Shown here: positions 1 through 64,000 of the stretch, in pieces | Layout of the letters: every line of letters begins with the position of its first letter | Position numbering within the stretch: position 1 is the first letter of the stretch | Source: Nocardioides sp. QY071 | GTDB lineage: Bacteria; Actinomycetota; Actinomycetes; Propionibacteriales; Nocardioidaceae | Assembly: GCF_029961765.1 (NCBI RefSeq) | Contig: NZ_CP124681.1 | Location: forward strand, 372,001-436,000 | DNA length: 64,000 nt | Direction of reading: 5' to 3' | The notes under the pieces: model-generated | Told to the model about the DNA's origin: nothing | The model's input: the letters and a program-made list of their open reading frames with translations, nothing else | Database searches by the model: none | Translations under genes and position numbers: made by a program

Positions 1-1138
1 CGATGACCTCGACGGGGGAGACCGCGAAGCTGAGCACGATCCGCCGCTTGTCGCTGCCATCGGCGACCGGGCGCTCGGCCAGGTCGCGGAGAAGAGCGCT
101 GCGCTGGTCGTCGCCGGTGAGCAGCGCGGGATCGACGTCGACGACCACGTCGATGTCGTCGAGCGCGGCGAGGCCGATCAGCTCGGGAACGGTGAACGCC
201 GCCTGCGCGGGACCACGACGGCCGAGGACGACCACCTCGCGCACGTTGCTCGCGCGCAGCTGGTCGAGCGGGCCGGGCGCCAGGTCGGTGCGCTCGAGGA
301 CCTCGACCGGCCGGGCCAGGATGCGCGCCACGTCGAGCGCGACGTTGCCGTTGCCGACGACGACCGCGCGACCGGACGGGTTGGAGACCGGGCCGAGCGG
401 GACGTCGAGGTCCTGCTGCTCGGGGTGGCCGTTGTACCAGCCGACCAGGGCCGTCGCCGGGACCGAGCCGGCCAGGTCCTCGCCGGGGATGCCCAGGCTG
501 CGGTCGGCGGAGGCGCCGACGGCGTACACGACCGCGTCGTAGTGGGACCGCAGGTCGGCGAGGGTGATGCTGGTGCTGTCGGGGGCGCCGACCTCGACGT
601 CGAGGAAGTAGCGGAACCGCGGCTGCCGCTCGATCGCCTCGAACAGCCGGGTCACCAGCTTGGTCGACGCGTGGTCCGGGGCGACACCGTGCCGGACCAG
701 GCCGTACGGCGTGCGCAGCCGGTCGTAGACGTCGACTCCGCCGACCTCGGGGTGCTTGAGCAGCTCGTCGGCCGTGTAGAGCCCGGCCGGGCCGGCGCCG
801 ATCACCGCGACCCGGAACGGGCCGGTGCGGGTGAGGCGGCGCTGCTGCGGAACCAGCGCGACCGGAGTGCGGTCGGCGTGGGGGAACGCGTCGTAGTAGG
901 CGGCGTTGAGCTCGAGGAACGGCAGCTGCTTGGTCGTCAGCGCGGCGTCGGGCACCATCGCCCCGACCGGGCACGCGGTCGCGCAGGCGCCGCAGCCGAC
1001 GCAGGCGGTCGCGTCGACGTACACCATCTCGGTGGTGCCGAAGCCGGGCTCACCCGGGGCGGGGTGGATGCAGTTGACCGGGCAGGCGACGACGCACGAG
1101 GCGTCGGCGCAGCACGACTGCGTGACGACGTACGCCAT
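1..1138 (-). CDS. Ferredoxin/ferredoxin-NADP reductase fusion (FprB type), partial
   Basis: The C-terminus lies off the left edge of the window; about 379 codons are visible. Residues 1-60 form a two-cluster ferredoxin domain with cysteines C9/C10, C15, C19, C23 and C46, C49, C52, C56 (a CVGCGAC..CP motif). This is followed near residues 112-120 by an FAD-binding VIGAGPAG motif of the adrenodoxin-reductase-like family. Such fusions pass electrons from NAD(P)H through FAD to Fe-S clusters. The gene starts three bases after the stop of the diiron oxygenase gene on the same strand, so the pair is probably one operon and this protein may supply electrons to that oxygenase (inference). The start is the ATG directly before the first cysteine motif. 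Confidence 0.88.
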   Translation of the reverse strand, partial: MAYVVTQSCCADASCVVACPVNCIHPAPGEPGFGTTEMVYVDATACVGCGACATACPVGAMVPDAALTTKQLPFLELNAAYYDAFPHADRTPVALVPQQRRLTRTGPFRVAVIGAGPAGLYTADELLKHPEVGGVDVYDRLRTPYGLVRHGVAPDHASTKLVTRLFEAIERQPRFRYFLDVEVGAPDSTSITLADLRSHYDAVVYAVGASADRSLGIPGEDLAGSVPATALVGWYNGHPEQQDLDVPLGPVSNPSGRAVVVGNGNVALDVARILARPVEVLERTDLAPGPLDQLRASNVREVVVLGRRGPAQAAFTVPELIGLAALDDIDVVVDVDPALLTGDDQRSALLRDLAERPVADGSDKRRIVLSFAVSPVEVI

Positions 1139-1141
1139 GGC

Positions 1142-2146
1142 TCAGACCGCGGCGGACTTGGGCTCGCTGCGGAAGCGCGAGGGGCTGCCGTGGATGCCGA
1201 GCGCGCGCCACACGAGGCGGGAGACGCGGTTCATCAGGCCGAGCTCCTCGGCGAGCATCCGCACGTCGCCGAAGGTGTCGCGCAGCAGCTTCTGGGACTT
1301 CTCGGACTTCCAGTAGACCTCGCGCATGACGTCCTTGGGGATGCCGAGGTCCTTCTGCATCTGCTTGGTCGGCTTCATGATCACGTCGCACAGCACGCGC
1401 ATGATGAGCGGGTAGGCCAGCGAGAGACCGAAACGCTGGATGCGGCCGTAGTCCTTGGAGCGCTCGACCAGGTAGGTGTGCGCGAAGCCGATGTGGCGGG
1501 CCTCCTCGGCCACGTGGATCTGCATCACGCGGGTGACGATCGGGTGCAGCTCGTGGCCCGAGCGCAGCACCGACTTCTGCAGGTAGTCGATCGGCTCCTC
1601 GCCGGCGAGGATGCCGAAGAAGAAGATGTTGGGCAGCGGGCCGCCGGCCAGGCACAGGAACGGCGCGACCTTGATGAACCAGCCCGGGCCGCCCTTCACG
1701 TCGACGCCGATCCGGTTCACACCCTCCTGGAACATCTGGGTGTGGTGGCACTCCTCGGTCACCTCGTGCGTGGAGTAGCGGAACTCCGCACGGTTGTTGC
1801 CCATCGGGATGAGGTGGCTCATGATGCCGCCGATCAGCACCTGCTCGAACTGCAGGCCGACCTTCATGATGTTGGCGAGGCGGTACTGGCCGATCTCGAT
1901 CTGCCGCTCCAGGGGCAGCGACTTGTACCAGTCGGTGCCGCCGAGCGAGTCGATCTCCGGGAGTACCCAGCGCGGGTCGTTCGGGACGACCTCGAACTCC
2001 GGGCTGTCCCAGGCGATGTCGAGGAACGCGTCGAAGTGCTGGTGGACCGACGCCTCGGACAGAACGCGCAGCGTGTCCTGGTAGCTGAGGCCCGCCAGGT
2101 CGTGCGCGGCAGGGGTGTCGATCGGGGCGTCGGCAGTCGCAGTCAT
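1142..2146 (-). CDS. AurF-type diiron oxygenase
   Basis: 334 residues. Two carboxylate/histidine iron-binding motifs are visible, EECHH near residues 131-135 and EEARH near 214-218, as in AurF/CmlI-type non-haem diiron N-oxygenases (DUF3066/AurF family). Family members oxidise aromatic amines or related substrates; the substrate here cannot be read from sequence. The start at 2146 (MTATAD...) is chosen because a GAGG ribosome site lies just upstream; an in-frame extension to 2215 would run into the promoter region. The gene is followed after three bases by the ferredoxin reductase, a plausible electron donor. A short palindrome upstream suggests regulation by a dimeric repressor. Confidence 0.85.
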   Translation of the reverse strand: MTATADAPIDTPAAHDLAGLSYQDTLRVLSEASVHQHFDAFLDIAWDSPEFEVVPNDPRWVLPEIDSLGGTDWYKSLPLERQIEIGQYRLANIMKVGLQFEQVLIGGIMSHLIPMGNNRAEFRYSTHEVTEECHHTQMFQEGVNRIGVDVKGGPGWFIKVAPFLCLAGGPLPNIFFFGILAGEEPIDYLQKSVLRSGHELHPIVTRVMQIHVAEEARHIGFAHTYLVERSKDYGRIQRFGLSLAYPLIMRVLCDVIMKPTKQMQKDLGIPKDVMREVYWKSEKSQKLLRDTFGDVRMLAEELGLMNRVSRLVWRALGIHGSPSRFRSEPKSAAV

Positions 2147-2202
2147 CGTTCCTCGGTCCGTTCTCGTCATCGAAATCGGGAGCATGCACGCTGTTAGCGC
2201 AA

Positions 2203-2237
2203 CAACATGTTGCATACATTGACCCGGGTTTTGTCAA
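2203..2237 (-). promoter_or_regulatory. Promoter and palindromic operator of the diiron oxygenase
   Basis: On the minus strand a TTGACA -35-like box lies at 2232-2237. About 15 bases further on is a TATGCA -10-like box at 2211-2216. The perfect 10-bp palindrome CAACATGTTG (2203-2212) overlaps the -10 region, where a TetR-like repressor could block transcription. The spacing between the boxes is short, so the promoter call is tentative; the palindrome itself is certain. Confidence 0.4.
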
Positions 2238-2311
2238 GGAAATCGACGAGAAACGGGACCGGCGCGCGCGAGTGCTCGCCTCGGGGTGTGATCGGGATCG
2301 CTCCGCCCCTG

Positions 2312-2378
2312 GACCGCACCCCATGCGAACTGGTCGCGAGAAGGGCCGATCGACGACCGAACCGCATGGGGTGCGGTC
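2312..2378. repeat. Dispersed imperfect palindrome, copy A
   Basis: Outer arms GACCGCACCCCATGCG (2312-2327) and its reverse complement (2363-2378) are perfect over 16 bp and enclose a weaker inner stem (TGGTCGCGA and CGACC). A second copy of the same element lies at 46108-46170. This copy sits downstream of the minus-strand gene ending at 2395 and upstream of the diiron oxygenase promoter. It may act as a terminator or be a REP-like repeat. Confidence 0.75.
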
Positions 2379-2394
2379 GGCAGGAGGGATGAGG

Positions 2395-3729
2395 TCAGGC
2401 GGGGCGCAGGAAGCCCAGGGCGCGCCAGCGGTCGAGCGCCGCGACGAGGTCGGGGTGGTCGGCCCGGTCGGCGGCCCGGCCACCGGTGACCAGGGCGGGG
2501 GTGTCGGGGTCGGTGCCGGCGTCGTAGACGACCGTGAGGCGGTTGGTGGCGCCGGCGTTGATCAGCGAGCCGAGGAGGGCGACCGGGTTGCTGCGGTCCT
2601 CGAGGGAGAGCACCTGGATGTCGGCCGGGAGCAGGCGTAGCTGGGTCGCGGGGGCGTCGGCGGTGACCACCTGGTCGACCACGAAGCCGGGCAGGTCGGT
2701 GCGGGTGGCGACCTCGAGTGCGGCCGCCCCGCCGCTGCCGCGGCCGACCAGCATCACCCGGGCCGGCTCGTCGGCGGGCTCGGCCGCCGGATCGATCGCG
2801 GCGGCGAGGGCACGCACGACGGCGGAGGCCTCGCTGGACGCGTCGCCCGAGACGAGCCGGAGCCGACCGGGGGCGGGCGCCGGGGCGGCGTCGGGCAGGA
2901 AGGCGACCAGGCGCCCGGGGGCCGGGCGCAGGACCCGGATCGGGCCGTCCTGCTGCTCGGCGAGGATCGTCATCAGGTCGGCGAGCCCGGCGGGAGCGCC
3001 ATCGACGGTGGCCGCGGCGCCGGCGACCGGATCCGCGACCTCGGCGAGGCCGACGGCGACGTCGCGCAGGGCGGAGCCCCAGTCGTCGGGCAGCGGGGCG
3101 ATGCCGGTGGCGCGCAGGCCGCCGATGCGCGCGGAGCGTCCGGCGTCACCGGCGAGCACACCGGCGGTGAGCAGTCCGCGCATCTGCAGGCTGTCGAGTA
3201 CGCCGCCACCGGTGGTGACGTGCTCCATGAGCTCGGGGTTGGCCTCCGCCAGCTCGCCGAGGTAGGCCGCCACGCCGTCGCGGTCGAGCGCGTCGGTCTC
3301 GATCAGGCCGGCCGCCACGATCGCGCCGCCGAGGTTGACCTCGGGGGCGAGGTAGCCGATCGCCTTGCCGGCGATGGAGCCGAGGGTCTCGTACGCCGCT
3401 GCCTGGAGCTCGTCGATCCAGCGGTAGGTCATCACCGTCGCGCGCAGCACCAGCGCGTCGGCGTCGAGCTCGATGGACCGGCTGAGCAGGCTGCCCTTCC
3501 CGGTCGTCGCGGCCCGCACCTCCTCCTCGGCGGTGCTCCACGTCGTGGGGGACAGTGGCGCGGAGTCGGCGACCTCGGGGTCGGCGAGCGCGTCGGCGCC
3601 GAGCTGCGACCACTCCCGCATCTGCGCGCCGGCGTCGTCGAACAGGTCCGCGAGCCGCAGCATCTGGTCGTACTTGTCGGCGAGGTCCGCGACCTCGACC
3701 GCGGTCAGCGGCTGCTCCTCGGTGCTCAT
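2395..3729 (-). CDS. Hypothetical protein with WXG-like N-terminus and possible alpha/beta-hydrolase C-terminus
   Basis: 444 residues. I do not recognise a named family. The N-terminal ~110 residues are helical and Asp/Glu/Leu-rich, like WXG100/PPE-associated domains. The C-terminal half has an alternating beta-alpha pattern with VMLVGRGSGGAAAL, which resembles the nucleophile elbow of serine hydrolases (G-x-S-x-G), and a later DLVAALDRWRALGF segment. Its start overlaps the stop of the upstream gene by four bases (ATGA), so translation is probably coupled with the EspG-like gene. The context suggests a type VII secretion accessory or substrate protein (inference). Confidence 0.6.
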   Translation of the reverse strand: MSTEEQPLTAVEVADLADKYDQMLRLADLFDDAGAQMREWSQLGADALADPEVADSAPLSPTTWSTAEEEVRAATTGKGSLLSRSIELDADALVLRATVMTYRWIDELQAAAYETLGSIAGKAIGYLAPEVNLGGAIVAAGLIETDALDRDGVAAYLGELAEANPELMEHVTTGGGVLDSLQMRGLLTAGVLAGDAGRSARIGGLRATGIAPLPDDWGSALRDVAVGLAEVADPVAGAAATVDGAPAGLADLMTILAEQQDGPIRVLRPAPGRLVAFLPDAAPAPAPGRLRLVSGDASSEASAVVRALAAAIDPAAEPADEPARVMLVGRGSGGAAALEVATRTDLPGFVVDQVVTADAPATQLRLLPADIQVLSLEDRSNPVALLGSLINAGATNRLTVVYDAGTDPDTPALVTGGRAADRADHPDLVAALDRWRALGFLRPA

Positions 3730-4691
3730 CGCGTCGCCTCCCCGAGGACCGGTGCGACGACCGCCGCCAGCTCGTCGGGTGCGACGGAGCGCAGCTCCAG
3801 CCGCAGCCCGCCGTCGGCGTGGTGCGGGCGCAGGGCGCGCCAGCCGTCGGCCATGAGCGTCCAGGACACGACGCCGACGGTGTCGACCGCGTCGCCGGAC
3901 ACGTCGGCGACCAGGGCCCGCAACCGGCCGCGGGCCTCGCCCGCCAGCGCAGCGAGCACACCGGCGACGCTCGCGTCGTCCAGGGCGCCGTGGGCACCGC
4001 GGACCGCACCGCTGTGGCGGGACACGAGCACGGGGAGCAGGTCGCCCCGGCCCGAGCCGCTGGCCTCGGCGGCGGCGTCGGCGAGCTCGAACGGCAGGTC
4101 GACGTACGACGGCACGTCGGAGGCCCCGGGCACGACCTCCTCGGAGATCGCGGCGACCCGGGCGAGCTCGGCGGCCCAGGCGTCGGTGCCGAACCAGCCC
4201 AGCTCGAACACGATCCCGTCGACCGTGGCCAGCGAGGCGACGGCGCTGCCGCCCTGGCGGTGCCAGACCTTGGCCTGCACCCCGCCCATGGCGACGTCGA
4301 CGTCGAGGGCGAAGCGCGGCGAGGCGAGCAGGCCGATCGCACCGGCCAGCCCGGCGTCGAGGGCGCCGTCGACGATCAAGCCGCGCCGCTCGAGGGCGTC
4401 GGCGGGGTCGTGCAGCGCGGCGACGGCCGCGCGGAAGGCTTCGTCGTCGAGGGTCGCGGGGCTCTGTCCCAGCCGGGCCTGCATGGCATCGGCGGTGGGT
4501 GGCGCGGCGACCTCGAACGGCAGCGGGGCGTCGCCGGCGAGGTGTGCCGCGTGGTGGAGCTCGGCCAGGGTCAGCCCGATCCGGCGGGGTGCGGCGGCGA
4601 GTGCTCCGCCGTCACCGGCGGCAGGTGCTGCCGGTGCGGCCGGTGCGGCCGGTGTGGCCGGCGGGACGGAGGTGAGGTCGATGGTCGGCAT
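3726..4691 (-). CDS. EspG-like ESX secretion-associated protein (tentative)
   Basis: 321 residues starting at MPTIDL after a Pro/Ala-rich stretch (residues ~9-27). The body alternates hydrophobic strands and helices, including a VWHRQGGSAVASL strand and an FELGWFGTDAWAAEL helix. This loosely resembles EspG chaperones, which bind PE/PPE-type substrates of ESX systems. The identification is by general pattern and by its place between a WXG100-like gene (8 bases upstream) and a 4-base-overlapping downstream gene. It could equally be an unrelated conserved actinobacterial protein. Confidence 0.5.
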   Translation of the reverse strand: MPTIDLTSVPPATPAAPAAPAAPAAGDGGALAAAPRRIGLTLAELHHAAHLAGDAPLPFEVAAPPTADAMQARLGQSPATLDDEAFRAAVAALHDPADALERRGLIVDGALDAGLAGAIGLLASPRFALDVDVAMGGVQAKVWHRQGGSAVASLATVDGIVFELGWFGTDAWAAELARVAAISEEVVPGASDVPSYVDLPFELADAAAEASGSGRGDLLPVLVSRHSGAVRGAHGALDDASVAGVLAALAGEARGRLRALVADVSGDAVDTVGVVSWTLMADGWRALRPHHADGGLRLELRSVAPDELAAVVAPVLGEATR

Positions 4692-4698
4692 CGGGCGC

Positions 4699-5151
4699 TC
4701 AGCGCTCCAGGCCGGGGACGTCGACGGTGAGCCAGTCGCGGTGTCCCGCGGGCGGTGGGGTGAACGCGACGAGCGCCTCGTCGAGCGGGTCGGGCGTGAC
4801 CTGCAACCCGTCGCCGGCCTCGTTGCGGGCGGCGATGGCCGCGATCCGGGCCCGCGCATCGGCGACCAGCGCCTCGACCCGCGCCTGGGTCGCGGCGATC
4901 TCCTCACGCACCGCGTCGACGCTCTCGGCGTGGTCGGCCAGCGCGTCCGCGGCACCGGTGTGGCGCTCCGCGGCCACCCGCAGGTGGCTGGCGCGATCGG
5001 TCACCCGCTCGCGCATCGCCTCGGCCGCCCGGCCGGTCCAGCCCAGACCCTCGACCCGCGCGACCAGCTCGTCGGCGAGGGCGCGCACGTCGGCCCCCTG
5101 GTCCCGCAGCTGGGCGGCACGACGCCGAATGATCTCGCTGTCGCCGTACAT
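4699..5151 (-). CDS. WXG100-like protein
   Basis: 150 residues, first gene of a three-gene minus-strand cluster. It is almost entirely helical, with a central turn GLGWTGRAAEAM that carries the W-x-G signature near residues 36-40. Flanking helices are rich in Ala/Glu/Arg, as in WXG100 helical-hairpin proteins secreted or used by type VII systems. It is longer than EsxA/EsxB (about 100 residues) and ends in a Pro-rich tail (FTPPPAG). The start at 5151 (MYGDSE) is the first ATG giving a compact helical N-terminus. The main type VII locus is about 19 kb away in this window. Confidence 0.6.
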   Translation of the reverse strand: MYGDSEIIRRRAAQLRDQGADVRALADELVARVEGLGWTGRAAEAMRERVTDRASHLRVAAERHTGAADALADHAESVDAVREEIAATQARVEALVADARARIAAIAARNEAGDGLQVTPDPLDEALVAFTPPPAGHRDWLTVDVPGLER

Positions 5152-5192
5152 GAGACGCGCCCCTTCCCTGATCCGTCGCTGGGCAAACCCAA

Positions 5193-6362
5193 TCACAGGG
5201 CGCCGTCGAGCCGGTCGAGCGCGGTGGTGATGTCGTCCGCGGTGCCGGCGAAGCTGAACCGCAGGAACCGGCCGCCGTCGACGGTGTCGAAGTCGATGCC
5301 GGTGGCGACGGCGACGCCGGTGCGGGCCAGCAGGTCGCGGCAGTAGGCCATCGAGTCGGTCGTCAGGTGCCCGACGTCGGCGTACGCGTAGAACGCGCCG
5401 TCGGCCGGCGCCAGCCGGGTGATGCCGAGCCGCTGCAGCCCGTCGAGCAGCAGGCCGCGGTTGTGGGCGTAGCGCTGCACGTGCCCGTCGAGCTCGGCGT
5501 ACGCCGTGTCCTCGAACGCCGCGAGCGCCGCGTGCTGGGCGAGCACGGGCGGGCAGATCGAGAAGTTGCCGGTCAGTACGTCGACCGGCCGCCGCAGCCG
5601 TTCGGGCGCGAGCATCCAGCCGAGGCGCCAGCCGGTCATCGAGAAGTACTTCGAGAACGAGCCGAACACGACCGCCTCGCGCGAGGTCTCCCAGGCGCAG
5701 CCGGCGCGCGATCCGGCGTACTGGATGCCGTGGTAGATCTCGTCGGAGACCAGCTGGACGCCGCTCTCCTCGCACCAGCGGGCGATCGCGGCGAGCTCCT
5801 CGGGCAGCAGCATGGTGCCGGTCGGGTTCGCGGGGCTGGCGACGACGAGGCCGTCGATCGGCTCCCGGGCGTGTGCCTCCGCGAGCTGCTCAACGGTCGG
5901 CTGGAACCGGGTGTCCGGCCCGGTCGGGATCTCGAGGACCGCGCAGCCCAGCGCCGCCAGCACGTTGCGGTAGCAGGGGTAGCCGGGGCGCGCGATCGCC
6001 ACCCGGGCGCCCGCGTCGAAGGCCGCGAGGAAGGCCAGCAGGAAGCCGCCGCTCGAGCCGGTGGTGACGACCACGTCGTCCGGGTCGACGGCGACGTCGT
6101 AGGTGTGTCGGTAGTGGCCGGCGATCGCCGCCCGGAGCTCGACGATGCCGGTCGCGGTGGTGTAGCCGAGGGGGTCGCCGCTGCTGAGCAGCCGGATCGC
6201 GGCCGCGTTGACCGTCGCCGGCGCCCCCGTGCTGGGCTGCCCCGCGACCAGGTTGACCAGGTCGCCGTGGGTGCGCTGCCGCTCCGCCGCCGCGGCGAGG
6301 AGGTCCATCACGTGGAACGGTGGGACGTCCGCCCGGGCGGCGGTGGTGAAGCGGTCGGTCAC
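5193..6362 (-). CDS. Pyridoxal-phosphate aminotransferase, class I/II
   Basis: 389 residues, full length for fold-type I aspartate-aminotransferase-like enzymes. Visible landmarks are NPTG (179-182), D207 in SDEIYHG, the Schiff-base lysine K238 in GSFSKYFSMTGWRLGW, and an arginine near the C-terminus (GGRFLRFSF) that would bind the substrate carboxylate. It transfers amino groups between an amino acid and a 2-oxo acid in the cytoplasm; the substrate is not determinable. The gene reads away from the F420-type oxidoreductase, and the interval between them holds a tandem 32-bp repeat. Confidence 0.88.
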   Translation of the reverse strand: MTDRFTTAARADVPPFHVMDLLAAAAERQRTHGDLVNLVAGQPSTGAPATVNAAAIRLLSSGDPLGYTTATGIVELRAAIAGHYRHTYDVAVDPDDVVVTTGSSGGFLLAFLAAFDAGARVAIARPGYPCYRNVLAALGCAVLEIPTGPDTRFQPTVEQLAEAHAREPIDGLVVASPANPTGTMLLPEELAAIARWCEESGVQLVSDEIYHGIQYAGSRAGCAWETSREAVVFGSFSKYFSMTGWRLGWMLAPERLRRPVDVLTGNFSICPPVLAQHAALAAFEDTAYAELDGHVQRYAHNRGLLLDGLQRLGITRLAPADGAFYAYADVGHLTTDSMAYCRDLLARTGVAVATGIDFDTVDGGRFLRFSFAGTADDITTALDRLDGAL

Positions 6363-6381
6363 CCGCTGATCCTGTCACGCG

Positions 6382-6468
6382 CGACCCGGCGGAAAGTGGC
6401 CCGGGTTTTGCGCCGACCCGGCAGAGAGTGGCCCGGGTTGTGCGCCGACCCGGCAGAAACGACGTGCG
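6382..6468 (+). repeat. Tandem 32-bp repeat, two full units and one partial
   Basis: Units begin at 6382, 6414 and 6446, an exact 32-bp period. Each starts CGACCCGGC(A/G)GA and full units end TT(T/G)TGCGC, with the self-complementary CCCGGG in the middle. Units with the same start, end and period occur at 43344-43454. The repeat occupies the divergent intergenic region between the aminotransferase and the F420-type oxidoreductase. No function is known to me. Confidence 0.8.
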
Positions 6469-6585
6469 ACAGCGCCGGTGGTCTTCCGTGCTCGCCGGAC
6501 GGCGCGGGCGGTCCGGGTCACGACCACCCGGGAGGGCTACGCTCCGGTCCCAGGTCACGACCGTCACCACAACCCAGGGGGAGCC

Positions 6586-7641
6586 ATGCGGCTCGGCATG
6601 ATCATCGACTACTCCGGCGGCTTCGCCGAGACCGTGGAGCTGCTCCAGGAGTACGAGCGCAACGGCCTCGACCTGGTCGCGATGCCGGAGGCGTACTCCT
6701 TCGACGCGGTCAGCCAGCTCGGCTACATCGCCGCGAAGACCGAGCGCCTCGAGCTGATGTCGGCGATCTTCCAGATCTACACGCGCACCCCGTCGCTGAC
6801 CGCGATGACGGCCGCGGGCCTGGACTTCGTCTCCGACGGCCGGTTCACGCTCGGCCTGGGCGCCAGCGGCCCGCAGGTCATCGAGGGCTTCCACGGCGTG
6901 AAGTACGACGCCCCGCTGGGTCGCACCCGCGAGGTGATCGAGATCTGCCGGCAGGTGTGGAAGCGCGAGCCGGTCGAGTTCGAGGGCAAGTACTACGACG
7001 TCCCGCTGACCAAGGACAAGGGCGGCTCGGGCCTGGGCAAGCCGCTCAAGATCATCAACCACCCGGTGCGCAGCGAGATCCCGATCTCGGTCGCGGCGCT
7101 CGGCCCCAAGAACGTCGCGCTCGTCGCCGAGCTCGCCAACGGCTGGCAGCCGCTGTTCTTCCACCCCGGCAAGCGTGGCCTGGCGTGGGGCGAGCCGCTC
7201 GCGGAGGGATTCGCGAAGCGCGATCCTGCGCTCGGCGAGCTCGACATCCAGCTCCAGATCGCCTTCCACCTCGGCGAGCCCTCGCCCGAGGCGGTGCAGG
7301 CGATCCGCAACCAGCTGGCGCTGTACGTCGGCGGCATGGGTGCGCGCGACAAGAACTTCTACAACCAGCTGGCCTGCCGGTACGGATACGAGGCCGAGGC
7401 CAAGGAGATCCAGGACCTGTACCTGTCGGGGGCGAAGGCCGAGGCCGCCGCCGCCGTACCCGACGAGCTGGTGGACGCGGTCACCCTGCTCGGCGACGAG
7501 GACGCGATCCGCCGGCAGGTGGCCGAGTTCCACGCGGCCGGCGTGCGCACCTTCCTGCTCAACCCGCTCGCCGCGACCGACGAGGAGAAGGTCGCCCAGG
7601 TGCGTCGGCTCTCCGAGATCGTCAAGGAGGTCACGCCGTGA
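6586..7641 (+). CDS. LLM-class F420-type oxidoreductase
   Basis: 351 residues of the luciferase-like monooxygenase TIM-barrel family. Typical segments are an N-terminal beta strand (MRLGMIIDYSGG), a central LGLGASGPQVIEGFHG loop and a C-terminal VTLLGDEDAIRRQVAEF region. Family members use coenzyme F420 (or FMN) for hydride transfer to a small organic substrate. The start at 6586 follows an AGGGGGAG ribosome site; an in-frame extension upstream lacks family similarity. The stop overlaps the GTG start of the crotonase gene (GTGA), so the two are translationally coupled and may act in one degradation pathway. Confidence 0.85.
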   Translation: MRLGMIIDYSGGFAETVELLQEYERNGLDLVAMPEAYSFDAVSQLGYIAAKTERLELMSAIFQIYTRTPSLTAMTAAGLDFVSDGRFTLGLGASGPQVIEGFHGVKYDAPLGRTREVIEICRQVWKREPVEFEGKYYDVPLTKDKGGSGLGKPLKIINHPVRSEIPISVAALGPKNVALVAELANGWQPLFFHPGKRGLAWGEPLAEGFAKRDPALGELDIQLQIAFHLGEPSPEAVQAIRNQLALYVGGMGARDKNFYNQLACRYGYEAEAKEIQDLYLSGAKAEAAAAVPDELVDAVTLLGDEDAIRRQVAEFHAAGVRTFLLNPLAATDEEKVAQVRRLSEIVKEVTP

Positions 7642-8462
7642 CCTCGACCGAGGGGCGGCGATTCACCGTCACGCGCGAGGGCGCGGTCGCCACCGTCGGC
7701 CTGGCCGGACCCGGCGGCAAGGCGGTCATGGACGAGGCGTTCTTCGCCGAGCTGGCCGCGACCTTCACCGAGCTCGAGGCCGACGACACCGCCCGTGCGG
7801 TGGTGCTCGCAGGAGCGGGCGACCACTTCTCCTACGGCCTCGACCTGGCCGCGGCGGCCGGTACCTTCGCGCCGCTCCGGCAGGCCACCCATGCCGGTGC
7901 CCGGCAGGAGCTGATGGCCCTGATCCGGCGCTGGCAGGCGGCTCTCGACACCGTCGCCAACCTCAGCAAGCCGACCGTCGCGGCCGTCACCGGCTGGTGC
8001 ATCGGTGGCGGCGTGGACCTCGCCGTCGCCTGCGACGTCCGGGTCGCCTCGGCCGACGCGGTGTTCAGCGTGCGCGAGGCCAAGGTCGGGATCGTCGCCG
8101 ACCTCGGCAGCCTGCAGCGCCTGGTCGGCGTCATCGGCGACGGCCACCTGCGCGAGCTCGCCCTCACCGGCGACGACGTCGACGCCGCCCGGGCCGCCGA
8201 GATCGGCCTGGTCAACCACGTCCACGCCACCCCCGACGAGACGCGTACGGCGGCCGCCGGGCTCGCCGCGCGGATGGCGGCCAACTCCCCGCTGGTCCTG
8301 CGCGGCATCAAGGACGTCCTCGACGCCGAGCGCGGCCCCCGCGTCGAGGCGGGCCTGCGCTACACCGCCGTGTGGAACTCGGCCTTCCTGCTCAGCGACG
8401 ACCTCGACGAGGCGATGCTGGCGTTCCTCGAGCGGCGCCCGCCGGAGTTCACAGGTCGCTGA
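7638..8462 (+). CDS. Enoyl-CoA hydratase/isomerase (crotonase family)
   Basis: 274 residues with the crotonase fold. The oxyanion-hole segments are GDHFSYGLDL and GWCIGGGVDLAVACD. The active-site stretch REAKVGIVADLGSLQRL keeps an acidic residue just before LGSLQRL, a pattern typical of dienoyl-CoA isomerases (ECH1-like), so isomerisation of dienoyl-CoA is at least as likely as hydration. Acts on CoA thioesters in fatty-acid or steroid/aromatic degradation. The GTG start overlaps the preceding oxidoreductase stop. Confidence 0.85.
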   Translation: MTSTEGRRFTVTREGAVATVGLAGPGGKAVMDEAFFAELAATFTELEADDTARAVVLAGAGDHFSYGLDLAAAAGTFAPLRQATHAGARQELMALIRRWQAALDTVANLSKPTVAAVTGWCIGGGVDLAVACDVRVASADAVFSVREAKVGIVADLGSLQRLVGVIGDGHLRELALTGDDVDAARAAEIGLVNHVHATPDETRTAAAGLAARMAANSPLVLRGIKDVLDAERGPRVEAGLRYTAVWNSAFLLSDDLDEAMLAFLERRPPEFTGR

Positions 8463-8466
8463 CGGC

Positions 8467-9636
8467 TCACGGCACCAGCCGGTCGCGGCCCGGACCGCCG
8501 TACAGGCGGTCCTTGCCGCCGCCGCCACGAAGCACGTCGCGACCGGCACCGCCGCACAGGACGTCGCGGCCACCACGGCCGCGGATCCGGTCCCGGCCCC
8601 CGAGACCGACGATCACGTCGCGGCCCGGCGTACCGATGAGCACATCGTCACCGGGGGTGCCGACGATCGTGGCTGCCTTGCCGTGGCACCGAGCCGTGGC
8701 CGGCTGGCCGCAGCCGCCCTCCGGCGTGATCACGACCTGGCCGCTCGTCGCGTCCGCCGCCACGCCGGCCTGTGCGGGCGGCACGCTGCTGTAGCTGCCG
8801 CCTCCGCCGCCGCCGCCGGCCGTGCCGTCGAGCAGCCCACCGCCACCGCCGCCGCCGTACCCGCCACCGCCCCCGCCGGCGGTCGCCCCGCCTCCGCCGC
8901 CACCGAAGCCGCCACTCCCGCCGGTGCCGCCGGTCACGACCTGGCCGGTGCCGCCGGCGCCTCCGCTGCCCATGGCCCAGCCGCCCGCTCCCCCCTGGCC
9001 GCCGCCGTCGAGGACCACGCCACCGCCTCCGCCACCGCCCTCCGGGACGTCACCGGCAGTGCGCGCCACCAGGCTGGAGCCGCCGACCGTCCCGCTGCCC
9101 GACGGGGTGTCGATCCCGGCGCCGGTGCCGCCGGCCCCTGCCGGCGCGCCGTCCCGGCCCGAACCGGTGAGGCTGGCGTCGAGCCCACCGGTCGTGGCCC
9201 CGGATCCGCCGCCCCCTCCGGCGACGACGAGCACGCCCGCGGCCGTCGGGCTGGTCGCCACGAACGACCCGCCCCCGCCGCCTCCGGCCGTCTGGCCGGG
9301 GACGCCGTTGCCGCCGGCCCCGCCGACCACGACCTGCAGGGTGCTGCCCGGCGTGACCGGGACGCCGTTGGCGAAGAGGAAGCCGCCGTGGCCGCCGGCG
9401 CCGGTCGAGGCTCCGCCGGGCGCGCCCACGACGTACAGGCTCACCCGGTGCACGCCGGCGGGCACGACCCAGGACTGCACGGCGCCGGTCGGGCCGAAGA
9501 CGTAGGGAGCGGGCGCGGCACAGGCGCCGACCCCGGCGGCGGGCGGCGGGCCGGCCGCCGGGAGGACGAGGGCACCGGCGGCGAGGGTCGCGCCGGCGAG
9601 CGCGCGAACCAGGGGACGGGGGAGTGAGAGGGACAC
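8467..9636 (-). CDS. Secreted glycine-rich protein with RTX-type calcium-binding repeats
   Basis: 389 residues. The N-terminus is a signal peptide ([23 protein letters not shown]). Residues ~75-290 are extremely glycine-rich with many GGGGGG runs interspersed with short beta-type segments ([12 protein letters not shown]), like glycine-rich cell-surface domains. The last ~60 residues hold haemolysin-type nonapeptide repeats (GGxGxDxLxG, e.g. [11 protein letters not shown]) that bind calcium in RTX proteins. Probably exported and structural or adhesive. Converges with the crotonase gene, whose stop lies 4 bases away. Confidence 0.8.
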
Positions 9637-9735
9637 GGGACGGCCTTCCGGGAGCAGTGGAGGCCCAGCCGATCCGCCCCCCCTCGACCGGGCACCAGCA
9701 CGCTACTCCCGCGGTCCTGGCCGGGTAAAGGCTCG

Positions 9736-10026
9736 CTACCCGGCGGACCGCTTCGCCCGCGTGATCGCGGCGACCGCTCGCCCATAGGTGATCGGTACGG
9801 CGCCCAGCGCCAGGGCCCGCTGCCGGGTCGGCTCGGTGACGTCGAAGTGCTCCTTAGCGGTCCCCGGGTTCTGGATCCAGCGCGCCTCGATCCCGAGCCG
9901 GCCGGCGAAGTCCAGCAGCTCGCGGTGTCCGGCCTCGCCCGGCAGGTCGGACAGCAGGTGGGACCACACGCCGTCGACGGGACCGACCACGGCCTCCAGC
10001 TGCATGTCGTCGACGTACACGGTCAC
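9736..10026 (-). CDS. DUF4031-like small protein
   Basis: 96 residues from a GTG start (VTVYVDDM). The opening strand TVYVDDM and the HLLSD...H...ELLDFAGRLG and P.TYGRAVA segments match the DUF4031 family as I recall it. DUF4031 proteins have no established function. Divergent from the kinase gene; only 72 bases separate the two starts. Confidence 0.65.
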   Translation of the reverse strand: MTVYVDDMQLEAVVGPVDGVWSHLLSDLPGEAGHRELLDFAGRLGIEARWIQNPGTAKEHFDVTEPTRQRALALGAVPITYGRAVAAITRAKRSAG

Positions 10027-10098
10027 GACCCCACCCTCCCATGCGCCCTCCTGCACCCCGGTTTGCCCCGGAAGCAGCCGTGACGCAGGATCGGGGCC

Positions 10099-11843
10099 AT
10101 GGGCGGCTCGGAGCCCCGTGCTGGGGACTGGTTGGGCAGGTACCAGCTCGTCGAGGTGCTCGGCCGCGGCGGGATGGGCACGGTGTGGCGCGCCCACGAC
10201 CCGCAGCTCGAGCGCGATGTCGCGCTCAAGGTGATCAACCCCGCGCTCGGGCAGGACGCCGAGTTCCGCGAGCGGTTCCGCCGCGAGGCGGTCGTGCTGT
10301 CGAGGATGGACAGCGCCCACGTGGTCGCCGTCTTCGACCATGGCGAGCAGGACGGCGCGCCGTACCTCGTCACCCAGCTGGTCCGCGGCGGTGACCTCAG
10401 CGCGGTGCTGCGCACGCGGGGCGCCGTCGAGCCGTCGTACGCCGTCGACCTGGCCTGCCAGGTCCTGGAGGGCCTGGCCGACGCGCACGCGATCGGCGTG
10501 GTGCACCGCGACGTCAAGCCGTCCAACGTGCTGCTGCGCGACGACGGGTCGACCGCCTACCTGTGCGACTTCGGCATCGCCACCTCACCCGGCGGCGAGC
10601 TCACCCGCACCGGCGTCCTGGTCGGCTCGGCCGCCTACATGGCGCCCGAGCGGCACTCCGGCGACACGGGCGCCGCCGGTGTCGCCGGCGACGTCTACTC
10701 CGCGGGCTGCCTGCTGTGGACCATGCTGACCGGCACCCCGCCGTACGTCGGCACCGACGCCGAGGTGGCGATGGGCCACCTGCGCGGCCCGGTGCCCCAG
10801 GTTCCCGGCCGCGACCCGTTCCTGGACGGCCTCAACGCCGTGCTGCGCCGCGCGCTCGCCAAGACCCGCGCCGCCGCTACCCGTCCGCGCGGGCGATGCT
10901 CGCCGACCTCTCCGCCCTGCGGACCAGTGCCGCCGAGGGCCTGGTGCTGCCCGAGGTCACCTCGGTCCGACAGCCGCTCGACACGTCGACGGCGCCGGGC
11001 TCGCTGCGCCGACGCCTCGTCGCGACCGCGCTGGTACTCGCCCTCGTCGGCGTCGCCGTGTACGTCGGCTCGCTGCTCGGCGGTGTCGACATGACCCCGT
11101 CCGTGCTGACCGCCGAGGACCCGTCGACCAGCGCGTCCACCCCCACCACGGCCACTCCGGCCACGACCCCCACCCCGAACGCGCCGAGCAGCACCCCTCG
11201 CCCGAGGAAGGAGAGGTCGGCCACTCCCGAGCTGGTCGACCCCGGTCCCGTGGCCGAGGAGCCGACGAGCCCGGCGAAGCCGACGGAGAAGGCGAAGCCG
11301 AAGCCCACCCCGAGCCCCACCCCGACCCCGACCCCGACGCAGCCGGTCCCCACCTTCCGCTGCTGGACCGGCGCCCAGGTCGTCGCCAGCTCCGGCTGCG
11401 CCCTGCCGACGGGCTGGAAGGGCGCCCAGTGGGTGTTCCCGGGTGTCGAGAGCGCGCCCGCCTGCAAGCCCTGGACGCTCAAGGCGAGCGGGTACGTCGA
11501 GGGCTGGCACTGCGGCGCCAGGACCCCCGACGGCACCTACCGCCACCTCACGGTGACTCGCTGGAGCGGCGCCTCCGCCGCGACCAGCTACTACTACGGT
11601 GCCTACAACCCGGACCGGAACCGGGTCAATCAGCCCTGGGCCGGGCGCGACATCGTCTACGGCAAGAGGCTGGGCGGGTTCATCGGCAGGTCCGTCTACC
11701 ACTCCGACCGGGTCTACACGCACTCCGGCACCAACGCCTGGGTGTTCTCCGCGTGGGCCAACACCAGCGCCAAGGTGCAGTCGATGTTCGACTACGTGAA
11801 GTTCCGCAACCCCACGCAGTTCCGGGGCGTCCCCCTGAGATGA
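10099..11843 (+). pseudogene. Ser/Thr protein kinase with single-base frameshift
   Basis: Reading starts at ATG 10099 with a PknB-type kinase domain: glycine loop GRGGMGTV (22-29), K44 in VALKVI, HRDVKPSN (136-143), DFG 157-159 and APE in the activation segment. After ALAKT near base 10863 the frame is lost; the -1 frame continues with RRRYPSARAMLADL, the expected end of the kinase domain. Adding one G after 10863 restores a canonical ALAKDPRRRYPSA. The rejoined product of about 581 residues has one transmembrane helix (LVATALVLALVGVAVYVG), a Pro/Thr/Ser linker and a ~140-residue C-terminal extracellular domain. The downstream frame is open and well conserved, so a sequencing error or a very recent mutation is likely. 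A CAGGAT hexamer 7 bases before ATG suggests a leaderless start. Confidence 0.8.
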
Positions 11844-11845
11844 AC

Positions 11846-11882
11846 GACCGCCGGTCTCCCCTCATACGGGAGACCGGCGGTC
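11846..11882. terminator. Bidirectional hairpin terminator
   Basis: A perfect 15-bp stem, GACCGCCGGTCTCCC (11846-11860) against its complement (11868-11882), with a 7-base loop. It lies between the convergent kinase gene (stop at 11843) and the NlpC/P60 gene (stop at 11898), as expected for a shared terminator without a T-tract. Confidence 0.8.
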
Positions 11883-11897
11883 GGTGGTCCGATCAGG

Positions 11898-12449
11898 TCA
11901 GCGCACGTGGCCGTAGAAGACCGAGCCGGTCCAGATCCGGTCGCGACGGACCGGTACGCCGGGCCGCGAGGCGTGCCACAGCGTGTGGTTCCCGGCGTAG
12001 ATGCCCACGTGGTAGACCCGGCCGCCGCTGGTGAAGAACACCAGGTCGCCGACCTGCGGGTTGCGCACCCGCTGGGTGGCGCCGGCCTGGGCGCCGGACG
12101 TACGGGGCAGGCTCTTGCCGACGTGGCGGTACACCCACTGCACCAGGCCCGAGCAGTCGAAGGCGTTCGGGCCGGCGGCGCCGTACACGTAGGGCTTGCC
12201 GGCGCGCGAGCGGACGGTGTTCATCACCTTGGCGACGCGCTTCGCGGCCTTCTCCTCGGCCTTGTCGTGGCCCGAGGCGTGGTGGGGGTGCTCTGCAGCC
12301 TCGTCCTTGGCGATCTCGGCCGCCGGGACGAGCGAGGAGCCGGTGGGGTCGTCGGCGTGGGCGGCCGGGGCCGACGAGAACAGGCTCGCCGAGGCGAGCA
12401 GGGGTACGACGAGCAGGCGCGCGGCAGCGCGCGTCGCGATGGTGGACAT
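11898..12449 (-). CDS. Secreted NlpC/P60 peptidoglycan hydrolase
   Basis: 183 residues. A signal peptide (AARLLVVPLLASASLFSSAPAAHA) precedes a short charged linker and a C-terminal NlpC/P60 domain. The catalytic Cys is in AFDCSGLVQW, the His in VYHVGIYAG, and a third polar residue is the His of LWHASR. These enzymes cleave D-Glu-diaminopimelate bonds of peptidoglycan stem peptides. The start at 12449 (MSTIATRAA) is chosen because it begins the signal peptide; the longer in-frame reading passes through the riboswitch. Expression is probably controlled by the c-di-AMP riboswitch directly upstream, as for many actinobacterial wall hydrolases. Confidence 0.9.
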   Translation of the reverse strand: MSTIATRAAARLLVVPLLASASLFSSAPAAHADDPTGSSLVPAAEIAKDEAAEHPHHASGHDKAEEKAAKRVAKVMNTVRSRAGKPYVYGAAGPNAFDCSGLVQWVYRHVGKSLPRTSGAQAGATQRVRNPQVGDLVFFTSGGRVYHVGIYAGNHTLWHASRPGVPVRRDRIWTGSVFYGHVR

Positions 12450-12461
12450 CAGATGGAACTC

Positions 12462-12600
12462 CGCAGCGGCGCCTGCGAGAGATGACCTGTCGGGCTTGGG
12501 CTGCTGGTGCCCAGGGACTCCTCGTCCCTTCGCCCCGAGCCGGATCACTCCGGCGTACTACCTGGGTCTCCCGTGCCCGCGCTTACCTCATCGTGGTCGA
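12462..12600 (-). ncRNA. Probable cyclic-di-AMP riboswitch (ydaO/yuaA type)
   Basis: The minus-strand leader of the NlpC/P60 gene contains the pieces expected of a ydaO-type aptamer in order: CACGGGAGACCCAGG (complement of 12561-12575), a GGAGTGATCCGG hairpin, CTCGGGGCGAAGGG, and then AAGCCCGACAGGTCA followed by CTCGCAGGCGCC close to 12465-12500. This last block is the most diagnostic. In actinobacteria the class commonly precedes resuscitation-promoting and NlpC/P60 genes. Boundaries are approximate; a covariance-model search would settle it. Confidence 0.7.
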
Positions 12601-12769
12601 TGTCTCCCCACCGTCGAGCGCGGGCCTCGGCGCGACAGGGGCGGCCTCCCCAGGTCAGGGAGGTCTCGTCCTCCAGTGCACCTTGCTTGCAAGAATTAGC
12701 GCAGTGGTCGCCGTCACGTTCGGGGCGTGGGGATCCTCACCCGAAACGATGTAACGCCGGCAGCCCCGC

Positions 12770-13441
12770 TCAGCCGGGGAGGTGCGGGTCGGCCAGCAGG
12801 TACTGCGCGATCCGGCCCTCACGGCCGCGGTGCGGGCGCACCGGCTCGGGCACCATCCGGCCCTCGGCGGTGTCCCAGAACCGGTCCACCTGCAGGGCGA
12901 CCCGGCGGGCCACCCGGCCGCTGAGGCCGCGGTGGGGCAGGTACGGGTGCGGACGGGTCGGCACCCGCCGCTCGGTGCGGTAGAGCTGCTCGGCGAGCTC
13001 GCCGCGGCGCTCGGCGTCGGTGGCGGCGACCAGCTCGTCGACCAGCTGGAGCTCGAGGGAGCGGGTGGCGGCCAGCTCGCGCTCGACCTCCTCCCAGATG
13101 CTCGCCCACGGCCGTCGTACGACGAACGTCGAACCGTAGAGCTTGGCCTTGAGCTGGCCGAGCGCGATCTCGAGCCGCTTGCTCTGCAGGGCGAGCTCGT
13201 GGGCGCGCCGGTGCCCCTGGTCGAGGTGGCGGCGCGCTGCGGGGGCGAGCACGGCGTTCGCGGCAGCGACGTGGCGGCTGGTGCTCGCGAGGAACGGGTC
13301 GGCGGCGCTGAGCGCGGCCCGTGGTCGGTCGCGGGTGGGCCGGGAGGCCTCGGCGCTGCGCAGCCGGGCGTGCAGCACGGCGTGGGTCTGGGTGACGGTG
13401 TCGGCGAGGACGTCGGCGCCGGCGTTCGGGCTCTCGTTCAT
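12770..13441 (-). CDS. Hypothetical helical protein
   Basis: 223 residues from ATG 13441, preceded by a GGGA-type ribosome site. I do not recognise it. No signal peptide or membrane segment is visible. The sequence is rich in Arg, Ala, Leu and Glu with long amphipathic helices, including KSKRLEIALGQLKAKLYG-like and LELQLVDELVAATDAERRGELAEQLY segments, and a basic C-terminal third (RRVPTRPHPYLPHRG, then GRVARRVALQVDRFWDT). It lies between the NlpC/P60 riboswitch and the GAPDH terminator, on the same strand as both. A regulatory or nucleic-acid-binding role is possible but unsupported. Confidence 0.65.
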   Translation of the reverse strand: MNESPNAGADVLADTVTQTHAVLHARLRSAEASRPTRDRPRAALSAADPFLASTSRHVAAANAVLAPAARRHLDQGHRRAHELALQSKRLEIALGQLKAKLYGSTFVVRRPWASIWEEVERELAATRSLELQLVDELVAATDAERRGELAEQLYRTERRVPTRPHPYLPHRGLSGRVARRVALQVDRFWDTAEGRMVPEPVRPHRGREGRIAQYLLADPHLPG

Positions 13442-13480
13442 GGTCCCACCTCTCGCGTGTGAACCCCCCTCAATTGCAGT

Positions 13481-13525
13481 GTGCGCCGGTCCCGTGCCCC
13501 TCGCAAGGGGCCGGGACCGGCGCAC
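13481..13525 (-). terminator. Hairpin terminator downstream of GAPDH
   Basis: A 13-bp stem GTGCGCCGGTCCC (13481-13493) pairs with GGGACCGGCGCAC (13513-13525) around an inner CCCC/GGGG helix. It sits 17 bases beyond the GAPDH stop and ahead of the next minus-strand gene. Confidence 0.75.
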
Positions 13526-13542
13526 ACGCCGGCGTCAGGTGG

Positions 13543-14982
13543 TCAGACGCGCGGCAGCGTCGTGTACTCCACGCCACAGATGTACTGCACCGTGCGCAGC
13601 ACCTGGCAGGAGTAGCCGAACTCGTTGTCGTACCAGACGTAGAGGATCACCGAGTCGCCGTCGACGATCGAGGCGCCGCCGTCGACGATCGAGGCCGCGC
13701 GGGCGCCGATGAAGTCGGTGGACACGGCGTCGGACGCGGTCGTGTAGTCGAGGTTGCGGGCCAGCGGGCCGACCAGGGAGGCCTTGCGCAGGTGGCCGTT
13801 GACCTCGTCACGGGTCGTCTCGCGCTTGAGCTGCAGGCTCAGGATCGCGATCGAGACGTCCGGGGTGGGCACCCGGATCGAGTTGCCGGTGATCCGGGCC
13901 CGGAGGTCCGGCAGCACCTTGGCGACGGCCGAGGCCGCACCCGTCTCGGTGATGACGAGGTTGAGCGGCGCGGAGCGCCCGCGGCGGTCGGCCTTGTGGA
14001 AGTTGTCCAGCAGGTTCTGGTCGTTGGTGAACGAGTGCACCGTCTCGACGTGACCGCGGACGATGCCGAACTCGTCCTCCATCGCCTTGAGCGGCGGGAC
14101 GATCGCGTTGGTCGTGCAGGAGGCGCAGGAGAGCACCTTCTCGTCGAGGTCGACGTCGAGGTGGTTGACGCCGTGGACGATGTTGGGCACGTCGCCCTTG
14201 CCCGGCGCGGTCAGCAGCACCTTGGCGATGCCGGGACGCAGGTGTGACGACAGGCCCTCGCGGTCGCGCCAGATGCCGGTGTTGTCGATGAGGATGGCGT
14301 CGTTGATGCCGTACTCGGTGTAGTCGATCTCGTCGGGCGAGTTCGAGTAGATCACCTGGATCACGTTGCCGTTGGCGATGATCTGGTTCTTCTCCTCGTC
14401 GACCGTGATCGACCCGTTGAAGGCACCATGGATCGAGTCGCGGCGCAGCAGCGAGGCGCGCTTCTTGAGGTCGTCGCCCTTGGCCTTGCGGACGACGACG
14501 GCGCGCAGGCGCAGGCCGTTGCCGGAGCCGGACTTCTCGACGAGCAGGCGCGCGACGAGACGGCCGATGCGGCCGAAGCCGTAGAGGACGACGTCCTGCG
14601 GAGACGGCGCGGGGAGCTTGTTGTCACCGGTGGCCTCGGCGAGCGCGGCGGCGGTGAAGTCGGCGATCGACTGCTCGTCGCCGGCGGCGCGGTAGGCCCG
14701 GATCAGCAGCGCGAGGTCGACCTTCGCGGCGCCCAGGTCGAGCGCGGCGATCGCCTCGAGGAAGGGGAAGGTGTCGCGGACCGACAGCTCGACGCCGTCG
14801 ATCTGGCGCGCGTAGCGGTGCGTCTTGAGGATGTCGATGACCGACTTGTTCACCAGCGAGCGGCTGTGGAGCAGGATCGTGACGTCCTTCTCGCGGTGCA
14901 GCTTGCCGACGATCGGGATCATCGCCTCAGCGAGCTCCTCGTGGTGCTTCCAGCGAGTGAACTTATCTTCGGTGGTGCTCAA
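13543..14982 (-). CDS. gap: Glyceraldehyde-3-phosphate dehydrogenase, long N-terminal form
   Basis: 479 residues, about 130 longer than ordinary GAPDH. The extra N-terminus (charged, helical, residues 1-128) is followed by the Rossmann motif GFGRIG (135-140), the catalytic cysteine C289 in CASCTTNA, and the usual C-terminal DNEFGYS motif. The usual SNASC is SCASC here. This long form corresponds to the corynebacterial GapB type (~480 residues), described as favouring NADP and gluconeogenesis; that role here is inference. It reversibly converts glyceraldehyde-3-phosphate to 1,3-bisphosphoglycerate. A strong hairpin terminator follows. Confidence 0.9.
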   Translation of the reverse strand: MSTTEDKFTRWKHHEELAEAMIPIVGKLHREKDVTILLHSRSLVNKSVIDILKTHRYARQIDGVELSVRDTFPFLEAIAALDLGAAKVDLALLIRAYRAAGDEQSIADFTAAALAEATGDNKLPAPSPQDVVLYGFGRIGRLVARLLVEKSGSGNGLRLRAVVVRKAKGDDLKKRASLLRRDSIHGAFNGSITVDEEKNQIIANGNVIQVIYSNSPDEIDYTEYGINDAILIDNTGIWRDREGLSSHLRPGIAKVLLTAPGKGDVPNIVHGVNHLDVDLDEKVLSCASCTTNAIVPPLKAMEDEFGIVRGHVETVHSFTNDQNLLDNFHKADRRGRSAPLNLVITETGAASAVAKVLPDLRARITGNSIRVPTPDVSIAILSLQLKRETTRDEVNGHLRKASLVGPLARNLDYTTASDAVSTDFIGARAASIVDGGASIVDGDSVILYVWYDNEFGYSCQVLRTVQYICGVEYTTLPRV

Positions 14983-15080
14983 CGCTTCCCCTCTTAGCAG
15001 GTCGACAAAGCCGCTTGATGGTAGGCCCCGCCCAGGGGGCCACGGCTAATCGGGCCGCTCGGTGGGACGAGTGCGGTCGA

Positions 15081-15578
15081 TCACAACACCTTGGTGCCGT
15101 ACATCTCGCCGAGCGGGTCGGCCAGCAGCTCGAGGCGCTCGCCGTCGGGCCCAGGGAAGTAGAGCGAGACCTTCGACTCCAAGTGGTACTCCACGCCCGC
15201 GTCGTCGAGCTTGGCGCGCAGGTAGTCCCACTTCTCCCGGGTCACCGAGATGGCGAGGTGGTGGTGCCCGCCGAGCACCTCGGCGTACGGCCCGAGGTCG
15301 AGGCCGGGCAGCGTGAAGAAGGCCAGCAGGTTGCCCGCGCCCACGTCGAAGAAGAAGTGGTCGGAGCCGGCGTAGTCGCGGTTCTCGAAGATCTCCGTCA
15401 GCGGGAACTCCAGCAGCCCCTGGTAGAAGTCGATCGTGCGCCGGACGTCCGAGGACAGGAGGGCGGCGTGGTGGATGCCGCGGGCGCTGCTCTCGGGTCG
15501 CTCGCCTTCGGGGGCGAGGTACTCCCTCTTGATCCGCTCGCGGTCCTTCGTGATCGCATCGAGGTCAATGGTTGCCAT
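15081..15578 (-). CDS. VOC-family (glyoxalase/dioxygenase-like) protein
   Basis: 165 residues with two beta-alpha-beta-beta-beta modules typical of the vicinal-oxygen-chelate fold. The first opens with GIHHAALLSSDVRRTIDFY, the second with GHHHLAISVTREKWDYL, and a terminal glutamate lies in GERLELLADP. The His and Glu residues are the usual divalent-metal ligands. The substrate is not determinable; aromatic-ring-cleaving and glyoxalase-type functions are both possible. It diverges from a MarR-family regulator 59 bases away, suggesting that the regulator controls it in response to its substrate (inference). The start at 15578 avoids an upstream extension lacking family similarity. Confidence 0.8.
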   Translation of the reverse strand: MATIDLDAITKDRERIKREYLAPEGERPESSARGIHHAALLSSDVRRTIDFYQGLLEFPLTEIFENRDYAGSDHFFFDVGAGNLLAFFTLPGLDLGPYAEVLGGHHHLAISVTREKWDYLRAKLDDAGVEYHLESKVSLYFPGPDGERLELLADPLGEMYGTKVL

Positions 15579-15640
15579 GTCAACTACTCTCCTCCGAGGT
15601 CGTGGATATGTCAACATTCCCCGGTAGGATGGCACCGATG
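15576..15640. promoter_or_regulatory. Divergent promoters of the VOC and MarR genes
   Basis: TAGGAT at 15625-15630 sits exactly 7 bases before the MarR ATG (15638), the usual layout of a leaderless actinobacterial transcript. On the minus strand TTGACA (15609-15614) serves as a -35-like box for the VOC gene. The octamer ATGTCAAC occurs twice in the interval (about 15577 and 15608), a possible regulator half-site. Confidence 0.5.
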
Positions 15641-16105
15641 AGTACGACGACGCGATGGCTCGACGCCGAGGAGACCCAGGCCTGGCGAGCCTGGCTCGAC
15701 CTCAACAACCGGCTGTTCGCGCGCCTCAACCGCGAGCTGCAGGCCGCCAGCGGCCTGTCCATCTCCGACTACGAGATCCTCGTCGCCCTCACCGACGACG
15801 ACGTGCCCGAGCACTCGCTGCGGATGTTCGAGCTCGGCGAGCGCCTCCAGTGGGAGAAGAGCCGGGTCTCCAAGCAGGTCTCCCGGATGGAGGCGCGCGG
15901 CCTGGTCGCGCGCCGCCACTGCGCCGACGACCGGCGCGGCGCCTTCGTCGACCTGACCGACGCCGGCCAGGCCGCCATCGACGCCGCCGCGCCCGGCCAC
16001 GTCGCGCTGGTGCGCGAGCTGTTCTTCGACGGGCTCAACGGCGACCAGGTGCGCAGCCTCGGCCGGTTCGCCACGACCGTGCTCGACCGGCTCGCAGACG
16101 ACTGA
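15638..16105 (+). CDS. MarR-family transcriptional regulator
   Basis: 155 residues with the MarR winged helix-turn-helix. A dimerisation helix (WRAWLDLNNRLFARLNREL) is followed by the recognition region LGERLQWEKSRVSKQVSRMEARGLVARR and the wing DDRRGAFVDLTDAG. It probably represses or activates the divergent VOC gene. The ATG at 15638 is chosen because a TAGGAT -10 lies 7 bases upstream; an alternative ATG at 15629 would overlap that box. The 198-bp inverted-repeat element begins 13 bases after its stop. Confidence 0.88.
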   Translation: MSTTTRWLDAEETQAWRAWLDLNNRLFARLNRELQAASGLSISDYEILVALTDDDVPEHSLRMFELGERLQWEKSRVSKQVSRMEARGLVARRHCADDRRGAFVDLTDAGQAAIDAAAPGHVALVRELFFDGLNGDQVRSLGRFATTVLDRLADD

Positions 16106-16117
16106 CCTCGCGCGCCG

Positions 16118-16315
16118 CTTGTAACTAAGTGTTACAGCATGGTTTTGGGTGCAACAGCGCCGAGGTACTGGCAACAGCGCCGAGGTGGATGTTCGCGACC
16201 CGCCACGTGAGCGGGCGCCGCGAGCCTGAGGCCGCCGGGGCTATCTACCCGGGCGTTGTTGCCACTGCCCGGGTGCTGTTGCGCCGCTTTTCGTGACGTA
16301 ACACTTAGTTACAAG
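16118..16315. mobile_element. 198-bp inverted-repeat element (MITE-like)
   Basis: The ends are perfect 18-bp inverted repeats, CTTGTAACTAAGTGTTAC (16118-16135) and its complement (16298-16315). Similarity between the arms continues inwards for about 75 bases, with matching GCAACAGC(G/A)CC and TGGCAACA(G/A)CGCC blocks on both sides. Each tip is also a palindrome, GTAAC-N5-GTTAC. There is no coding frame inside and no obvious target duplication. The right tip provides the TAA stop of the flavoprotein gene. It could be a MITE, or a pair of operators with an RNA hairpin between them. Confidence 0.6.
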
Positions 16316-17858
16316 GGCCGGCGGCCCGCATGTCCGCCACCGCGAGCGAGGCGAACGTCATCGCCGCGCCGAGCGGCGCACCCGGCCCGGGGTAGGCCGA
16401 GCCGAACACCGACGCGGTCGAGTTGCTGGCGGCGTACAGGCCGGGGATCGGCACGCCGCCGGTGTCGAGCACCCGGGCGCTCGCGTCGGTGACCAGGCCG
16501 CCCTTGGTCCCGAGGTCGGAGAGCACGAAGCGCGCCGCGGTGAACGGCGCCCTGTCGACGGGGACGAGCGCGGCCGACGGGCCGCCGCCGCCGGCGAAGA
16601 AGGTGTCGTACTCGTCCTCGCCGCGGCCGAAGTCCTCGTCGCGCCCGGCGGCTGCGAACCCGTTGTAGCGCTCGACGGTGGCGACGAGGGTGTCGGGATC
16701 CAGGCCGATGGCGGTGGCCAGGTCTGCGACGGTGTCCGCCTCGACCCAGGTGCCGGCGTCGAGGTGCTCGGCGCGGTCGCCCTCCGGCATCGCGATCGCG
16801 GGCAGCCGGCCGTCCTCGCGGGAGTCGAACACGAACCAGGACGGCGTGCGGTCGGCCGATGCGGCCATCACCCGGCCGAAGCGGTCGTAGGGCAGGCACT
16901 CGTTGCCGTAGCGCCGTGCCGTCGCGTCGACCATCACGCCGCCGCGGAAGCCGAGGGTGAACGCGCCGCTGCCGTCGGGCTGCTGCAGGCCGGGGCAGAA
17001 CCAGCCCTCGCCCGACCAGTCCGTGGCCGCGCCGATCGCGGCCGCCGCGTCGATCGCCTCGCCCGTGTTGGTCCCGCGCGGCGCCATCGTCCAGGCCGCG
17101 TCGCCCGGCGTGCCGTGTGCGATCCGACGCTCCGGGCTGCCCTCGAAGCCGCCCGCCGCGAGCAGGATCCCGCGCCGGGCACGGACCTCGCCGGGCCCGT
17201 CCTCGCCGACGTAGCGGACGGTCACGGCGCGCCCGTCGGCGTCGCGGTCGAAGCCGACGACCTGGCGGCCGGTCGCGATCGTGCCGCCGTCGCGCACGGT
17301 CATCGCGGCGAGCCGGGCGATCAGCGCCTGGCCGCCGGACAGGGTCGACCGGCCCGGCAGGCCGGCCCGGTCGCGCTCGACCGGCGGCCGCACCAACGCC
17401 GCGACGGCCGGGTCGAGCTCGTCGCGGCGGATGCTCCTCGGCTGGATCGAGCGGCCCATCGGGACCCGGCCGGGTGCGTCGTAGTACTCCGAGAAGGGGA
17501 TCCACTCGAACTCCATGAGTGGGTCCGCCTCGAGTTGCTCGACCAGCCGAGGCGCCTGCTCGAGCAGCGCCTCGACCCGCTCCTGGTCGGGGTCGTCGAG
17601 GACGGCGGCGAGGTAGGCCCGGGCGCCGTCGGTCGAGTCCGGCAGCCCGGCGCGCTGCTGGACGTCGGTGCCGGGCAGCCAGCACGCGCCCCCTGAGTAC
17701 GCCGACGTGCCGCCCACCAGCGGCGTCCGCTCGAGCACCAGGGTGCTGAGCCCGGCCGCGGCCGCGAGGGCGGCCCCGGTCAGGGCGCCGCCGCCCGACC
17801 CGACCACCACGACGTCGTACTCCTCCTGCAGGGTGTCCGCCCCGACCAAGCCGCTCAT
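16305..17858 (-). CDS. FAD-binding dehydrogenase, 3-ketosteroid-delta1-dehydrogenase-like
   Basis: 517 residues. The N-terminus carries the dinucleotide-binding motif VVVVGSGGGALTGA and a family-typical LVGGTSAYSGGACW. A second conserved block, NSTASVFGSAYPGPGAPLG, is near the C-terminus. This architecture belongs to the flavoprotein family of fumarate reductases and 3-ketosteroid delta1-dehydrogenases, which desaturate ring A of steroids. A KstR-like operator immediately upstream supports a steroid role. The start at 17858 (MSGLVGAD) gives a normal N-terminus. The last residues and the stop lie inside the right arm of the 198-bp element. Confidence 0.82.
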   Translation of the reverse strand: MSGLVGADTLQEEYDVVVVGSGGGALTGAALAAAAGLSTLVLERTPLVGGTSAYSGGACWLPGTDVQQRAGLPDSTDGARAYLAAVLDDPDQERVEALLEQAPRLVEQLEADPLMEFEWIPFSEYYDAPGRVPMGRSIQPRSIRRDELDPAVAALVRPPVERDRAGLPGRSTLSGGQALIARLAAMTVRDGGTIATGRQVVGFDRDADGRAVTVRYVGEDGPGEVRARRGILLAAGGFEGSPERRIAHGTPGDAAWTMAPRGTNTGEAIDAAAAIGAATDWSGEGWFCPGLQQPDGSGAFTLGFRGGVMVDATARRYGNECLPYDRFGRVMAASADRTPSWFVFDSREDGRLPAIAMPEGDRAEHLDAGTWVEADTVADLATAIGLDPDTLVATVERYNGFAAAGRDEDFGRGEDEYDTFFAGGGGPSAALVPVDRAPFTAARFVLSDLGTKGGLVTDASARVLDTGGVPIPGLYAASNSTASVFGSAYPGPGAPLGAAMTFASLAVADMRAAGPCN

Positions 17859-17865
17859 GGCAAAA

Positions 17866-17881
17866 CGATAACGTGTTCTAG
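17866..17881. promoter_or_regulatory. KstR-like operator
   Basis: CGATAACGTGTTCTAG contains AAC-GT-GTT followed by CTA. The mycobacterial/rhodococcal KstR consensus is AACNNGTT with flanking T/A, regulating cholesterol-catabolism genes. It lies 8 bases ahead of the flavoprotein start codon and overlaps the stop codon of the VanZ-like gene, so it is well placed to repress the flavoprotein. Confidence 0.5.
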
Positions 17882-18288
17882 TTCGTCCGCGGGGTGAGGC
17901 GCGGTCGGACGCTGAGCGGCCAGGCCAGCACCGCACCCGCGAGACCGCCCAGTCCGTTGTGCCACACGTCGGCCAGCGTGGGCACCCGGCTCGGGAGGAA
18001 CTGCTGCTGGGCCAGCTCGATGCACGCCGAGGCGAGCACCGTCAGGGCTGCCGCGAGCAGCGGCCGGCCGAGCAGGATCGCGAGCAGGAAGCCCGCGGGC
18101 ACGAAGAGGGCGATGTTCGCCAGCGCCTCGGTCTCGCTCCAGTCCAGGCGCCCGTCGCTGGCTCGCCACGCCGCCGAGCCGGCGAGGTCGAACGCCCAGC
18201 GCCCCGCGGACGGGTCGGCGAGGGTGAGCCGGGCGATCACGACGGAGTAGCAGGCGAGCAGGACGGCGGCGACGGGACGGCGGATCAT
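17878..18288 (-). CDS. VanZ-like membrane protein
   Basis: 136 residues with about four hydrophobic segments (VAAVLLACYSVVIARL, ALANIALFVPAGFLLAIL, LLAAALTVLASACIELAQ, GGLAGAVLAWPL). The conserved family features N-I-x-LFxPxG and E-x-x-Q are visible in ANIALFVPAGF and ELAQQQF, and DVWHNGLGG matches the D-x-x-x-N-x-x-G block. VanZ-like proteins can lower teicoplanin susceptibility, but most are of unknown function. Its stop overlaps the KstR-like operator of the next gene on the same strand. Confidence 0.85.
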   Translation of the reverse strand: MIRRPVAAVLLACYSVVIARLTLADPSAGRWAFDLAGSAAWRASDGRLDWSETEALANIALFVPAGFLLAILLGRPLLAAALTVLASACIELAQQQFLPSRVPTLADVWHNGLGGLAGAVLAWPLSVRPRLTPRTN

Positions 18289-18363
18289 GCCCTCGACGCT
18301 AGGTCGGCCCGAGCGTCCGGAGATCGGTCTCGGGTGCCGGTGGCCGGTACCTGGGGACCGGGT

Positions 18364-19428
18364 TCAGGCCGCGTCCCGGATCGGGCCGAGCCACGGCTCG
18401 AAGCCGTCCTCGCCGTCGGGCGAGGCGACCGCCTCGCCGGGGGTCAGCAGCAGGTGGTCGAACGCCGGGCGAAGGTCCGTGGGCGCCGTACCGACCCCGA
18501 TCAGGACGATCCGGGTGAAGGCCCGCCGCGCTCCCCATGAGGCGTGGTCGCCGATGCTCAGCTGGCCGCCCGCACCGTCCCAGGCGAGTGCCCGGCCCGG
18601 TCGGCTCGGCAGCCAGAAGCAGCCTCGCGAGCGGTGCGCTCCGGTGCCGATGCGGCCCAGCGACGTCCGGAGCCGGCCGGGGTGGAAGGGCTGGAGCGAC
18701 TGCAGGTCGACTCGCCACACGCCCTCGGCGCGGACGTCGGTGAGCGCGCCGGTGCGGACCGGGCTCGACCAGGACAGGGTCCGGTCGTGCTGGTGCAGCC
18801 GGCCGAGGAGCACCTCGCCGCCGACGGCGTGCACCCCGTCGAGCACGGCGGCGTCGGGTCGCGCGAGCGTGCGGACCAGGCCGCGGGCGACCGGGTCTGC
18901 CGGCCCGTCGAAGGCCACCACGTCCGCGTGCTCGATCATCGCGGCGAGCACCTCGCCCACGCCGCGCCGGTCGTCGGAGGCGCAGTGGTGCCCGCGCTCG
19001 GCGAGCAGGTCGTCGCCGAGCAGGTCGCGCACCGGCTCCCGGGAGCCGATGGCGGTCACCACCGTCGAGACCCGCAGGTGGCGGGCCACCCGGGTGTCGT
19101 GGGCGAGGGCCGAGCACACGTGGGCCGCCTCGGCGCCGACCGGGAGGTGGGCCACGATGCTCCGCCAGCGGCCGTCGCGGGCCAGCCGCTCGAGCGTCGG
19201 GAGGATGTCCGCGCGGATCGCGCAGCTCACGCAGGCGTGGTCGAGCAGCGTTTCGTGGGTCTCGACGACCCCGGTCAGGTCGCTGACCGTGCGGGTCAGC
19301 ACCCCGCGCTCCACGTCGATGGTGTGCCGGCAGGCGACCGCCGAGGGCAGGTCGAACTGCAGTCCGACCATGGCGGCGGCCATCGCCTCGGGGTCGACGC
19401 CGGACAGCAGGACGACGGGAATGCGCAT
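18364..19428 (-). CDS. Mrf-like CobW-family protein (zinc-limitation ribosome factor)
   Basis: 354 residues related to COG0523/CobW proteins, but with the P-loop lost: the N-terminal strand MRIPVVLLSGVDPEAMAAAM lacks a G-x-x-x-x-GKT motif. It keeps the family cysteine site as CVSC (C66, C69) and the C-terminal CobW-C-type region. This combination resembles mycobacterial Mrf (Rv0106-like), which sits beside C-minus ribosomal protein genes and helps ribosome hibernation when zinc is scarce (family knowledge). Here it faces an alternative L33 gene across a Zur-like box, the same genetic setting. The start is set at 19428 (MRIPVV). Confidence 0.75.
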   Translation of the reverse strand: MRIPVVLLSGVDPEAMAAAMVGLQFDLPSAVACRHTIDVERGVLTRTVSDLTGVVETHETLLDHACVSCAIRADILPTLERLARDGRWRSIVAHLPVGAEAAHVCSALAHDTRVARHLRVSTVVTAIGSREPVRDLLGDDLLAERGHHCASDDRRGVGEVLAAMIEHADVVAFDGPADPVARGLVRTLARPDAAVLDGVHAVGGEVLLGRLHQHDRTLSWSSPVRTGALTDVRAEGVWRVDLQSLQPFHPGRLRTSLGRIGTGAHRSRGCFWLPSRPGRALAWDGAGGQLSIGDHASWGARRAFTRIVLIGVGTAPTDLRPAFDHLLLTPGEAVASPDGEDGFEPWLGPIRDAA

Positions 19429-19441
19429 GGTGCTCCTCAAG

Positions 19442-19464
19442 TTAAGAGTGATAATCGTTCTCAA
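19442..19464. promoter_or_regulatory. Zur box between Mrf-like gene and rpmG
   Basis: A 23-bp near-palindrome centred on GATTATC (minus strand reads GAACGATTATCACTC). It fits the actinobacterial Zur consensus TGAAAATGATTATCA-type. It lies between divergent genes and would derepress both when zinc is low. Confidence 0.75.
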
Positions 19465-19484
19465 TCTAGCAAGGAGGAGACGCC

Positions 19485-19655
19485 ATGGCCACCAGGGCAT
19501 CGGAGGTCCGGCCCGTCGTGAAGCTGCGCTCGACCGCCGGGAGCCGGTACGTCTACGTCACCCGGAAGAACCGCCGCAACGACCCGGACCGGCTGGTCCT
19601 GCACAAGTACGACCCGGTCCTGCGCCGGCACGTCGAGTTCCGCGAGGAGCGGTGA
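19485..19655 (+). CDS. rpmG: Ribosomal protein L33, zinc-independent paralogue
   Basis: 56 residues, the full length of L33. [16 protein letters not shown] and [19 protein letters not shown] are typical L33 segments, followed by [12 protein letters not shown]. The CxxC pairs that bind zinc in the ordinary form are absent (no cysteine at all), marking a C-minus paralogue made when zinc is limiting. A strong AAGGAGGAG ribosome site lies 6 bases before the ATG and a Zur box lies 20 bases upstream. Confidence 0.93.
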
Positions 19656-19684
19656 TCGCGGGCTGAGCCGAGCCGGGTTCGCCG

Positions 19685-20707
19685 TCAGCGGCTGAGCCGG
19701 CGCAGCCGGTCCAGCCGCAGCAGGCCGTCCCGGTCGGGCTGGGGGGCAGGGGCGAGGGCTGCCTCCAGCCGGGCCTGCGCGGACCCGGCGTCGAGGCCGA
19801 CTCCGATCGCGACCAGCTCGCTGTGGTCCGGTGCCGGGCGCAGCGCGTCGAGGTGGACCTGCCTGCCGACCACGTGGACGACGTACCCACGACGGCCGCG
19901 GGCGGTCTCGACGGCGACCGTGCCCTTGATCCGGTACGCCGCCTCGGGCGGGTCGAGGAGGAGGTCGGCGAGCGCGCCGGGCGCGACAGGACCGTCGACG
20001 CGGGCCGCGGCGGAGGCGGCGTGCGGCCCGTGGTCGTGCCCGTCCGCCGCCGCGCGCTCGGCGCGGAGCAGCGAGGCGAGGGGGAGCTGGTCGGGCGGGT
20101 CGTCGGCCATCGCGACGTCGTGGACCAAGGCGGGATCGATCCGGCCGCGGGAGGTGCGCACGACGTACGCCGCCGGGTTCACCTCGCGCACCCGTGCCTC
20201 GATCGCGGCCAGGGTCTGCTCCCGCTCGTCGGGCGGCAGCAGGTCGACCTTGTTGAGCACGACCAGCGTCGCGACGGAGAACCGAGCGGGCGGCATCCCG
20301 CCGTCGTCGACCGTGCGGAAGTACTCCACGCTGTCGACCACGTCGACCACCCCGCCGGGACGCACCCGCGGCGCACCGCTGTGCCGGATCATCTGGGCCA
20401 GCGCCCCCGGCTCGGCCAGTCCGCTCGCCTCGACGACCACCGCGTCGAGTGCCAGTCGCGGGTGGGTCAGCTTCTCGAGGGCCGCGTCCAGGCCGGAGAC
20501 GTCCTCGAGGCAGCACAGGCAGCCGCCCGCGATCGAGACGGGCTCGTCGACCTGTCCCGTCACCAGTCCGGCGTCGACGTTGATGGCGCCGAAGTCGTTG
20601 ACGATCACGCCGATCCGCGCGCCCGGTTGTTGCAGCAGCCGGTTCAGCAGGGTGGTCTTGCCGGCTCCGAGGTGCCCGGTCAGGGCGGTCACGGGTACGG
20701 CGCTCAT
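19685..20707 (-). CDS. CobW/COG0523 metal-chaperone GTPase
   Basis: 340 residues. Walker A GHLGAGKT (11-18), the metal site GGCLCC (C63, C65, C66), the Walker B-like EASGLAEP and NKVD guanine-specificity motif (VVLNKVDLL) are all visible. A short His-rich patch DGHDHGPH and a CobW-C domain (RIKGTVAVET) follow. Zur-controlled members of this family deliver zinc to essential enzymes under starvation. The ATG at 20707 is preferred over the TTG at 20728 because the latter overlaps the Zur-like box. Confidence 0.88.
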   Translation of the reverse strand: MSAVPVTALTGHLGAGKTTLLNRLLQQPGARIGVIVNDFGAINVDAGLVTGQVDEPVSIAGGCLCCLEDVSGLDAALEKLTHPRLALDAVVVEASGLAEPGALAQMIRHSGAPRVRPGGVVDVVDSVEYFRTVDDGGMPPARFSVATLVVLNKVDLLPPDEREQTLAAIEARVREVNPAAYVVRTSRGRIDPALVHDVAMADDPPDQLPLASLLRAERAAADGHDHGPHAASAAARVDGPVAPGALADLLLDPPEAAYRIKGTVAVETARGRRGYVVHVVGRQVHLDALRPAPDHSELVAIGVGLDAGSAQARLEAALAPAPQPDRDGLLRLDRLRRLSR

Positions 20708-20721
20708 CCACCGGATCCTAG

Positions 20722-20744
20722 TTGACAACGATTCTCATCTCGAG
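20722..20744. promoter_or_regulatory. Second Zur-like box
   Basis: 23 bases centred on GATTCTC (CAACGATTCTCATCT), a weaker match to the Zur consensus than the box at 19442-19464. It is placed between the divergent CobW gene and the YibE/F-like gene and would control both. Confidence 0.55.
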
Positions 20745-20768
20745 GTCGGCCGTGGCAAGGTGTGCGCC

Positions 20769-22037
20769 GTGAGCAGCCACCGCCGGGAGAAGCCCGCGCG
20801 CAGCCAGGGACACGGACACGGACATGGTCATGGACTCGGCGCCGGTGGCGACCTCGCCCCCGTCCGGATCGGTACGACGGCCCGCACCGCGCTGCTCGCC
20901 GTGCTCGCCCTCGCCCTGATCGCCACCCTGGTCGGCCTGATCGCCTGGTGGCCGCCCGGCGACGCCGCCGCGCGCAGCGCGAAGGAGGGCGGCCCGGCCG
21001 CCCAGTTCGCCGCGCCCGGCGTCACCTTCCCGTCCGCCGAGGTGGTCGACGTCGCTCCGCGGTGCGCCGGCACCGGGTTGCCGGACGGCTCGGGCTGCAG
21101 CTCGCTGACGGTGAAGGTCGCGAAGGGGGAGAAGGGCGCCGGGGAGACGGTGCGGGTCGACGTGCCGCCGGAGGTGATCGACTCCGGCATCGGCAAGGGC
21201 GACCACGTCGAGCTGCTGCGCACGCCGACGCCCGACGCGGAGCAGGACGCGTCGTACTCCTACTTCGCCACCGAGCGCTACGGCACCCTGGTCTGGCTCA
21301 GTGTCCTCTTCGTCGTCGTGGTGCTCGCCGTGGCCCGGCTGCGCGGCCTCCTCGGGCTGGTCGGCCTCGCCTTCGGCGGCGCGGTCGTGTGGTGGTGGAT
21401 GCTGCCCGCGCTCCTCGACGGCTCGCCCGGCGTCGGCGTCGCGCTCACCGGCGCGGCCGCGATCATGTTCGTCGTCCTGTACACGACCCACGGGTTCTCG
21501 CTTCGCACCAGCACGGCCCTCGCCGGCACCCTGCTCGGCATCGTGCTCACCGCCGGCATCGGCGTGCTCGCGATCGGCGATGCCCGGCTGACCGGCATCA
21601 GCGACGAGGGCGGCGCCATCCTCGCCAGCTTCGGCGCCCTCGACTTCCAGGCCCTGCTCGGCTGTGCCCTGGTCATCGCCGGCCTCGGCGTCCTCAACGA
21701 CGTCACCATCACCCAGGCCTCGGCCGTCTGGGAGCTGCGCGCCGCCACTCCCGGCGCCTCGCGCACCGAGGTCTTCACCAGTGCCATGAGGATCGGCCGC
21801 GACCACATCGCCTCGACGATCTACACGATCGTCTTCGCGTACGTCGGCACCGCGCTCATCCTGCTCATGCTGCTGCGTGTCTACGACCGCCCGCTGCTCG
21901 AGCTGATCTCGACCGAACAGCTGGCCGAGGAGGTCGTGCGCACCCTGGTCACCTCGATCGGCCTGGTCCTCGCCGTCCCGGTCACCACCGCGGTCGCGGC
22001 ACTCATCGCCGCGCCGCGACCGGTCGGCGCGGACTGA
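20769..22037 (+). CDS. YibE/F-like polytopic membrane protein
   Basis: 422 residues from GTG 20769 (an in-frame GTG at 20760 is an alternative). The cytoplasmic N-terminus carries a His/Gly repeat (GHGHGHGHGLG). One transmembrane helix precedes an extracytoplasmic domain with a cysteine pair (RCAGTGLPDGSGC), then about seven more membrane helices, including LVGLAFGGAVVWWWMLPAL and LLGCALVIAGLGVLNDVTITQ, which match the YibE/F family. The family's function is unknown. The His repeat and the shared Zur-like box suggest a link with zinc handling (inference). Confidence 0.8.
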   Translation: MSSHRREKPARSQGHGHGHGHGLGAGGDLAPVRIGTTARTALLAVLALALIATLVGLIAWWPPGDAAARSAKEGGPAAQFAAPGVTFPSAEVVDVAPRCAGTGLPDGSGCSSLTVKVAKGEKGAGETVRVDVPPEVIDSGIGKGDHVELLRTPTPDAEQDASYSYFATERYGTLVWLSVLFVVVVLAVARLRGLLGLVGLAFGGAVVWWWMLPALLDGSPGVGVALTGAAAIMFVVLYTTHGFSLRTSTALAGTLLGIVLTAGIGVLAIGDARLTGISDEGGAILASFGALDFQALLGCALVIAGLGVLNDVTITQASAVWELRAATPGASRTEVFTSAMRIGRDHIASTIYTIVFAYVGTALILLMLLRVYDRPLLELISTEQLAEEVVRTLVTSIGLVLAVPVTTAVAALIAAPRPVGAD

Positions 22038-22046
22038 GTCCGCCCT

Positions 22047-23516
22047 GCATGGATCCCCGGACATCCGGCTCTCCTGACGTATCCGTGGGTGGTTGCTGCG
22101 TGGCCTGAACGAGCACACGCCGCTCCCTGTCTAGGTTTCGAGTTGTCGAGAAACGAAACCGGAGCGTCAGGAGAACGGCGTGGCACTCGTCAGCCTATTC
22201 CGTGGCCTGTTGGGGCTGGAACACACCGCGATCGAGAACGCTCGCCTTGACGGTGGCGTGCTGGTCATCGACGTACGGCCGATGGCCCGCCAACGCGGCC
22301 GATGTGGCCACTGTCGGCGGCCCTGCCCCGGCTACGACGCCGGGGCAGGACGACGCCGCTGGCGCACCCTGGACCACGGCGCCACGATGACCTTCCTAGA
22401 AGCTGACGCACCCCGGGTCCAGTGCCGCGAGCACGGCGTGAATGTGGCTCATGTGCCCTGGGCGGTCCATGGCGCGGGACACACCCACACCTTCGACGCC
22501 CAGGCAGCGTGGCTGGCGGTGCGGACCTCGAAGTCCGCGGTCAGCGAACTGATGCGCATCGCGTGGCGCAGCGTGGGATCGATCCTGGACCGAGTTTGGC
22601 AACAGATCGACACCACCACCGGCGGGCCGACAGGCGCCCGGCTCGATGGGTTGCGGCGGATCGGGATCGACGAGGTCTCCTACCGCCGCGGACAGCTCTA
22701 TCTGACCGTCGTCGTCGACCACGACACCGGACACCTGGTGTGGGCCGAACCCGGCCGTGACCGTGCCACGCTGCGCCGCTTCTTCGACGACCTCGGTCCC
22801 GAACGCAGCGTCCAGATCACTCATGTCTCGGCCGACTCGGCCTCGTGGATCGGCGAGGTCGTCACCGAACGCTGCCCCCAAGCCGTGCAGTGTGCCGACC
22901 CGTTCCATGTCGTGAAATGGGCCAACGACGCCCTGGGCACCGTTCGTGCCGCCGCGTGGCGCGAAGCCCGCGCCGCCGGCGCGACCCGCAAGAACGGTCG
23001 CGAACAGGGCCGACAGCGCCGCGACTCCACCGGCGCGGCCCGCCAGCTGCGTGAGGCCCGCTACGCCCTGTGGAGAAACCCAGAGGACCTCACCGACCGC
23101 CAACAGCAACGGCTGGCCTGGATCGCGGCCACCCACCCCCGACTGTGGGAGGCCTACCGGCTCAAGGAGGGCCTACGCGCCCTGTTCCGCATGCACGGCC
23201 CCGACGCCATCGACGCCTTCCGAGAGTGGCTGGCCTGGGCACGCGCCAGCGGGATCGAGGAGTTCGCCCACCTCGCCACACGGATCGAAGCCATTGCTGC
23301 CCGCGTCGAAGCGACTCTCACTCACCGTCTGACCAACGCTCTGGTCGAGTCGGTGAACACCAAGATCCGACTCCTGACCCGCATCGCGTTCGGGTTCCAC
23401 ACGCCCCGACCACTCATCGCGCTCGCGATGCTCAGCCTAGGCACACACCGCCCACAACTCCCCGGCCGCACCACCCACACATGAGTCAGGAGAGCCGGAC
23501 ATCCGGGGATCCATGC
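22047..23516. mobile_element. ISL3-family insertion sequence
   Basis: A transposase gene is enclosed by 32-bp terminal inverted repeats, left 22047-22078 and right 23485-23516, that differ at two positions; the tips read GCATGGATCCCCGG. ISL3 elements usually make 8-bp target duplications, but the bases outside the two ends here do not match. It is inserted in the short gap between the convergent YibE/F-like and eccC genes and does not break either. Confidence 0.9.
22180..23484 (+). CDS. ISL3-family transposase
   Basis: 434 residues. An N-terminal zinc-finger (CGHCRRPCPG, then a later C/H pair RVQCREHG) is followed by a helix-turn-helix region and a DDE catalytic core. Catalytic residues lie in GIDEVSYRRG, VSADSASW and NALVESVNTKIR. 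DPFHVVKWAN and AFGFHTPRPLIALAML are characteristic ISL3 segments. It appears full length and intact, so the element may be active. The gene starts about 100 bases inside the left inverted repeat. Confidence 0.93.
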   Translation: MALVSLFRGLLGLEHTAIENARLDGGVLVIDVRPMARQRGRCGHCRRPCPGYDAGAGRRRWRTLDHGATMTFLEADAPRVQCREHGVNVAHVPWAVHGAGHTHTFDAQAAWLAVRTSKSAVSELMRIAWRSVGSILDRVWQQIDTTTGGPTGARLDGLRRIGIDEVSYRRGQLYLTVVVDHDTGHLVWAEPGRDRATLRRFFDDLGPERSVQITHVSADSASWIGEVVTERCPQAVQCADPFHVVKWANDALGTVRAAAWREARAAGATRKNGREQGRQRRDSTGAARQLREARYALWRNPEDLTDRQQQRLAWIAATHPRLWEAYRLKEGLRALFRMHGPDAIDAFREWLAWARASGIEEFAHLATRIEAIAARVEATLTHRLTNALVESVNTKIRLLTRIAFGFHTPRPLIALAMLSLGTHRPQLPGRTTHT

Positions 23517-23526
23517 GGCCCCTAGG

Positions 23527-26500
23527 TCACAGCGTCGGGTCGGTCCAGGCCAGCTGGACGACCTCCGCACCGCGGTCGCGGGTGAGCATCTTGCCGCGAC
23601 CCGGCTGGGCCGGTCCCGGTCGCAGGTTGCCGATCAGGGCGCCCTCGTCGCGGCTGCCGGCCAGCAGGATGCCCGGCATCGCGAGGTCCCGCATGGACTG
23701 GATGACCGGCTCGTAGAGCGCACGCGACGCACCACCCGAGCGACGCGCGACCGCGATGTGCAGGCCGACGTCGCGGGCCTGGGCCATCAGCGGCTGCAGC
23801 AGCGCGACAGGCGAGCTCTGCTGGGTGGCGACGAGGTCGTAGTCGTCGACCACGACGAACACCTCGGCGCCGCTCCACCAGGACCGGTTGCGCAGCTGCT
23901 CGGGCGTGACGTCCGGTCCGGGGATCCGGTTCTGGAGGTACGTCGCCAGGTCGTTCAGCGCCGGCTGTGCCTGGGTGGCGGAGGTGAGGTAGTTGAGCAG
24001 GTACTCCTCGGGCACCTCGCCCAGCAGTGAACGGCGGTAGTCGACCAGCAGGATCTGGGCCTCGGCGGGGGTCCGGGTCCGCATGATCTCCTGGCAGTAG
24101 CTGCGCAGCAGGTTGGTCTTGCCGGACTTGCCGTCGCCGAAGAGCAGCAGGTGCGGCTCGGTGTCGACGTCGAGCGGGACCGGGGCCAGCTCCTTCTCGT
24201 TGATGGCGAGCAGCAGCTGCCGCTGCGGCGGGGTGCCGGCCTGGGCGCGCACCTCGTCGAGGGTGATCCGGTCGGGCAGCAGGCGCAGCTTCGGGCCGGC
24301 CGGCCCGCGCCACGCGGACGTGACGGCGTTGATCATCGCGTCGACGCCGTCGCCGAGGCTCTCGACGGTGTCGACACCGTCGATGCGCGGCAGGGCGCCG
24401 AGGAAGTGCAGCTTGCCCGGCACGAGGCCGCGCCCCGGCCGGTTGCCGGGCACGAGGGCGGCGACCTTGCGGTCGATCTCGGAGTCGATCGGGTCGCCGA
24501 GGCGCAGCTCGAGCCGGGTGCCGATCAGGTCGCGCATCGCGGCCCGGAAGTCGGGCCAGCGGGTCGCGCCGGTGACGATGTGGAGGCCGAAGGTGAGACC
24601 GCGACCGGCGAGCTGCTGGATCTCCAGCTCGAGGTCGTCGAAGTCCGCACGCAGCGTGCCCCAGCCGTCGATGACCAGGAAGACGTCGCCGTACCCGTCG
24701 TCGGCACGGCCCTGGGCGCGCCGGCTGCGGTAGGTCTCGATGGAGTCGATGCCCTGGCTGCGGAAGTAGCGCTCGCGGCGGTCGACGATGCCCTTGACCT
24801 CGGCGACGATGCGGCGCACCACCTCCGGCTCGGAGCGGGTGCCGACGCCGGCGACGTGGGGTAGCGCGGTCATCGGCGCGAACGTGCCGCCACCGAAGTC
24901 GAGCACATAGAACTGCGACTCCAGCGGCGTCGTGGTCAGGGACATGCTGGTCACGATCGTGCGCAGCACCGTGCTCTTGCCGCTGCGTGGGCCGCCCACG
25001 ACGGCCACGTGGCCCGCGGAGCCGCTGAGGCTGATCGTGAGCGTGTCGCGGCGCTGCTCGCGCGGCCGGTCGACCGTGCCGAGCGGGACGGTCAGGTTGC
25101 CGACGCCGCGCCAGTGCATCGACACCATGCCGAGCTCGGGGTGCGGAGCGAGGTCGGGCATCAGCTGGTCGAGCGTGTCGGGCCGGTCCAGCGGCGGCAG
25201 CCACACCTGGTGGGCCGCCGGGCCGCGCCCGTCCATCCGTGCGACGGCCACGTCGAGCAGGGACGCGCTGCCTTCGGGCACGACGGCGGGCGTGGCGGCC
25301 TCGTCGCGCTCCGGCTCGTCGAAGGTCTGCACCTCGGAGATCGTGAACGGCAGGATGCCGCGCACCTTGCCGCCGCTGTCGCGCACGACGCGGCGCCGGC
25401 CGGCCTCCGGAGGACCCGACACGTAGGCAGCCTTGAACCGCGTCATCGTGGTCGGGTCCGGCTTGAGGTAGCCCAGGCCCGGCACGGCCGGGAGCTCGTA
25501 GGCGTCGGGCACGCCGAGCACCGCGCGGGACTCCTGGGCGCTGAAGGTGCGCAGGCCGATCCGGTACGACAGGTGCGACTCGAGGCCACGCAGGCGACCC
25601 TCCTCCAGGCGCTGCGAGGCGAGCAGCAGGTGGAGGCCCAGCGAGCGACCGAGCCGGCCGATCGCGACGAACAGGTCGATGAACTCCGGCTTGGCGGACA
25701 GCATCTCGGAGAACTCGTCGACGACGAGGAACAGTGACGGCAGCGGCGCGAGGTGCTCGGTGGCCGGATCGCCCGACGTACGGGCCTTCTCGTAGTCGCG
25801 GATGGATGCGAAGTTGCCGGCCTCGCGCAGCAGCTCCTGGCGACGCACCATCTCGCCGGACAGCGCGTCCTGCATGCGGTCGACGAGGGTGAGCTCCTGG
25901 GCGAGGTTGGTGATGACGGCCGAGACGTGCGGCATCTCGGCCATGCCTGCGAAGGTCGCACCACCCTTGAAGTCGACGAGCACCATGTTGAGCTGCTCGG
26001 GCGAGTGCGTCATCGCCAGGCCGAGCACCAGGGTGCGCAGGAACTCCGACTTTCCGGAGCCGGTCGCGCCGATCACCAGGCCGTGGGGGCCCATGCCCTG
26101 CTGGGCGGACTCCTTGATGTCGAGGTGCACGGGGCCGGCGCTGTCTCCGACACCGATCGGAACCCGCAGCCGGTCGCGGGCCGGCCGCGGCCGCCAGGCC
26201 GTGCCCGGGTCGAAACCGTGCACGTCGCCGAGGCCGAGCAGGTCCATGAAGTCGGTCGGCGCCGACAGGTCGGCCGACTCCTCGCCGACGGCGGAGCCGG
26301 CGCTCGGGGTGAACAGCGGCGTCAGCCGCCGGGCGACGGCCTCCGCGGTGGCTGCGCCGCACTGGTCGCCCTTGGCGCGCACCGGCTCGGTCCGCAGGCG
26401 TACGGCGACGATCGGCACCGACTCTGGCGCTGACCCCGGCACCGCATCCCCGGCGTGCGGCTCGATCTCGAGGCGCAGCGCCGTCGGGCTGTCGAGCTCG

Positions 26501-27687
26501 CCCCAGCGGGCGGGCAGGTCGACCACCGTGACGCCGTGCAGGCCGTCGGAGGGGATCAGGTGGTTGCCCGGCGGCAGCTCGGCACCGTCGGTCACCAGGA
26601 TGATGTGGGGGATCGCGGGCCGCTCGTCGGCACCGAACCGCGGCCGCTCGGTCAGGTCGGGCGGCAGCATCGTGGCGAGGTCGCTGAGCGACGTCGTCAC
26701 CATCCGGGCCGGCCCGACAGCGTCGTTCTGGTGCTGGCTGTGGGCGTGCGGCAGCCACTTCACCCAGTCCCAGTGGGCCAGGGTGGCGTCCGTGGCGAGG
26801 ACCGCGACCTGCAGGTTCTCCGGGGACTGGAAGCTCGCCGACGAGCAGAGCAGGGCGCGGGCCAGGGCGCGGGCCTCCTCCTCGTCGCCGCAGACCTCGA
26901 TCCGGTCGAAGGCCCGCAGGTCGATCGACGCGGGCAGGTCGGGCTGGAGGCGGTGGACGACGAGCAGCCGGTGCAGAGCGGACGCCGACGCGGGGTCGAC
27001 CTCGTCGATCGGCGCGGCCTCCGGGGGCAGCAGCTCCAGGGCCAGCGGCTGGGCGCACACGCCGTAGCGGACCTGCAGGAAGGCGGGATCGGACGACGAC
27101 CGCTCCCACACCCGGGTGCGGTCCTCGGCCAGCGAGGGCAGCGCCCACGGCGCGGGGTGCAGCCAGGTCAGCGCCCGGCGCTGCTGGTCCGCGGCGTCGC
27201 GGGCGACCTTGCGGACGGTGGCGAGGTAGCGGAGGTACTCGGTGCGCGAGCCGGTGACCTGCTGCTGGCGCTGCTTCCGCTGCCGGTCGATCTGGACCAC
27301 GATGAAGCCGAGGGTCGCGAACAGGAACATGCCGGCCGCGATGAAGCGCAGCGACGAGTTGCCGCCGCCCTGGCCGCCGAGGCCCGCGACGAGGACGATC
27401 GATCCGAGGCTGCCGAGCATCGGGATGGCGTTCATCGCCACGCCCGCCGCACCCTCGCTGGCTTGGAGCTGCGGCGGCGGCTGGAGCTGCAGCTGCCCGC
27501 CGGGGAGCTCGGGCCGCTCGCCGCGGCTGCCGCGCTGGGTCAGGCTGCCGGGCGCGGCGACCGGCGGAGCCATGCGCCGGCCCGGAGGACCACCGGGACC
27601 ACCGGGACCACCCGGAATCCCGGGTCCCGGGCCGCCCGGGGCACGATGCGTGCCCGGCCCGCTGCCTGGAGTGATGCCCACCGTCAC
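23527..27687 (-). CDS. eccC: Type VII secretion ATPase EccC (fused three-ATPase form)
   Basis: 1386 residues, GTG start. A Gly/Pro-rich cytoplasmic extension (1-50) precedes two transmembrane helices (about 88-105 and 113-132), then three FtsK/SpoIIIE-type ATPase domains: Walker A GATGSGKS (540-547) with VVDEF; GGPRSGKS (898-905) with VIDGW; GDGKSGKT (1184-1191) with VVDDY. The first domain keeps the catalytic DE pair while the second and third lack it, the usual EccC pattern. It is the motor and substrate-recognition subunit of the ESX membrane complex. It is divergent from the remaining genes of the locus, and its 3' end abuts the insertion sequence. Confidence 0.95.
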   Translation of the reverse strand: MTVGITPGSGPGTHRAPGGPGPGIPGGPGGPGGPPGRRMAPPVAAPGSLTQRGSRGERPELPGGQLQLQPPPQLQASEGAAGVAMNAIPMLGSLGSIVLVAGLGGQGGGNSSLRFIAAGMFLFATLGFIVVQIDRQRKQRQQQVTGSRTEYLRYLATVRKVARDAADQQRRALTWLHPAPWALPSLAEDRTRVWERSSSDPAFLQVRYGVCAQPLALELLPPEAAPIDEVDPASASALHRLLVVHRLQPDLPASIDLRAFDRIEVCGDEEEARALARALLCSSASFQSPENLQVAVLATDATLAHWDWVKWLPHAHSQHQNDAVGPARMVTTSLSDLATMLPPDLTERPRFGADERPAIPHIILVTDGAELPPGNHLIPSDGLHGVTVVDLPARWGELDSPTALRLEIEPHAGDAVPGSAPESVPIVAVRLRTEPVRAKGDQCGAATAEAVARRLTPLFTPSAGSAVGEESADLSAPTDFMDLLGLGDVHGFDPGTAWRPRPARDRLRVPIGVGDSAGPVHLDIKESAQQGMGPHGLVIGATGSGKSEFLRTLVLGLAMTHSPEQLNMVLVDFKGGATFAGMAEMPHVSAVITNLAQELTLVDRMQDALSGEMVRRQELLREAGNFASIRDYEKARTSGDPATEHLAPLPSLFLVVDEFSEMLSAKPEFIDLFVAIGRLGRSLGLHLLLASQRLEEGRLRGLESHLSYRIGLRTFSAQESRAVLGVPDAYELPAVPGLGYLKPDPTTMTRFKAAYVSGPPEAGRRRVVRDSGGKVRGILPFTISEVQTFDEPERDEAATPAVVPEGSASLLDVAVARMDGRGPAAHQVWLPPLDRPDTLDQLMPDLAPHPELGMVSMHWRGVGNLTVPLGTVDRPREQRRDTLTISLSGSAGHVAVVGGPRSGKSTVLRTIVTSMSLTTTPLESQFYVLDFGGGTFAPMTALPHVAGVGTRSEPEVVRRIVAEVKGIVDRRERYFRSQGIDSIETYRSRRAQGRADDGYGDVFLVIDGWGTLRADFDDLELEIQQLAGRGLTFGLHIVTGATRWPDFRAAMRDLIGTRLELRLGDPIDSEIDRKVAALVPGNRPGRGLVPGKLHFLGALPRIDGVDTVESLGDGVDAMINAVTSAWRGPAGPKLRLLPDRITLDEVRAQAGTPPQRQLLLAINEKELAPVPLDVDTEPHLLLFGDGKSGKTNLLRSYCQEIMRTRTPAEAQILLVDYRRSLLGEVPEEYLLNYLTSATQAQPALNDLATYLQNRIPGPDVTPEQLRNRSWWSGAEVFVVVDDYDLVATQQSSPVALLQPLMAQARDVGLHIAVARRSGGASRALYEPVIQSMRDLAMPGILLAGSRDEGALIGNLRPGPAQPGRGKMLTRDRGAEVVQLAWTDPTL

Positions 27688-27853
27688 GCTGCCGTCCCCT
27701 GTCGTCGATGCCCGGTCATGCGACGCGCACGATGATAGGACCCGGGTCCGTCAGGGTAAGCAGCCTCGGAAGACACAGGGTGAAGGACTACCCTGCGAGC
27801 CGGGCCGTGAACCTCGGTCCGGCACCACGACTCATCTCGGGAGGAGAGCACTG

Positions 27854-29251
27854 GTGAACGGGACGTCCCGCACCCCGGCTCCGGGCACGGTCACCGCGGT
27901 GACGGTGCACGGACCTCGTGGCGTGCTCGACCTGACGGTGCCGGTGGACGCCACGCTCGAGGACGTGTCGCGGGCCTACTCCACCGAGGCCGGCCTGCCG
28001 GTCGTGCTGCCGCTGGTCACCCGCTCCGGCGAGCCGCTCCAGCTCGCCGACGTCGTCGGCGACGTCGGTCTGGTCGCGGGCTCGGTGGTCGTCGCGGTCG
28101 ACCCGTCGTCCCGCCCGGCCCCGCCGCGCAGCAGGTTCCGCTCCGGTGACGGCGCCGAGTCCGCCCTCGTCGCCGGCCGGGCCTCGGCGACCTGGTGCGC
28201 GCTCGCCGTGGGTTTCGCCGCCCTCGCCGGCTGGTGCGCCGCGCAGCTGTCGCCCGACGAGCGCTGGCCGGTCGTGGGCGTGCTCCTCGCCGCCGCGCTC
28301 CTCGGATCCCTGCCGATCGGCGTACTGCAAGTCCAGCGGGTGCTGGCCGCCCCGGCGTTCGCCGCCGCTGCCGGCTTCGCACTTGCCTGGGACCCCGTGC
28401 CCGAGCGGCTCCCGACCGTCTGCGGCATCGCGGCCCTCTGTGCTGCCGTCACCGCCGGTGTGGGTCGCGCGCTCGCCGAGCCCGACAGCACCGCGGTCGA
28501 CGGGCTGCGGGTCTGGGTCGCGGTCGGTGCGGGCTGGTTCGTCGTCGCCGGGCTGGGCGCCCTGACCGGCGTCTCCCCGCAGGTCGTGTGGGCGGTGCTC
28601 TTCCTCGCCGCCGTTCTCGCCGCACGCTTCGTGCCCGAGCTGGTGGTCGACGTCCCCGACCAGTACCTCCTCGACCTCGAGCGCCTCGCTGTCACCGCAT
28701 GGTCGGCCCGCGAGCGACCGACGGGACGGCGCGGCCGGATCGTGGTGCCCGAGCAGGCCGTGCGCGCCGTCGCCGACCGGGGTGCTCGTGCCGTCACCGC
28801 CTCCGCGACCGCCGTCCTGGTGGTCGTCGTGATCACCGCACCCCTCCTCCTCGCCACCGCCGACCTGCCGCTCGACCGGACCGGTGCGCGCTGCCTGGTG
28901 GGCTTCGGCGGCGCCACGCTGCTGTTCGCCGCGCGCAGCTACCGCCACGCGGCCGCCAGCCGGCTGCTGCGGCTGGCCGGCGTCCTGGCGCTGGCCGTGC
29001 TCGCCGTCGTCCTCCTCGGGATCGCACCCGGTGGCCGGGACCCGGTCACCGCGCCCGGCGCGGTCGCCGCGGTGGCGGTCGCGATCGCCGGTGCCCTCGT
29101 GCTGTCGGCGGTGTTCGTGGGCCGGGGCTGGCGCTCGGCGTGGTGGTCGCGCCGGGCCGAGATCGCCGAGGCGATGTGCGGCGCGTTCGCCGTCGGATCG
29201 CTCGTCGTGGCGGTCGGCTTCTTCCGTCATCTGTGGGAAGTCACGGGCTGA
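27854..29251 (+). CDS. EccD-like type VII integral membrane protein, copy 1
   Basis: 465 residues, GTG start with GGAGGAG upstream. A ubiquitin-like N-terminal domain (TVTAVTVHGPRGVLDLTV, residues ~11-85) is followed by about ten to eleven hydrophobic helices, the EccD layout. A cytoplasmic linker DLERLAVTAWSARERP sits between helix groups. EccD subunits line the ESX membrane pore as dimers. A second, divergent EccD-like protein is encoded 0.9 kb downstream, so a heterodimer is possible. It is separated from eccC by a 166-bp divergent promoter region. Confidence 0.75.
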   Translation: MNGTSRTPAPGTVTAVTVHGPRGVLDLTVPVDATLEDVSRAYSTEAGLPVVLPLVTRSGEPLQLADVVGDVGLVAGSVVVAVDPSSRPAPPRSRFRSGDGAESALVAGRASATWCALAVGFAALAGWCAAQLSPDERWPVVGVLLAAALLGSLPIGVLQVQRVLAAPAFAAAAGFALAWDPVPERLPTVCGIAALCAAVTAGVGRALAEPDSTAVDGLRVWVAVGAGWFVVAGLGALTGVSPQVVWAVLFLAAVLAARFVPELVVDVPDQYLLDLERLAVTAWSARERPTGRRGRIVVPEQAVRAVADRGARAVTASATAVLVVVVITAPLLLATADLPLDRTGARCLVGFGGATLLFAARSYRHAAASRLLRLAGVLALAVLAVVLLGIAPGGRDPVTAPGAVAAVAVAIAGALVLSAVFVGRGWRSAWWSRRAEIAEAMCGAFAVGSLVVAVGFFRHLWEVTG

Positions 29252-29385
29252 TGTTTAGCCCCTCGCGGAGCGGGGGTAACCCCTGACGCGTCGGCTCTTT
29301 GGCAGTGCTCGGGGAGCCAGATCGATGGAACCGCAATGCAGGGGCGGGTTGATGCCGCCCGCCAACCAGCAACCAAGGAGCAGAC

Positions 29386-29706
29386 ATGGCAGGCACTGAG
29401 TTCGGACACGCAGAAGGCGCTCTCAAGAAGGTCGCCGAGCTCGTGGCCGAGACCAAGAAGGACCTCGCGACGAAGGCGGGGAAGATGGAGATCGACCTCG
29501 AGCGGATGCACAAGGCGTGGGTCGGCGGCGGTGGCCTCTCGTTCCAGAATGTCAAGAACGCCTGGCTCGAGAAGCACAAGGTCGTCACCGCGGCGCTCGA
29601 CCAGTTCGAGAACTCCCTCATCGAGACCGAGTCGGACAACGTCAACACCGACAGCACGGCTGGCGGCAACCTCGCCGGCTTCCTCAGCAAGCTCGACGCG
29701 CAGTAG
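29386..29706 (+). CDS. WXG100-family ESX protein (EsxA/B-like) 1
   Basis: 106 residues. Two helices flank the turn HKAWVGGGGLSF, which holds the W-x-G motif near residue 45. The size, helical hairpin and position between the two eccD genes mark it as one partner of the secreted Esx heterodimer. A GGAG ribosome site lies 7 bases upstream. The 134-bp gap before it contains a GC hairpin (near 29258) that may terminate the preceding eccD transcript. Confidence 0.88.
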   Translation: MAGTEFGHAEGALKKVAELVAETKKDLATKAGKMEIDLERMHKAWVGGGGLSFQNVKNAWLEKHKVVTAALDQFENSLIETESDNVNTDSTAGGNLAGFLSKLDAQ

Positions 29707-29746
29707 TCCCGCCTCCCAACCACCCCAAGACTTCAAGGAGAGAACC

Positions 29747-30061
29747 ATGACCGATCCCAACTTCGGCGGCCTCGACGGCCTGCGCGTCAACCACCCCGAG
29801 CTCGAGGCGGCCGCCCAGGCGATGTACCAGACCGCCAAGGACATGAACGCCCGCCTCGACCAGCTCGAGAGCGACGCCCGCCAGTACGTCCTGACCTGGG
29901 CCGAGACCAGCGCCCAGCGGCAGTCCTGGGACCAGGCCAAGCTGGCCTGGGACTGGGCGATGAAGGAGCTGCTCGACCTGCTCGACGGCGTCTCGCAGAC
30001 GACCTACCAGTCCAACGCCGACTACATCCAGGCGGACAAGCGCGGAGCCGGGCGTTTCTGA
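29747..30061 (+). CDS. WXG100-family ESX protein (EsxA/B-like) 2
   Basis: 104 residues, 40 bases after its partner gene and preceded by AAGGAGAG. The hairpin turn is LTWAETSAQRQSW, a variant with W-x-E instead of W-x-G. Near the C-terminus NADYIQADKRG contains the general type VII export signal Y-x-x-x-D (YIQAD), so this is probably the signal-bearing member of the pair recognised by EccC. It is followed by a terminator-like hairpin. Confidence 0.88.
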   Translation: MTDPNFGGLDGLRVNHPELEAAAQAMYQTAKDMNARLDQLESDARQYVLTWAETSAQRQSWDQAKLAWDWAMKELLDLLDGVSQTTYQSNADYIQADKRGAGRF

Positions 30062-30078
30062 TCCGGTCCCATGCACGT

Positions 30079-30113
30079 ACGGAGGGGCCGACCCACGTGG
30101 TCGGTCCCTCCGT
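30079..30113 (+). terminator. Terminator after the WXG100 pair
   Basis: An interrupted stem, ACGGAGGG/CCCTCCGT and CCGACC/GGTCGG, with loop CACGT, 18 bases beyond the stop codon of the second WXG100 gene. It could let the abundant Esx transcript end before the membrane-component genes. Confidence 0.7.
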
Positions 30114-30174
30114 TGCTGTCTCCGGTAGGGCAGGCTTCTAGGATCAAGCCCCAGTTTCGGGAAGGGTTGAGCAG

Positions 30175-31557
30175 ATGACACAGGCGCCGCGCACGAGCGC
30201 AGCCGTCGCGTCCGGTCTGGTCCGGGTGACCGTCACGTCGGGCACCCGGCGCGTCGACCTGGTGCTCCCGGGGGCCATCCCGGTGGCCGAGCTGCTGCCC
30301 GAGCTGGCCCGCAGCGTCGGGCTCCTCGACCCGGCGACCGTCCACGGCGGCTACCGGGTCGGCACCTCCGAGGGCCGACGCCTCGCGCTCGACACCGGCC
30401 TCACCCTGCAGGGGATCGAGGACGGCGGCCTGCTCACCGTCACCGCGGGTGTCGACGACCCGGCCCCGCGCGTCTACGACGACGTCGTCGAGGCGATGAC
30501 CGACGTCGTCGAGCACGACCTCGAGCCGTGGCACCCGGCCGCGGGGCGTCGTACGGCCCTCGTCGCGGCGGGTCTGTTCCTCGCCCTCGGTGCCGGCGCG
30601 CTGCTGGTGCAGCGCGGCTCCGACATCGCGGCCGCCGCGACCGCCCTGGTCGCCGCCGCGCTCTGCGCCGGCGCGATCGTGCTGTCGCGGGCCCAGGGCG
30701 AGCACGAGGCCGGGGTCGGCGTGGCCTGGCTGGGCGCGGGCTACGCCGCGGTCGCCGGCGTGATGCTCGTGCCCGACGGCGAGGTCTGGTTCGCCGACCC
30801 GCTCGCCGCGGCCGGTGCCGGCGCGCTGCTCGCCGGTGTGGTGTGCCTGATCGGGCTCGGGGCCGGCCGGACCCTGGCCATCCCGCCGCTCGTCGTCGGC
30901 GCGCTCGCGGTCGGCGTCGGCGTCTACGTCCGCTCCTCGCCCGACGGCTTCGCGCCGGCTCCGCTGCTGACCACGGTGCTCGCGTTCGTCGTCCTGGCCG
31001 GCAGCGTCTTCCCGTGGCTCGCCCTCGGTGCGACGACCACCCGTGTCGACCAGCTCTACTCGGCCGCCGACATCACGGCCGACCCCGACGACATCGAGCG
31101 CGACCGGGTCGCCGCCGACGCCCGGGTCGCCCACGAGATCCTGCTGGCGATCAGCGGCACCGTCGGCCTGCTCCTCGTCCTGGTCGCGCCGCTCGCCGTC
31201 AGCCTCGGCGTCACCGGAACCCTGCTCGCGGTCGACGCGTGCCTGATCGTGGTGCTGCGCACCCGCCAGTACCGCACCGGCAGCGAGGTCCTGCTCGGCC
31301 TCGCGTCCGGTGTCGCCGGCATCGCCGCGACCGCGATCGCCGTCCTCGCCCTCCACCCCGACTGGCGCCCGACCCTGGCCGTCGTGCTCGCGGTCGTCGG
31401 TGCTGTGCTCCTCGTCGCCACGCTCAGCCCGTCCGCCCCGTCGGTGCGCCGCGGCCGGTTCGGCGACGTGCTCGAGTCCGTCGCGCTGCTCACCCTGCTT
31501 CCGCTCCTCGTCGTCGCGACCGGCCTGTTCGACCAGGTCCGCGACTGGATCGGCTGA
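30175..31557 (+). CDS. eccD: Type VII integral membrane protein EccD, copy 2
   Basis: 460 residues. A ubiquitin-like domain (LVRVTVTSGTRRVDLVLPG, residues ~16-95) and an acidic linker (YDDVVEAMTDVVEHDLEPW) precede about eleven transmembrane helices. The helical region with ARVAHEILLAISGTVGLLL and the Arg/Tyr-rich loop RTRQYRTGSEVLLGL fit EccD. It is followed after 7 bases by eccB, so these genes are co-transcribed. A TAGGAT-like -10 at about 30139 offers a local promoter. Confidence 0.88.
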   Translation: MTQAPRTSAAVASGLVRVTVTSGTRRVDLVLPGAIPVAELLPELARSVGLLDPATVHGGYRVGTSEGRRLALDTGLTLQGIEDGGLLTVTAGVDDPAPRVYDDVVEAMTDVVEHDLEPWHPAAGRRTALVAAGLFLALGAGALLVQRGSDIAAAATALVAAALCAGAIVLSRAQGEHEAGVGVAWLGAGYAAVAGVMLVPDGEVWFADPLAAAGAGALLAGVVCLIGLGAGRTLAIPPLVVGALAVGVGVYVRSSPDGFAPAPLLTTVLAFVVLAGSVFPWLALGATTTRVDQLYSAADITADPDDIERDRVAADARVAHEILLAISGTVGLLLVLVAPLAVSLGVTGTLLAVDACLIVVLRTRQYRTGSEVLLGLASGVAGIAATAIAVLALHPDWRPTLAVVLAVVGAVLLVATLSPSAPSVRRGRFGDVLESVALLTLLPLLVVATGLFDQVRDWIG

Positions 31558-31564
31558 CTCCCCG

Positions 31565-32968
31565 ATGGCCACCAAGAAGGACCTCGTCGAGGCCTACTCG
31601 TTCAGCCGCCGTCGCCTGGTGACGGCGTTCGTCTCCGGCGCGCCGGGCGGCCGCGAGGTCGAGCCCGCCCGCCCGGGCCGGATGATCGTGGGCGGCATCG
31701 CGCTCGCCGTACTCCTCGTCGCGGGCGCCGCCATCGCCGGTGCGCTGTCCGACCGGGCCGAGGTCGACTGGAAGAAGCCGGGCCTGGTCGCCGACGACCG
31801 CGGCGCGCTCTACGTCATCCTCGACGAGGACGCGGTGCCGGGTCAGCCGCGGGTGCGTCCGGTCATCAACGTGACCTCGGCCCAGCTGATCCTCGGCGCG
31901 AGCGTCGAGGCCCGCAAGGTGCCCGACGACGAGATCGCCGGGGTGCGCAAGGGGCAGCCGATCGGCATCCTCGACGCGCCCGCGACGGTGCCGGCGGTCA
32001 AGAATCTCGACGAGAGCGGCTGGACCTCGTGCACCGGGACGGGCCTCGGCATGCAGACCGCGGTCTCGGCGTTGCCCGGGGTGCGGCAGGTGCCGACCGA
32101 CGGCTTCGTCGTGAAGTCCGCCGAGGACGGCAAGGTCTTCCTCATCGCCGAGGCCGACGTCCCGGGCGTCCCCCGGCGCGCCTACCGCTACCTGCTCCCC
32201 GACAACCAACCCCTCTTCGTCGAGCTCGGCATCTCGCCCAACGACGAGATCACCGTTCCCGACGCGTGGTTGGAGCTGTTCCCGCCGGGCGACCCGCTCG
32301 ACGCCACCGGCCTCGGCATCGACGGTGTCGGACAGCCCGCCGTGGCGCCGGGCTACGACGGCGCGCGGGTCGGCGACTGGGTGCAGGCCAACAACAAGAC
32401 CTACGCCTTCACCGCCGAGGGCTTCCTCGAGCTGACGCCGTTCGCGGCCGCGGTGCTGCGCACGACCTCCTTCGGCAAGAAGCAGCCGACCGAGATCCCC
32501 TACGTGGCGGGTGCGGCGTTCGACTTCGCCCCGGCGAGCACGGACGCCCGTGAGTTCTGGCCCGAGAAGGTCCTCAGCAGGTCGCTGCCCGCCACAGAGC
32601 AGGCGTGCGCCCAGCTGGTGACCGCGAAGGGCGAGCCCGCAGCTGCCCGCCTGGCGACCGCCCCCCAGGGCGACGCCAGCGCCGAGGGTGTCTCGCCCGG
32701 TGACCGCGAGGTCACGGTCGCGTCCGGCCAGGGAGCCGTGATCCGCTCGGCCGACTGGATCAGCAGCGACGAAGGCACGATCCACCTCATCGACGACCGC
32801 GGCTACAGCTACCCGGTCGCGAGCACCTTCGACCTCGAGCAGCTGGGCTACGCCAAGGTGCCGGTCATCGTGGTGCCCGACGTGTGGAACAAGCTGTTCG
32901 AGGACGGCCCCGAGCTCTCCCAGGACGCGGCGCTGTGCCCGCCGTCCAAGGACCAGTCGTGCGGCTAG
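31565..32968 (+). CDS. eccB: Type VII secretion protein EccB
   Basis: 467 residues. A short cytoplasmic N-terminus with the family signature KKDLVEAYSFSRRRLVTAF, one transmembrane helix (about 41-60) and a large extracytoplasmic domain with repeats of beta-strand segments (GALYVILDEDAVPG, GVRKGQPIGILDAP). A cysteine pair probably forms a disulphide (SCTGTG with EQACAQLV). EccB contributes the periplasmic-side part of the ESX core. The GTG start of mycP overlaps its stop. Confidence 0.93.
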   Translation: MATKKDLVEAYSFSRRRLVTAFVSGAPGGREVEPARPGRMIVGGIALAVLLVAGAAIAGALSDRAEVDWKKPGLVADDRGALYVILDEDAVPGQPRVRPVINVTSAQLILGASVEARKVPDDEIAGVRKGQPIGILDAPATVPAVKNLDESGWTSCTGTGLGMQTAVSALPGVRQVPTDGFVVKSAEDGKVFLIAEADVPGVPRRAYRYLLPDNQPLFVELGISPNDEITVPDAWLELFPPGDPLDATGLGIDGVGQPAVAPGYDGARVGDWVQANNKTYAFTAEGFLELTPFAAAVLRTTSFGKKQPTEIPYVAGAAFDFAPASTDAREFWPEKVLSRSLPATEQACAQLVTAKGEPAAARLATAPQGDASAEGVSPGDREVTVASGQGAVIRSADWISSDEGTIHLIDDRGYSYPVASTFDLEQLGYAKVPVIVVPDVWNKLFEDGPELSQDAALCPPSKDQSCG

Positions 32969-34221
32969 GACACGGCCCAGGGCACGTCCCGGGACCTGTG
33001 CGCGCCGCCGCAGCGGCGCTGGCCGGCACCCTCGTCGGGCTGTCGGTCACACCCGCGATGGCGGCGGTGACCGCGACCTCGGCCGAGGCACCGGTCGGCG
33101 CGTCGTGCCTCGACGTCGACATGGCGACCACCGACCAGCGCACCGTCAAGGGCGACAACACGGCCAACCTCTCGCTCCACGTCGCCGAGGCTCAGGCCCT
33201 GGCGAGGAAGGCCGGTCGGCGGCCGGGCCAGGACGTGAAGGTCGTCGTCGTCGACAGCGGTGCAGGTGGCTTCAACAACCCCGGGCCGACCGACCTCCCG
33301 AGCGGCCACGGCATCGCCGTCGCGGGCATCATCGCCGGAGCCGACCAGAGCGAGCCCAAGATCGACGTCGGCATCGCGCCGGGGGCCGGGATCGTCGACA
33401 AGAGGTTCTACGACAGCCCGGAGCGCTCCCAGGAGGGAGAGAAGGTCCCGATGGCGGCGGACCTCGCCGCGGCGCTGGCCGACGTGGCGAACCGCCGGGC
33501 CCCGGGCGGCGACCTCGGCGGCCGGGTGGTCGTCGTCGTACCCACCCAGGTGCCGCACTCCCCGGAGCTCGAGGCCCAGGTCGACCGCCTCGTCGACACC
33601 GGTGTCCTCCTCGTCGCCGCGTCGGGTGATCGCCCCACCGGCGACAGCGGCTTCCCCGACGGCTACCAGGACGAGCCGAAGAAGGGCGAGGACGTCGCCG
33701 ACCTGGTCTGGCCGGCCGCGGACCCGGGCGTCGTCGCGGTCGGCGTCTCGACGCCCGGCAGCTCCGGCACCGTGCTCCGCAGCTCCGCCATCGACCTGTC
33801 CGCGCCCGGCGCCGACGCGGTGTCGCGGGCCCGCAACGGCGGCTGGTGCGTCGTCGCACCCGCGTCGACCGCGTGGGCGGCCGCCCAGGTGGCCGGGGTC
33901 GCGGCGCTGGTGTGGTCGATGCATCCCGACGAGGACGCCGCGCACCTGCGGACCCGGCTCGAGCAGACCGCCAGCGGCAACGGCGGACCGTCCAGCCCGA
34001 TCACCGGGTACGGCGTGGTCCAGCCGGTCGAGGCGATCCAGCGCGACGTCGCCGAGATGGGTGCCGAGAAGAAGGTCCAGAACCAGCCGGCGCGGCCGCC
34101 ACGCGCTGAGGCCGACGTGCTGGCGGGCGCCCGCCACGACGCCGTCTGGTGGGGACTCGGCGGGGGTGCGGCGCTCGTCGTGCTCCTCATCGTGCGCCCG
34201 CTCCTGTCCCGGCGGCGTTGA
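32959..34221 (+). CDS. mycP: Mycosin (subtilisin-like protease MycP of type VII secretion)
   Basis: 420 residues, GTG start overlapping eccB. A signal peptide (residues ~15-36), the catalytic triad D99 (VVVVDSG), H117 (GHGIAVAG) and S303 (ASTAWAAAQ), and a C-terminal membrane anchor (GLGGGAALVVLLIV) followed by RRR form the mycosin layout. Two positions are unusual: the usual GTS around the serine is AST, and the oxyanion-hole region reads AASGD (D224) where mycosins normally have an asparagine. MycP stabilises the ESX complex independently of proteolysis, so reduced activity would not exclude function. Confidence 0.88.
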   Translation: MRLGHGPGHVPGPVRAAAAALAGTLVGLSVTPAMAAVTATSAEAPVGASCLDVDMATTDQRTVKGDNTANLSLHVAEAQALARKAGRRPGQDVKVVVVDSGAGGFNNPGPTDLPSGHGIAVAGIIAGADQSEPKIDVGIAPGAGIVDKRFYDSPERSQEGEKVPMAADLAAALADVANRRAPGGDLGGRVVVVVPTQVPHSPELEAQVDRLVDTGVLLVAASGDRPTGDSGFPDGYQDEPKKGEDVADLVWPAADPGVVAVGVSTPGSSGTVLRSSAIDLSAPGADAVSRARNGGWCVVAPASTAWAAAQVAGVAALVWSMHPDEDAAHLRTRLEQTASGNGGPSSPITGYGVVQPVEAIQRDVAEMGAEKKVQNQPARPPRAEADVLAGARHDAVWWGLGGGAALVVLLIVRPLLSRRR

Positions 34222-35339
34222 TGCGGGCCGCCCTCGCGCTGGTCGCCCTGCTCGCCGGACTGCTCGGCGTGCCGCCGGCGCCGGCCGAGGCGGCGCAGCA
34301 GGGGGTGGTGCTCCGGGCACCCGACCACGCCCGCAGCGGTACGACGGTCCGCGTCGTCGTCCGTGTCCCGGCGTCGGGTCCGCGCCGGCGCACGGTCCGG
34401 CTGCGGGTGGCGACGTCGAGCGGCGTGCGGGTGCTGCGGGGACGGTCGGGGCGGGCCCGGGTCGCGCGCTTCGACGTACGTCTCAGGCAGCCGGGCGTGG
34501 TGCGGTTGCGGGCGCGGGTCGCCAAGCACGGCCGTCGTCCCGCGCTCCGCTCGCGGGCGCGCACGCTGCGGGTGTGGCCGGCGGTGACGCCCCAGGTGCT
34601 CGCGCACCGCGGTCGCAGTGCCGTGGCGCCCGAGAACACGGTGCCCGCGTTCACCGCGGCCACCGGCCACGCGTCCGGCGTCGAGACCGACGTGAGGGCG
34701 ACGTCCGACGGCCACCTGGTGCTCGTGCACGACCCGACGCTGCGGCGTACGACCGACGTCGCGAACGTCTTCCCGGACCGGGCCGACCAGCCGGTCGAGT
34801 CCTTCTCCTTCGCCGAGATCCGGCAGCTCGACGCCGGCGGCTGGTTCGGTGCCGGCTGGGCCGGCACCCGGGTCCCGGAGCTCGACGACCTGCTGCGCCA
34901 GGTCGCCGCCAGCGGGCTGGGCGCCCAGCTCGAGCTCAAGCAGTCGAGCCCCGACTTCGTGCACCGCGTCGCGGACGCCCTGCAGCCGTACCTGCCCTTG
35001 GTCGACTCCGGCCGGATCCGGTTCAGCAGCGCCGACCTGACCGGGCTCGAACGTCTCTCCCAGGCCCTCCCGACGGCTCGGGTCGCGCTCATCCGGTCCG
35101 TCGCGCCCGCCGACCTCGGACCGCTGGCCGGCAGGATCGACGCGATCCACGTCGACGCCCCGACGATCGACCATGCCCTGGTCGCCCGCGCCCGGGCGGC
35201 CGGGATCAGCGTCGTCGCTCGCAGGACCGACGACCCCGCGACCCTGGCCGCGCTCGCCGCCGCCGGCTGCTGGGCCGTGATGACCGACGACCTCGACCTC
35301 GCCGGTGAGGTGCTCGGCCCACCGCCGGCGGCCGGCTGA
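34221..35339 (+). CDS. Secreted glycerophosphodiester phosphodiesterase
   Basis: 372 residues starting in the mycP stop (TGATG). A signal peptide (LALVALLAGLLGVPPAPAEA) and a beta-rich, Arg-rich N-terminal domain (~25-125) precede a GDPD domain opening with VLAHRGRSAVAPENT. E and D metal ligands lie in GVETDVRATSDGHLVLVHD, and QLELKQ is the third motif. It hydrolyses glycerophosphodiesters outside the membrane. Being coupled to the mycosin gene, it may be expressed with the secretion locus, although a direct role is not implied. Confidence 0.87.
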   Translation: MRAALALVALLAGLLGVPPAPAEAAQQGVVLRAPDHARSGTTVRVVVRVPASGPRRRTVRLRVATSSGVRVLRGRSGRARVARFDVRLRQPGVVRLRARVAKHGRRPALRSRARTLRVWPAVTPQVLAHRGRSAVAPENTVPAFTAATGHASGVETDVRATSDGHLVLVHDPTLRRTTDVANVFPDRADQPVESFSFAEIRQLDAGGWFGAGWAGTRVPELDDLLRQVAASGLGAQLELKQSSPDFVHRVADALQPYLPLVDSGRIRFSSADLTGLERLSQALPTARVALIRSVAPADLGPLAGRIDAIHVDAPTIDHALVARARAAGISVVARRTDDPATLAALAAAGCWAVMTDDLDLAGEVLGPPPAAG

Positions 35340-35351
35340 CCCGGACGATCC

Positions 35352-35393
35352 GGCTGAGAACGTCGAACGGCGCCGCGCTGCGCGCGACGCCGT
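35352..35393 (-). terminator. tRNA-Ser terminator and conserved tail
   Basis: On the minus strand a GC stem (ACGGCG...CGCCGT, 35367-35393) follows tRNA-Ser. It is succeeded by TTCGACGTTCTCAGCC (complement of 35352-35367), a 16-base sequence repeated exactly after the terminator hairpin of tRNA-Pro (44443-44458). Confidence 0.6.
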
Positions 35394-35403
35394 CCGGTGC
35401 TGC

Positions 35404-35492
35404 TGGCGGAGCTGGGGGGATTCGAACCCCCGAGGGCTGTTAACCCAACCCGCTTTCCAAGCGAGCGCCATAGGCCACTAGGCGACAGCTCC
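35404..35492 (-). tRNA. tRNA-Ser (anticodon GGA)
   Basis: The 5' end GGAGCTGTCG pairs with the 3' acceptor strand CAGCTCC, discriminator G and an encoded CCA. The anticodon loop reads CTTGGAAAG (anticodon GGA, codons UCC/UCU). The long variable arm typical of class II serine tRNAs is present, and the T-arm is GGGGGTTCGAATCCCCC. Confidence 0.95.
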
Positions 35493-35574
35493 GTGGGAGA
35501 GATTACCGGCAGATGGACGGCGAGGTGGAATCGGGACTCCCCTCGGGGCCACGCTGCCGACGTACCATCGCTGC

Positions 35575-35796
35575 ATGACCGCGCGGGGCGACGACCCGGA
35601 GCCGTGGGCTCCCGTCGAGCACCTGCCTGCCGACGCGCAGCGGATGGGCCTCAACCGGCTGGTGCCGGACGGTGCGCTGCTCGAGCTCGCCGGGTCGCTC
35701 GACAGCTCGAAGCGCTCCCACCGGGTGGTCGCGTGGGTGCTGCTGGTCGTGATGGTCGCGCCGGTCCTGTTGACGGTGGTCGACATCCTGCGCTGA
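35575..35796 (+). CDS. Small single-pass membrane protein
   Basis: 73 residues. A hydrophilic N-terminal half (with DAQRMGLNRLVPDGALLELAG) is followed by a C-terminal transmembrane helix VVAWVLLVVMVAPVLLTVV ending in DILR. I do not recognise a family. A TACCAT hexamer lies 6 bases before the ATG, so a leaderless start is likely. It stands between tRNA-Ser and the SRP RNA gene. Confidence 0.55.
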   Translation: MTARGDDPEPWAPVEHLPADAQRMGLNRLVPDGALLELAGSLDSSKRSHRVVAWVLLVVMVAPVLLTVVDILR

Positions 35797-35843
35797 CCAC
35801 GGCGATGTGAGGCCCGCTCGGCTCATCCCCTAAAGTGGTCCGC

Positions 35844-35933
35844 AACCCCCCACGTGGCGGTATCTCACCCAACTCCCCCAGGGCCGGAAGGCAGCAAGGG
35901 TAAGTGAGCTCTATCGGGTGCGTGGGGGGCCTC
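35844..35933 (+). ncRNA. ffs: Signal recognition particle RNA (small bacterial type)
   Basis: The hallmark apical sequence CAGGGCCGGAAGGCAGCAAG (35878-35897) with the GGAA tetraloop and the asymmetric internal loop is present. The closing stem pairs CCCCCCACG (35846-35854) with CGTGGGGGG (35921-35929). The length of about 90 nt fits the short 4.5S form. It forms the SRP core with Ffh. Confidence 0.93.
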
Positions 35934-35941
35934 TGCATTTC

Positions 35942-37012
35942 CTAGTGCGGCCGGCGGGCGACGTAGAAGTAGTTGAACGGGTCGGTCCGGACCTCGCGCA
36001 CGTCGACGTCGACCAGGCCGGCCTCCTCGAGCATCCGCACCGCGGTCTGCCTGCCCCACACGGTGCCGAGGCCGGCGCCGCCGTGAGCCAGGGAGACGGT
36101 CATGCAGTGCATCAGGCTCAGCGTGTAGAGGTAGGTCAGCCACGGCAGGCCGAGGTTGTTCTCGACGCCCGACTGGGCCTTGATGTCGACCATCAGGAAC
36201 GTGCCGCCGGGCCGCAGCGCGGCGGCGATGCCGGCGAGCACCCGGTCGGGGAAGGCTTGGTCGTGGATCGCGTCGAAGGCGGTCACGACGTCGTACGCCG
36301 CCTCCTCCCCGAGCTCCGCGACGTCGCGGAGCTCGAAGCTCGCGTTGGTCAGGCCCCAGGCCGCGGCTTCGGCGCGGGCGGCCGCGATCGCCTCGTCGCC
36401 GAGGTCGTAGCCGACGAAGGTGCTGGCCGGGTAGGCGCGGGCGAGCAGGTTGACCGCGTGCCCGGAACCGCAGCCGACGTCGGCCAGGGCGGCGCCGGCG
36501 CTCAGCTGCTCGTGCAGGCCGGGGACGGTCGGGACGACGACGTCGAGCAGGCCGGCGTCGTGGACGGCCGCGGCGTCGGCGGCCATCAGCTCGTGGAACC
36601 GGGGGAACCGGTCGTAGCCCAGCCCGCCGCCGTGGCGGAAGCTCTCCCGCAGCTCGGGCTCCACGCCGGCGAGCATGGTGAGCATCTTGAGGCTGCGCGC
36701 GAGGTTGACCGGGCCGTCGGCCGGGGTGAGGCAGGCGGCGCGCTCGCGGGGGAGGGCGTAGTGGCCGGTGGTGGCGTCGTACGTCGCCACGTCGCCCGCG
36801 ACGATGCCGTCCAGCCACTCGCGCAGGTAGCGCTCGTCGACCCCCGCTGCGGCCGCCAGCGCGGCCGGGTCGGCGGGTCCGGTGCGGGCCAGTACGTCGA
36901 GCAGGCCGAGCTCGTCGCCGATGCCCAGGAGCAGGCCCAGGGCGGCGTCCTCGCGCACCCGGACCATGCGCTTCTGGAAGGCCCGCGCCTCGTCCCGGTC
37001 GATCGTCGTCAT
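35942..37012 (-). CDS. Class I SAM-dependent methyltransferase with winged-helix N-terminus
   Basis: 356 residues. Residues 1-90 resemble the helical/winged-helix dimerisation domain of O-methyltransferases (LGLLDVLARTGPADPAALAAAAG, then DERYLREWLDGIVA). The Rossmann methyltransferase core begins with ADVGCGSGHAVNLLARAYP (motif I) and later has FVGYDLGDEAI and LRPGGTFLMVDI. The substrate is unknown; family members methylate small molecules or act as trans-regulators. It converges with the SRP RNA gene and diverges from dnaX. Confidence 0.83.
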   Translation of the reverse strand: MTTIDRDEARAFQKRMVRVREDAALGLLLGIGDELGLLDVLARTGPADPAALAAAAGVDERYLREWLDGIVAGDVATYDATTGHYALPRERAACLTPADGPVNLARSLKMLTMLAGVEPELRESFRHGGGLGYDRFPRFHELMAADAAAVHDAGLLDVVVPTVPGLHEQLSAGAALADVGCGSGHAVNLLARAYPASTFVGYDLGDEAIAAARAEAAAWGLTNASFELRDVAELGEEAAYDVVTAFDAIHDQAFPDRVLAGIAAALRPGGTFLMVDIKAQSGVENNLGLPWLTYLYTLSLMHCMTVSLAHGGAGLGTVWGRQTAVRMLEEAGLVDVDVREVRTDPFNYFYVARRPH

Positions 37013-37063
37013 GCCTGCTCGTCCTCTCCTTCGGGGGCGCCCGGAGGTGTCGGGCCCTGCGAC

Positions 37064-37079
37064 TAGGGTGGCACCCGTG
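37064..37079 (+). promoter_or_regulatory. Leaderless promoter of dnaX
   Basis: TAGGGT (37064-37069) is followed by 7 bases and then the GTG start codon at 37077, so the transcript probably begins at the start codon. The same spacing is seen at nth and at other genes in this window. Confidence 0.55.
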
Positions 37080-39224
37080 GACTCCCCGCTCGCGCTCTAC
37101 CGCCGCTACCGGCCCGAGACCTTCGCCGAGGTCATCGGGCAGGAGCACGTCACCGAGCCGTTGCGGGCCGCGTTGGCCGCCAACCGGGTCAACCACGCCT
37201 ACCTCTTCTCCGGCCCCCGTGGCTGCGGCAAGACGACGAGCGCGCGGATCCTGGCCCGGGCGCTCAACTGCGAGAAGGCGCCCGTCTCCGACCCGTGCGG
37301 CGAGTGCGACAGCTGCCGCGACCTGGCCCGCAACGGCCCCGGGTCGATCGACGTGATCGAGATCGACGCCGCCTCCCACGGTGGTGTCGACGACGCTCGA
37401 GACCTGCGCGAGAAGGCGTTCTTCGCGCCGGTCAAGAGCCGCTACAAGGTCTACATCATCGACGAGGCCCACATGGTCACCACGCAGGGCTTCAACGCCC
37501 TGCTCAAGCTCGTCGAGGAGCCGCCGCCGCACCTGCGGTTCATCTTCGCCACGACCGAGCCCGAGAAGGTCATCCCGACCATCCGCTCGCGCACCCACCA
37601 CTACCCGTTCCGGCTGATCCCGCCGCGCCTGCTGACGTCGTACCTCACCGAGCTGTGCGACCGCGAGGGCGTCTCCATCGAGCCCGCCGCGCTGCCGCTG
37701 GTGGTCCGGGCCGGCGCGGGCTCCGCGCGCGACACCCTGTCCGTGCTCGACCAGCTGCTCGGCGGCGCCGGGCCGCAGGGCGTGACCTACGACCTGGCCA
37801 GCGGGCTGCTCGGCTACACCCCAGACACCCTCCTGGACGACGTGGTGTCGGCCTTCGCGGCCGGCGACGGCTCTGCCGTCTTCGGTGTGGTCGACAAGGT
37901 GATCGAGACCGGTCAGGACCCGCGCCGCTTCACCGAGGACCTGCTGCGCCGGCTGCGCGACCTCGTCATCATCTCCGCGGTCCCCGACGCCGCCGCGTCC
38001 GGCCTGCTCGACCTCTCCGGCGACCAGGCCGACCGACTCGTCGCCCAGGCCGCCGCGTTCGGCCGCGCCGAGCTGACCCGCGCCGCCGACCTGGTCGCCG
38101 CCGGGCTCACCGACATGCGCGGCGCCACCGCCCCACGGCTGCTGCTGGAGCTGATCTGCGCCAGGATCCTGCTCCCCGCTGCCGACCACACCACCGAGGG
38201 GGTGCTCGCCCGTCTCGACCGGCTCGAGCGTCGCGCCTCGATCAGCGGTACGACCTCCGCCGAGTCCGCGCCGGCCCCGGCGCCCGCCGCCGTCCCCGCC
38301 CAGGACCGTCCGGCGCCCTCCCGCCACGACCGGGCCGCGCCCGAGCGGGTGGAGGCTCCTGCCCCGGCCGCTCCCGCTGCCCCTGCTGCTCCCGCGCCGG
38401 TGCCCGAGATGGCGCCGAAGATGGCGCCCGAGCCGGTGCCGGTCGCGGCCGCCCCGCCGCCGTCCGCTCCCGAGCCTGTCGCCGCTCCTGCCGCTCCTGC
38501 CGCTCCTGCCGAGGAGCCGGCGGGCGGCAGCGGCCTGACCCTGATCGACGTACGCCGGCTGTGGCCCTCGGTCATCGACCGGGTCAAGAGCGTCAAGCGG
38601 GTCACCTGGATCCACCTCACCCAGAACTCCCAGGTCGTCGGGTTCAACGGCAAGGTGCTCAGCCTGGGCTTCCAGTCCGACGGTCCGCGCCGCTCGTTCG
38701 AGTCCGGCGGCCACGCCGAGATCGTCCAGCAGGCCGTCATCGACGAGATCGGCGCCGACGTCCGGATCGAGGCGATCGTCGACCCGGCCGCCGACCCCAA
38801 CGCGCGCACCCCCGAGCCACCCGCACCCGCAGCCCCGGCCGCGCCCGCCCCGGCCGCACCCGAGGCCGACGCCGGCGGCTGGCCCGCGGTCACCGCGCCC
38901 CCGCAGGCGGCTGCACCGGCCGCCCCCGCCGCAGCGCCCGCTCCAGCGCCCGCGGCCCCGACCGACGACCCGCCGCCATGGGCGACCGAGCCGCCGCCGG
39001 CCGACGGCCCGCCCGAGCCGGAGCCCGACCCCGAGCCGGGCGCACGCCGCCAGATGATCGCCGACTTCCAGGCCCGGGCCGGCGCCGCCGTCGACGCGCC
39101 GCCCGAGGACCCCGACGCCGCCGTCGACTTCAACGACCGCGAGGTCGATGCCGAGTCCAGTGCCGAGCTCCTGGCCCGCGAGCTGGGCGCCCAGCTGATC
39201 GAGGAGACGCCGCGCGGCGACTGA
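37077..39224 (+). CDS. dnaX: DNA polymerase III subunits gamma/tau
   Basis: 715 residues from GTG 37077. The AAA+ clamp-loader core has Walker A GPRGCGKT (46-53), four zinc cysteines C65, C74, C77, C80, Walker B YIIDEAHM and sensor ATTEPEKV. After about residue 390 a long Pro/Ala-rich linker alternates with a domain III/IV-like segment (VRRLWPSVIDRVKSVKRVTW). The protein loads the beta sliding clamp. It heads the run dnaX-ybaB-recR, a very common bacterial arrangement. Confidence 0.96.
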   Translation: MDSPLALYRRYRPETFAEVIGQEHVTEPLRAALAANRVNHAYLFSGPRGCGKTTSARILARALNCEKAPVSDPCGECDSCRDLARNGPGSIDVIEIDAASHGGVDDARDLREKAFFAPVKSRYKVYIIDEAHMVTTQGFNALLKLVEEPPPHLRFIFATTEPEKVIPTIRSRTHHYPFRLIPPRLLTSYLTELCDREGVSIEPAALPLVVRAGAGSARDTLSVLDQLLGGAGPQGVTYDLASGLLGYTPDTLLDDVVSAFAAGDGSAVFGVVDKVIETGQDPRRFTEDLLRRLRDLVIISAVPDAAASGLLDLSGDQADRLVAQAAAFGRAELTRAADLVAAGLTDMRGATAPRLLLELICARILLPAADHTTEGVLARLDRLERRASISGTTSAESAPAPAPAAVPAQDRPAPSRHDRAAPERVEAPAPAAPAAPAAPAPVPEMAPKMAPEPVPVAAAPPPSAPEPVAAPAAPAAPAEEPAGGSGLTLIDVRRLWPSVIDRVKSVKRVTWIHLTQNSQVVGFNGKVLSLGFQSDGPRRSFESGGHAEIVQQAVIDEIGADVRIEAIVDPAADPNARTPEPPAPAAPAAPAPAAPEADAGGWPAVTAPPQAAAPAAPAAAPAPAPAAPTDDPPPWATEPPPADGPPEPEPDPEPGARRQMIADFQARAGAAVDAPPEDPDAAVDFNDREVDAESSAELLARELGAQLIEETPRGD

Positions 39225-39280
39225 CCCGCCCGGCGCCCGACGTACCAGACCTTCCTCACCGACACCGAGAAGAGACCCAC

Positions 39281-39667
39281 ATGAGCCAGAACCCCTTCGA
39301 CGCCCTCGCCGGTGGCGGCGGCCTCGACCTGGGCGCCCTGCTCCAGCAGGCCCAGCAGATGCAGGACCAGCTCCAGGACGCCCAGCAGCGCCTGGCCGAG
39401 ACCACGGTCGAGGGCACGGTCGCGGGCGGTGCGGTGACCGTGACGGTCACCGGCGCCGGCGAGCTGACCGCCGTGCAGATCAAGCCCGAGGCGCTCGAGG
39501 GCACCGACGCCGAGGCGCTCGCCGACCTCGGTGACCTGGTCGTGGCCGCGTTCCGCGACGCCCGCACCAAGATCGACGAGCTCGCCGAGCAGACCCTCGG
39601 CCCGCTGGCCGGCGGGATGCCCGACCTGGGCGGCGGCCTGCCGTCGCCCGGCCAGCTCGGCTTCTGA
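39281..39667 (+). CDS. YbaB/EbfC nucleoid-associated protein
   Basis: 128 residues. A glutamine-rich amphipathic helix (LLQQAQQMQDQLQDAQQRL) is followed by a small beta sheet (TVEGTVAGGAVTVTVTG) and a C-terminal helix. This is the YbaB fold, which binds DNA as a dimer. The N-terminus and C-terminus are glycine-rich (GGGGLDLG, DLGGGLPSPG). It lies between dnaX and recR, its conserved place. Confidence 0.93.
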   Translation: MSQNPFDALAGGGGLDLGALLQQAQQMQDQLQDAQQRLAETTVEGTVAGGAVTVTVTGAGELTAVQIKPEALEGTDAEALADLGDLVVAAFRDARTKIDELAEQTLGPLAGGMPDLGGGLPSPGQLGF

Positions 39668-39682
39668 GCAGGGGCCGCACCC

Positions 39683-40279
39683 TTGTACGAAGGCGTCGTC
39701 CAGGACCTCATCGACGAGCTCGGGCGGTTGCCCGGGGTCGGTCCGAAGAGTGCTCAGCGGATCGCGTTCCACCTGCTGCAGGCCGACCCGGCCGACGTAC
39801 GCCGCCTCGCCGAGGTCCTGATCGAGGTCAAGGACAAGGTGAAGTTCTGCTCGGTCTGCTTCAACGTCGCCGAGGACGACCAGTGCCGGATCTGCCGTGA
39901 CCCGCGCCGGGACCCGACGGTGCTGTGCGTGGTCGAGGAGTACAAGGACGTCGTCGCGATCGAGCGGACCCGCGAGTTCCGCGGCCGCTACCACGTCCTG
40001 GGCGGCGCGATCTCGCCCATCGACGGCATCGGTCCCGAGCAGCTCCACATCCGCGAGCTGCTGACGCGGCTCGGCGACGGCACCGTCGTCGAGGTGATCC
40101 TCGCCACCGACCCCAACCTCGAGGGCGAGGCCACCGCGACGTACCTCACGCGCATGCTCGGCCCCCTGGGGTTGCGCGTGACGCGTTTGGCCAGTGGACT
40201 TCCGGTGGGAGGAGACCTCGAGTACGCCGACGAGGTCACCTTGGGTCGGGCATTCGTGGGAAGGCAGACAGCGACATGA
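39683..40279 (+). CDS. recR: Recombination mediator RecR
   Basis: 198 residues, TTG start. A helix-hairpin-helix ([20 protein letters not shown]), a four-cysteine zinc finger (FCSVC...CRICRD), and a TOPRIM domain ([17 protein letters not shown], then [17 protein letters not shown]) appear in the standard order and length. It works with RecF/RecO to load RecA at gapped DNA. Its stop overlaps the ATG of the next gene (ATGA). Confidence 0.96.
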
Positions 40280-40935
40280 ACGGGAACATGAGCGACAACA
40301 GCACCACCACCGAGCAGCTCCCAGGCCTCGCGGCACTGGAGGCGCTGATCGCGGTGGAGACCGAGACCGTGCGCTTCGCCGACGACATCGCGGCGTCCGT
40401 GCGGTCCTTCCTCGACGGCGTCAGGGTCGTCGCAGCCCAGGCGAGCGGCGGCCAGGCCGTGTCCCTGCTGCTGATCCAGATCAGCCAGATCGCGCTCACC
40501 GGCGCCCGGCTGGGCGTGCACCGCGACTTCGCGCCGCGCGACGAGTACCAGCCCGACGACGGTCCGGACCCCGACGACATCGACGAGCTGCGCCTCCAGC
40601 TGGCGACCCTGCTCGGGCAGCTCGACACCTACAGCTACGTCTTCGACCCCTACGCCCCCGAGATGGTCGAGGGCCTGCTCTCCGACGACCTGACCAGCAT
40701 CGCGGCCGACCTCGCCGTCGGCGTGCGCCACTACGACGCGGGCGACGTCGAGGAGGCGCTGTGGTGGTGGCAGTTCTCCTACGTCTCCTCGTGGGGTGCG
40801 CTGGCCGGGTCGGCGATGAAGGCGCTGCTGTCGGTCGTGGCCCACGACCGGCTCGACGTGGACCTCGACACCACCCAGGAGCTCGCGCTGGTCGAGGCGG
40901 CGGCCGCCGTGCTGGACAGCGGCGAAAACGCCTAG
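40276..40935 (+). CDS. DUF5063-like protein
   Basis: 219 residues, start overlapping the recR stop. It is mostly helical and acidic: an N-terminal helical region ([26 protein letters not shown]), an Asp/Glu-rich middle ([16 protein letters not shown]) and a Trp-rich segment [18 protein letters not shown]. The layout fits the DUF5063 family found downstream of recR in actinobacteria as I remember it; no function is known. Translational coupling with recR suggests a repair-linked role only by association. Confidence 0.65.
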
Positions 40936-41016
40936 CGCCCTCTCGTAGAATCGGGGGTGGCCCCGTCGTCGTGGCCTTTGCCCTTCCCCCGAGACCACCG
41001 CCAGGAGTGAGCCCCC

Positions 41017-43343
<2,327 letters not shown>

Positions 43344-43346
<3 letters not shown>

Positions 43347-43454
43347 CCCGGCACAAACGGGCGCCAGAATTGCGCCGACCCGGCAGAAGATGTCCTGAGC
43401 GAGGACACTTTCTGCCGGGTCGGCGGCTTTTTCGGGCCAGTTCGAGCCGGGTCG
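43344..43454. repeat. 32-bp repeats in two opposed pairs
   Basis: Plus-strand units start at 43344 and 43376; minus-strand units start at 43454 and 43422. Both pairs have an exact 32-bp period. Each unit starts (T/C)GACCCGGC, and complete ones end in GC, like the tandem copies at 6382-6468. The two inner units face each other and form the terminator hairpin at 43373-43425. Confidence 0.8.
43373..43432 (+). terminator. Terminator after asd
   Basis: CGCCGACCCGGCAGAA (from 43373) pairs with TTCTGCCGGGTCGGCG (to 43425), extended by a GTCC/GGAC stem around the loop TGAGCGA. A TTTTT run follows at 43428-43432. It is a strong Rho-independent terminator built from two opposed 32-bp repeat units. Confidence 0.85.
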
Positions 43455-43456
43455 CG

Positions 43457-44359
43457 CTACTCGTTGGCCGGGTCGACGAACGTCTTCGTCACCCAGACCG
43501 AGGCGAGGTAGGCGCCGATGCTGAGGATCGGCACGATGATCAGCGTCGACCAGTGGTCGAGCAGGTTGATGAGGAACAGCAGGGCCACCACGGCGACCAG
43601 GCCGACCGCCAGGAAGCTGCTGCTGCCCGGGTCGGGGATCGCGAACGCCTTGAGCAGCTGGGCGCCGAGCAGGACGCAGAGTGCGAACGTGGCGACGAGC
43701 AGCAGGAAGCCGGGGCCGCCGCCGCACGAGGACGTCCCGCGGACCGCCTCGCAGCCGCGCAGGGACAGCCAGGTCAGCACGACCATCGCCGCGCCCACCA
43801 CGAGCCCGGTGAGGGCGGCGGCGCGGTAGACGGTCAGCAGCGGCCCGCCGTCGCCCAGGGCGGCGATCTCCGCGTCCTCGAGGGCCGCGGAGCTCACCGG
43901 CTCGGGCTCGACGTCCACGACGGCGGGCTCGGGAGCCGGCTTCGGCTTTGGGGCGGGCTTGGGGGCGGGCTTGGGTGCGGGCTTGGGGGTGGCCGTGGCC
44001 ACCGGTGCGGGGGCCGCGACGACCGGCTCCGGCTCGGGCTCGACGACGGGCTCCGGCTCCGGCTCGGCGACCACGACGGGCTCCGGCTCCGGCTCGGCGA
44101 CCACGACGGGCTCCGGCTCCGGCTCGGCGACCACGACGGGCTCCGGCTCCGGCTCCGGCTCGACGACCTCGGGCAGCACTACGGTGGGCTCGGGCTCGAC
44201 GACCGGTTCGGCAACCGGCTCCGGCTCGGCGGCAGGACCAGCAGTCCGCGCCTCGGCGGCCGGGGCGGGCGCCTCGGCCGGTTGGGCGGACTTCTTCTTC
44301 CGCCCGAACAGCTTGGGCGGCTCCAAGCTGAGCTTCAGCTTGTCCTGCTCGTCTGACAT
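43457..44359 (-). CDS. Membrane protein with Pro/Glu/Val-rich repetitive domain
   Basis: 300 residues. The cytoplasmic N-terminal half is low complexity: repeats of [10 protein letters not shown], then [18 protein letters not shown]. Four transmembrane helices follow ([74 protein letters not shown]). A short loop holds two cysteines ([15 protein letters not shown]). I do not recognise a family. The repeats are encoded by a 30-bp tandem repeat, so length may vary between strains. The start at 44359 (MSDEQDKL) is the natural N-terminus. Confidence 0.7.
44043..44150 (-). repeat. 30-bp tandem repeat inside coding sequence
   Basis: About 3.5 copies with a 30-bp period (starting at 44043, 44073, 44103). 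Each copy contains GGCTCCGGCTCCGGCTCGGC and encodes the ten-residue repeat [10 protein letters not shown]. Copies are almost identical, so recent expansion is likely. Confidence 0.85.
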
Positions 44360-44442
44360 GGCATGCAGTGTGTCACGAACGCACAGGTGATCGGCGCGTG
44401 GTCGGCGGACGACACGGCGGCGCGCGGAAGGTGAAGAAACGA

Positions 44443-44490
44443 GGCTGAGAACGTCGAAGGGCGGATCCGGCTCCACCGGATCCGCCCTTC
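44443..44490 (-). terminator. tRNA-Pro terminator and conserved tail
   Basis: A perfect 15-bp stem, GAAGGGCGGATCCGG (44456-44470) against 44476-44490, with a 5-base loop just beyond the tRNA 3' end. It is followed on the minus strand by the same 16-base tail found after tRNA-Ser (44443-44458). Confidence 0.75.
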
Positions 44491-44496
44491 GGCCTG

Positions 44497-44570
44497 TCGG
44501 GCTGACAGGATTTGAACCTGCGGCCTCCTCGTCCCGAACGAGGCGCGCTACCAAACTGCGCCACAGCCCG
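44497..44570 (-). tRNA. tRNA-Pro (anticodon CGG)
   Basis: The acceptor stem CGGGCTG pairs with CAGCCCG, with discriminator A. The anticodon loop in TCGTTCGGGACGA gives CGG (codon CCG), and the T-arm is CAGGTTCAAATCCTG. The first base pair C-G is typical of bacterial tRNA-Pro. CCA is not encoded. Confidence 0.95.
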
Positions 44571-44674
44571 CCGATCACCGGCCTCGAAGAAGCCGACTCA
44601 CAAGCACCGGAGCATAGCGGAGCCAGGGCCCGGACCTGCAATCGGGATACGCCTCAGGCCGATCGCCGGACGGG

Positions 44675-45604
44675 TCAGCGCGGCTGCAGCGTGAGCAGCG
44701 TGGCCTCGGGGCGGCAGGCGATCCGGACCCGGGTGTAGGGGTTGGTGCCGAGCCCGGCCGACACGTGCAGCCAGGCCGAGCCCGGGTCGCCGGGGCGCGA
44801 GTCGGCGGGGTGGCGGTGCAGGCCGCGGGCGCGCGCGGGCTCGAGGTCGCAGTTGGTGGCGTACGCGCGCGAGCCGCCCGGCCACGGCAGCCGCACCTGG
44901 CCGCCGTGGGTGTGTCCGGCGACGACGGCGTCGTAGCCGTCGGCGGCGAACTGGTCCAGCACCCGCAGGTACGGCGCATGGGCGACCGCGAGCCGCAGGT
45001 CGGCCGTGGGGTCGGCGGGTCCGGCGACGGCACCGAGGTCGTCGTACTCGAGGTGCGGGTCGTCGACCCCGGCGAAGGCCAGCACCGCGTCGCCGACCTT
45101 GACCTGCTCGCGACGGTTGGTGAGGTCGAGCCAGCCGGCGCCGGTGAGGCCCGCGGTGAGGTCGCGCCACGGCAGCTGGGGGACGTGGGTGTGGCGGGAG
45201 CCGTCGTCCGGGAGGAGGTACCCGATCGGGTTGCGGAAGCCGGGCTCGAAGTAGTCGTTGGAGCCGTGCACGAAGACGCCGGGACACTCGAGCAGGCCGC
45301 CGAGGCTGTCGAGTACGACGGGCACGGAGTCGCGGTGGGCGAGATTGTCGCCGGTGTCGATGACCAGGTCCGGCTCCAGCCGGGCCAGACCGCGCAGCCA
45401 CTCCTGCTTGCGGGTCTGCCCGGGCGTCATGTGCAGGTCGCTGAGGTGCAGCACCCGCAGCGGCCGCATCCCGGCGGGCAGCACCCGCAGGTCGACCCGG
45501 CGCAGGGTGTACTGGCGCGCCTCCCACAGCGCGTACGACGTCACCGCGGCCCCGAGGGCGCCCCCGGCGCCGACCGTCCGCAGCACTGCCCTCCCGAATC
45601 CCAT
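44675..45604 (-). CDS. Membrane-anchored metallophosphoesterase
   Basis: 309 residues. An N-terminal hydrophobic segment (TVGAGGALGAAVTSYALW) anchors the protein. The calcineurin-like metal motifs follow in order: HLSDLHM, DTGDN, GSNDYF (the usual N-H pair is N-D here), and AGHTHGGQ. In this family the closest functional relatives are YkuE/YaeI-type phosphodiesterases acting at the membrane. Its counterpart in M. tuberculosis (Rv3683) is next to ponA2, and here it is also near the ponA-type gene. It diverges from the YqeY gene. Confidence 0.87.
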   Translation of the reverse strand: MGFGRAVLRTVGAGGALGAAVTSYALWEARQYTLRRVDLRVLPAGMRPLRVLHLSDLHMTPGQTRKQEWLRGLARLEPDLVIDTGDNLAHRDSVPVVLDSLGGLLECPGVFVHGSNDYFEPGFRNPIGYLLPDDGSRHTHVPQLPWRDLTAGLTGAGWLDLTNRREQVKVGDAVLAFAGVDDPHLEYDDLGAVAGPADPTADLRLAVAHAPYLRVLDQFAADGYDAVVAGHTHGGQVRLPWPGGSRAYATNCDLEPARARGLHRHPADSRPGDPGSAWLHVSAGLGTNPYTRVRIACRPEATLLTLQPR

Positions 45605-45640
45605 TCGTCCAGTCTCGCCCACGGCAGGCAGAATCGGGGC

Positions 45641-46099
45641 ATGAGCACCCTCAAGGAGCAGCTGCGCACCGACCTCACGACCGCCATGAAGGCCCGCGAC
45701 GAGGTCCGGTCGTCGACGCTGCGGATGATCCTCACCGCGGTCACCAACGCGGAGGTCGCCGGCAAGGTCGCCAAGGAGCTCACCGACGACGAGGTCCTCA
45801 CCGTCCTCGCCGCCGAGGCAAAGAAGCGCCGCGAGGCCGCGGTGGCCTTCGAGGAGGGCGACCGACCCGAGAGCGCCGCGAAGGAGCGGGCCGAGGCCGC
45901 GGTGATCCAGGACTACCTGCCCGAGCAGCTCGGTCCCGAGGAGATCGCCGCGATCGTGACCGCCGCGGTCGAGCAGGCCGGGGCCGCGGGTGCCGGGCCG
46001 AAGGCGATGGGTCAGGTGATGGGCATCGTGCAGCCGCAGGTCAAGGGCCGTGCCGACGGTGCCGCCGTGGCCGCTGAGGTACGCCGCCAGCTCGGCTGA
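45641..46099 (+). CDS. GatB/YqeY domain protein
   Basis: 152 residues. The N-terminal helical part (LKEQLRTDLTTAMKARDEVRSSTLRMIL) and the C-terminal YqeY/GatB-tail segment (QDYLPEQLGPEEIAAIV, then GQVMGIVQPQVKGRAD) match the family throughout. These proteins resemble the tRNA-binding tail of the amidotransferase subunit GatB; the stand-alone function is uncertain. A CAGAAT hexamer 6 bases before the ATG suggests a leaderless transcript. Confidence 0.92.
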   Translation: MSTLKEQLRTDLTTAMKARDEVRSSTLRMILTAVTNAEVAGKVAKELTDDEVLTVLAAEAKKRREAAVAFEEGDRPESAAKERAEAAVIQDYLPEQLGPEEIAAIVTAAVEQAGAAGAGPKAMGQVMGIVQPQVKGRADGAAVAAEVRRQLG

Positions 46100-46107
46100 C
46101 CTGTCCG

Positions 46108-46170
46108 CCGCACCCCATGCGGAATGGTCGCGATCTGGGCCGATCTGCGACCAGAACGCATGGGGTGCGG
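46108..46170. repeat. Dispersed imperfect palindrome, copy B
   Basis: Outer arms CCGCACCCCATGCG (46108-46121) and its complement (46157-46170) enclose an inner stem TGGTCGC-GATC/GATC-TGCGACCA around GGGCC. It shares its outer arms and the TGGTCGCGA and GGGCCGATC blocks with the copy at 2312-2378. It sits between two convergent genes, a natural terminator position. Confidence 0.78.
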
Positions 46171-46177
46171 TCCAGAG

Positions 46178-48508
46178 TCAGCCCTGGCCGTTCCCGTTGT
46201 TGCCGTGGCCCTTGTTCTTCTTCCCCTTGCCCTTCTTGACCTTCGGCGTGCCGTCGGAGACGTAGAGCGTGACCGTGTCGCCGGAGGCCAGGCGGGCGCC
46301 GGTGCCCGGCGCCGACCAGGCGACCAGGCCCTGGCCGACCGCGGAGTCGACGGTGCCGCCGTTGACGACGGTGAAGCCGAGCCCTTCGAGGGTCGCCTTC
46401 GCGTCGTCGTACGACTTGCCGGAGACGGGCGGCACCGTGATCAGCAGGCCACGGACGTCGGTCGAGGACGGGCGGGTGAAGTCGACGTCGTCGAGCAGCG
46501 GGGCCACGGCCTTGAACGCGTCGCCCCAGATCGGGCCGGCGGTCGTGGAACCGGAGGTCGAGCGGACCGCGCCGCCGATCGAGACGCCGTCGAGGGACTG
46601 CGGCTGGCCGGCCCGGTTGACGCCCGCGACCATCGCCGCGCCGGCGAGGTTGGGGGTGTAGCCGACGAACCACACGGCCTTGTTGTCGCTGGTCGTACCG
46701 GTCTTGCCGGCGGCCGGCTGGCCCGGGTACTGGGCCGCGGCGAACCCGCCTGAGGAGACCACGCCGCGCAGCACGTCGTTGACCGCGTTGGCGACCGGGC
46801 TGGCGAGCACCTGGGTGCACTGCTTCTCGTACTTCTTGAGCACATTGCCCTGGGCGTCGGCGATCTCGGTGACCGGGCGGGCGTCGCAGTGCAGTCCCTG
46901 GGCGGCGAAGGTGGCGTACGCCTCGGCCATCTCCAGCGGGCTGACGTCGGCGATGCCGAGGGTGAACGACGGGACCTGCGCGGCCTTGGTGAGCTCGGTG
47001 ATGCCCATTTCGCGGGCCAGCTTCCACGGCTCGCAGATGCCGGTCGCCTTCTCGAGGTTCACGAAGAAGGTGTTGACCGACTTCTGGGTGCCCTCGTAGA
47101 GGTTGGGGGCGGCCGAGGCGCTGGTCGAGTTCTTCGGGCTCCAGGTCTCGCCGCTCTGGTAGGGCCCGTCGCAGGTCGTGAAGTCGCCCAGGTTGACGGT
47201 CAGGGTCTGCGGCGCCGGGAACCGCTGGGTCAGCGGGATGTCCTGGTTGATCGCCGAGGCCAGCACGAACGCCTTGAACGTCGAGCCGGGCTGGAAGCCG
47301 GCCGCGTCGCCGTACCTCGTCGGCACGGCGTAGTTGAGGAAGGTCTCGCCCTTCTTCTTGCCCATCGGCCGCGACTGGGCCAGGCCCTTGACGTTGCCGG
47401 TCCCGGGCTCGATGAGCGCCAGGCCGCCGATGGCCGAGTCGTCCTTGTAGACGTGCGAGGCCACGGACTCGTTGGCGGCCTTCTGGTAGCGCAGGTCGAC
47501 GGTCGTCTTGATGGTGAGTCCGCCGTTGAAGATCAGCCGCTTGCGCTCCTGCTCGGTGGCGCCGAGGGCGGGATCGGTCATCAGCCAGCGCACGACGTAG
47601 TCGCAGAAGAACTGGGCCTCGGAGTTGACGCAGCCGTTGGGCTGCTCCTGCACGTGCAGGCCGAGCTTGCGGTCCTTGGCCTTGTCGGCGTCGGCCTGGG
47701 GGATCACGTTGAGCTGGGCCATCCGCTCGAGCACGATGTCGCGGCGGACCTTGGCCTGGGCGGCGTTCCGCGTCGGGTTGTAGGCCTCGGGGCTCTGCAC
47801 GAGGCCCGCCAGGAGCGCGGCCTGGCGCAGCTTGAGGTCCTTGGCGTTGACGCCGAAGAAGTGCTGAGCGGCCGCCTGGATGCCGTAGGCGCCGTCGCCG
47901 AAGTACGCCGTGTTGAGGTACCGCTCGAGGATCCAGTCCTTGCTGTGCCGCTTCTCGAGGGCGATCGCGTAGCGCAGCTCGCGCAGCTTGCGCCCGTAGC
48001 TGTCCTCCTTGGCGGCCGCGATCGCCTCCTTGTCGCCCTCGGCCTGGGTGATCAGGGTCAGCTTCACGAGCTGCTGGGTGATCGACGAGCCACCCTGGGA
48101 GACACCGCCGGCTGCCTGGTTGGTGAGCAGGGCGCGCAGGGTGCCCTTCACGTCGAGGGCGCCGTGCTGGTAGAAGCGGTAGTCCTCGATCGCGACGATG
48201 GCCTCGACCATCGTGCGCGAGATCTGGCGCAGCGGGACGTTGACCCGGTTCTGGTCGTAGAGCGTGGCGATCGTCTTGCCCTCGGCGTCCTGCACCTCGG
48301 TGCGCTGGGGCAGCTGCTCTGTCTCGAGCTCCTGCGGCAGGTCGTCGACCGACTCGGAGACGTTGCGCGCGGAGAAGCCGAGCACGCCGGCGAACGGGAT
48401 CGCCAGGCCGGAGACGACGACACCGAGCACGACCGCGACGAGCAGCATCACGCCGAGGTGGGAAGCGACCTTCCCGGGGGGAAGTCCGTCGAACCGGGTG
48501 CGCGCCAT
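46178..48508 (-). CDS. Bifunctional penicillin-binding protein (PonA type) with PASTA domain
   Basis: 776 residues. One N-terminal membrane anchor (~18-45), a GT51 transglycosylase domain (AIEDYRFYQHGALD, GGSSITQQLVK, then RKLRELRYAIALE), and a transpeptidase with SxxK in GSTFKAF, an S-A-S-type SxN-like motif region and KTG in GKTGTTSDN. A single PASTA domain (VPPVSGKSYDDAKATLEGLGF) precedes a Lys/Gly-rich tail. It polymerises and cross-links peptidoglycan. The position beside whiB and the metallophosphoesterase is that of mycobacterial ponA2. It shares an upstream inverted repeat with the divergent whiB gene. Confidence 0.94.
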   Translation of the reverse strand: MARTRFDGLPPGKVASHLGVMLLVAVVLGVVVSGLAIPFAGVLGFSARNVSESVDDLPQELETEQLPQRTEVQDAEGKTIATLYDQNRVNVPLRQISRTMVEAIVAIEDYRFYQHGALDVKGTLRALLTNQAAGGVSQGGSSITQQLVKLTLITQAEGDKEAIAAAKEDSYGRKLRELRYAIALEKRHSKDWILERYLNTAYFGDGAYGIQAAAQHFFGVNAKDLKLRQAALLAGLVQSPEAYNPTRNAAQAKVRRDIVLERMAQLNVIPQADADKAKDRKLGLHVQEQPNGCVNSEAQFFCDYVVRWLMTDPALGATEQERKRLIFNGGLTIKTTVDLRYQKAANESVASHVYKDDSAIGGLALIEPGTGNVKGLAQSRPMGKKKGETFLNYAVPTRYGDAAGFQPGSTFKAFVLASAINQDIPLTQRFPAPQTLTVNLGDFTTCDGPYQSGETWSPKNSTSASAAPNLYEGTQKSVNTFFVNLEKATGICEPWKLAREMGITELTKAAQVPSFTLGIADVSPLEMAEAYATFAAQGLHCDARPVTEIADAQGNVLKKYEKQCTQVLASPVANAVNDVLRGVVSSGGFAAAQYPGQPAAGKTGTTSDNKAVWFVGYTPNLAGAAMVAGVNRAGQPQSLDGVSIGGAVRSTSGSTTAGPIWGDAFKAVAPLLDDVDFTRPSSTDVRGLLITVPPVSGKSYDDAKATLEGLGFTVVNGGTVDSAVGQGLVAWSAPGTGARLASGDTVTLYVSDGTPKVKKGKGKKNKGHGNNGNGQG

Positions 48509-48567
48509 GCGGTCAGGGTACGGGACCCTGCCTCACCGGCCCGACTCGTCGCGCGCCCCCGCCTTCG

Positions 48568-48597
48568 ACCTGTCTAGTCCGATGTGACTAGACAGGT
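48568..48597. promoter_or_regulatory. Inverted repeat between ponA-type gene and whiB
   Basis: ACCTGTCTAGTC and GACTAGACAGGT (12 bp each, perfect) around the 6-base spacer CGATGT. It lies in the divergent intergenic region, 60 bases before the ponA-type start and 116 before the whiB start, as expected for an operator of a dimeric regulator. Confidence 0.6.
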
Positions 48598-48712
48598 TGG
48601 GCCCAATGAGCGATATCAGTCTTGGCGATCCTCCTTTACTTTGGTCCGGTCGAGGAGACCGAGCGCTGTGGGGGCGACGGCTCTTCGGATGTGGGAAGTA
48701 CAGGGGACACAT

Positions 48713-48994
48713 ATGTGGGTTGAGGATTGGGCGCCGCGCGCCGCCTGCCGGGACCAGCAGCCGGACCAGCTGTTCGTCCGTGGTGCCGAGCAGAACAAGG
48801 CGAAGCAGGTCTGCACCAGCTGCGCCGTACGCACCGAGTGCCTCGCCGAGGCGCTCGACAACCAGATCGAGTGGGGCGTCTGGGGCGGGATGACAGAGCG
48901 GGAGCGTCGTGCTCTCCTCCGTCGCCGGCCCGCTGCCTCGTGGCGCAAGGTCCTCGAGGACGCGCGCGACGAGCAGGCCATCCCCGCCGTCTGA
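48713..48994 (+). CDS. WhiB-family iron-sulphur regulator
   Basis: 93 residues. Four cysteines C12, C34, C37 and C43 (AACRD, then VCTSCAVRTEC) bind a [4Fe-4S] cluster. The turn WGVWGG and a basic C-terminal tail (RERRALLRRRP) for DNA/sigma-factor contact follow. The synteny with ponA2 and the Get3-like ATPases points to the WhiB4 group, a redox-sensing regulator in mycobacteria (assignment by position, not by phylogeny). The start at 48713 gives the normal WhiB length. Confidence 0.9.
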   Translation: MWVEDWAPRAACRDQQPDQLFVRGAEQNKAKQVCTSCAVRTECLAEALDNQIEWGVWGGMTERERRALLRRRPAASWRKVLEDARDEQAIPAV

Positions 48995-49032
48995 CGACAG
49001 GGAACCGCCTTCTCCGACGCTGCTGACTCCGG

Positions 49033-50223
49033 TCAGTGGCGCCGGGCGAGGAGGTTGCCGACCCGGCGCAGGCCGTCGAGGTCGTGCACGTCACCGGCGA
49101 GCGCCGGTACGACGGCCGTCGCCACCTGGGGGTGCGCGGTCGCGAACCGGTCGCGCAGGGTGCGCTCACGCTCGACCATGCGCACCCGGTCGGCGTGCAG
49201 CCGCAGCAGCCCGGCGGTCAGCGGTGCCGTCGGGGACTCGTCGTCGGTACGACGCAGCCGCTCGGCCGCGGTCGTCGCTTCCTCGGCCGACAGCTCGCCG
49301 CCCGGGGCCGGACTGGCGCGGTTGACGACCAGGCCGGCCAGCGGCATGTCGTCCTCGCTGAGCCGCTCGACGAAGTACTCCGCCTCGCGCAGCGCGTCCG
49401 CCTCGGGCGCGGCGACCACGAGGAACGCCGTACCGTCGGCCTTCAGCAGCGAGTAGGTCTGCTGCGCCCGCTGCCGGAACCCGCCGAAGACCGTGTCGAG
49501 CGCGGTCACGAAGGTCTGCAGGTCCTTGAGGAACTGGGCGCCCAGGATCTTCGTCAGCGCGTTGGTGATCAGGCCGATCCCGGCGGTCATCAGCTTCGCC
49601 GGCCCCTTCGCGGGCATCAGCAGCAACCGCACGAACCGGCCGTCGAGGAAGCTGGAGAGCCGCTCGGGGGCGTCGAGGAAGTCCAGCGCCGAGCGCGACG
49701 GCGGGGTGTCGACCACGATCAGGTCGTAGGTTCCGCTCGCCTGCGCATCACGATGAATCTGGCCGAGCTTCTCCATCGCCATGTACTCCTGCGTGCCCGC
49801 GAACGAGCTCGACAGCGCGATGTAGAAGGGATTGGCCAGGATCTGCTTCGCCTTCTCCGGGCTGGCCTGGGAGAGCACCACCTCGTCGAAGGTGCGCTTC
49901 ATGTCGAGCATCATCGCGTCGAGGTGGCCGCTGCCCTGCACGCCGGTGACCGGGCGCGGGGTGTTGTCGAGCTCCTCGATGCCCATCGACTGCGCGAGCC
50001 GGCGCGCCGGGTCGATCGTCAGTACGACGACCTTCCGGCCGCGCTCGGCGGCTCGCAGCGCGAGCGCGGCGCTGGTCGTGGTCTTCCCGACGCCGCCCGA
50101 GCCGCAGCACACGATGATCCCGGTGCCGGGGTCGTCGAGGAGGGCGTCGACGTCGAGGGGGTCGGCCTGGCGGCCGGTCGCGGGGCCGACCCTGGACGGC
50201 CGGTGGGCGCTGCTGCGGGCCAT
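49033..50223 (-). CDS. Get3/ArsA-like ATPase, second subunit (BagB-like)
   Basis: 396 residues. A deviant Walker A, CGSGGVGKTTTSA, marks the ArsA/Get3 (SIMIBI) group; switch motifs IDPARRLAQ and VVDTPPSRSALDFL follow. It corresponds in order and orientation to mycobacterial Rv3680 (BagB), which pairs with Rv3679. Those proteins are homologous to the eukaryotic tail-anchored-protein chaperone Get3, but their bacterial cargo is not settled. It starts 5 bases after its partner gene's stop. Confidence 0.88.
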   Translation of the reverse strand: MARSSAHRPSRVGPATGRQADPLDVDALLDDPGTGIIVCCGSGGVGKTTTSAALALRAAERGRKVVVLTIDPARRLAQSMGIEELDNTPRPVTGVQGSGHLDAMMLDMKRTFDEVVLSQASPEKAKQILANPFYIALSSSFAGTQEYMAMEKLGQIHRDAQASGTYDLIVVDTPPSRSALDFLDAPERLSSFLDGRFVRLLLMPAKGPAKLMTAGIGLITNALTKILGAQFLKDLQTFVTALDTVFGGFRQRAQQTYSLLKADGTAFLVVAAPEADALREAEYFVERLSEDDMPLAGLVVNRASPAPGGELSAEEATTAAERLRRTDDESPTAPLTAGLLRLHADRVRMVERERTLRDRFATAHPQVATAVVPALAGDVHDLDGLRRVGNLLARRH

Positions 50224-50228
50224 GGTCG

Positions 50229-51227
50229 CTATGCCATCCCTTGGACTCGGAGGAGGCCGGCGAGCTCGTAGAGCCCGCCGAGGTCGATGCCGCCGGCCAT
50301 CCGCGGCAGCTCGTAGGACGGCACGTCCAGCGCGGCGACCAGGGCCCGCTGCCTGTCCTCCAGCGCCCGGCGCTCCGCGTGGTCGGCGGCCTCGGCGAGC
50401 AGCCCGTCGACGAGCGCCGGGCCGGCGGCGATGCCGCCCTCGGCGAGGTCGGCCTCGATGCGGCCGCGGTCCAGGGTGCCGGCGCGGGCCGCGGCGAGGT
50501 CCTCGGCGTCGAGGTCACGGGGCCGGACCTGGTTGACGACCACGCCGCCGACGGGCAGCCGGGCGGCCCGCAGCTCGGCGATGCCGTCGGCGGTCTCCTG
50601 GACCGGCATCTCCTCGAGCACGGTGACCAGGTGCACCGCTGTCCGCGGCGACCGGAACAGCGTCATCATCGTGTCGGACTGGGCCTTGATCGGCCCGACC
50701 TTCGCCAGCCCGGCGAGCTCGTTGCTCACGTTGAGGAACTGGGTGATCCGGCCGGTCGGCGGCGCGTCGAGCACGACGGCGTCGTACTCGATCGCGTTCT
50801 TGTTGCGGCTGTTGCGCTGCACCGCCTCGTAGACCTTGCCGGTCAGCAGCACGTCGCGGACGCCGGGGGCGATGGTGGTCGCGAACTCGATGACGCCGAA
50901 CCGGTCGAGGGCCTTGCCGGCGCGGCCGAGGCGGTAGTACATCGAGAGGTACTCCAGCAGCGCGGACTCGGCGTCGATGTGCAGCGCGTGGACGACCCCA
51001 CGGCCACCGTCGGCGTCGGGCAGACCGGTGGTGAGGCGCCGCTCCTGGTAGGGCAGCGGGTCGACGTCGAACATCCGGGCGATGCCCTGGCGGCCCTCGA
51101 CCTCGCACAGCAGGACGTTCTTGCCGCGGGTCGCGAGGGCGAGCGCGAGGGCCGACGCGACCGTCGACTTCCCCGTGCCGCCCTTGCCGGTGACGACGTG
51201 GAGACGCACCTTCGGCCAATCGCTCAC
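50229..51227 (-). CDS. Get3/ArsA-like ATPase, first subunit (BagA-like)
   Basis: 332 residues from a GTG start (VSDWPKV). Walker A TGKGGTGKSTVASA and VVLDAPPTGRITQFL are the nucleotide-binding features; a conserved FATTIAPGVRDVL helix and a hydrophobic methionine-rich segment (KAQSDTMMTLF) may bind clients. It pairs with the following gene as mycobacterial Rv3679/Rv3680 do. No clear Shine-Dalgarno is seen; the start codon forms the end of a ~200-nt hairpin, which may limit translation. Confidence 0.88.
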   Translation of the reverse strand: MSDWPKVRLHVVTGKGGTGKSTVASALALALATRGKNVLLCEVEGRQGIARMFDVDPLPYQERRLTTGLPDADGGRGVVHALHIDAESALLEYLSMYYRLGRAGKALDRFGVIEFATTIAPGVRDVLLTGKVYEAVQRNSRNKNAIEYDAVVLDAPPTGRITQFLNVSNELAGLAKVGPIKAQSDTMMTLFRSPRTAVHLVTVLEEMPVQETADGIAELRAARLPVGGVVVNQVRPRDLDAEDLAAARAGTLDRGRIEADLAEGGIAAGPALVDGLLAEAADHAERRALEDRQRALVAALDVPSYELPRMAGGIDLGGLYELAGLLRVQGMA

Positions 51228-51425
51228 CCGACGGAGCCTAGTGGTGCGTCACGGAAATGGCTCACCCCTTCGCGCACCCACAGCATGCACCTCGCTGCGT
51301 TGGCGATCGCTCGGAATACGCCCGGTATGCCGTCGCGATGCCGCCTTGCGATGCACACACTGTGGGCACGCGAAGGGACAAGCCATTTCCGAGCCACACC
51401 ACTGACGAGGCTCCGTCGGGTGAGG
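51224..51425 (-). promoter_or_regulatory. ~200-nt RNA hairpin covering the BagA-like start codon
   Basis: The left side (51224-51320) and the reverse complement of the right side (51322-51425) align over almost the full length. They share CACCCGACGGAGCCT, GTGGTG, CGGAAATGGCT, CCCTTCGCG and CCCACAG blocks. The centre is ATAC-GCCCG-GTAT. Differences between the arms are nearly all C/T or A/G in a direction that becomes G-U pairs in minus-strand RNA. The GTG start codon of the ATPase gene lies at the base of the stem. Confidence 0.65.
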
Positions 51426-51428
51426 GGG

Positions 51429-53870
51429 TCAGTCCAGCGAGAGTCCCGCGGCCGGGGTGATCCGGGACGCCTTGCGCGACGGGAGCACCGCCGCGACCAG
51501 GCCGGCGAGCGCGGAGATCGACACGACCGCGGCGAGCTGGCCCCACGGCAGGACCAGGCTCGCGCCGTCGACCGCAGGCTGCACCAGCGCGCGGACGCCG
51601 GTCCACGCGAACAGCACGCCCAACGCGGTGCCGAGCACGGTCGCCACGACCGACAGCAGGACGGCCTCGGCAGCGAGCATCCTGCGTACCTGTCGCCGGG
51701 TCAGGCCGAGCGCCCGCAGCAGCGCGTGCTCGCGGCCGCGCTCGAGCACGGACAGGCCGAGCGTGTTGCCGATGCCGACCAGGGCGATGAGGACCGCGAT
51801 CGCGAGGAGGCCGACGACCCCGCCGGTGAGCACGTCGAGCTGGGTGTCGACGTAGGCCCGCTTGGCCAGGCCGTTCTCCACGCCGGCGTCGAGCGGCGAC
51901 GCGACGGCCTCGACCGAGCCGGCCAGGTCCTCGGGATCGGCGTCCTTCGCGGCGCGCAGCCAGACCGCTCGGGGCCGGGCGTCGGGAGCGAGCCGGGCGA
52001 GCGTCGTACGGCGGACCAGGGCGGCCTCGCCCCAGCCCTCACCACCGGCGACCCGAAGGTCGCGGCTCCGGTCGCCGACCGTGACCCGCACGACGTCGCC
52101 GACCTCGAGGCCGTCGCCGATCAGGTCCCAGGGCACCAGCACCTGGCGGGGACCGGGGGTCGGGAGGTCGCCGTGCAGCACCTTCGCGTCGCCGCCGGCC
52201 GTGGCGGTCAGGAGCGGGAGCGGGTCGAGGTCGCCGATCCGGGCGACCGCTCCGGGGACGGGTACGGCGGCCACGACCCCGTCGATCGCCCGCAGCCGGG
52301 GCAGCGCGTCGGCGGGCAGGGGAGCAGTGCCGGTGACGGCGAGGTCGATCGGGTGCTGCTCGTCCATGTCGGCCGCGAGGGCGCTGCGGGAGCTGGCCAT
52401 GCCGGTCAGCACGGCTGTCGTGAGCGTGACGCCGACGAGCAGCGAGGCCGCGGTGGCCGCCGTACGCCGCGGGTTGCGGACCGCGTTGCCGGCGGCGAGC
52501 CGCCCGGCCGGCCCGAGCAGTCGCTGCGTGAGCGGCTCGGCCGAGCGGATCAGGGCGGGCACCAGGACCGGACCGAGGAGCAGCACTCCGACGAACACCA
52601 GGGCGCCGCCGATGGTGAGGGCACCGACGTTGGCCGTCGCGATCGCGGCGCCGAGGCCGAGGGCTCCGGCCACCAGGCCGAGCAAGCCGAGCGCGAGCCG
52701 GATCCGGCCGGTGCGGCTGCGGACCTGGGTGCTGTCGTCGGGGCGCAGCGCGGCCAGCGGGCTGACCCGGACCGCACGGCGGGTGGGCAGCCAGGCCGCC
52801 ACCAGGGTGACGAGGACCGCCACCGCCGCGGATCCGGCGAGCCAGGGCAGGGGCACGTTCGCGTCGCCGAGGCGGGTCCCCGGCCACTGCGCGCGGACCA
52901 GCGCCACCAGGCCGTGCCCCGCGCCGAGACCGGCCCCGACCCCGATGACGGCGGCCAGCACGCCCAGCGCGAGCGACTCGAGCCGCACCGAGCGCAGCAC
53001 CTGGCGCCGCGTCGCGCCGACGCAGCGCAGCAGCGCGAAGTCGCGGGTCCGCTGCGCGAACAGGATCGTGAAGGTGTTGTTGATGACCAGCACCCCCACC
53101 ACGAGGGCGATCGCGCCGAACAGCAACACCACGATCTGCACGATGTCGACGCCGTTGTTGACCTCCTGCTGGAGGTCCTGGACGTAGCCGTCGACGTCCT
53201 GGACGTCGGCGTCGGGCACGACGGCGCGGATCGTCGTGGTCGCGTCGGCGCCCGCCCAGGCGAGGCTGGTCACGAACAGCTGGTCCTGCCAGCGGGCGAG
53301 GTCCGACCACAGCACGTAGACCGAGGCGTACGCGTAGGTCGACGGCGAGTCGACCAGCCCGACGACGGTGACGTCGAGCGCGCTGGCACCGGTGCCGATC
53401 CGCAGCCGGTCGCCCACCCCGAGCTTCTCGACCTTCGCGGTGTTCGTGTCGACGACGGCCTCGCCGGAGCCGCCGGGGAACCGGCCCTGGACGAGCTCCT
53501 GCCAGCGCCGGTCGGGCCGGTCGGGGAGCTGCCCGATGTCGGTGTCGGTGTCGACGACGGTGCCGCCGTCCGTGCCGCCGTCCGTGCCGCCGACCGCGAC
53601 CTGCTGCATGGTCCAGCCGATCAGCCACGCGTCGGCGCCCGCGGCGGGAGCGGCGTCGAGGAGCTCTGCCGCGTCCGCCGCCGACGGGCTGTCGACGACG
53701 GCGGTGGCGCCGGCGTACGGCTCGCCGAGGCCGGCGGTCAGGCCCTCGCGCATCGCGGAGGACAGCGCGGCGGTCACCACGATGAACGCGGAGCCGATGA
53801 CGACGGCGAGCAGCGCGGCGCCGTACCTGCGGGTATGGGTGCGCAAGGACGCCCAGATCACGGTGCGCAT
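51429..53870 (-). CDS. FtsX/MacB-type ABC transporter permease
   Basis: 813 residues. An N-terminal membrane helix (YGAALLAVVIGSAFIVVTAAL), a large extracytoplasmic domain with an Asp/Gly/Thr-rich insert (GGTDGGTDGGTVVDTDTD), then a three-helix FtsX module, a second MacB-like periplasmic domain and a final FtsX module (LLAIAVLIALVGIGNTLGLS, then AVVSISALAGLVAAVLPSRKA). This duplicated arrangement is typical of actinobacterial lipoprotein or antimicrobial exporters. It overlaps the ATPase gene by one base. Its stop is immediately followed by the long hairpin. Confidence 0.92.
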   Translation of the reverse strand: MRTVIWASLRTHTRRYGAALLAVVIGSAFIVVTAALSSAMREGLTAGLGEPYAGATAVVDSPSAADAAELLDAAPAAGADAWLIGWTMQQVAVGGTDGGTDGGTVVDTDTDIGQLPDRPDRRWQELVQGRFPGGSGEAVVDTNTAKVEKLGVGDRLRIGTGASALDVTVVGLVDSPSTYAYASVYVLWSDLARWQDQLFVTSLAWAGADATTTIRAVVPDADVQDVDGYVQDLQQEVNNGVDIVQIVVLLFGAIALVVGVLVINNTFTILFAQRTRDFALLRCVGATRRQVLRSVRLESLALGVLAAVIGVGAGLGAGHGLVALVRAQWPGTRLGDANVPLPWLAGSAAVAVLVTLVAAWLPTRRAVRVSPLAALRPDDSTQVRSRTGRIRLALGLLGLVAGALGLGAAIATANVGALTIGGALVFVGVLLLGPVLVPALIRSAEPLTQRLLGPAGRLAAGNAVRNPRRTAATAASLLVGVTLTTAVLTGMASSRSALAADMDEQHPIDLAVTGTAPLPADALPRLRAIDGVVAAVPVPGAVARIGDLDPLPLLTATAGGDAKVLHGDLPTPGPRQVLVPWDLIGDGLEVGDVVRVTVGDRSRDLRVAGGEGWGEAALVRRTTLARLAPDARPRAVWLRAAKDADPEDLAGSVEAVASPLDAGVENGLAKRAYVDTQLDVLTGGVVGLLAIAVLIALVGIGNTLGLSVLERGREHALLRALGLTRRQVRRMLAAEAVLLSVVATVLGTALGVLFAWTGVRALVQPAVDGASLVLPWGQLAAVVSISALAGLVAAVLPSRKASRITPAAGLSLD

Positions 53871-54571
53871 CAGGCCGCGACCTCGCGGCGCTCGACGATC
53901 CGGCCGTCGGCGAGGACGACGATCTCGTCGGCGTACTGCGCCGCCTCGATCTCGTGGGTGACCATGACGACCGTCTGGCCGAGCTCACGCACCGACTGGC
54001 GCAGCAGGGAGAGGACCTCGGCGGAGCTGGTGCTGTCGAGGTTGCCGGTCGGCTCGTCCGCGAACACGATCGCCGGTCCGGCCAGCAGCGCCCGCGCGAT
54101 GGCGACCCGCTGCTGCTGGCCGCCGGACAGCTCGGCCGGGCGGTGGCCGAGACGCTCGGTGAGGCCGAGGGTCTCGACGATGGCGGCGAAGCGCTGCTGG
54201 GTGTCGGGGTTGCGCGGGCGAGCTGCGAGCTCGGTCGGCAGCCAGATGTTCTGCTCGGCGGTGAGCATCGGCAGCAGGTTGAACGCCTGGAACACGAAGC
54301 CCACGTGGTCGCGCCGGAACCGGGTCAGCGCGTCGTCCCCGAGGCTCTCCAGGGGCTGTCCGGCGACCGAGACGGTGCCGGCGCTGGGCTGGTCCAGGCC
54401 CGCCAGGCAGTGCATGAGCGTGGACTTGCCGGAGCCCGAGGGCCCCATGATCGCGGTGAACCGGCCGGCAGGAAGGTCGAGGTCGACGCCGCGCAGGGCG
54501 TGGACCGTGGTGTCGCCGCGGCCGAAGGACTTGGTGAGGCCGCGAGCGCTGGCGGCGAGCAGGGAGGTCAT
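53870..54571 (-). CDS. ABC transporter ATP-binding protein (MacB/LolD type)
   Basis: 233 residues. Walker A GPSGSGKST, Q-loop FVFQAFNLLPML, signature LSGGQQQRVAIAR, Walker B AIVFADEPTGNLDS and H-loop VTHE are intact. It energises the downstream-overlapping permease. A two-component system follows upstream on the same strand, so the transporter is probably induced by a cell-envelope signal or antibiotic. Confidence 0.95.
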   Translation of the reverse strand: MTSLLAASARGLTKSFGRGDTTVHALRGVDLDLPAGRFTAIMGPSGSGKSTLMHCLAGLDQPSAGTVSVAGQPLESLGDDALTRFRRDHVGFVFQAFNLLPMLTAEQNIWLPTELAARPRNPDTQQRFAAIVETLGLTERLGHRPAELSGGQQQRVAIARALLAGPAIVFADEPTGNLDSTSSAEVLSLLRQSVRELGQTVVMVTHEIEAAQYADEIVVLADGRIVERREVAA

Positions 54572-54659
54572 GGCACCGAGCCTCGCCGGGATCGCCCGGC
54601 GGATCGTCAGGCCACGGGTTGATCCGTGGGTACGACGACGGGTGGACCGGGCGCGACGG

Positions 54660-55337
54660 TCAGGAGCCGACGAGCCCGGACTCGTACGCCAGCACGACCA
54701 GCTGCACCCGGTCCCGCGACGCTGTCTTGGCGAGCAGGCGTCCGATGTGCGTCTTGACCGTGGCCTCGGAGACCACGAAGTCGGCGGCGATCTCGGCGTT
54801 GGTGAGACCGCGGCCGACGAGGACCAGGGTCTCGCGCTCGCGGTCGGTGAGGGTGGCCAGGCGGTCGTCCGCGCCGGCGGGCGCGAGGTCGGGCAGGGCG
54901 CCGGCGAAGTGCTCGAGCAGGCGACGGGTGGTGCTCGGGGCGACCACCGAGTCGCCGGCGTGGACGGTGCGGATCGCGTCGAGCAGCGTCTCGGGGGTGG
55001 CGTCCTTGAGCAGGAAGGCGGCGGCGCCGGCGCGGATAGCGGCGAACGCGTACTCGTCGAGGTCGAAGGTCGTCAGCACGATCACCTGCGGCGGGTCGGG
55101 GCGCTCGAGCAGGATGCGGGTGGCCTCGACGCCGTCGAGGCGCGGCATCCGCACGTCCATGAGCACGACGTCGCAGCGCGTCACCGCGAGCCGTTCCAGG
55201 GCCTGGCCGCCGTCGCCGGCCTCGCCGACCACGCTCAGGTCGGGCTGGCTGTCGATGAGCATCCGGAACCCCGCCCGGACCAGGTCCTGGTCGTCCACGA
55301 GGAACACCCGGATCGGCTCGCTCCCCGGATCGTTCAC
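54660..55337 (-). CDS. NarL/LuxR-family response regulator
   Basis: 225 residues from a GTG start. A receiver domain (DDQDLVRAGF, phospho-acceptor Asp in VVLMDVRMP, Lys in FLLKDATPE) is joined to a C-terminal LuxR-type helix-turn-helix (LTDRERETLVLVGRGLTNAEIAADFVVSEATVKTHI). Four bases of overlap couple it to the sensor kinase. It probably regulates the neighbouring ABC exporter. Confidence 0.94.
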   Translation of the reverse strand: MNDPGSEPIRVFLVDDQDLVRAGFRMLIDSQPDLSVVGEAGDGGQALERLAVTRCDVVLMDVRMPRLDGVEATRILLERPDPPQVIVLTTFDLDEYAFAAIRAGAAAFLLKDATPETLLDAIRTVHAGDSVVAPSTTRRLLEHFAGALPDLAPAGADDRLATLTDRERETLVLVGRGLTNAEIAADFVVSEATVKTHIGRLLAKTASRDRVQLVVLAYESGLVGS

Positions 55338-56482
55338 AGGGGGATCCTCGCGCACACCCGGAAACCGCCGCCCACCGCCGGCCCGGTCGTCAGCGTGCCG
55401 CCGTGGGCGTCGACCCGCTCCCGCATCCCCGCCAGCCCGAGTCCGCGCCCGTCGTCGGGAGCCGCGGCGCCGCGCCCGTCGTCGGCCACCTCCACCGCGA
55501 CCGCACCGCCGTCCAGCCACACCCCGACCCGGGCGGTGGCGCCGGGCCCCGCGTGCTTGCGCACGTTGCTGAGCGCCTCCTGGACGATCCGGTACGTCGT
55601 GAGCGCCACCCCGTCCGACACGGCAGGCATCGGGGCGAGCCGTGCGTCGACCACGGTCCCGGCGGTCCGCGCCCCGTCCAGCAGGTCCGACAGGTCGGCG
55701 AGCCGGGGCTGCGGCGCGGTCAGCCCCTCCTCGGCCCGCAGCAGGCCCAGCATCCGGCGCAGCTCGGCGATCGCCTCCCGGCCGGTGGTCGCGATGGTGG
55801 CCAGCGCGGGTCCGGTCACCGACGGGTCGTGCGCCGCCGCGGCCCGAGCGCCGTCGGCCTGCACGACGATCGTGGTCAGTCCGTGTGCCACCACGTCGTG
55901 CATCTCGCGCGCGATCCGGTGCCGTTCCTCCATGGCGGCCAGTGCGGCCTGCTGGGCCGCCTCCCGCTCGAGTCGTTCGCCGCGCTCGACCAGCGCGTCG
56001 ACGTACGCCTGACGGGTGCGGGCGAGCGTGCCGAGCGTCCAGGCGACGACGACGAAGAGGCCGATCGTGACGGAGTACGCGAGCACGTTCTCGGGGGTGA
56101 GCATGCTCGCGCCGAAGCCGCGCAGCCAGTCGACCGAGGCGATCGCGGCGCCGACCAGGCCGGTGCCGAGTGCCGCGCCGGCCCACCGCGGCCCGGCGTA
56201 CCGCGCGACGGAGTAGAGCGCGACGGGGAAGGCGAACTGGCTCCACAGCGGGTGATCGGTCACCAGCGCCTGGACCGCGCTGCCCGCGGCCACCGCCGCG
56301 AACACCTGCACCGGCCAGCGCCGGCGGACCACGAGCGGCGTGATCTGGAACAGCATCAGCACGCCGTCGAGGGCGTCGACGAAGAGCAGGTACGGCACCA
56401 CCGGCAGCAGCAGGAACCCGGTCAGGACGAGGTCGAACCACCGCTCGCCGCGCGGCCCGAGGCGCCAGGGTTGCCGATGCAC
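55334..56482 (-). CDS. Sensor histidine kinase (NarX/DesK-like, HisKA_3)
   Basis: 382 residues from GTG 56482. Four to five N-terminal membrane helices form a compact sensor. The dimerisation helix with the phosphorylated His reads RHRIAREMHDVVAHGL, and the ATPase domain has an N-box around EALSNVRKHA and the G-box GRGLGLAGMRERV. This intramembrane-sensing type is typical for regulation of antibiotic exporters. Confidence 0.92.
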   Translation of the reverse strand: MHRQPWRLGPRGERWFDLVLTGFLLLPVVPYLLFVDALDGVLMLFQITPLVVRRRWPVQVFAAVAAGSAVQALVTDHPLWSQFAFPVALYSVARYAGPRWAGAALGTGLVGAAIASVDWLRGFGASMLTPENVLAYSVTIGLFVVVAWTLGTLARTRQAYVDALVERGERLEREAAQQAALAAMEERHRIAREMHDVVAHGLTTIVVQADGARAAAAHDPSVTGPALATIATTGREAIAELRRMLGLLRAEEGLTAPQPRLADLSDLLDGARTAGTVVDARLAPMPAVSDGVALTTYRIVQEALSNVRKHAGPGATARVGVWLDGGAVAVEVADDGRGAAAPDDGRGLGLAGMRERVDAHGGTLTTGPAVGGGFRVCARIPL

Positions 56483-56577
56483 CGGGCCACCGTAGACGGG
56501 CCCGGACGCCCAGGCGTCAGACCACGGGTGGATCCGCCGCGTCCGACGTACCATCGAAGACGTCGGAAGGAGTCCCC

Positions 56578-56730
56578 ATGGCCGAGCAGTCCCGGCTGGA
56601 GCGCTACAAGCACCTGCCCCCGCCGATCGATCCCGACGAGCTGCGCGCCTCGCAGGACATCGACCCGCCGCCGCCCGAGGAGGACGACAGGTACCGCGAG
56701 ATGCTGTGGGTCGTGAACCGCTACGGCTGA
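56578..56730 (+). CDS. Small hypothetical protein (50 residues)
   Basis: 50 residues, preceded by GGAAGG 8 bases before ATG. It is hydrophilic, rich in Pro, Asp and Glu (LPPPIDPDELRASQDIDPPPPEEDD) and ends DRYREMLWVVNRYG. No signal or membrane segment. A TACCAT hexamer at 56549-56554 could be its -10 box. It is divergent from the histidine kinase. I do not recognise it; codon usage and a good ribosome site support it as a real gene. Confidence 0.5.
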   Translation: MAEQSRLERYKHLPPPIDPDELRASQDIDPPPPEEDDRYREMLWVVNRYG

Positions 56731-56735
56731 GCGCC

Positions 56736-57167
56736 TCAGCCCGCGATCCTGTCGGCCAGCACCACCCAGGTGAAGAAGCCGATCCCGAGCAGCATCCCGA
56801 CGTGCCCGAGGATCGAGAGCGAGGGTCCTTCGGCCCAGCTGTCGCCCGTGGTGTCGGCGGCGTGCTTGCCGGGCCGGGCGAACCACCGCGCGAGGATGAG
56901 GATCCCGAGCAGCACCTCGAGCCACCAGACGACCAGCGCGACGGCACCGACGCCGCCGCTGGGCGAAGTCAGGTAGTAGATCCACACCGCGAGCGCGACC
57001 ACGCCGATCAGGGTGTGGGCGTTGACCACGGCGAGCGGGACGACCGCGTGGCCGGACTGGCCGTGCTCCGAGGAGAGCCGCATCCTGGTCAGGAGCACGA
57101 CGACCGCGGCGAGCGCGGTCAGCATCCAGACGGCGTTGTCGAGGCTCACCGCGGCATCGTTGCACAT
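56736..57167 (-). CDS. Four-helix membrane protein, hypothetical
   Basis: 143 residues (a GTG at 57149 is an alternative start). Four hydrophobic helices: VWMLTALAAVVVLLTRM, AHTLIGVVALAVWIYYLT, ALVVWWLEVLLGILILARW and HVGMLLGIGFFTWVVLAD. Histidines occur at helix ends (AVVNAH, LGH), a pattern seen in small haem- or metal-binding membrane proteins, but I cannot name a family. Converges with the 50-residue gene. Confidence 0.6.
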   Translation of the reverse strand: MCNDAAVSLDNAVWMLTALAAVVVLLTRMRLSSEHGQSGHAVVPLAVVNAHTLIGVVALAVWIYYLTSPSGGVGAVALVVWWLEVLLGILILARWFARPGKHAADTTGDSWAEGPSLSILGHVGMLLGIGFFTWVVLADRIAG

Positions 57168-57201
57168 CGTGTGACCGACGCCACACCACCTCGCCCCTGA
57201 G

Positions 57202-57217
57202 TAGGGTGCGAGGCATG
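57202..57217 (+). promoter_or_regulatory. Leaderless promoter of the DUF4177-like gene
   Basis: TAGGGT (57202-57207), 7 bases, then ATG at 57215. Confidence 0.5.
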
Positions 57218-57370
57218 ACCAAGTGGGAGTACCAGGTGGCGCCCGTCCTCAACCACGTCGCGGCGCAGATCCTCAACAACTTCGGCCAGGACGGCTGGGA
57301 GCTCGTCACCCTCGTCCCGGGCCAGGGCGGCAACGACATCGCGTACTTCAAGCGCCCGGTCGAGGGCTGA
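57215..57370 (+). CDS. DUF4177-like small protein
   Basis: 51 residues. MTKWEYQVAPV and GQDGWELVTLVPGQGG match the DUF4177 pattern of a strand, helix and W-E-L turn as I recall it; no function is known. It begins at a leaderless-type start and is followed after 3 bases by the RidA gene, so the two are co-transcribed. In the corresponding mycobacterial block a similar small gene precedes the RidA homologue. Confidence 0.65.
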   Translation: MTKWEYQVAPVLNHVAAQILNNFGQDGWELVTLVPGQGGNDIAYFKRPVEG

Positions 57371-57373
57371 GCG

Positions 57374-57850
57374 GTGACCGACGCGACCACCCCCGAGGAG
57401 CGCCTGGCCGAGCTCGGCCTGAGCGTCCCGGACGTCGTGCCGCCGGTGGCGGCGTACGTCCCCGCGACCCGCAGCGGCGACCACGTCTACACCGCCGGCC
57501 AGCTGCCGATGCGTGACGGCGCCCTGATGGCCACCGGCAAGGTGGGCGACACCGTGAGTGCCGAGGACGCCTACGCCTGCGCCCGCCAGTGTGCGCTCAA
57601 CGCGATCGCCGCGATCCGCTCGGTCGCCGGCGACCTGGCCAACGTGCGGATCGTCAAGGTCGTCGTCTTCGTGGCGTCGACGCCGGACTTCACCGGCCAG
57701 CCCGGCGTCGCGAACGGTGCGTCCGAGCTGTTCGGCGACGTCTTCGGCGACGCGGGGATCCACGCCCGGTCCGCGGTCGGCGTACCCGTGCTGCCGCTGG
57801 ACGCGCCGGTCGAGGTCGAGGTGGTCGCCGAGATCATGGCGGCCCTGTGA
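57374..57850 (+). CDS. RidA/YjgF-family protein
   Basis: 158 residues, GTG start. The chorismate-mutase-like fold is indicated by HVYTAGQLPMRDG, the segment ALNAIAAIRSVAGDLANVRIVKVVVFVAS and the C-terminal ARSAVGVPVLPLDAPVEVEV; the catalytic Arg of true RidA is represented by the HARSAVG stretch. RidA proteins hydrolyse reactive enamines/imines from PLP enzymes. The stop overlaps the next start (GTGA). Counterpart of Rv3678c by position. Confidence 0.88.
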   Translation: MTDATTPEERLAELGLSVPDVVPPVAAYVPATRSGDHVYTAGQLPMRDGALMATGKVGDTVSAEDAYACARQCALNAIAAIRSVAGDLANVRIVKVVVFVASTPDFTGQPGVANGASELFGDVFGDAGIHARSAVGVPVLPLDAPVEVEVVAEIMAAL

Positions 57851-58737
57851 CACTCGGGCCGAGGCATCCGCGGATCCCTCTGCCGCCGATCCCACTGCCG
57901 GCGCACGTCGCGGACCTCGCGGCGGAGTACGGCGACGGGCGGCGCCAGGCCGCCGAGCCGCGGGACGCCGCGACGGTGGTCCTACAGCGCTCGGACGCGC
58001 AGGGGCGCCCGGAGATCTACCTGCTGCGCCGGCACACCACGATGGACTTCGCCGGGGGCATGTGCGTGTTCCCCGGCGGCGGCGTCGACCCGCGCGACTA
58101 CGACCACACGGTCGCCTGGGCCGGCCCGCAGCCGGACGAGTGGGCGGCCCGGCTCGGCACGACCGTGGACGTCGCACGTGCGCTGGTCTGCGCCGCGGTC
58201 CGCGAGACGTTCGAGGAGTCGGGTGTGCTGCTCGCCGGCACCGCCGCCGACTCAGTGATCGCCGACACCACCGGCGACGACTGGGAGGCCGACCGGGTCG
58301 CGCTGGAGTCGCGCGAGCTGTCTATGACCGACTTCCTCGACCGCCGCGGGCTGGTGCTGCGCACCGACCTGCTCGGCATCTGGAGCGGCTGGCTGACGCC
58401 GGTCTTCGAGCCGAAGCGCTACCGCACGTGGTTCTTCGTCGCCCACCTGCCCGCCGGCCAGGTCACCCGCGACGTCTCGTCCGAGTCCTCCGAGGTCGTC
58501 TGGCTCGCCGCCGACGACGCGGTCGCGCAGGCCGAGGCCGGCGAGATGGCGATGCTGCCGCCGACGTACCTCACCTGCATGGAGATCGGCGCCATGGGCA
58601 GTGTCGAGGCCGTGATCGCGGCCGGCGCGGACCGCAGCGTGGAGATGTTCATGCCCGAGGTGGTGCCGCTCGGCGACGGCTTCACGATGTCGGTCCCCGA
58701 GCTGCTGCGCCCGCTGCTGGCAGCGCGGAGATCCTGA
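57847..58737 (+). CDS. NUDIX hydrolase
   Basis: 296 residues. The NUDIX box is split by an insert: FPGGGVDPRD, then AAVRETFEESGVLL, keeping the REUxEExGU core. A long region between the two (about 40 residues) and the C-terminal part AEAGEMAMLPPTYLT are typical of the large actinobacterial/NUDT19-like subgroup, some of which cleave CoA esters. The gene lies between RidA and the MBL-fold hydrolase and is coupled to both. Confidence 0.85.
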   Translation: MTLGPRHPRIPLPPIPLPAHVADLAAEYGDGRRQAAEPRDAATVVLQRSDAQGRPEIYLLRRHTTMDFAGGMCVFPGGGVDPRDYDHTVAWAGPQPDEWAARLGTTVDVARALVCAAVRETFEESGVLLAGTAADSVIADTTGDDWEADRVALESRELSMTDFLDRRGLVLRTDLLGIWSGWLTPVFEPKRYRTWFFVAHLPAGQVTRDVSSESSEVVWLAADDAVAQAEAGEMAMLPPTYLTCMEIGAMGSVEAVIAAGADRSVEMFMPEVVPLGDGFTMSVPELLRPLLAARRS

Positions 58738-58738
58738 C

Positions 58739-59557
58739 GTGGAGCCCTGGACCGGAGGCGGGTACGGCGAGCGTGGCCGCTGCGTGCTCGCCCCCAACCC
58801 CGGCATCATGACGCTCGACGGCACCAACACGTGGGTGCTGCGCGAGCCCGGGTCCGGCCGCTCGATCGTGGTCGACCCGGGCCCGCTGCACGACGATCAC
58901 CTCGACGCCGTGGCGGCCGTCGCCGGCGAGGTCGAGGCGGTCGTGGTCACCCACCACCACCTCGACCACACCGAGGCGGCGCGCTCCTTCGCCGAGCGGA
59001 TGGGCTGCGGGGTGCGCGGGCTCGATCCCGCGCAGTGCTGGCGATCCGACCCGCTCACCGACGGCGAGGTGCTCTCGGTCGGCGGCCTCGATGTCGAGGT
59101 GCTGACGACGCCGGGCCACACCACCGACTCGATCTCCCTGCTCGTGGAGGCCGACGGCGCCCTGCTGACCGGAGACATGGTGCTCGGCCGCGGTACGACG
59201 GTGATCGTCCACCCTGACGGCGACCTCGGCTCGTACTTCGACTCGATCGCCCGGATGCGCTCCCTCGTCACCGACGGCCGGGTGCGGTCGCTCTGGCCGG
59301 CCCACGGGCCGGTGCTCCCCGACGCCGCCGGGGTCCTCGACCACTACGTCGTGCACCGCCGCGAGCGCCTCGCCCAGGTCGAGGTCGCGCTCCAGCGCCT
59401 CGGTCTCACAACGGGCGAGCTCCCGCCCGACGTCGCCGAGGACCCGGCCCTGCCGCAGCAGGTCGTGGAGGTCGTGTACGCCGACGTCGACGAGTCGCTC
59501 TGGGGTGCGGCGGAGTGGTCGGTGCGGGCCCAGCTTGCGTACTTGGCACACCGCTGA
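58739..59557 (+). CDS. Metallo-beta-lactamase-fold hydrolase
   Basis: 272 residues, GTG start 2 bases after the NUDIX stop. The zinc motif THHHLDHT (H72, H74, D76, H77), a second His in TTPGHTTDS, Asp in LTGDMVLG, and a terminal His in WPAHGP give a complete active site. The nearest known group is LACTB2-like hydrolases/RNases. Counterpart of mycobacterial Rv3677c, which lies beside crp; here the two are separated by the DUF559 element. Confidence 0.88.
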   Translation: MEPWTGGGYGERGRCVLAPNPGIMTLDGTNTWVLREPGSGRSIVVDPGPLHDDHLDAVAAVAGEVEAVVVTHHHLDHTEAARSFAERMGCGVRGLDPAQCWRSDPLTDGEVLSVGGLDVEVLTTPGHTTDSISLLVEADGALLTGDMVLGRGTTVIVHPDGDLGSYFDSIARMRSLVTDGRVRSLWPAHGPVLPDAAGVLDHYVVHRRERLAQVEVALQRLGLTTGELPPDVAEDPALPQQVVEVVYADVDESLWGAAEWSVRAQLAYLAHR

Positions 59558-59568
59558 CCAGGCCGACT

Positions 59569-59658
59569 GACGTCCCTCTAACCGTTCGATCGAACGGTTA
59601 GAGGGACGTCTGGAATTCGAACTCCCCCAGATCGTTCGATCGAACGGTTAGAGGGGGT
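59569..59658. repeat. Left arm: two palindromes, P1 and P2
   Basis: P1 is a perfect 42-bp palindrome (59569-59610) centred in TTCGATCGAA. P2 (59622-59658, centre 59639.5) keeps the core CGTTCGATCGAACG but has imperfect flanks (CCCCCAGAT against GTTAGAGGGGG). Confidence 0.9.
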
Positions 59659-59732
59659 GGCATTCCGCCTTCGCTCATCGGAGGCTGTGGAGGAGGCGAG
59701 CAGGATCGGGCGACACCGACAACTCTTCGGTC

Positions 59733-60641
59733 ATGGACATCGATCTGAGCCGTCCGTTCCTCACGAGACAGTTCGAGCGCGCGGGGCACACGCGATGGGA
59801 GCTGCAGAACAAGGCGTACCACCAGTTGGTCAGGGGCGTGTGGGTGCTTGAGGAGCATGTCGACCTTGACTGCATGTATCGCGCAGCGTTGCTGCTTCAT
59901 CCGCCGTGGGCGTTCGTGAGTCGGCTGAGCGCCGCGGCGCTGCTTGGACTTCCTGTTCCGGACCACCCGTTCGTCCACATCACCGTGCGGCAAGAGAAAG
60001 AACGTCGATTCAGGCCGCAGATCAAGATCCACGTGACGAGCCGACGTCGCCGCATCATCGTCGTGAGAGGTATGCGGGTGAGCGATCCCTTCGAGACGTT
60101 CATCGACTGCGCGGGAAGTCTGGGGTTCGTCGATCTGGTGATCTTGGGCGATGCGCTCTGCCGCAAGTTCAAGCTCACGGCATCCGACCTGCGCAAGGCG
60201 TGCGCGGAGACTGAGGCGTACTACGCGGGCCTCGCACGTGCGGCGGCGTCTTTCGTGCGCGACGGAGTCGATTCTCCGATGGAGACTCGGCTGCGACTGC
60301 TGATCGTCCTGGCTGGCCTCCCAGAACCAGAGGTTAACGTCGTGCGCCGTTGGGAGGATGGCTCCTGGCGCAGGCGCTACGACCTCTGCTACGAGCGGAT
60401 CAAGCTGATCGTCGAGTACGACGGCCGGCAGCATGCGACGGACAGGTCACAGTGGAGGGCGGACATCGCCCGACGCGAGGAGTTCGACGACGAGGGCTAT
60501 CGCGTCATCGTGGTGACGGCGGAGGGCATCTTCGAGAACCCGCTCAACACCCTTCGGCGTGTTCGACGCCAGCTGGTGCTTCGTGGCTGGGGCGCCGTTC
60601 CCATGATCAGCGACGATTGGCGTGCGCACTTCGCAGCCTGA
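59733..60641 (+). CDS. AbiEi-like / DUF559 endonuclease-fold protein
   Basis: 302 residues. The N-terminal ~160 residues resemble the AbiEi antitoxin-type winged-helix and following domain (RGVWVLEEHVDLDCMYRAALL, FVSRLSAAALLGLP). The C-terminal domain matches DUF559/Vsr-like PD-(D/E)XK nucleases: DSPMETRLRLL (E184), RRYDLCYERIKLIVEYDG (D217, E228, D230) and H234, then REEFDDEGYRVIVV. No adjacent AbiEii-type toxin gene exists, so a classic type IV toxin-antitoxin role is unlikely. Codons with A/T in the third position (CTT, GTT, AGA) are more frequent than in neighbours, a sign of transfer. The start at 59733 follows no clear ribosome site. Confidence 0.8.
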   Translation: MDIDLSRPFLTRQFERAGHTRWELQNKAYHQLVRGVWVLEEHVDLDCMYRAALLLHPPWAFVSRLSAAALLGLPVPDHPFVHITVRQEKERRFRPQIKIHVTSRRRRIIVVRGMRVSDPFETFIDCAGSLGFVDLVILGDALCRKFKLTASDLRKACAETEAYYAGLARAAASFVRDGVDSPMETRLRLLIVLAGLPEPEVNVVRRWEDGSWRRRYDLCYERIKLIVEYDGRQHATDRSQWRADIARREEFDDEGYRVIVVTAEGIFENPLNTLRRVRRQLVLRGWGAVPMISDDWRAHFAA

Positions 60642-60659
60642 GCGTGGCGTCGGGTGGAC

Positions 60660-60747
60660 CTACCTCCAATCCGTTCGATCGAACGGATTGGGGGAGTTCT
60701 GGCGTGAAGATGTCCCTCTAAGCGTTCGATCGAACGCTTAGAGGGAC
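60660..60747. repeat. Right arm: two palindromes, P3 and P4
   Basis: P3 (60666-60691) is a perfect 26-bp palindrome, and P4 (60712-60747) a perfect 36-bp palindrome with the outer flank GTCCCTCTAAG. Both share the core of P1/P2, and their order and linker (GAACTCCCCC on the minus strand) mirror the left arm. The stem bases flanking the core differ from the left arm, with compensating changes that keep pairing. Confidence 0.9.
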
Positions 60748-60781
60748 TGGGAAGAGACCCGGGTCTGCCGTACGAAGTGGC

Positions 60782-61459
60782 TCAACGCGCTCGGCGCGAC
60801 ATCCGCTCCATGTCGAGGATGACCACCGAGCGGGGCTCCAGGCGCAGCCAGCCGCGCGACGCGAAGTCGGCGAGCGCCTTGTTGACCGTCTCGCGGGAGG
60901 CGCCGACCAGCTGGGCCAGCTCCTCCTGGGTGAGGTCGTGGTGGACGTGCACGCCGTCGTCGGCGGTGCGGCCGAAGCGGTCGGCGAGATCGAGCAGCGC
61001 CTTGGCGACGCGACCGGGGACGTCGGAGAACACCAGGTCGGCGACGACGTCGTTGGCCTTGCGCAGCCGGGCCGCCAGCTGGGCGAGCAGCCCGCGGGCG
61101 ACGGTCGGGCGGCCCTCGAGCCAGCGCAGCAGGTCCTCGTGGGACAGCGACGCGAACTCGGCGTCGGTCACGCAGGTGACAGTCGCCGAGCGCGGGCCGG
61201 GGTCGAAGAGCGACAGCTCGCCGAACATCTGGCCGGGGCCCATGATCGCGAGCAGGTTCTCGCGCCCGTCGGAGGAGGTGCGGCCGAGCTTCACCTTGCC
61301 CTCGAGGACGACGTACAGCTTGTCGCCGCTGTCGCCCTCGTGGAACAGGACCTCGCCGCGGCGCAGCCGGGTCGTGGCCAGCGACGTGCGCAGCCCTGCC
61401 ATCGCCTCGTCGTCGAGGGCACTGAACAGTGGCGCCTGACGGAGTACGTCGTTGTCCAC
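60782..61459 (-). CDS. crp: CRP/FNR-family transcriptional regulator
   Basis: 225 residues from a GTG start with GGAGGAAG upstream. The cyclic-nucleotide-binding domain has the phosphate cassette GQMFGELSLFDPGPRSATV, and the C-terminal helix-turn-helix is LTQEELAQLVGASRETVNKALADFASRGWL. The length and residues match actinobacterial Crp/GlxR proteins that respond to cAMP and control carbon metabolism. The gene position next to nth matches mycobacterial Rv3676. Confidence 0.93.
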   Translation of the reverse strand: MDNDVLRQAPLFSALDDEAMAGLRTSLATTRLRRGEVLFHEGDSGDKLYVVLEGKVKLGRTSSDGRENLLAIMGPGQMFGELSLFDPGPRSATVTCVTDAEFASLSHEDLLRWLEGRPTVARGLLAQLAARLRKANDVVADLVFSDVPGRVAKALLDLADRFGRTADDGVHVHHDLTQEELAQLVGASRETVNKALADFASRGWLRLEPRSVVILDMERMSRRAR

Positions 61460-61560
61460 GCTTCCTCCAAAGAACGTAAAACCCGGTCTGCGGCATCCTA
61501 GCCAGTGCGGCATGTCACACCTAACAGGACGCGCAGGATCAGACTGTCGTACCCACACCG

Positions 61561-61576
61561 TAGGGTGGCGTCCGTG
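61561..61576 (+). promoter_or_regulatory. Leaderless promoter of nth
   Basis: TAGGGT (61561-61566), 7 bases, then GTG at 61574; the same arrangement as at dnaX. Confidence 0.55.
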
Positions 61577-62290
61577 CGGCCGATCGACACCACCGAGGAG
61601 ACGTCGACCCAGCTCGTGAGGCGGGCGCGGAAGATCGACCGGGTGCTGGGGGAGACCTACCCCGACGCGAAGGCCGAGCTCGACTTCGACGACCCGTTCC
61701 AGTGCCTCGTGGTCACCGTGCTCTCCGCGCAGACCACCGACAAGCGGGTCAACGCGGTGCGCCCGACCCTGTTCGCGGCCTATCCCGACCCTGCGTCGAT
61801 GGCCGCCGCCGACCGCGCCCACCTCGAGCAGATCGTCGGCCCGCTGGGCTTCTTCCGGGCCAAGACCGAGTCGCTGCTCAAGCTGAGCGCCGCCCTGGTG
61901 GAGAAGTACGACGGCCAGGTGCCCGCGCGGCTCGACGACCTCGTGACCCTGCCCGGAGTGGGCCGCAAGACCGCCAACGTGGTCCTCGGCAACGCCTTCG
62001 ACGTCCCCGGCATCACCGTCGACACCCATTTCGGCCGGCTGGCCCGGCGGCTCGGGTGGACCGAGGAGACCGACCCGGTGAAGGTCGAGCACGCCGTCGG
62101 TGCGCTGTTCCCCAAGCGGGACTGGACGATGCTGTCGCACCACCTGATCTGGCACGGCCGGCGCCGCTGCCACGCCAAGAAGCCCGCGTGCGGTGCCTGC
62201 CCCGTCGCCCGGTGGTGCCCGTCGTACGGCACCGGTCCGACGGACCCGGTCGAGGCCGAGAAGCTGGTCCGCACGGAGGGCCCCAACTGA
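61574..62290 (+). CDS. nth: Endonuclease III (DNA glycosylase/AP lyase)
   Basis: 238 residues. The helix-hairpin-helix LPGVGRKTANVVLG contains the catalytic Lys, the Asp is in TVDTHFGRL, and the C-terminal [4Fe-4S] loop shows C-x6-C-x2-C-x5-C (CHAKKPACGACPVARWC). It removes oxidised pyrimidines in base excision repair. It is divergent from crp as in mycobacteria (Rv3674c), and its stop overlaps the ATG of the thioredoxin-like gene. Confidence 0.95.
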   Translation: MRPIDTTEETSTQLVRRARKIDRVLGETYPDAKAELDFDDPFQCLVVTVLSAQTTDKRVNAVRPTLFAAYPDPASMAAADRAHLEQIVGPLGFFRAKTESLLKLSAALVEKYDGQVPARLDDLVTLPGVGRKTANVVLGNAFDVPGITVDTHFGRLARRLGWTEETDPVKVEHAVGALFPKRDWTMLSHHLIWHGRRRCHAKKPACGACPVARWCPSYGTGPTDPVEAEKLVRTEGPN

Positions 62291-62910
62291 TGCATCGCCT
62301 GCCCGCCGCGCTCGTCGCATTGGTGGCGGCCGCCGTGCTGCTGACCGGCTGCGACAGCGTTGCTCCCGCGGCGTTCGCGTGCAAGGTCGACGTCACGACG
62401 CCCGACCTGGTCAAGGACCGCGAGGCCGCCGGGATCGCCGACTGCACGGCACTGCCGACCGAGTCAGGTGCCGCCGACCTGCCCGACCTGGCGATCGACT
62501 GCCTCGGCAGCACCGCCCCGGTCTCGCTGGCCGACGTGAAGGGCCCGGCGATCATCAACTTCTGGTCGACGACCTGTGCGCCGTGCCGCGAGGAGATGCC
62601 GGTCCTGCAGCAGTTCCACGAGACCTACGGCAGCCGGGTGCCCCTGCTCGGCGTCAACTACCTCGACACCTACCCCGCCGCGGCCATCGACTTCGCCCGG
62701 ATGAAGGGCGTCACCTACCCGTCGGCGGCCGATGCCTGCGGCGACCTCCAGAAGAGCGACCTGGTGATCAAGGGCCTGCCGCAGTTCCTGTTCGTGCGCG
62801 CCGACGGCTCGGTCGAGCAGGCCGCCGGCGGCCTCGACTCGCTCGACGAGGTGGTCGCGCTGGTGAAGCAGCACCTCGGCATCGACCTCACCGAGAAGGC
62901 GGCGCCGTGA
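62290..62910 (+). CDS. TlpA/thioredoxin-like lipoprotein
   Basis: 206 residues. A lipoprotein signal peptide ends in LLTGC (lipidated Cys ~20). The thioredoxin domain has FWSTTCAPCREEMPV (CxxC redox motif), followed by cis-Pro in KGLPQFLFV. Additional cysteines (FACKVD, IADCTAL, AIDCLG) may form disulphides. It reduces or isomerises exported proteins or supports cytochrome maturation. Counterpart of Rv3673c; both neighbours overlap it. Confidence 0.9.
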   Translation: MHRLPAALVALVAAAVLLTGCDSVAPAAFACKVDVTTPDLVKDREAAGIADCTALPTESGAADLPDLAIDCLGSTAPVSLADVKGPAIINFWSTTCAPCREEMPVLQQFHETYGSRVPLLGVNYLDTYPAAAIDFARMKGVTYPSAADACGDLQKSDLVIKGLPQFLFVRADGSVEQAAGGLDSLDEVVALVKQHLGIDLTEKAAP

Positions 62911-63647
62911 GCGACCTGCCCACCGACGTCCCCGACGACCTGCCCGACTGGCTGCGGCCGGTCGCGGCAGGCGCGCGTGCCATCCAGGGCAGCGAGCTGA
63001 CGGCGTTCTTGCCCCCGCAGGACAGGCCCGTACGCCGCGGTGCGGTCCTGATGCTGTTCGGCGACCACGACGTGCTGCTCACCGAGCGGGCCCATGACAT
63101 GCGCTCCCACCCGGGCCAGGTCTCCTTCCCCGGCGGCAGCATCGACCCCGGAGAGACCGTCGTCGAGGCCGCGCTGCGCGAGGCCGACGAGGAGATCGGG
63201 GTCGACCCGGCCGGCGTCGAGGTCTTCGGGACACTGCCCGAGCTGTGGCTGCCGCCGTCCAACTTCGCGGTCACGCCGGTCCTCGGCTGGTGGCGCGACC
63301 CGGCTCCGATCCGGGTCGCCTCGCCGGAGGAGGTGCACGCGATCCACCGGGTCACGCTCGAGGAGCTGTTCGCCCCCGAGCACCGGATCCAGGTCCGTCA
63401 TCCCGGCGGCTGGATGGGCCCCGGCTTCCTGATCGGCCCCGACAAGGACGTGATCCTGTGGGGCTTCACCGGCGGGATCCTGACCCGGTTCTTCGACTTC
63501 CTCGGGTGGCTCCCACCGGTGAGCGACCCGCCGGTGCATGATCTCCCGGACTACATGCTCGCCGAGCACGTCCGCCGGACGGCCGCCGCGGCAGCTGCCG
63601 ACGAGGAGCCGGGGGACGGCATGGACATCCTGGAGCCCAACGAGTGA
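62907..63647 (+). CDS. NUDIX hydrolase (CoA-pyrophosphatase type)
   Basis: 246 residues, GTG start overlapping the previous stop. The NUDIX box FPGGSIDPGETVVEAALREADEEIGV is intact; the preceding LTERAHDMRSHPGQVSFPGG is the NudL/CoAse signature, so cleavage of CoA or CoA derivatives is likely. Counterpart of Rv3672c. The next gene starts 19 bases later. Confidence 0.92.
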   Translation: MSDLPTDVPDDLPDWLRPVAAGARAIQGSELTAFLPPQDRPVRRGAVLMLFGDHDVLLTERAHDMRSHPGQVSFPGGSIDPGETVVEAALREADEEIGVDPAGVEVFGTLPELWLPPSNFAVTPVLGWWRDPAPIRVASPEEVHAIHRVTLEELFAPEHRIQVRHPGGWMGPGFLIGPDKDVILWGFTGGILTRFFDFLGWLPPVSDPPVHDLPDYMLAEHVRRTAAAAAADEEPGDGMDILEPNE

Positions 63648-63666
63648 GCCGCCGAATGAGCCCCGC

Positions 63667-64000
63667 GTGAACGTCCTCGACTGGCTGCTCGTCGTCCTCG
63701 TCGCGGCGTACGCGCTGTCCGGCTACTGGCAGGGCTTCATCACCGGCGCGTTCGCGACGATCGGCCTGCTCTCGGGCGGCCTCGGCGGGATCCTGCTCGC
63801 CCCCGTGGTGCTCAGCAACTTCGAGCCGTCGCTCGCGGTCTCGCTGGGAGCGCTGTTCATCGTCATCCTGTGCGCGTCGCTGGGCCAGGCCGTGCTGCAG
63901 TACGCCGGCGCCCGGGTCCGCGAGCGGATCACCTGGCAGCCCGCCCGGGCGCTCGACGCCATCGGCGGTGCGCTGCTGAGCGGGCTCGCCGTGCTGCTCG
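63667..64000 (+). CDS. MarP-like membrane serine protease, N-terminal CvpA domain (partial)
   Basis: 111 codons visible, running off the right edge. The start VNVLDWLLVVLVAAYALSGYWQGFITG and two further helices (SLGALFIVILCASLGQAVLQYAG and IGGALLSGLAVLL) form a CvpA-type membrane domain. The order NUDIX, then CvpA protein, is that of M. tuberculosis Rv3672c-Rv3671c, where the protein is MarP, an acid-resistance protease. The protease domain itself is not in the window, so a plain CvpA protein cannot be excluded. Confidence 0.75.
   Translation, partial: MNVLDWLLVVLVAAYALSGYWQGFITGAFATIGLLSGGLGGILLAPVVLSNFEPSLAVSLGALFIVILCASLGQAVLQYAGARVRERITWQPARALDAIGGALLSGLAVLL

Follow-up and report, generated by a model that had tools for sequence, protein, structure and literature searches.

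What is a single nuclease gene doing between two mirrored pairs of palindromes, in the space between two host genes? The gene lies in a 64,000-nt stretch of Nocardioides sp. QY071 (GCF_029961765.1, NZ_CP124681.1, positions 372,001–436,000, forward strand; the window, hereafter), and an initial annotation of this DNA had suggested that the encoded protein recognises the palindromes around it and forms a selfish unit with them.

The nuclease gene and its surroundings

The layout described in that annotation is borne out (Table 1). One nuclease gene lies between two arms in inverted orientation, the outer arms forming a terminal inverted repeat of 40 nt that is 93% complementary, and each arm contains two palindromes with a common 14-bp core, CGTTCGATCGAACG, present in four exact copies. 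There are no other matches to this core in the window, even with up to two mismatches; shuffled windows contain a mean of 0.45 such matches, and none of 100 shuffles reached four. The related linkers noted earlier are also present, with GAACTCCCCC/GGGGGAGTTC adjoining each inner palindrome, and the gene is indeed more A+T-rich than its surroundings, the GC content falling across it from about 0.73 to about 0.63.

Table 1. Coordinates of the nuclease gene, its predicted domains and the flanking features in the window
Feature	Position	Strand	Remarks
MBL-fold hydrolase gene	58739..59557	+	Upstream neighbour; host gene outside the unit
Left outer palindrome	59569..59610	.	Perfect, 42 bp; core 59583-59596
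Left inner palindrome	59619..59657	.	Imperfect; core 59633-59646; centre 50 bp from left outer
GCTGTGGAGGA	59684..59694	+	9/11 match to CCTGTGGATGA motif; upstream of nuclease gene
AbiEi-like/DUF559 nuclease gene	59733..60641	+	302 aa plus stop
AbiEi-antitoxin-like domains, predicted	59733..60260	+	Residues 1-176; likely DNA-binding
Vsr/I-Bth0305I homing-endonuclease-type nuclease domain, predicted	60270..60590	+	Residues 180-286
Right inner palindrome	60663..60694	.	Imperfect, 1 mismatched pair in 32 bp; core 60672-60685
Right outer palindrome	60712..60747	.	Perfect, 36 bp; core 60723-60736; centre 51 bp from right inner
Crp-family regulator gene	60782..61459	-	Downstream convergent neighbour; host gene outside the unit

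The structure model of the protein joins a part with the AbiEi fold to a nuclease part of the Vsr/I-Bth0305I type with the EDxHD/Vsr fold. The gene matches the DUF559 profile (and MTES_1575, below its cut-off) as well as the PADLOC AbiEi models, and the profile scan found no known transposase domain in it. Within the nuclease domain E228, H234 and D244 are invariant among 52 sequences, and D217 and R247 almost invariant. A scan of four neighbours identified them as the MBL, Crp, HhH-GPD/endonuclease III and NUDIX genes; neither a toxin gene (AbiEii, DUF1814) nor a methyltransferase gene lies beside the nuclease gene, which is flanked directly by MBL and Crp. There is one copy in its own genome (at E <= 1e-10), dN/dS is 0.14 in comparison with genome G144 and 0.13 with G034, and the gene is under purifying selection. 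A CCTGTGGATGA-like motif (at least 9/11) is present in 79 of 111 upstream flanks of homologues versus 2 of the 111 downstream flanks, and lies about 50 bp before the start codon (median -54 in the 49 homologues that match at 10 or 11 of 11 positions); it is a possible promoter or leader element.

Palindrome pairs within and among Nocardioides genomes

The exact core is present in 50 copies at 27 places in the 5.70-Mb, two-contig genome to which the window belongs (G000), arranged as 23 pairs (11 with a spacing of 50 bp and 12 of 51 bp) and four singles; two of the pairs are those in the window, and 25 further core places lie elsewhere. The backward control of the core has no match in this genome. 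The dispersed unit is a palindrome pair of about 85–100 bp, and the places that it occupies are mostly intergenic by a rough frame test, with an open frame running across 5 of 26 (L028, L035, L038, L045 and L050). Not counting the place in the window, 17 places have a clear ORF to either side, and at 12 of these the flanking genes are convergent. Compared by eye only, the linker of the scattered pairs is similar in two species with different cores, examples being TTCTGGCGCCCGAAA-like linkers in the window species and TTCTGGCGCGAAAA in L311 of G084. A second linker type, TGCTACAACA, occurs in four pairs from two species (L039, L041, L051 and L058), which constitute a subfamily. We also note that 19 of the 27 places lie no more than 1.0 Mb from one end or the other of the 5.59-Mb contig C1, a zone representing 36% of its length.

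A scan of 215 Nocardioides genomes, G000 included, shows how closely the core follows the gene. Exact CGTTCGATCGAACG cores number 50 in G000, 51 in G166 of the same species, 30 in G034, 23 in G144 and 18 in G133; among the other 210 genomes, 16 have one core and 194 have none. All five genomes with more than one core carry the nuclease gene adjoining a core, its product being 99%, 82%, 89% and 57% identical to the window protein in G166, G034, G144 and G133 respectively (named records include a 99% homologue in Nocardioides sp. SLBN-35 and an 82% homologue in N. daeguensis). Homologues at E <= 1e-60 are present in 67 of the 215 genomes. That the gene and the palindromes are associated seems to us almost certain. 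The earlier supposition that the palindromes are tied to the gene thus stands for CGTTCGATCGAACG, but not for every other core, as the genomes G111, G212 and G070 illustrate below.

If each gene spreads its own palindrome, then the core that flanks it should predict in which genomes scattered copies are present. For example, CGCGCGATCGCGCG, taken from the flanks of the gene in G086 (those in G026 hold a 13-base near match), is found 15 times in G026 and 12 times in G086, which rank first and second among the 215 genomes, the next best having four copies. For SCGCAATTGCGS, seven genomes were named in advance, and these contain 59 (G084), 28 (G160), 27 (G167), 13 (G097), 6 (G153), 4 (G197) and 2 (G004) copies; G098 has three, with one such core in the gene flank, and 147 of the 215 genomes have none. 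High counts outside the advance list are in G109 (30), G082 (25), G212 (21), G171 (15) and G111 (13), followed by G008 (7) and G036 (5). In G109, G082 and G171 the nuclease gene is present among SCGCAATTGCGS-type palindromes; the best homologues in G111 and G212 are distant (3e-10 and 1e-8). The third core, GGACACGTGTCC, is an exact flank 12-mer in G101 (N. hwasunensis, L188), G135 (L156), G096 (N. glacieisoli, L153) and G022 (L086), whose genomes contain 33, 24, 3 and 2 copies respectively. There are 26 copies in G136, in which the gene is flanked on both sides by GACACGTGTC; G019 and G012, also with GACACGTGTC flanks, have five copies and none, and there are ten in G070, which has no homologue at the search threshold of 1e-60. 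The first two scans therefore agree well with the prediction, and the third in part. The departures are of two kinds, repeats without a close gene (G111, G212 and G070) and gene carriers with few copies of the scanned core (two in G004, three in G098, four in G197, three in G096, two in G022 and none in G012).

Two observations made in these scans concern other genes and repeats. A backward control pattern, CCTGTGCACAGG, itself palindromic, occurs eight times in G060 and is possibly another repeat family. Immediately downstream of MBL, a distant gene of the DUF559 type (about 30% identical) is present at L097 (G008), at L285 (G036) and also in G018; L097 and L285 contain neither CAATTG nor TCGATCGA palindromes, despite the presence of SCGCAATTGCGS elsewhere in G008 and G036.

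Homologues, spacing and inheritance

Homologues with 40–60% identity often have different palindromes on both sides, for example CCGCGCGATCGCGCGG in G086, GGCCGCAATTGCGGCC in G084, CCACAATTGTGG in G207, CCAACTCGTGCGATCGCACGAGTTGG in G215, TCCGTTCAATTGAACGGA in G199 and CGGACACGTGTCCG in N. hwasunensis; N. donggukensis has pairs with CCGCAATTGCGG. We aligned the 300 bp upstream with the 300 bp downstream of 111 different homologues from Nocardioidaceae and also from Ornithinimicrobium, Terrabacter, Intrasporangium and others, and the mean score was 29.6 for flanks of the same gene versus 10.7 for those of different genes. Repeats common to both flanks (score >= 17.5) were found for 78 of the 111, compared with 2 of 300 segments of 906 bp drawn at random from the window and with 3 of 53 neighbouring ORFs; these repeats are not always perfect palindromes, and a palindromic 8-mer is shared in 46 of the 111 own-flank pairs versus 1033 of 12210 mismatched pairs. 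The expectation that orthologues elsewhere would be flanked by palindromes thus holds often, with different cores, but not throughout, since 33 of the 111 have no common flank repeat above 17.5. In G086, G222, N. glacieisoli, O. pekingense and G027, paralogues of the same genome differ in their flanking palindromes or repeats, as do two of the three copies in G197; one or both paralogues share little between their flanks in G218, G126, N. allogilvus and Soil797. Very long repeats common to both gene flanks occur at L157 (Humibacillus sp., score 106.5) and L329 (G027, about 70 bp), which are perhaps recently moved units.

Counted centre to centre in 69 cases, at loci with one core type on both sides, the spacing of the palindromes is 51 bp in 24, 53 in 20, 52 in 5, 50 in 4, 102 in 3 and 40 in 3, with ten single values, such that 53 of the 69 lie at 50–53 bp. 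By core, CGATCG has spacings of 51 (11 cases) and 50 (5), CAATTG of 51 (20) and CACGTG of 53 (19), and scattered copies from G084, G101, G026, G086, G082, G111 and G070 are also 51 or 53 bp apart. On a tree of 32 proteins there are seven changes among the three core types, compared with a mean of 14.6 for shuffled labels, none of 200 shuffles being as low. Taken alone, CACGTG requires two changes (10.6 when shuffled, 0 of 500 as low), CAATTG six (9.3, 10 of 500) and CGATCG five (6.5, 45 of 500). Core type therefore clusters on the protein tree, weakly so for CGATCG taken alone.

The nuclease gene lies between MBL and Crp in 11 genomes (duplicate records merged), and the core sequence varies between species even at this same locus. 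Among the best 30 MBL loci of 118 genomes, 24 are without the nuclease gene, and Crp follows MBL directly in two of these 24 (gaps of 154 and 55 bp), both junctions being too diverged to compare. Twelve of 17 places in G034 match places in G000 by both of their flanks and a further one by a single flank, leaving out of the count a match between L036 and L057 that arises through the palindromes alone. A clean empty site is present for the pair at L036, where the relative G144 is 99 bp shorter; G034 also is without the pair there, and has other repeats in its place. Because both relatives lack it, the L036 pair appears likelier to be an insertion in the window lineage than to have been lost from the others. 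At most a GA on both sides could represent a target-site duplication at this scattered pair (L036/L213), and none is clear. Among the 20 G144 sites listed, besides the L036 place, eight have one or two cores and 11 have no exact cores and diverged spacers.

Within the species, two singles of G000 (L026 and L050) are pairs in G166, the core-to-core differences being exactly 50 and 51 bp, and at L039 one core is changed by one base in G166; together these explain the 50 cores of G000 and the 51 of G166. No fresh insertion is seen in the 8 of 26 places compared between these two genomes, only changes between pair and single and other small ones. Since 13 of the 17 G034 places are at the same sites in G000 and none of the places compared within the species has a new insertion, movement of the pairs is slow, if it is ongoing at all. 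The gene itself is single-copy, rarely moves, is mostly inherited in place and is kept by selection. The empty sites anticipated among relatives are accordingly found in part, cleanly at one scattered pair and with Crp next to MBL in two gene-free loci, but close relatives share the MBL-crp locus. None of the three findings that the annotation named as refuting it was thus obtained in full.

Some sites have further peculiarities. At the G034 sites L236 and L237, matching L036 and L038, GGTCAACGGTGAGTTTGCGGCA-like and GGCGAGGATGCGGCA-like repeats occupy the gaps that hold a pair in the window species, and perhaps represent a competing repeat family. No homologue at E 1e-5 is present in the MBL-Crp gap of G010 (L275), but CGAATCGGGAGTTCC is repeated there, downstream of MBL and some 1.1 kb ahead of Crp; systems of more than one such kind may land in this gap. 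The two flanks of the L047 site are 11 kb apart in G034 (C25:144828-156096), and there seems to be an island at that spot.

Explanations and known systems

Because palindrome pairs both flank the gene and are scattered in its genome, and because many related genes sit between palindromes of their own, we judge it moderately probable that the gene and the repeats are partners, the AbiEi-like/Vsr-type protein recognising and helping to spread the palindrome pairs specific to its lineage. Binding, cutting or moving of the palindromes by the protein is what we infer. Two dimers would bind, each by its AbiEi-like part, to the two palindromes some 51 bp apart; the palindromes, perhaps extruded as hairpins, or a target would be nicked or cut by the nuclease part; and host repair would then place a copy of the pair, about 85–100 bp long, in some gap, frequently one where convergent genes end, in which it causes little harm. 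A further role of the upstream pair may be as an operator for autoregulation, as in AbiEi. The scattered copies could, on the other hand, be retained because they serve the host. The initial picture of a REPtron-like unit whose nuclease may recognise the palindromes is thus supported by the copies, the co-occurrence and the flanks, with the amendment that it is the pair that scatters and the gene that remains single and in place. The unit is possibly selfish DNA of a new kind.

The palindromes could instead be operators through which the AbiEi-like protein represses its own gene, with the scattered pairs as regulon or DNA-architecture sites that are vertically inherited and immobile. The promoters of AbiEi and Rv2827c contain 23-bp inverted repeats to which these proteins bind, as described in PMC7319586, residues 1-176 model as AbiEi, and many pair places are conserved between species. 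However, pairs are present downstream of the gene too and are often at convergent gene ends rather than promoters (12 of 17 places), species that share the MBL-crp locus nevertheless differ in core sequence, and one site is cleanly empty in a relative, and we regard this explanation as unlikely, though worth keeping in mind. It is improbable that another transposase moves the pairs as MITE- or REP-like repeats and that the nuclease gene is a passenger between two copies: the gene family lies repeatedly between different palindromes, including those of paralogues in one genome, core type is clustered on the protein tree, and the one transposase family searched for, Y1/RAYT, has no gene in G000 or G034, even though the pair, being small, dispersed and free of coding sequence, resembles a MITE and some genomes have many copies and no close gene.

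The match to PADLOC AbiEi models and the nuclease fold bring to mind a defence or addiction device, in which the nuclease attacks DNA unless restrained and the scattered palindromes are decoys or self markers, and AbiE is described as a phage abortive-infection toxin-antitoxin system (PMC3985639). Fixed-spacing pairs in tens of copies are not expected of decoys, however, and no toxin or methyltransferase was found among the four neighbours scanned; we give this reading a similarly small chance. The hairpins are long, perfect or nearly so, and frequently lie where convergent genes end, as ordinary bidirectional transcription terminators would, but the 14-bp cores are lineage-specific, the spacing is rigid, and there are only 27 places in a 5.7-Mb genome and no exact core in 194 of 215 genomes, making such an origin very improbable.

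The partnership of gene and repeat that we prefer resembles REPINs and RAYTs, the well-known case of a bacterial enzyme long kept with a population of short palindromes, in which RAYT enzymes are thought to copy REPINs to new places in the genome. Shared features are the one gene per system with palindromes on both sides, the presence of the same palindromes as pairs in tens of mostly extragenic copies (23 pairs here), the inheritance of the gene mostly in place, and cognate gene-repeat pairs. The differences are that the enzyme models as AbiEi plus a Vsr-type nuclease and not as Y1/HUH, and that the two palindromes of a pair share one core, at a spacing of 50–53 bp; the Y1/HUH profile PF01797 has no match in either G000 or G034 (5 of 14 control genomes were positive). 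REPIN-RAYT palindromes are described as having a GTAG or CGTC tag at their foot (PMC3733652). Membership of the REPIN-RAYT systems is ruled out by the enzyme. AbiE (AbiEi/Rv2827c) is similar in its AbiEi fold, and the palindromes upstream of the gene may be bound as AbiEi binds its promoter repeats, but here a nuclease domain follows, there is no adjacent toxin gene, and the repeats are also downstream and genome-wide; membership of the AbiE toxin-antitoxin systems is ruled out by the missing toxin.

Homing endonucleases spread their own gene into the cognate empty site, and those of the EDxHD/Vsr type (I-Bth0305I), like Vsr itself, have a similar nuclease fold, but here it is the short palindrome pairs that are numerous and the gene that is single. 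MITEs and insertion sequences are comparable in the inverted arms that enclose one gene and in their short derivatives without coding sequence; unlike these, the gene here has no known transposase domain and is not multi-copy, and there is no clear target-site duplication. With MBL and Crp as its neighbours, the gene also lacks the adjoining methyltransferase gene of a restriction-modification system. The features of homing endonucleases and transposons are thus partly present, and no known kind accommodates this system as a member; it works like REPIN-RAYT without being one.

We lean, narrowly, towards regarding it as a second, independent invention of the REPIN-RAYT lifestyle by a large AbiEi-Vsr family of the Actinomycetota, each member colonising genomes with its own palindrome pairs at 51- or 53-bp spacing, with room for several mutually orthogonal systems in a genome, and enzyme and palindrome co-evolving while the gene stays in place. 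If so, the parallel with an unrelated nuclease would make the partnership of enzyme and palindrome a general strategy, and its costs, benefits and specificity could be compared across two inventions. It would also provide a function for a group of orphan 'AbiEi/DUF559' genes, currently taken for antitoxins or defence genes, and a set of natural protein-palindrome specificity pairs that is ready for use.
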